From a bacterium (Candidatus Gribaldobacteria) CG10_big_fil_rev_8_21_14_0_10_41_12 (GTDB taxonomy: Bacteria > Patescibacteriota > Minisyncoccia > Minisyncoccales > CG1-02-41-26), in contig PFAV01000054.1 of assembly GCA_002773545.1 (NCBI GenBank), positions 1,748 through 16,177 of the forward strand: DNA of 14,430 nucleotides. Direction: 5' to 3'. Below the pieces are notes generated by a model. The model was not told the DNA's origin and ran no database searches. It saw only the letters and a program-made list of their open reading frames with translations. Shown piece by piece: positions 1 to 14,430 of the stretch. The first letter of the stretch is position 1; every line of letters starts with the position of its first letter. The position numbers and the translations under genes were made by a program.

Positions 1-5
1 CTCTT

Positions 6-1016
6 ATGGCTAACGGTTGGCAGACGCAAGACATTGAAGGATGTTTTAATGTCGCCAACCTTTCCGCTCCGATAGAGCAGGATTTAAACCTTTCAACCAA
101 AGCGCCAATAAAAATATGGAAAATTATTATAGCTTCTTTGGTTGCTTTGGCAATTATCGGGGGTGGAGTTTATTTTGCCACTCAAAAACTTTTCAATTCA
201 AAAGAGGTGCCTAAACTACCCAATGAACAGGCACAGCAATTACCAGAAGAAACAGTATCGTCTACACCAACACAGGAACTCCCTGTGGCGGTTACCACTC
301 TGGATTGCAAGCAGGACTTTGATTGTTTCATTCAAGCTTCACAAAATTGTAAGTTAGTAAAAGTTAATTATACCGCAACCATTGATCTTTTCGGAGTTAA
401 ACAGACAACTGAGTCGTTTTTTGAAATTAAAGGGAATGAGGCAGGCAAATGTAATTTTTATCTACGAACAGAAAAAATAGATTTAGCGTTCCCCGCCAGC
501 GTACCGCCGGAAGTGATCAGCCAGCAAAAAGATATGTATAAAAAACTGGAAGGTAGAGCAGGAAGCTGCGAATTCATTACAAGCGACTTAACCGCAATGT
601 TAACAAGGTGGAAACAAGGCAACTTTTCAGCCGGAGACTTACCAGCGAAATGCCAAGGAACATATTTTAAGCAACCCTCTCTAGGAGAAAAACAAGAGGT
701 TAATTATGCAGATTGCGGATCTTCTGATCTTTGTTTTTCTGACTATGTCAAAACATGCGCGCCAGCAAAAGTAATAATTAGCAACCAAGGGTTAACTTAC
801 ATAGAAACGATTGAAGGATATGAAGGAAGCGACTGCATATTAACCTTGGTTTACACAAAATTTCCTGTACCGGGTTTTGTTGGGGAAAAAATGACTTGTA
901 AAGTTCCTAAATCAAATCTGGCAAACTTTAAGGACTATTTGCAAGGAGAAAAAACAATGAAGCAATCTTGCGAAGGTCCTTTAATTGATTTAATAATTCA
1001 AATGGGAGCAGAATAA
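6..1016 (+). CDS. Membrane-anchored protein with two six-cysteine extracellular modules
   Basis: No named family recognised. The 336-residue product has a short N-terminal segment, one membrane helix at about residues 38-58 and a proline/threonine-rich linker at about 68-95. The rest is a cysteine-rich part, presumably outside the membrane. Twelve cysteines fall into two sets of six: C101, C107, C115, C149, C188, C216, and C237, C243, C251, C277, C298, C322. Both sets begin DC-x5-C-x7-C with similar residues (DCFIQASQNC against DLCFSDYVKTC), so the module is tandemly duplicated and probably disulfide-bonded. The reading frame is open to the left edge, so the true start may lie upstream; no SD is visible before the ATG at 6. 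Binding or adhesion at the cell surface is only a guess. Confidence 0.75.
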   Translation: MANGWQTQDIEGCFNVANLSAPIEQDLNLSTKAPIKIWKIIIASLVALAIIGGGVYFATQKLFNSKEVPKLPNEQAQQLPEETVSSTPTQELPVAVTTLDCKQDFDCFIQASQNCKLVKVNYTATIDLFGVKQTTESFFEIKGNEAGKCNFYLRTEKIDLAFPASVPPEVISQQKDMYKKLEGRAGSCEFITSDLTAMLTRWKQGNFSAGDLPAKCQGTYFKQPSLGEKQEVNYADCGSSDLCFSDYVKTCAPAKVIISNQGLTYIETIEGYEGSDCILTLVYTKFPVPGFVGEKMTCKVPKSNLANFKDYLQGEKTMKQSCEGPLIDLIIQMGAE

Positions 1017-1056
1017 AATAAATTCTGACTTTTTTCGACAAACGCTACCATAATCA

Positions 1057-1089
1057 AAAATCCCCGGCGCTTTATGTGTAGGGGATTTT
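1057..1089. terminator. Bidirectional terminator-like hairpin between converging genes
   Basis: A 9-bp perfect stem, AAAATCCCC (1057-1065) with GGGGATTTT (1081-1089), encloses a 15-base loop. It lies between the plus-strand gene ending at 1016 and the minus-strand operon ending at 1155. The U-run is the stem's own TTTT on either strand, so it could serve both; the long loop makes it a moderate rather than an ideal terminator. Confidence 0.5.
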
Positions 1090-1115
1090 GGTTTATTTAA
1101 AAAAATATAACCAGA

Positions 1116-1143
1116 GATTCTTCGCCTGCTGGCTCAGAATGAC
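1116..1143 (-). repeat. Half copy of the 62-bp palindromic repeat
   Basis: The 28 bases from GATTCTTCGCC to CTCAGAATGAC are identical to the right half of the complete element at 9483-9544. They are also the reverse complement, nearly base for base, of the left half of the element inside rsmA at 8904-8965. This copy lies just beyond the end of the minus-strand operon. Confidence 0.8.
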
Positions 1144-1154
1144 GGAAAGCCAAA

Positions 1155-1352
1155 TTACAAGCCCAGGCCGTTGCCGGTGATGGTTTTTATAAACGAGGGA
1201 ATGACGAACAATAGAGCGATTAGGGGTAATATAATGAAAGCGGCGCTAGCAATTAAGGTAATTAAAAAATATTTGCGGGTTTTTTCCACCGACTTATAAA
1301 TGGCGTCAATTTTTGCCTTCTGCTCGGCTAATTTTTGTAAAATTTCATCCAT
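1155..1352 (-). CDS. Small membrane protein, last gene of a CPR-type operon
   Basis: A 65-residue protein. A charged amphipathic helix (about residues 1-28, with an EQKAKIDAIYKSVEKTRKYF segment) is followed by one or two closely spaced membrane helices at about 29-57 and a short glycine-rich tail. I know similar short proteins only as hypothetical proteins of Patescibacteria; function unknown. It starts 30 bases after the stop of the 184-residue gene on the same strand, so the two are likely co-transcribed. The gap holds a small GTTGAC/GTCAAC inverted repeat (about 1361-1379). No SD is seen before the ATG. Confidence 0.7.
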   Translation of the reverse strand: MDEILQKLAEQKAKIDAIYKSVEKTRKYFLITLIASAAFIILPLIALLFVIPSFIKTITGNGLGL

Positions 1353-1382
1353 AAAATCGTGTTGACACCAAGCGTCAACGGC

Positions 1383-1937
1383 TTACTCTTTACAGCAGTC
1401 AATGGCTTTTTTGACTAAGTCGCCGAGCTTGCCCCAAACAGTTTTTTTCTCTTTGTCGTGAACATTAAGCGCTCCATCATCTATTTTTTTGACATCGTCC
1501 ACACTAATCAATTTTTTGGCTACGCCCCAAAACAAAGAATACAGCTGAAATGATTTAGCGAATAAATCCTCGGCTTCGGCTTTTTTACTCTGGCCCAAGG
1601 CCTTAGTGCCCACCTCCATCAAACGCATTGAGGCGGCCAGCAAGTGTTTTGAGATGCACCAAACCTCGCCTTCATATTCTTTAATAATCTTTCCCAGCAG
1701 TTCTTTGCGCATTTCCCGCGCCTCTTTAAGCAGGTCAAAATACTCTGGCTTGCCTGTTTTCTCGGCGGTAAAGAAAAAATGCTCTTCAATAGAAACAAGA
1801 TTCATGATGGCTATGGACAAGTCCTCGTCCGAAGACAAGTCCAGCATATTTTGCTTGCTCTCTTGCGCTTTTTTAATAAATTGATCAATTTTTTCTTGTT
1901 CTAACATAGTTTTTGGCCGGGGTCTGACCCCAGCCAT
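1383..1937 (-). CDS. Conserved helical protein of unknown function
   Basis: A 184-residue, probably soluble, almost entirely alpha-helical protein without signal peptide or membrane helix. A central stretch (LVSIEEHFFFTAEKTGKPEY, then GEVWCISKHLLAASMRLMEV) matches, from memory, a hypothetical family found only in CPR genomes; no function is known to me. The ATG at 1937 lies 4 bases after the stop of the preceding CPVC gene, which suggests translational coupling. The first ten residues (MAGVRPRPKT) are encoded by a 13-bp palindrome and its flanks, so the ancestral start may be the next ATG at 1907 (MLEQEKIDQ), which has no SD. Cysteines occur at the C-terminus (DCCKE). Confidence 0.75.
   Translation of the reverse strand: MAGVRPRPKTMLEQEKIDQFIKKAQESKQNMLDLSSDEDLSIAIMNLVSIEEHFFFTAEKTGKPEYFDLLKEAREMRKELLGKIIKEYEGEVWCISKHLLAASMRLMEVGTKALGQSKKAEAEDLFAKSFQLYSLFWGVAKKLISVDDVKKIDDGALNVHDKEKKTVWGKLGDLVKKAIDCCKE
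1919..1931. repeat. GGGGTCTGACCCC palindrome at a gene start
   Basis: A 13-bp palindrome (GGGGTC-T-GACCCC) lies within codons 3-7 of the minus-strand 184-residue gene. I recall the same short palindrome as a scattered motif in CPR and other genomes; that is recollection, not shown here, and it occurs once in this window. Confidence 0.5.
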
Positions 1938-1941
1938 TATT

Positions 1942-2457
1942 TTACTTGCACTTGCTTAAAAAATATAAAATAACGCTGGCGATTGCTAAAAAACCAATAG
2001 GTATAGCTACTTTCTGATAAGGAAAGTAAACCTTGCCTTGATTTTTTTTCTTTAAGTAGTTATTAAATTTAACTGCCAAAGCAAAAACAATCGTGCCCGC
2101 CATAATGCCGAATAAAAGCTTGTCAATGCCCCAAATCTTATTATAAGGATGGCCGATAATACCAGCGAAATACAAGGGGAAAATCACAACTCCATACCAA
2201 ACTAAAGTAATCAGTAAACCGATTTTCGTCTTCTTAATGGCCGGCTTTTTCTTAATCAGCCAATACCAAAACCACAACAACGACGAAAACAAAAGCCCGC
2301 CTAACCAAACGCCGGTAATTAAGTCATCAATGCCTAGCCAGCGGCAAAGCCCCACGCCCGCAATCGCCCCCATAGCGCACACCGGGCAAACAGCTTGAGC
2401 TTGACTTGCCGCCAACAAACCAATGGCTGGAAAAATAATTAATAAAAATTTTTTCAT
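1942..2457 (-). CDS. Polytopic membrane protein with CPVC motif
   Basis: A 171-residue protein. An N-terminal signal or first membrane helix (residues 4-22, ending SQAQA) is followed at once by the CxxC pair C24-P-V-C27. Then come the segment CRWLGIDDLITGVWLGGL and membrane helices at about 48-68, 79-101, 111-131 and 150-167; the C-terminus is KCK. The CxxC on the outer face suggests a thiol-redox or metal-binding role, but this is not DsbD or VKOR in any way I can show. I have seen the CPVC...LGIDD pattern as a conserved hypothetical protein of CPR. First gene of the minus operon, 4 bases before the helical protein gene and divergent from yraN across 58 bases. Confidence 0.75.
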   Translation of the reverse strand: MKKFLLIIFPAIGLLAASQAQAVCPVCAMGAIAGVGLCRWLGIDDLITGVWLGGLLFSSLLWFWYWLIKKKPAIKKTKIGLLITLVWYGVVIFPLYFAGIIGHPYNKIWGIDKLLFGIMAGTIVFALAVKFNNYLKKKNQGKVYFPYQKVAIPIGFLAIASVILYFLSKCK

Positions 2458-2466
2458 TTTAAAGAT

Positions 2467-2495
2467 ATTTTAATACTTTTTTGATAAATAGGCAA
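2467..2495 (-). promoter_or_regulatory. Candidate promoter of the CPVC operon
   Basis: On the minus strand TTGCCT (2495-2490) is followed after 17 bases by TAAAAT (2472-2467). Only 9 bases then separate the -10 box from the ATG at 2457, which leaves no room for an SD. It overlaps the divergent yraN promoter. Confidence 0.5.
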
Positions 2496-2508
2496 ATTCT
2501 GCTAAAAT
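2481..2508 (+). promoter_or_regulatory. yraN promoter, leaderless arrangement
   Basis: TTGATA (2481-2486), a 16-base spacer and TAAAAT (2503-2508) with an extended TGC before it. Seven bases later comes the ATG at 2516, so transcription should begin at or next to the start codon. No SD is possible. Confidence 0.65.
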
Positions 2509-2515
2509 TACTACA

Positions 2516-2887
2516 ATGAGCAACCAATCTTTGGGTCAAAAAGGCGAGGATATAGCCGTTGAATATCTGCAAAAAAACGGCTACGCAATTTTAAGCCGCA
2601 ACTTCCGCTATAAATCATTCGGCGAGCTGGATATTATGGCCAGCAAAAAAGGTAAAATTGTTTTTGCTGAAATTAAGACCATCAGGGCTCGGCCTAACTT
2701 CCAGCCCGAAGACCAAATCACTGCCAAAAAACAAAACCAGTTGCGCAAAATGACGCAAATTTATCTTTCAGCCAAAAAGCTGCCAGCAGATACGCCCCAA
2801 CAAATTGATATCATCGCCATTGAGCTTGACAAAAACGACGATGTTGTCGCCCTGCGCCACCACCAAAACGCCATTGAGGATTGTTAG
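2516..2887 (+). CDS. yraN: YraN / UPF0102 family nuclease-like protein
   Basis: A 123-residue protein of normal YraN length. The family hallmarks are present: GQKGEDIAVEYLQKNGY at residues 7-23, RNFRYKSFGELDI at 28-40, and VFAEIKT at 49-55. Together they give the PD-(D/E)xK-type pattern E37/D39...E52-x-K54. Family members resemble Holliday-junction resolvases and are thought to act on DNA, but their physiological role is not settled. The first ATG after the -10 box is used. It is expressed as a single gene, divergent from the CPVC operon and 29 bases before the methyltransferase, which has its own promoter. Confidence 0.9.
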   Translation: MSNQSLGQKGEDIAVEYLQKNGYAILSRNFRYKSFGELDIMASKKGKIVFAEIKTIRARPNFQPEDQITAKKQNQLRKMTQIYLSAKKLPADTPQQIDIIAIELDKNDDVVALRHHQNAIEDC

Positions 2888-2901
2888 AATTCGCGTCTTT
2901 A

Positions 2902-2910
2902 TGCTAAAAT
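2902..2910 (+). promoter_or_regulatory. Extended -10 promoter of the methyltransferase, leaderless
   Basis: TGCTAAAAT (2902-2910) is identical to the yraN -10 region. Six bases (AAAAAT) separate it from the ATG at 2917, so the mRNA should start at the start codon. No convincing -35 box is seen, as is common for extended -10 promoters. Confidence 0.6.
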
Positions 2911-2916
2911 AAAAAT

Positions 2917-3894
2917 ATGATTACTAAACATAAAATCATCATTGGCGATGCCAGAAAAATGGCTGAAATCCCCGACGAATCAACACACCTCGTCATAACT
3001 TCTCCGCCCTATTGGCAATTGAAAGATTATGGTAACGACAACCAGATAGGCTTTGACGATACTTACGAAAATTATATTAATAACCTCAATCTTGTCTGGC
3101 AAGAATGTTTTAGAGTGCTTCACAGGGGCTGTCGGCTCTGTATTAACATTGGAGATCAATTTGCTCGGGCAATTTATTACGGTAGATACAAAATTATACC
3201 CATTCGTACTGAAATCACAAAATTTTGTGAAAAAATCGGCTTAGACTATATGGGCGCCGTAATTTGGCAAAAGGTTACTACCTGCAACACCACAGGAGGC
3301 GCCTCAATAATGGGCTCTTATCCTTATCCCAGAAATGGCATTCTTAAGCTGAACTATGAATTTATTTTAATTTTCAAAAAACTTGGCGGCGCCCCCAAGC
3401 CAAGCAAAGAAATAAAAGAAAAATCGCGGCTCACCGCGAAAGAATGGAACGAATATTTTGTCGGACACTGGAATTTTCCGGGAGAAAGACAAGACAAACA
3501 TTTAGCTATGTTTCCTCAAGAGTTACCCAAACGGTTAATAAAAATGTTTAGTTTTGTCGGCGACACGGTCTTGGACCCATTTCTTGGCTCTGGCACAACC
3601 TCTCTGGTTGCTGGAGGTTTAGATAGAAATTCCATTGGTTATGAAATAAACAAAAAATTCCTGCCGCTAATCAAAGAAAAATTAGCAATTAACAACAGAA
3701 TTTTTAATTCGGACAATAGTTTTGAAATTTTTGAACAACCAATCCAAATAGCTAATTTCCAAAACGAAATTCAAAGATTGCCTTATATTTTTGAAGACCC
3801 CCTGAAACTCAACAAAAAAATTGACCCTCGTCAATTCAATTTTAAGTCAAAAATAACTGCTATTTTCAATCAATTTCCCCAAGAAATTTTATGA
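2917..3894 (+). CDS. Type II DNA methyltransferase, beta class, N4-cytosine type
   Basis: A 325-residue SAM-dependent DNA methyltransferase. Catalytic motif IV is TSPPYW (residues 28-33); the S-P-P-Y form with W is typical of N4-cytosine enzymes. The SAM-binding motif DPFLGSGTT is at 220-228. Catalytic motif first and SAM motif last is the beta-class order. The variable part in between (about 60-200) should hold target recognition. It overlaps by 4 bp (ATGA) with a gene resembling the MjaI endonuclease, and M.MjaI is itself an m4C enzyme for CTAG, so CTAG is the predicted target. The roughly 65 residues after the SAM motif are not assigned. Its job is to protect the chromosome from the partner nuclease. 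Confidence 0.9.
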   Translation: MITKHKIIIGDARKMAEIPDESTHLVITSPPYWQLKDYGNDNQIGFDDTYENYINNLNLVWQECFRVLHRGCRLCINIGDQFARAIYYGRYKIIPIRTEITKFCEKIGLDYMGAVIWQKVTTCNTTGGASIMGSYPYPRNGILKLNYEFILIFKKLGGAPKPSKEIKEKSRLTAKEWNEYFVGHWNFPGERQDKHLAMFPQELPKRLIKMFSFVGDTVLDPFLGSGTTSLVAGGLDRNSIGYEINKKFLPLIKEKLAINNRIFNSDNSFEIFEQPIQIANFQNEIQRLPYIFEDPLKLNKKIDPRQFNFKSKITAIFNQFPQEIL

Positions 3895-4301
3895 AAATCA
3901 AAATTGCTAACAAAGAAATTCGGCAATCATTGAACATTGAAACGCCGGACTTTCCAAAATATGTAACCCAACTTTTAAACTTAGCCAATCAAAACGCGCA
4001 AGGAACGCGGCCAAAAACCGTTGGCCAAATGTCCGAACTAATCCAACTATTTCCCGGCAAAACAATCGCAGAGTGGCAAAAGTGGTATATTGAAAAACAC
4101 CCAGAAGCCATCAAAAACGCCGCCTTTAGATTAGCTACTATCCAAGAAGAAGCAAAAGATATTGACGGCTATATCAATGACGCGGCTGTTTCAATCAAAC
4201 CGGACTCCTATAAAACAAAAATGGCTTTATCGGAAAAAATAGACACCGAAGTTATTTTCTATACAAAAGCAAAAAATGGCATTGAGCTTGAATTTGACTG
4301 A
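3891..4301 (+). CDS. MjaI-like restriction endonuclease, apparently short
   Basis: A 136-residue protein whose start overlaps the methyltransferase stop (ATGA). The N-terminus (IRQSLNIETPDFPKYVTQLLNLANQNAQGTRP, VGQMSELI, then FPGKTIAEWQKWY) matches my memory of the MjaI family, which cuts C^TAG. Near the C-terminus, DIDGYINDAAVSIKP supplies D92 and S101-I-K103, a plausible PD-(D/E)xK core with Ser for the acidic residue. From memory the family is longer, and the join between the helical N-terminus and FRLATIQEEAKDIDGY (about residues 76-90) looks as though a middle helix, perhaps with an active-site glutamate, is missing. It could be an inactive remnant. Family assignment fair, activity uncertain. 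Confidence 0.65.
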   Translation: MKIKIANKEIRQSLNIETPDFPKYVTQLLNLANQNAQGTRPKTVGQMSELIQLFPGKTIAEWQKWYIEKHPEAIKNAAFRLATIQEEAKDIDGYINDAAVSIKPDSYKTKMALSEKIDTEVIFYTKAKNGIELEFD

Positions 4302-4314
4302 TTACCGCCAAAAT

Positions 4315-4343
4315 TTGACAATTGGTTTTTGTTTTGCTATGTT
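4315..4343 (+). promoter_or_regulatory. Candidate promoter upstream of the nusA leader region
   Basis: A perfect TTGACA (4315-4320), a 17-base spacer and TATGTT (4338-4343). Transcription from it would begin near 4350 and run through the hairpins at 4352-4381 and 4392-4566 towards nusA. The hairpin directly downstream may stop most transcripts, so the promoter's role is unsure. Confidence 0.4.
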
Positions 4344-4351
4344 AGAAATAA

Positions 4352-4381
4352 GCTCGGTTCGGATGAACGCGAGCCGTTTTT
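4352..4381 (+). terminator. Terminator-like hairpin after the restriction-modification unit
   Basis: GCTCG-GTTC pairs with GAAC-(G)-CGAGC around a GGAT tetraloop (4352-4374): nine base pairs with one bulged G. It is followed by CG and five T. It lies 50 bases after the endonuclease stop and is the likely end of that transcript, or an attenuator if the promoter at 4315 is used. Confidence 0.5.
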
Positions 4382-4391
4382 ATAAATAATC

Positions 4392-4566
4392 CGTTAGTGA
4401 AAACGAGCCATAGGCGAAGTTTGAACTTACGGAGGATTTACCCCAGTGAAGTAATTTTAAGTTTTTTACTAAAAACTTAAAATTAAAATTTGAGTACAAA
4501 TTTTACTTCACGGGGTATAAGAACTCGTAAATTCACTCTCCGCCTGAGGCGGATCATTCATTAACG
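4392..4566. repeat. 175-bp nested inverted repeat upstream of nusA
   Basis: The gene-free stretch 4302-4575 is mostly one folded structure. Outermost CGTTAGTGAA (4392-4401) pairs with TTCATTAACG (4557-4566), with one G-T. TGAACTTACG (4422-4431) pairs with CGTAAATTCA (4526-4535). CCCC(A)GTGAAGTAA (4441-4454) pairs with TTACTTCACGGGG (4503-4515). Inside are two hairpins: a 12-bp perfect stem (4455-4466 with 4471-4482) and a 7-bp AT stem (4485-4491 with 4498-4504), giving a three-way junction. The side arm TCCGCCTGAGGCGGA (4539-4553) is itself a palindrome. It may be a MITE-like element or a structured 5' leader RNA; the sequence does not decide. Confidence 0.7.
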
Positions 4567-4575
4567 ATTTCTAAT

Positions 4576-5871
4576 ATGGACTTAAAATCATTATCTTTCG
4601 CGGTGGCTGAAGTAGCCAATGAACGGGGCATTTCCCAACAAAAAATCTTTGAAGTGATTGAGGAAGCCATCGCCTCAGCCTACAAAAAAGAATACGGCCG
4701 CAAAAAACAAAAAATTATCGCCAAGCTTGATGTTAAAAACGGCGACTTGAAATTTTGGCAAGTGAGACAGGTCGTTTCCCCGGAAATGCTTTTATCTGAC
4801 GAAGATATGGAGGCGCTGAAAGAAAAACGAGCCAAAAGCGATGAAATCATAGAAGAAAACGGCAAGGTTCGCTTTAACAGCGAACGGCATATTTTAATTG
4901 ATGAAGCCAAAATTCTTGAACCAACCATCAAGGCGGGCGAGGAAATAATGCTACCCTTGGAAAGCAAGGAGAACTTTGGCCGCATTGCCGCTCAAACAGC
5001 CAAACAAGTTATTCTGCAAAAAATCAAAGAAGTGGAAAAAGAAGAGGCCTTCAAAGAATTCAAAGACAAAGAAGGCGAGGTGGTTTCGGGCATTGTCCAG
5101 AGAATTGAACCGGGCGCGGTTTTTCTGGACATTGGCCGCACCTCGGCTGTTTTGCCCAGAAAAGAACAAATTTACAACGAGCAATATCGGCCTGGCCAAC
5201 GGATTAAGCTTTTTATTTTGGAAGCCGAGCAAACATCTAAAGGCCCGCAAGTGTTGGTTTCCAGAATTTACCCCAAGCTTGTTTCCAAGCTTTTTGAATT
5301 GGAAGTGCCAGAAATCGGCGCCAAACAATTGGAAATTAAATCAATTGCCCGAGAGCCGGGGCTGCGGTCTAAAGTAGCGGTGGCGGCTTTAGAAGATGGC
5401 ATTGACCCCATTGGCGCTTTAGTAGGCCAGCGAGGCACCAGAATTTTAGCGGTGATTAATGAGCTGGCTGGCGAAAAAATTGATGTAATTGAATGGAATG
5501 AAAAACCAGAAAAGTTTATCGCCAACGCGCTCTCACCCGCTAAAGTGTTAGAAATTCGCGCCATGCCTAAAAACAAGGCCATAGCCATTATCCAAGACGA
5601 CCAACTCTCGTTAGCCATTGGCAAAGAAGGCCAAAATGTCCGGCTGGCGGCCAAATTGACCGGCTGGAAAATTGATATCAAAAGCGTAAGCCAAGTGGAG
5701 CAAGAAATGAAAGAAGGCAAAATGCCCGAAGCAGAAACAGACGAAGAAATAATTGAAGCAGGCAATTTGTCAGTCGGAGAAGAAACAGCTGAAATTGCAA
5801 AACCTAAAAAACCAAGAAAAAAAGTTGCGGCTAAAAAGACAGCAACTGACGAAGAAGCAACCACAGAATAA
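4576..5871 (+). CDS. nusA: Transcription elongation/termination factor NusA
   Basis: A 431-residue NusA, which binds RNA polymerase and nascent RNA and tunes pausing, termination and antitermination. Domain order: N-terminal polymerase-binding domain (about 1-140, beginning DLKSLSFAVAEVANERGIS), S1 domain (about 166-232, GIVQRIEPGAVFLDIGRTSAVLPR), KH1 (about 236-310, with GALVGQRG) and KH2 (about 315-385, with AIGKEGQN). The tail (about 385-431) is first acidic, then lysine/alanine-rich (KPKKPRKKVAAKK); the E. coli acidic repeats are absent. The usual partner rimP is not next to it. The ATG at 4576 has no SD and sits 10 bases after the 175-bp inverted repeat, so expression could depend on that leader's folding. 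A strong terminator follows. Confidence 0.97.
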   Translation: MDLKSLSFAVAEVANERGISQQKIFEVIEEAIASAYKKEYGRKKQKIIAKLDVKNGDLKFWQVRQVVSPEMLLSDEDMEALKEKRAKSDEIIEENGKVRFNSERHILIDEAKILEPTIKAGEEIMLPLESKENFGRIAAQTAKQVILQKIKEVEKEEAFKEFKDKEGEVVSGIVQRIEPGAVFLDIGRTSAVLPRKEQIYNEQYRPGQRIKLFILEAEQTSKGPQVLVSRIYPKLVSKLFELEVPEIGAKQLEIKSIAREPGLRSKVAVAALEDGIDPIGALVGQRGTRILAVINELAGEKIDVIEWNEKPEKFIANALSPAKVLEIRAMPKNKAIAIIQDDQLSLAIGKEGQNVRLAAKLTGWKIDIKSVSQVEQEMKEGKMPEAETDEEIIEAGNLSVGEETAEIAKPKKPRKKVAAKKTATDEEATTE

Positions 5872-5877
5872 CTTTAA

Positions 5878-5908
5878 CAAAGCCTCCCCGGATAGGAGGC
5901 TTTGTTTT
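5878..5908 (+). terminator. Rho-independent terminator after nusA
   Basis: A perfect 10-bp stem, CAAAGCCTCC (5878-5887) with GGAGGCTTTG (5895-5904), loop CCGGATA, then TTTT. It begins 7 bases after the nusA stop and ends just before comM, so comM probably needs its own promoter or readthrough. Confidence 0.9.
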
Positions 5909-5913
5909 ACTTT

Positions 5914-7452
5914 ATGCTCGCTAAAATATTTTCTGGAGCGTTAAGGGGCATTCAGGCGCAAATCATTGAAGTAGAGGTGTCGGCCAACCAAGGCCTGCGT
6001 AGTTTTAGCGTAGTGGGCTTGGCCGATACAGCCATTAAAGAGGCCAAAGAAAGAATTGGCTCGGCCATTAAAAACATTGGCTTGAAATCGCCCTTGCAAG
6101 AAACCCGCAAAGTGGTGGTCAACTTAGCTCCCGCCAGCTTAAAAAAAGAAGGCAGTCATTACGACTTGCCCATTGCTTTGGGCTATCTTTTAGCCTCCGA
6201 GCAAACTAACTTTAACCCCAACGATAAAATTATTTTAGGAGAATTAGCTCTCAACGGCGACTTGCGGCCAATCAAGGGCGCTTTGTCTTTTGCTTTATTG
6301 GCCAGTCAAAAGGGCTTTAAGCAAATTATCCTGCCACAAGAAAATGTTAAAGAAGCCAGCTTGGTTCGCTTATCAGCCAGCCAAAACAATCTTGAAATAA
6401 TCGGCCTGAATAATCTTAAACAAGCCATTTTTTTCTTAGAAGGCCAGCTAACCATCAACCAGAGTAAATTTGTTTTGGCTGATTTTATCGGAAAATCAGC
6501 CAGCAATGGCATTAATTTGGACTGGGTTAAAGGCCAAAGCCATAGCAAAAGGGGTTTGGAAATAGCGGTGGCAGGAGGACATAATCTATTCTTGCAAGGC
6601 CCGCCCGGCACTGGCAAAACACTTTTGGCTAAAGCGGCTGTTTCTATTATGCCCGATTTGGCGAGCGAAGAATTATTAGAATTGGCGCAAATATACAGCG
6701 CCAGCGGTTTTAATATAAGTGAGCCCTGGTTTGGTCAGCGGCCATTTAGAGCGCCCCATCACAGCGCCTCGGAGCCGACAATTATCGGCGGGGGCAGTCC
6801 GGTTAAAGCGGGAGAGATAACCTTGGCTCATCGGGGCATTTTATTTTTAGACGAATTCCCGGAATTTCACCGCGATGTTTTAGAATCATTGCGCCAGCCC
6901 TTAGAACAAGGCGAAATTACTATTCAAAGAGCCAAAACCAACTTAAATTTGCCGGCCCGCTTTTTCCTAATTGCTTCGGCCAACCCCTGCCCTTGCGGCT
7001 ACTACAACGAACCCAACAAAAATTGCACCTGCGCCCCCAGCCAAGTGGCCGCCTATCGGCGAAAAATGTCCGGGCCGTTAATGGACAGAATGGATATTTT
7101 TTGCTGGGTGTCTTCGCTGAAATACGAACATTTAGTTGGCGAACCCGATATTGACAAAGAAACCATGGCTGTGAAACAAAATGTCGCCTTAGCCCGTAAT
7201 AGACAAAAAGAACGACTGCGGGGCGAGGGGCTTTTCATTAACGCTGAAATGACCCCGCCTTTAATTAAAAAACATTGCCCCATAGACAATGTTAGCCAAG
7301 AAATGCTGCGCAAAAGCGTTGATTCGGGCGATTTGTCGGGCCGAGGTTATCACCGAGTGCTCAAAGTGGCGCGCACCATCGCTGATTTAGCCGGTAGAGA
7401 AAACATTGAATTGAAAGACATCACCGAGGCCTTGAGCTATCGCCAACGCTAA
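5914..7452 (+). CDS. comM: ComM/YifB family AAA+ ATPase (Mg-chelatase-like)
   Basis: A 512-residue protein of normal ComM length. ComM is a hexameric helicase that drives branch migration when incoming single-stranded DNA recombines during natural transformation. Regions: N-terminal ChlI-like domain (about 1-165, LAKIFSGALRGIQAQIIEVE...FSVVGLADTAIKEAKERI), AAA+ core with Walker A GPPGTGKT (229-236) and Walker B LFLDE (310-314), the family's cysteine cluster NPCPCGYYN...CTC, and the C-terminal Mg-chelatase domain (RGYHRVLKVARTIADL). The ATG at 5914 is chosen: the upstream TTG at 5902 lies inside the nusA terminator stem. The stop overlaps the M23 gene's stop by 4 bp on the other strand. It fits the DNA uptake expected of CPR cells. 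Confidence 0.93.
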   Translation: MLAKIFSGALRGIQAQIIEVEVSANQGLRSFSVVGLADTAIKEAKERIGSAIKNIGLKSPLQETRKVVVNLAPASLKKEGSHYDLPIALGYLLASEQTNFNPNDKIILGELALNGDLRPIKGALSFALLASQKGFKQIILPQENVKEASLVRLSASQNNLEIIGLNNLKQAIFFLEGQLTINQSKFVLADFIGKSASNGINLDWVKGQSHSKRGLEIAVAGGHNLFLQGPPGTGKTLLAKAAVSIMPDLASEELLELAQIYSASGFNISEPWFGQRPFRAPHHSASEPTIIGGGSPVKAGEITLAHRGILFLDEFPEFHRDVLESLRQPLEQGEITIQRAKTNLNLPARFFLIASANPCPCGYYNEPNKNCTCAPSQVAAYRRKMSGPLMDRMDIFCWVSSLKYEHLVGEPDIDKETMAVKQNVALARNRQKERLRGEGLFINAEMTPPLIKKHCPIDNVSQEMLRKSVDSGDLSGRGYHRVLKVARTIADLAGRENIELKDITEALSYRQR

Positions 7453-8507
7453 CGGCCCAGCTTGGCGCCCACAGCGTATTTAGCAAAAGGATTGGCGGCA
7501 AAGCGCACATCAAAATGCAAATGGCAACCCGCTTCCCCGGCCGGAATAGTGAGACCGGTGTGTCCCACATAGCCAATAATTTGGCCTTGGTCAACTGATT
7601 TTCCCGCTGTTACCACAAAAGATGACAAATGGCCGTAATAAGTAACCGCGCCATTGTTGTGCAAAATCCGCACGAAATTGCCGCCAGTGGCGGTAAAGCC
7701 AACCCGCTGAACTTCGCCGGCCGCGGCCGCGAAAACTGGATCGCCGCAACGATTGTTGTTAAAATCAACCGCGTTAAACCAATGCAGACCCTGACTGACC
7801 ATGCAAGGCGCGGGCAAAGGCGCGATAAAATAGGACTTAGGTAAAGGCACGCTGTTATACTTGGGAACCGTCTTGGGCTTAACCCCGCCCGGAATTACCA
7901 AAAAATCGCCCGCCTTAATATTGCCATAATCTCCTAATTGGTTAAAATCAATAATGTCTTGAACGCTGGCCTGATAAAGTTTAGCCAGCGATTTGACGGT
8001 TTCGTTTTTTTGCGCGATGTGCATAGCGCCTGAAATCGGCAAAATGACTAATTCTTGACCTTCTTTAAGAACTGATTTACTGGTTAAATTATTAGCCCAA
8101 AGCAAGGTGTTCAAAGAAATATCAAACTTTTGCGCTATAGCAGCGGTGGTGTCGTTTTTTTGCACAGGATAAAGCTCAATTTCTTGACGCGATTGACTAA
8201 CGCCATAATCGCCCTCTGCCAAAACAGCTAAAACACGGCCTTTGACCAAAGACGGCGGGGCTGATGGTTGCAAGGTAGTGCCATTAATCAAGCAAAGAGT
8301 GGCCTCGGGGCTGGGATGACAACTCGTAGAAAGTAAAAACTGGCCGTTGTCTATCACATCTCTGGCTAATGAAGTATGGCTGGCGTTATTTTGCCACAAA
8401 AAAACCGCTGTTAGACCGAACAGCAGGCCAGCCAAAATAAGACACAAAAACAGAGATTTGGGCAATCTCTGGAAAAAACCGAACGAAAATTGTCGCTGTC
8501 TACTCAC
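7449..8507 (-). CDS. Membrane-anchored LysM/M23 family peptidase
   Basis: A predicted cell-wall hydrolase of 352 residues when started at GTG 8507; an in-frame TTG at 8525 would add six. One membrane helix (about 18-38) is followed by two LysM peptidoglycan-binding repeats (about 113-157 and 163-206), a proline-rich linker, and an M23 metallopeptidase domain (about 235-345). Visible metal and catalytic residues: D248 in AVDF, H293 in YYGHLS, and H329/H331 in CHLHFDV. The first metal histidine is normally four residues before the Asp; here that position is F, and the nearest His is H242, six before. I recall this spacing from CPR relatives, so the enzyme is probably active. It should cut peptide cross-links outside the membrane. 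Convergent with comM and divergent from rsmA. Confidence 0.9.
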   Translation of the reverse strand: MSRQRQFSFGFFQRLPKSLFLCLILAGLLFGLTAVFLWQNNASHTSLARDVIDNGQFLLSTSCHPSPEATLCLINGTTLQPSAPPSLVKGRVLAVLAEGDYGVSQSRQEIELYPVQKNDTTAAIAQKFDISLNTLLWANNLTSKSVLKEGQELVILPISGAMHIAQKNETVKSLAKLYQASVQDIIDFNQLGDYGNIKAGDFLVIPGGVKPKTVPKYNSVPLPKSYFIAPLPAPCMVSQGLHWFNAVDFNNNRCGDPVFAAAAGEVQRVGFTATGGNFVRILHNNGAVTYYGHLSSFVVTAGKSVDQGQIIGYVGHTGLTIPAGEAGCHLHFDVRFAANPFAKYAVGAKLGR

Positions 8508-8513
8508 GCATTT

Positions 8514-8542
8514 ATTTTGGCTCAAAATCGCTCAAAAATCAA
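8514..8542 (-). promoter_or_regulatory. Candidate leaderless promoter of the M23 peptidase gene
   Basis: On the minus strand TTGATT (8542-8537), a 17-base spacer and CAAAAT (8519-8514) are followed after six bases by GTG at 8507. This spacing matches the other leaderless genes here and is the reason for preferring GTG 8507 over TTG 8525. Confidence 0.4.
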
Positions 8543-8560
8543 GATATTTACCCACATCTT

Positions 8561-9478
8561 ATGCACAAGACGATATCAAGAGACAAAATAAAGAATTTGT
8601 CAAATGAGCGCCCCGCGCCTGCCGGGCCTATTAAAGCCCTGGGGCAAAATTTTTTGCGTTACGAAAAAATCGTCTGGCAAGTTATTGGGGTTGCCAACCT
8701 AAAACCAAGCGATACAGTCATAGAAGTAGGGCCGGGCAAAGGAGCCTTGACTTTTAAGCTGGCTCAAAAAGCAGGTAAAGTTATGGCCGTAGAAAAAGAC
8801 CAACGGCTGGCTGGATTGCTCCAAGAAAAATTATCAGCCAATGATATAAAAAATGTGGAAATTGTTAATGAAGACATTCTTAATTTTCAATTTTCGCCCC
8901 AGTGTTATTCTGAGCCAGCAGGCGAAGAATCCCGGGATTCTTCGGCCATTAGGCCTCAGAATGACAGGAGCAATTCAAACTACAAAGTGGTGGCGAATTT
9001 GCCTTACAATATCGCCACGGCCGTAATTATGAAATTTTTAGAAACTAAAAACCCGCCTAAACTAATGGTAGTTATAGTACAAAAAGAAATCGGCCAGAAA
9101 ATTGCGGCCAAGCCGCCTAAAATGTCTAAGCTGTCGGTTTTCAGCCAGCTTTACAGTGAGGTAAAAATTGTTGACTATATTTCGCGAAAATGTTTTTACC
9201 CGCAACCCAAGGTTGATGGGGCTATTTTATTAATTCAACCCAAAAAAATAATAATCAAGCCAAAAGCTCTGGCTATTTTTACGCGAATTGCGCGGGCCGG
9301 CTTTGTTTGGCCTAGAAAACAGCTAGCCAACAATCTGGCCAAGGGTCTGGACATTGATAAAAATAAAATAAATCAGTGGTTCGGCCAAAACCAAATTTTG
9401 CCCACTCGCCGGCCAGAAACTTTGACTGTGGAGGAGTGGATAAAATTGACCGAAAGTTTTCCACAGGTTATAATGTAG
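8561..9478 (+). CDS. rsmA: 16S rRNA dimethyladenosine transferase RsmA/KsgA, with a repeat-derived insert
   Basis: RsmA dimethylates two adjacent adenines in helix 45 of 16S rRNA late in small-subunit assembly. The 305-residue product has the family landmarks: ALGQNFL (26-32), SAM motif VIEVGPGKGALT (53-64), acidic E78, EDIL (104-107), catalytic motif NLPY (146-149), and FYPQPKVDGA (212-221). Between EDIL and NLPY, where relatives have a short loop, residues 115-137 (CYSEPAGEESRDSSAIRPQN...) are encoded by a complete copy of the 62-bp palindromic repeat. The frame stays open, and all catalytic motifs survive. The ATG at 8561 is the only upstream ATG in frame; no SD is visible. The last codons carry a strong promoter for the next gene. 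Confidence 0.95.
   Translation: MHKTISRDKIKNLSNERPAPAGPIKALGQNFLRYEKIVWQVIGVANLKPSDTVIEVGPGKGALTFKLAQKAGKVMAVEKDQRLAGLLQEKLSANDIKNVEIVNEDILNFQFSPQCYSEPAGEESRDSSAIRPQNDRSNSNYKVVANLPYNIATAVIMKFLETKNPPKLMVVIVQKEIGQKIAAKPPKMSKLSVFSQLYSEVKIVDYISRKCFYPQPKVDGAILLIQPKKIIIKPKALAIFTRIARAGFVWPRKQLANNLAKGLDIDKNKINQWFGQNQILPTRRPETLTVEEWIKLTESFPQVIM
8904..8965. repeat. 62-bp palindromic repeat inserted in frame in rsmA
   Basis: Ends GTTATTCTGAG and CTCAGAATGAC are inverted repeats with one mismatch, and the centre is a perfect 20-bp palindrome around CCCGGG (8925-8944 approximately). The two halves read outward from the centre. It has the same length as the copy at 9483-9544, and its left half matches 1116-1143 in reverse complement. 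Confidence 0.85.
9446..9474 (+). promoter_or_regulatory. Near-consensus promoter inside the end of rsmA
   Basis: TTGACC (9446-9451), a 17-base spacer and TATAAT (9469-9474), the closest match to the sigma-70 consensus in the window. The predicted start (about 9481) falls at the edge of the 62-bp repeat, so the mRNA for the VirB6-like gene would begin with that hairpin. The rsmA stop overlaps the region. Confidence 0.7.
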
Positions 9479-9482
9479 GAAT

Positions 9483-9544
9483 GTCATCCTGAGCGAAGCG
9501 AAGGATCCCGAAAAAAGATTCTTCGCCTGCTGGCTCAGAATGAC
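9483..9544. repeat. Complete 62-bp palindromic repeat between rsmA and the VirB6-like gene
   Basis: The left half (GTCATCCTGAGCGAAGCG...GGATCCC) and the right half (GATTCTTCGCC...CTCAGAATGAC) are diverged inverted copies around AAAAAA. It is exactly as long as the copy in rsmA. It separates the strong promoter at 9446-9474 from the ATG at 9564 and would be the first thing transcribed. Confidence 0.85.
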
Positions 9545-9563
9545 GCATTGGTAATTTTCTAAA

Positions 9564-11666
9564 ATGTTAACTCGTAAAATTCATTGGCGAGCATTTCTAC
9601 TTTTAGGATTAACCCTTGGGGTGGTTTTTCTGTTGGCTCCTTTATCATCGCAAGCCGCTTGGTATGACTATCTCACGCCCACTGGCCTGGCCTCGGGTTT
9701 TGTGGGGCTGATTCTTAAAATAATTTTGGGCATCACTGGCTTGCTGGTGAGATTTGCCAACTGGTTTGTTACTTGGACGCTGGGCAACCCCTACAACATT
9801 TCCTATACTCGGCCCGGCTTGCGAGCGCCCGACAATTTTGTGATTGAAATCGGCTGGACGCTTTTGCGCGACTTAGTTAATATGGCCTTTATCTTGGGCT
9901 TGGCCTACATCGGCTTTTCCACTGCTTTGGATTTTGGCAATAAGTTTAAAACCAAAAAAACATTTCTCAATTTACTGCTCATCGCCTTGTTAATCAATTT
10001 CACCCCAGCCATTTGCGGAGCGGTGGTGGATGTAGGCAATATCTTGGGCAGCTTTTTTATACAAGGCGCTGATTTTTCAACCTTATCAGCCATTTTTGAA
10101 CGCCAACAAGGATTTCTCGCGCGCGATTGGTCTAATATTATCACCGACGGCACCTTGATGTTTAACACTTTGATGCTCATCGGTTTTGGCATAGTTGCCG
10201 CTTTGGTGCTGTCTATTTATGGCATTCTATTTTTGGCGCGAGGCCCGATTATTTGGCTGTTGGTGATTCTCTCGCCGGCAGCTTTTTTCTGCTATATTTT
10301 TGAAAAAACCAAAAAACAATTTGACCAATGGTGGGAGCTGTTTTTGCAATGGGCGCTGATCTTGCCGGTACTGCTGGGATTTTTCCTTTATCTCTCAATG
10401 CAGATCTTGGCGCGCACCAACGAAATTATGTCGGTGAGCGGAGGGGAGGTGAGCGGATTTCTTAACCAAATCTTGCCCTATACCATACCAGTGGGCTTTT
10501 TGGTAGCCGGACTTTTCTTAACCACCAGCAAGCTAATGGGCGGAGGGGCCAAAGCCATTCTGGGCGTAGCCAAAGGCGCGGCCTTGGGGGTGGCCGGCGG
10601 AGTAGGAGCGAACGCGCTTTTTGCCGGCAAGAAAGGCGTGTCCAGCGCGAGAAACGCTTGGCGAAAAAGTGAAAGGTTTGGCGACGCTAAAAAGCCAGGT
10701 GAAAAGGGCTACGAAGAATGGCAACAAAAGCATAAAGTGATAGCTAAGGCAAACGAAATAGGCCGCTTTGCTTTTGGCGGAGAAACAGCCACCGAAAAAG
10801 CCAACTGGGGCACGGGCACCAAAATTGCCCGCAAAGCTTTGCGATATCCATTGGCTTTTGCTACTCTTGGCGCTGCTTATTGGGCCAACCCGGCGCGAAA
10901 AAGAATCAACGCCAAAATAGGCGGGGCTCTTGATGAAGAACGAGACAAGAAATCCGATAAGAGAGTAGAAGAATTGAAGGGCAAATCAGTATCGTTCCTT
11001 AACGCGACCTTAGAAAACGCTATGCCCGGCATTGTCAGCCGCCAAGAACGATTGAATGTGGCTGAAGCCATGATGAAAAACCCGGCGCCGTTAAGCGCTT
11101 TCACCGCGCTCACGCCAACTATGAGAAAACAACTTATCGAAGATGCCCTTAACGACAATGATCCCGAAAGAATAAACCACTTCAAGGCGCTTGACCCAAT
11201 GATCACCGCCGAGATTGTTAAAAGAAAGAACCTTTCAAAAACCTGGCTCAAAAAAGCCGGCCTTGACCTCGACCCCGAAAAGGGGGAGATGGAAAAATAT
11301 GGTAAATATGGAATTGACCCGTTAGCCGCCAAAATCATAGCCGAAGCCAGAAAAAGCCAAATGGAAAGCTATAGTATGGAAACCCTTAAAATCGCCGCCG
11401 ACTCTAACTTAATCAATGACTTTTGGAATGGCACAATAGTTGGCAGGGCGGGCGAACTATTAGGCGCCAAGGCCGTGCAAGCGATACAAGATAATCTGAA
11501 AACCCAAGAGTATTATATGGAAATAATGCCAAACGGCCGCCCACGCAATGCGCAATTAGGTAATTACATCGTCAGCCAGACTGGTCGGGCTTTGGGGCTT
11601 GGCTTTAAGGATGAGGAGGGGAAAATAGATTTCAAAGCAGAACGAACAAAATTAAAAAACGAATAA
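9564..11666 (+). CDS. VirB6/TrbL-like type IV secretion membrane protein, probably truncated
   Basis: A 700-residue polytopic protein. A signal peptide (about 9-31, SSQAA) is followed by membrane helices at about 43-68, 97-118, 134-158, 200-226, 229-247, 262-282 and 303-322. A glycine/alanine-rich segment follows (325-352), then a long charged helical domain (about 355-700). The stretch RGPIIWLLVILSPAAFFCYI followed by KQFDQWWELFLQWALILPVL, a WW after a cytoplasmic loop, is typical of the VirB6/TrbL-like proteins of CPR, thought to form the inner-membrane part of a DNA- or pilus-related channel. The assignment rests on pattern, not alignment. The frame continues past the TAA at 11664-11666 for 105 more codons, so the tail is probably lost by a nonsense change. 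The ATG has no SD; transcription likely from 9446-9474. Confidence 0.7.
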   Translation: MLTRKIHWRAFLLLGLTLGVVFLLAPLSSQAAWYDYLTPTGLASGFVGLILKIILGITGLLVRFANWFVTWTLGNPYNISYTRPGLRAPDNFVIEIGWTLLRDLVNMAFILGLAYIGFSTALDFGNKFKTKKTFLNLLLIALLINFTPAICGAVVDVGNILGSFFIQGADFSTLSAIFERQQGFLARDWSNIITDGTLMFNTLMLIGFGIVAALVLSIYGILFLARGPIIWLLVILSPAAFFCYIFEKTKKQFDQWWELFLQWALILPVLLGFFLYLSMQILARTNEIMSVSGGEVSGFLNQILPYTIPVGFLVAGLFLTTSKLMGGGAKAILGVAKGAALGVAGGVGANALFAGKKGVSSARNAWRKSERFGDAKKPGEKGYEEWQQKHKVIAKANEIGRFAFGGETATEKANWGTGTKIARKALRYPLAFATLGAAYWANPARKRINAKIGGALDEERDKKSDKRVEELKGKSVSFLNATLENAMPGIVSRQERLNVAEAMMKNPAPLSAFTALTPTMRKQLIEDALNDNDPERINHFKALDPMITAEIVKRKNLSKTWLKKAGLDLDPEKGEMEKYGKYGIDPLAAKIIAEARKSQMESYSMETLKIAADSNLINDFWNGTIVGRAGELLGAKAVQAIQDNLKTQEYYMEIMPNGRPRNAQLGNYIVSQTGRALGLGFKDEEGKIDFKAERTKLKNE

Positions 11667-11693
11667 CAACAAATAACCAACGACTGGCAAAAA

Positions 11694-11984
11694 TTGTTTG
11701 ACGAACAACAACAAGCGACCGCTAAACAACAAGAATTGCGAACAAATATAACCAACATAGACAACACTATTAACAATTATAATATGATAGGAGGAGCCAA
11801 GATTAACGAAGGCGAGCTAAATAAGCAAAAGCAATCATTTGACGATGAGTTAACCGCTATTAGCGCCAATAGCCAGCAAATCGCCGTCAAATTAGCTGAA
11901 TTTGAAAAGAAAAAAACAGAAAAAGCCCAAGAGCTGGCCGACTTAGAAGCCAAAGAGAAAGGGGCAAAAAACAAAAAAACATAA
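11694..11984 (+). CDS. Coiled-coil tail of the VirB6-like gene, split off by an in-frame stop
   Basis: An open stretch in the same frame as the 700-residue gene. It is open from 11667, directly after that gene's TAA, and ends at TAA 11982-11984. The first possible start is a TTG at 11694 with no SD, which would give 96 residues. The sequence is glutamine-, lysine- and glutamate-rich and reads as a long coiled coil (FDEQQQATAKQQELRTNITN, then AVKLAEFEKKKTEKAQELAD), ending in a basic tail. It continues the charged helical character of the preceding C-terminus (FKAERTKLKNE). I read it as a separated C-terminal segment, or an independent small gene if TTG is used. A terminator follows. Confidence 0.5.
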   Translation: MFDEQQQATAKQQELRTNITNIDNTINNYNMIGGAKINEGELNKQKQSFDDELTAISANSQQIAVKLAEFEKKKTEKAQELADLEAKEKGAKNKKT

Positions 11985-12003
11985 ACTCATCTAGAAAATT
12001 TAA

Positions 12004-12033
12004 AAAGGTAGACACGGTGTCTACCTTTCTTTA
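12004..12033. terminator. Bidirectional rho-independent terminator
   Basis: A perfect 11-bp stem, AAAGGTAGACA (12004-12014) with TGTCTACCTTT (12018-12028), loop CGG. On the plus strand it ends the VirB6-like transcript (CTTT follows). On the minus strand five T follow the stem, ending the transcript of the gene at 12040-12291, whose stop is 7 bases away. Confidence 0.9.
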
Positions 12034-12039
12034 TTGTTA

Positions 12040-12291
12040 CTAGTAGTAAATATGACACCACAGGCTACCTAGATCATCAATAGTAGCATATTTATTGCCA
12101 AACTCATTGGTAATAACTACCTCGCTTGGGTTAGTTAATGCGACACAACAGAATTTCCCGCTATCTTTATGAATACTCATTGAAAGAAAGCGTTTGTTAT
12201 TTTTCTTCTGCCATTTTCTCAACCGCTTGTAAAGTTTACGCATAGATGAACTCTCAAAATAAAGCAAATTACGCTTGTTTCTGTTAGACAT
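12040..12291 (-). CDS. Small basic protein of unknown function, with strong SD
   Basis: An 83-residue protein. The N-terminal half is rich in lysine and arginine (SNRNKRNLLYF, MRKLYKRLRKWQKKNNKR); a probable beta-rich half follows (FLSMSIHKDSGKFCCVALTNPSEVVITNEF). Not recognised; nucleic-acid binding is conceivable from the charge only. The start ATG at 12291 is set by AAAAAAGGAG ending 8 bases upstream; an in-frame GTG at 12312 lies upstream of that SD and is rejected. The SD is unlike most genes in this window. Upstream come the shared 18-bp block and a half repeat, the same order as in the next gene. Ends at a bidirectional terminator. Probably accessory. Confidence 0.7.
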   Translation of the reverse strand: MSNRNKRNLLYFESSSMRKLYKRLRKWQKKNNKRFLSMSIHKDSGKFCCVALTNPSEVVITNEFGNKYATIDDLGSLWCHIYY

Positions 12292-12317
12292 AACATCTTC
12301 TCCTTTTTTCACTTTTG

Positions 12318-12335
12318 AAAAATAAATTGTTAAAA
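12318..12335 (-). promoter_or_regulatory. 18-bp upstream block, copy 1
   Basis: AAAAATAAATTGTTAAAA (plus-strand spelling) is identical to 12811-12828. On the minus strand it reads TTTTAACAATTTATTTTT and lies 15 bases upstream of the SD of the 83-residue gene. It probably contains the promoter or an operator; exact -35 and -10 boxes cannot be fixed. Confidence 0.55.
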
Positions 12336-12343
12336 AACTTATA

Positions 12344-12368
12344 GATCCTTCGCTCCGCTCAGGATGAC
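12344..12368. repeat. Half copy of the palindromic repeat (GGATCC type)
   Basis: GATCCTTCGCTCCGCTCAGG followed by ATGAC is the reverse complement of the left half of the element at 9483-9544, with small changes. Its end joins a TGACGGC-TAGT-GCCGTCA hairpin (12365-12382) just past the stop of the minus-strand gene at 12389, which may help end that transcript. Confidence 0.75.
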
Positions 12369-12388
12369 GGCTAGTGCCGTCAGATTTC

Positions 12389-12790
12389 TCAACCCTTTCT
12401 TCTAAATATTATTATCGCCCCAACAGCTAGGCTGATTAGAGCGATAATTAAAAGGCCTGGCACTGTTATCTTGTCTGCAATCCATACAATGGCTTTTACA
12501 ACGGCCCACACAATAACAAATAGCGTCTTGATAGGCCACCATACTATTTTTAGAAGGGCCAGCATGAAGCCCCAATGACCAGTAGCATTACCTCCTATCC
12601 CCACAATCAACGCTATGAAAAATAACAAAAAGATGATTATACCAGCAACAATAGCAATAACACACCCAACTCCCCCGCCACCTCCAGAGGAAGAGTGTTC
12701 GCTACCACTACTCTCATTCCGTCTATTTTCGGGTTTGCCAGGTTCATTGTTCAATCTAATATACTCCCCATCTTTATTAAAGTGTCCCAT
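12389..12790 (-). CDS. Small membrane protein with glycine-rich linker and strong SD
   Basis: A 133-residue protein. A hydrophilic N-terminus (MGHFNKDGEYIRLNNEPGKP) and a low-complexity Ser/Gly linker (SSGSEHSSSGGGGG) are followed by about three membrane helices: GCVIAIVAGIIIFLLFFIALIVG, the tryptophan-rich KIVWWPIKTLFVIVWAVVKAIVW, and a final helix near the C-terminus ending FRRKG. Not recognised. The ATG at 12790 is chosen because AAAGGAG ends 5 bases upstream; a longer in-frame ORF reaching 12838 would begin inside the repeat. The upstream order (half repeat, 18-bp block, SD) repeats that of the neighbouring 83-residue gene, so the two look like sister cassettes. Confidence 0.7.
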   Translation of the reverse strand: MGHFNKDGEYIRLNNEPGKPENRRNESSGSEHSSSGGGGGVGCVIAIVAGIIIFLLFFIALIVGIGGNATGHWGFMLALLKIVWWPIKTLFVIVWAVVKAIVWIADKITVPGLLIIALISLAVGAIIIFRRKG

Positions 12791-12810
12791 GACAACTCCT
12801 TTCAATTTCA

Positions 12811-12828
12811 AAAAATAAATTGTTAAAA
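12811..12828 (-). promoter_or_regulatory. 18-bp upstream block, copy 2
   Basis: Identical to 12318-12335. On the minus strand it lies 8 bases upstream of the AAAGGAG of the 133-residue gene and directly downstream of a half repeat. Confidence 0.55.
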
Positions 12829-12833
12829 CTTGT

Positions 12834-12865
12834 GTCATTCTGAGGCCTACTGACCAAAGAATCCC
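12834..12865. repeat. Half copy of the palindromic repeat (GAATCCC type)
   Basis: GTCATTCTGAGGCCTA...AAAGAATCCC has the same ends as the half units at 1116-1143 and in rsmA, and its GGCCT interior resembles the right half of the rsmA copy. Confidence 0.7.
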
Positions 12866-13010
12866 ACAAGCGCTAAAAGCCCTAAACTATCCACACTATG
12901 ACACAAAATCAAAAGAAACGCAAGCCCGCGGCCTAAACAAAAATCCGCCTGCGACAAACTCAAGACGGACAAAAACGCTACAATATAACAAAACCCTACT
13001 TAAGCGCTGG
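12866..13010. other. Gene-free stretch
   Basis: No convincing coding sequence on either strand. It holds a short imperfect inverted repeat, ATCCGCC...GACGGAC (about 12947-12974), and two AAGCGCT motifs (about 12871 and 13002). It follows the stop of the HicB-like gene on the minus strand, but no clear terminator is seen. Confidence 0.5.
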
Positions 13011-13166
13011 CTAAAAATCACCATCCAAGTGCAGATCAATCGCCTTTTTAATGTTTCGCGCGGCCTCGTCTAATGTTTTGCCCTGCGAAACCACGGGCAA
13101 ATCCAAGCACTCTGCCACAAAATATTTATCCCCTTTTGAAATTTTAACTTGAAGAATTCTTTTCAT
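13011..13166 (-). CDS. HicB-like (UPF0150) antitoxin-type protein
   Basis: A 51-residue protein: MKRILQVKISKGDKYFVAEC, then LDLPVVSQGKTLDEAARNIKKAIDLHLDGDF. The pattern of a short beta-strand pair, VAECLDLP, a gap, and GKTLDEAxxNIKKAI is that of the HicB/UPF0150 fold, the usual antitoxin of HicA mRNA interferases. It has only the HicB core, without a C-terminal DNA-binding domain, and no hicA is adjacent, so it may be solitary or an orphan. A 175-bp MITE lies 4-7 bases before the ATG. The promoter and the SD-like AAGGG lie beyond it, so translation of the present gene is probably disturbed. Confidence 0.75.
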   Translation of the reverse strand: MKRILQVKISKGDKYFVAECLDLPVVSQGKTLDEAARNIKKAIDLHLDGDF

Positions 13167-13173
13167 ATAGTTA

Positions 13174-13348
13174 GAGATGGTTGCAAAACTATTCCTGCTG
13201 CAATTTTATCTTTTCGGCTGCGTCATCGTCAGACTTCGCAAAATGCTTTTCGCCGTAGCTGGGCTACGGCCTCAAAACATTTTGCTCGTCTTCCTCGCCT
13301 CGCTCGAAAATCTAAAATTTCGCTACGAAATAGTTTTGCAACCATCTC
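13174..13348. mobile_element. 175-bp MITE-like element with TTA duplication
   Basis: The terminal arms are perfect inverted repeats of 21 bp when one flanking base is counted (13173-13193 with 13329-13349; GAGATGGTTGCAAAACTATT and its complement). The interior continues as an imperfect hairpin to a central GCCGTAGC-TGG-GCTACGGC (13252-13270), whose middle is exactly the midpoint of the element. TTA stands on both sides (13171-13173 and 13349-13351), a 3-bp duplication of the TNA type known for some IS5-family groups. The ends share GTTGCA..A..TA...TCC with the left end of the IS at 13743. No transposase inside; the short ORFs across it are palindrome artefacts. Confidence 0.85.
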
Positions 13349-13367
13349 TTACCCTTATTCTAATATC

Positions 13368-13396
13368 ATCTTAATATCCACCGCTTGATTTGTCAA
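13368..13396 (-). promoter_or_regulatory. Promoter of the HicB-like gene, separated by the MITE
   Basis: On the minus strand a perfect TTGACA (13396-13391), a 17-base spacer and TAAGAT (13373-13368), then GATATTAGAATAAGGG up to the MITE. Removing the MITE and one TTA gives AAGGG-TAACTAT-ATG, that is, an SD-like sequence 7 bases from the HicB-like start. Confidence 0.65.
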
Positions 13397-13418
13397 ATTA
13401 AATAGCTACGCCGAAAAT

Positions 13419-13446
13419 TTGCAAACAAACAGCGAAATGTTAAAAT
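13419..13446 (+). promoter_or_regulatory. Leaderless promoter of the nucleotidyltransferase gene
   Basis: TTGCAA (13419-13424), 16 bases, then TAAAAT (13441-13446) with extended TGT before it. Six bases separate it from the ATG at 13453. Confidence 0.55.
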
Positions 13447-13452
13447 GATTTA

Positions 13453-13743
13453 ATGACAGAGGAAAATGCCCTGCGAACAATCAAAAAGATTATTCTGGAA
13501 TTTGTGGATCAAAAAACCCATCAATTGTTTCTTTTTGGCTCAAGGGCAAACGGCCAAGCCAGAAAATTCAGCGATTTTGATATTGGCATAAAAGGAAAAA
13601 AGCCGCTCTCCTTAAAAACCGTCGCTTTAATAAAAGAAGCGCTGGAGGATTCTGACTTGCCGTTTGAGGTTGATGTGGTTGATATGGCGGGAGCCGCTGA
13701 AAAATTCAAAAAATTGGCGTTAACTAAAATCAAAAAATTATAG
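13453..13743 (+). CDS. MNT-type minimal nucleotidyltransferase
   Basis: A 96-residue protein of the polymerase-beta nucleotidyltransferase superfamily. The catalytic pattern is complete: GSRANG (29-34), SDFDIGI with D41 and D43, and the third carboxylate D74 in FEVDVVD. The C-terminus FKKLALTKIKKL is like that of full-length relatives, so the protein is probably intact. MNT proteins are mostly antitoxins of HEPN toxins, some by AMPylating the toxin; here no HEPN gene is adjacent, and an IS end abuts the stop codon, so the partner may be displaced or elsewhere. It is divergent from the HicB-like gene. No SD; leaderless promoter. Confidence 0.88.
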   Translation: MTEENALRTIKKIILEFVDQKTHQLFLFGSRANGQARKFSDFDIGIKGKKPLSLKTVALIKEALEDSDLPFEVDVVDMAGAAEKFKKLALTKIKKL

Positions 13744-13780
13744 ACCTGTTGCATAATAACTCCTCAAATACCTCGATTTC

Positions 13781-13789
13781 TGTTAAAAT
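13781..13789 (+). promoter_or_regulatory. Extended -10 promoter of the transposase gene
   Basis: TGTTAAAAT, the same nine bases as before the nucleotidyltransferase gene, 8 bases before ATG 13798. No clear -35 box. Confidence 0.45.
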
Positions 13790-13797
13790 AGAGGCAT

Positions 13798-14430
13798 ATG
13801 ATGAGATACAATAACTTAAAACAAAGACCAAAACATTTTCTTGCCTTTACTGGCTTGACCGTCGCGGAGTTTGACAAGCTGGTTCAGGATAATCGCCAGG
13901 ACTGGCAAGATCAAAGAATCCAACGACTGCTGAAAAATCTACCAAACAGAAAACGGAAAATCGGAGGCGGCAGAAAGTTTGCCCTTACAACCATGGAAGA
14001 CCAATTGCTTTTAACCTTAATCCTGGCCAAGAGCTATTGTTCTTGCTTGCTTTTGGAATATCTCTTCAATATTGACGCCAGCACGGTCTGCCGAACTGTT
14101 CACACCTTAATGTCTCTAATCAAGAAAGATGGTAAATACATTATCGATCTTGGTCCCAGACCAAGCAAGAAAATCACCACGATAGAAGAGCTAAGAAAAG
14201 TTATGCCTGACATTGACGAAATACTGGCTGACTGCACCGAGCAGAGAATACCCAGACCAGAAAAGAAAGCTAAAAGAAACAAACATCACTCTGGAAAAAA
14301 GAAGGCCTTCACCATTAAAACTCAGATGGTCACCACTAAACAAGGGCTAATTGTTAATCTTGGCAAACCCGTTCCCGGTCGGCCGCATGATTACAAGATA
14401 TTCAAAATGTCCAACCTGCCCAAGATTATC
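13798..14430 (+). CDS. IS5-family transposase (HARBI1-like DDE), C-terminus outside the window
   Basis: Two ATGs in tandem (13798, 13801) begin MMRYNNLKQRPKHFLAF; no stop occurs before the window edge, giving 211 codons so far. Counting from the second ATG: a helix-turn-helix N-terminal domain (FTGLTVAEFDKLV, GGGRKFALTTMEDQLLLTLI, DASTVCRTVHTL; about 14-105) is followed by the DDE domain. That has the first catalytic Asp in ADCTEQRIPRP (D144), the family segment HHSGKKKAFTIKTQ and the second Asp in PGRPHDYKIFK (D197). The third acidic residue must lie beyond the edge. The pattern is that of IS5-family members with HTH_Tnp_4/DDE_Tnp_4 domains, probably the ISL2 group. GAGG (13791-13794) could serve as SD for the second ATG. 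Confidence 0.9.
   Translation, partial: MMRYNNLKQRPKHFLAFTGLTVAEFDKLVQDNRQDWQDQRIQRLLKNLPNRKRKIGGGRKFALTTMEDQLLLTLILAKSYCSCLLLEYLFNIDASTVCRTVHTLMSLIKKDGKYIIDLGPRPSKKITTIEELRKVMPDIDEILADCTEQRIPRPEKKAKRNKHHSGKKKAFTIKTQMVTTKQGLIVNLGKPVPGRPHDYKIFKMSNLPKII

Follow-up and report, generated by a model that had tools for sequence, protein, structure and literature searches.

The 175-bp hairpin that separates a hicB-like gene from its presumed promoter in Candidatus Gribaldobacteria CG10_big_fil_rev_8_21_14_0_10_41_12 is very probably a MITE-type, non-autonomous transposon copy within a wider hairpin family of the Patescibacteria. The window, i.e. the whole stretch of DNA that was analysed, comprises 14,430 nucleotides, and the features discussed here are collected in Table 1. 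A transposase acting in trans would have inserted the element into an AT-rich target of 3 bp in the leader of the hicB-like gene, the target would have been duplicated as TTA, and the insertion would have parted the presumed promoter and Shine-Dalgarno sequence (SD) from the start codon. The copy number, the duplications, the empty sites of some sister copies, and the length and the fold common to the copies are matters of observation. The copy in the window is probably recent, judging from its identity with sister copies.

Table 1. Features of the window around the element in the hicB-like leader.
Feature	Position	Strand	Basis
HicB-like (UPF0150-like) ORF, 51 codons, ATG 7 nt past the element	13011..13166	-	ORF list, Pfam, relatives
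TTA target-site duplication, hicB side	13171..13173	.	flank comparison
MITE-type element, whole-length imperfect hairpin, 175 bp	13174..13348	+ (orientation of alignment A1)	repeats, copies, fold
Left terminal inverted repeat GAGATGGTTGCAAAACTATTC	13174..13194	+	repeat search
Inner box TTCCTGCTGCAATTTT (phylum form TTTCTACTGCAATT), partly internal loop	13192..13207	+	recurrence in distant copies
Apical hairpin CCGTAGC-TGG-GCTACGG	13253..13269	+	fold, covariation
Inner box AAATTTCGCTACGAAA, facing the left box	13315..13330	+	recurrence in distant copies
Right terminal inverted repeat	13328..13348	-	repeat search
TTA target-site duplication, promoter side	13349..13351	.	flank comparison
AAGGG, presumed SD, now parted from the ATG	13352..13356	-	sequence
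Promoter-like TTGACA-17-TAAGAT, upstream of the element	13368..13396	-	promoter scan
Divergent Polbeta/NTP_transf_2 (MNT-type) nucleotidyltransferase, 96 aa, neighbour outside the element	13453..13743	+	Pfam

Read on the minus strand, the order is TTGACA-17-TAAGAT, AAGGG, TAA, the 175-bp element (13348 to 13174), TAA, CTAT and ATG. The strand runs ...AATAAGGGTAA-[175]-TAACTATATGAAAAG... at the insertion, so AAGGG, 7 nt and the ATG become contiguous if the element is removed. A preliminary description, made from the letters of the window, had proposed a 175-bp MITE inserted between the SD and the start codon, with a hairpin just before the ATG, whose removal would rebuild a promoter and a ribosome site. 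These claims have held. The element possesses inverted repeats, is bordered by TTA on both sides, has at least about 55 copies, carries neither a transposase nor other conserved coding sequence, and lies between the AAGGG (the SD being presumed) and the ATG, ending 7 nt before the latter. The terminal inverted repeats of the element proper measure ~21 bp; the arms including the duplication (13170-13193 and 13329-13352) span 24 nt and are 96% complementary. The minus strand of 13166-13396 is predicted to fold into one long hairpin of -94.9 kcal/mol, compared with a mean of -48.7 for shuffled sequences (z -12.2). The promoter-like sequence TTGACA-17-TAAGAT is the best of the 7 such sites in 12840-13800, with 10/12 matches, and shuffled sequences hold 2.0 such sites. 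A coding role of the element was considered and rejected, its plus frame 0 being open in 17 of 39 copies and its third positions showing no excess of variation. The end of another copy (G000:C53:1621-1710) lies 38 bp to the left of the window start.

The own genome (G000) is a draft of 714 kb in 75 contigs. The terminal repeat has 93 matches in it at up to 2 mismatches and none in the backward control. Grouped into elements, these matches give 19 two-ended copies along with 55 single ends. As 36 of the single ends are of one sense, the total comes to some 55 copies at least, and a further seven full-length copies show 99-100% identity with the element of the window. Among full copies, 12 of 17 in the own genome and 4 of 27 in relatives are bordered by an exact 3-bp duplication. 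Over all fetched loci such duplications were found at 50 of 95 two-ended copies, AAT/ATT making up 31 of the 50, whereas the flank control gave 11 of 376. The preliminary description had interpreted the TTA pair as the mark of transposition with a 3-bp duplication and had suggested a search for further genomic copies with such duplications, and both points are supported by these counts. Transposition of the close family is well established. Regarding the single ends, 33 of the 55 lie at most 150 bp from a contig border, 16 lie inside contigs and 6 are in contigs of unknown length; all of the 11 inside ends inspected meet N within 200 bp. Judged by the single ends at contig borders, the hairpin of the element seems to break the draft assembly.

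A comparison with a relative that has the empty site had also been suggested. For 12 copies, one of which was covered in part, the two flanks were joined and compared with 24 family genomes, the own genome included, and the matches were then realigned. Cases without a junction gap are L007, a copy inside a small ORF for which G001 is uninterrupted (87% over the span), and L008, for which G002 aligns at 89%, the alignment reaching just 18 nt past the junction. For L002, which sits in a GIY-YIG gene, the alignments to G012 and G018 (79%) also show no junction gap, and these sites may be paralogues because G012 holds several similar places. At L014, between ftsW and murG, G002 aligns at 85% with a 2-nt gap close by and G001 at 77% with small gaps, whereas the junction is spanned with indels at L016 (G002), L006 (G002 and G001) and L015 (G008). 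For the copy of the window, the flanks had no match outside the own genome among the matches listed for the 24 family genomes. Empty sites were thus encountered for some sister copies and not for the window copy. Two of the sister copies deserve a comment of their own. L006 (G000:C55:4507-4681) lies in a 23S-5S rRNA spacer, recognised by eye, and is absent in G002 and G001. The copy L002 (1495-1932) is placed in the start of the GIY-YIG gene, where an open frame passes through the element into the gene and could give a chimeric N-terminus.

Matches to the element were found in 9 of 60 relatives, the own genome included; eight of them have near-full copies and G057 has only a 24-nt match. The terminal repeat is present in 10 of the 247 genomes of the order, and the scan of named species genomes for it yielded at least 65 stretches. 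Two-ended copies occur in Falkowbacteria, Gribaldobacteria, Taylorbacteria and several Parcubacteria, while the single repeats in Pseudomonadales, beta-proteobacterial and cyanobacterial records look like chance matches. No match to the element was detected in viruses, phages and plasmids, either with exact patterns or with blastn. The length is well kept: all of the 27 full copies from relatives of other genera measure 173-177 bp, and the two commonest lengths of the 95 two-ended copies are 175 bp (44 copies) and 176 bp (14 copies).

The family alignment contains 39 of 44 full copies, after leaving out L002, L003 and L004 (identical to the window) and L009 and L011 (too long). Its 52 hairpin pairs are paired in 95.6% of the cells and 31 of them show two-sided change, as compared with 5-8 in controls with slid partners and 13.2 in shuffles. 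The element is therefore more than a decayed insertion sequence (IS), because the fold is common to several genera and shows two-sided changes. The hairpin represents a mobile family of some age whose structure is conserved, a point which the preliminary description had not foreseen.

Beyond the close family, a covariance model revealed relatives in 31 of 379 Patescibacteria genomes, the own one included. These matches come from a hairpin model in which long hairpins gain score, the reverse strand of the window alone reaching 85 bits. The first copies from distant genomes (L260-L287, n=28) measure 150-164 bp in 22 cases. In the copies inspected, the terminal arms mostly differ (for example GACCTACTGCTTAATAATT, GAGCCCGTTTCAAAAATTC and GGGTCTGTTGCCGAATGCC), and the inner boxes TTTCTACTGCAATT, TTTTGGCTGC, TCGCTCAAAAT and AATTTCGCTACGAAA recur in most of them; L277, L280, L281, L284 and L285 lack most of the inner boxes, which are wanting in several weaker matches. 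The element thus appears, from these comparisons, to belong to a wider Patescibacteria hairpin family, mostly of 150-180 bp, in which the inner loops are kept and the terminal arms change yet stay complementary.

The alignment of distant copies comprises 48 of 69 loci (L259-L327), without 12 duplicate fetches and nine short, weak or misplaced loci (L277, L280, L281, L282, L284, L285, L286, L293 and L325). In 47 chosen distant copies the 15 outer pairs are 93.2% paired, shuffles giving 54.5% (highest 57.3%), a comparison to be read with the fact that the alignment was fitted to the covariance model, which favours pairing everywhere. Two-sided change affects 259 cells in the outer pairs versus 69 in shuffles; it touches 15/15 of these pairs and also 13.7/15 in shuffles, so that, for the outer pairs, just the number of changed cells and the proportion of pairing are informative. 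The 37 inner pairs are paired in 90.9% (67.1% shuffled). Conservation, expressed as the share of the majority base, amounts to 0.575 for the outer arms, 0.68 for unpaired columns and 0.71 for the remaining paired columns. The arms of the model itself are well conserved, so that variable arms with kept loops are not a pattern that the model favours. With an anchor method, which kept 32 of 49 rows and often misplaced the right box, the within-copy match is 0.74, as compared with 0.54 between copies of the same genome and 0.45 between genomes; the figures from the alignment of distant copies are preferred to these. The closed, single-contig genome G379 holds seven copies with differing arms, each self-complementary at 17-20 of 22 positions. 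An exact 3-bp duplication was found at 0/7 of these copies with an automatic boundary guess, and at 4/40 distant copies under the same guess, which rewards duplications. Such rarity, like that in the full copies of relatives, speaks against the transposon reading but fits age; the distant copies may have moved by transposition as well.

Two explanations can be offered for arms that change and remain complementary. In the first one, proposed here as a speculation of rather low probability, these are mobile hairpins of the whole phylum in which a folded core with conserved internal loops would form a functional module, made of one of the strands as RNA or as single-stranded DNA; the arms would be free to change while complementary, movement would be governed by the fold or by the inner boxes instead of fixed ends, and one copy would have become the leader of the hicB-like gene. 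The second one, which we likewise regard as rather doubtful, is that template switching during replication keeps the arms complementary with no selection on structure, the family being an ordinary decaying MITE. Template switching is able both to build hairpin stems and to repair them, and it can give rise to covariation in palindromes (PMC8794818); besides, forms of 136, 125, 49, 46, 33 and ~20 bp with palindromic ends also occur. Nevertheless, the mismatched inner loops persist, although a correction of this kind should remove mismatches; across the phylum the unpaired columns are better conserved than the outer arms (majority base given above); and the mismatches of the outer arms provide a hint of G.U pairs in the RNA of one strand.

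In these outer arms, A.C mismatches outnumber G.T ones by 26 to 10 in the family and by 44 to 12 in the distant copies. Counted as distinct cases they are 41 and 11, and among the 17 informative genomes 14 show the excess of A.C (p 0.013), which suggests, weakly, that G.U is tolerated in a minus-strand RNA. It is possible, although short of probable, that one strand of the element forms a structured module, as RNA or as single-stranded DNA, which serves the element's own movement or the host. The kept inner loops and the excess of A.C agree with this, as does the fact that the minus strand is the better-folding one in nearly all copies (37 of 38 in the family, 46 of 48 among the distant ones); in the window, this is the strand of the hicB message. 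On the other hand, DNA parameters give the same strand difference (38/38 and 46/48), and this difference follows from the shared loops, so that the copies are not independent. The inner helices show the opposite sign, mostly owing to one pair: G.T exceeds A.C by 54 to 23 in the family (31 from one pair) and by 70 to 39 in the distant copies (40 from one pair). A function as a leader has a further point against it in the 12 own copies between tandem genes, 6 of which are sense and 6 antisense by hand count and which thus show no orientation bias. The Rfam search with a part of the window and 10 loci returned no family, only miRNA-model matches far below gathering.

The candidates for the mobilising enzyme were sought among DDE transposases. 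No autonomous partner with the ends of the element was found in the family, the order and the fetched loci, which are draft assemblies in which PF13359 and PF01609 were sought and some IS ends are unreadable; the search for long-range pairs of terminal repeats also revealed no autonomous IS among the matches listed. The fetched DDE transposases with readable ends were rejected as parent because these ends differ from those of the element; for L210 and L213 the search revealed no ends. PF13359 has one match in the own genome, which is the IS beside the element; it matches 5 of 16 genomes with close elements and 0 of 28 with distant elements, and PF01609 is present in 5 of 6 genomes examined. 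The neighbouring IS (L113), with DDE_Tnp_4 and HTH_Tnp_4, occupies 13741-14430, continues to the contig end and begins approximately at the stop codon of the nucleotidyltransferase; it was discarded as parent on its left end, GACCTGTTGCATAATAAC versus GAGATGGTTGCAAAACTATT, its right end lying beyond the contig. Insertion sequences with these two domains are of the IS5 type. The nearest IS is one of 828 bp in G008, with ends AGACCTGTTGCAAAATAACT, a TAT duplication and the block GTTGCAAAA in common with the ends of the element. The IS5-type sequences thus resemble the element in their 3-bp duplication and, in G008, in the block, but none with the element's ends was found and PF13359 is missing from the genomes with distant elements. 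The transposition is presumed to use DDE chemistry, and the ends of the element may be akin to those of the IS5 type.

With regard to the gene behind the element, a protein search with the HicB-like ORF returned 40 relatives at E <= 0.001. In the alignment of the query with 17 of them the same Met starts all 18 rows, which makes the start codon believable. The relatives measure 49 to 81 residues, and 24 of the 40 have 76. The short form of 51 residues is probably no fresh damage, since P0002, a relative 84% identical to the ORF, also has 51 aa. P0001 is another relative of 51 aa; the longest contigs for P0001 and P0002 measure 1010 and 1309 bp. The HicB label is weak in Pfam, where HicB_lk_antitox (PF15919) has E 0.008 and 16.7 bits, below the cut-off of 27, and HicB antitoxin is the source annotation of some relatives. 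No hicA partner was recognised beside the gene in an ORF list reaching down to 30 aa, of which the two larger downstream ORFs were scanned with Pfam and gave no match. An orthologue of the divergent nucleotidyltransferase in the same context was not seen, the best one (54%, in G006) having another context. The IS beside the nucleotidyltransferase may have displaced a partner gene, because the G006 homologue has another ORF at that place.

As for the effect on translation, we think that a hicB message with so stable a predicted hairpin before its start is probably translated poorly, without translation being necessarily abolished; both complete silence and rescue by a stem that joins SD and ATG seem unlikely. 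The improbable case of silencing, in which the hairpin separates the SD from the start codon and the gene is heading for loss, would draw on the extreme stability of the hairpin and on the linear distance between SD and ATG, now about 185 nt in the message; against it, the ORF is intact with its 84% identity to the 51-aa relative, and sister copies end 9 nt before retained ORFs. One of these is L014 (G000:C44:8108-8282), located between ftsW (Pfam E 1e-85) and murG (1e-34 and 1.1e-27) and ending 9 nt before the ATG of murG; the other one, in G002, precedes a HlyD-like ORF. Both ftsW and murG should be needed, so that this locus evidently tolerates a hairpin immediately ahead of a start codon, and silencing of hicB is no safe inference. 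On a reading of the sequence, L014 also turns the ftsW stop codon TAA into TGA, leaving the protein unchanged.

The murG copy speaks, at the same time, in favour of a split ribosome-binding site, in which the stem would bring AAGGG to the ATG and the gene would still be translated. This possibility, which has a parallel in phage T4 and which we consider improbable, agrees with a predicted fold in which AAGGG sits at the base of the stem, the ATG following 7 nt past the element. Cleavage of the inserted hairpin by RNase III is likely, and counts against it. So do the size and stability of the insert (175 nt, about -95 kcal/mol), far above the T4 cases, and the predicted fold, in which the two final G of AAGGG are mostly base-paired with residues preceding the ATG. 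Those cases are T4 genes 38 and 25, where, according to PMC3014915, structure shortens the spacing between SD and start, which goes from 22 nt to 5 nt in gene 38 and from 27 nt to 11 nt in gene 25; this shows that structure between them can help. They share with the hicB leader the presence of a structure between SD and start codon, but the T4 structures are much smaller and have experimental support, whereas the fold of the leader is a predicted one.

Several known repeats of bacteria can be compared with the MITE-type family. ERIC, Correia and RUP elements are imperfect palindromes of conserved length; they differ from the element in sequence and in hosts, and the element has the AT-rich 3-bp duplication. 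MITECca01, reported from a single Cardinium strain (PMC9769881), is accompanied in the same genome by the IS982-family element that is its parent. Like the present family, it is short and without transposase, has terminal inverted repeats, reaches a high copy number in a reduced genome and is mostly intergenic; unlike it, the family treated here extends over many genera, no parent was found for it and its distant copies conserve their interiors better than their ends. Among the open-access matches listed, none treated the MITEs of Patescibacteria; one dealt with MITE-like repeats of Thiohalocapsa, and the words Patescibacteria and candidate phyla are absent from the main text of a 2024 review of prokaryotic MITEs (PMC10969869). 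Mobile repeats of this phylum therefore seem to be little described. A family with drifting ends and a lasting core and pairing lends itself to a test of template switching versus selection on the fold. Besides, its copies are natural insertions directly before start codons that can be used for translation studies, and they also seem to break draft assemblies.

Finally, small forms of 49, 46, 33 and ~20 bp were observed (L156, L180, L187, L161, L201, L159, L245 and L246) which keep both ends and often the duplication too. They may result from hairpin-driven deletion in place or be very small mobile units. One 49-bp form occurs in both G000 and G002, where its right flank is shared as well, and beside it G000 has an extra palindrome of ~20 bp, in a 23-nt stretch missing from G002.
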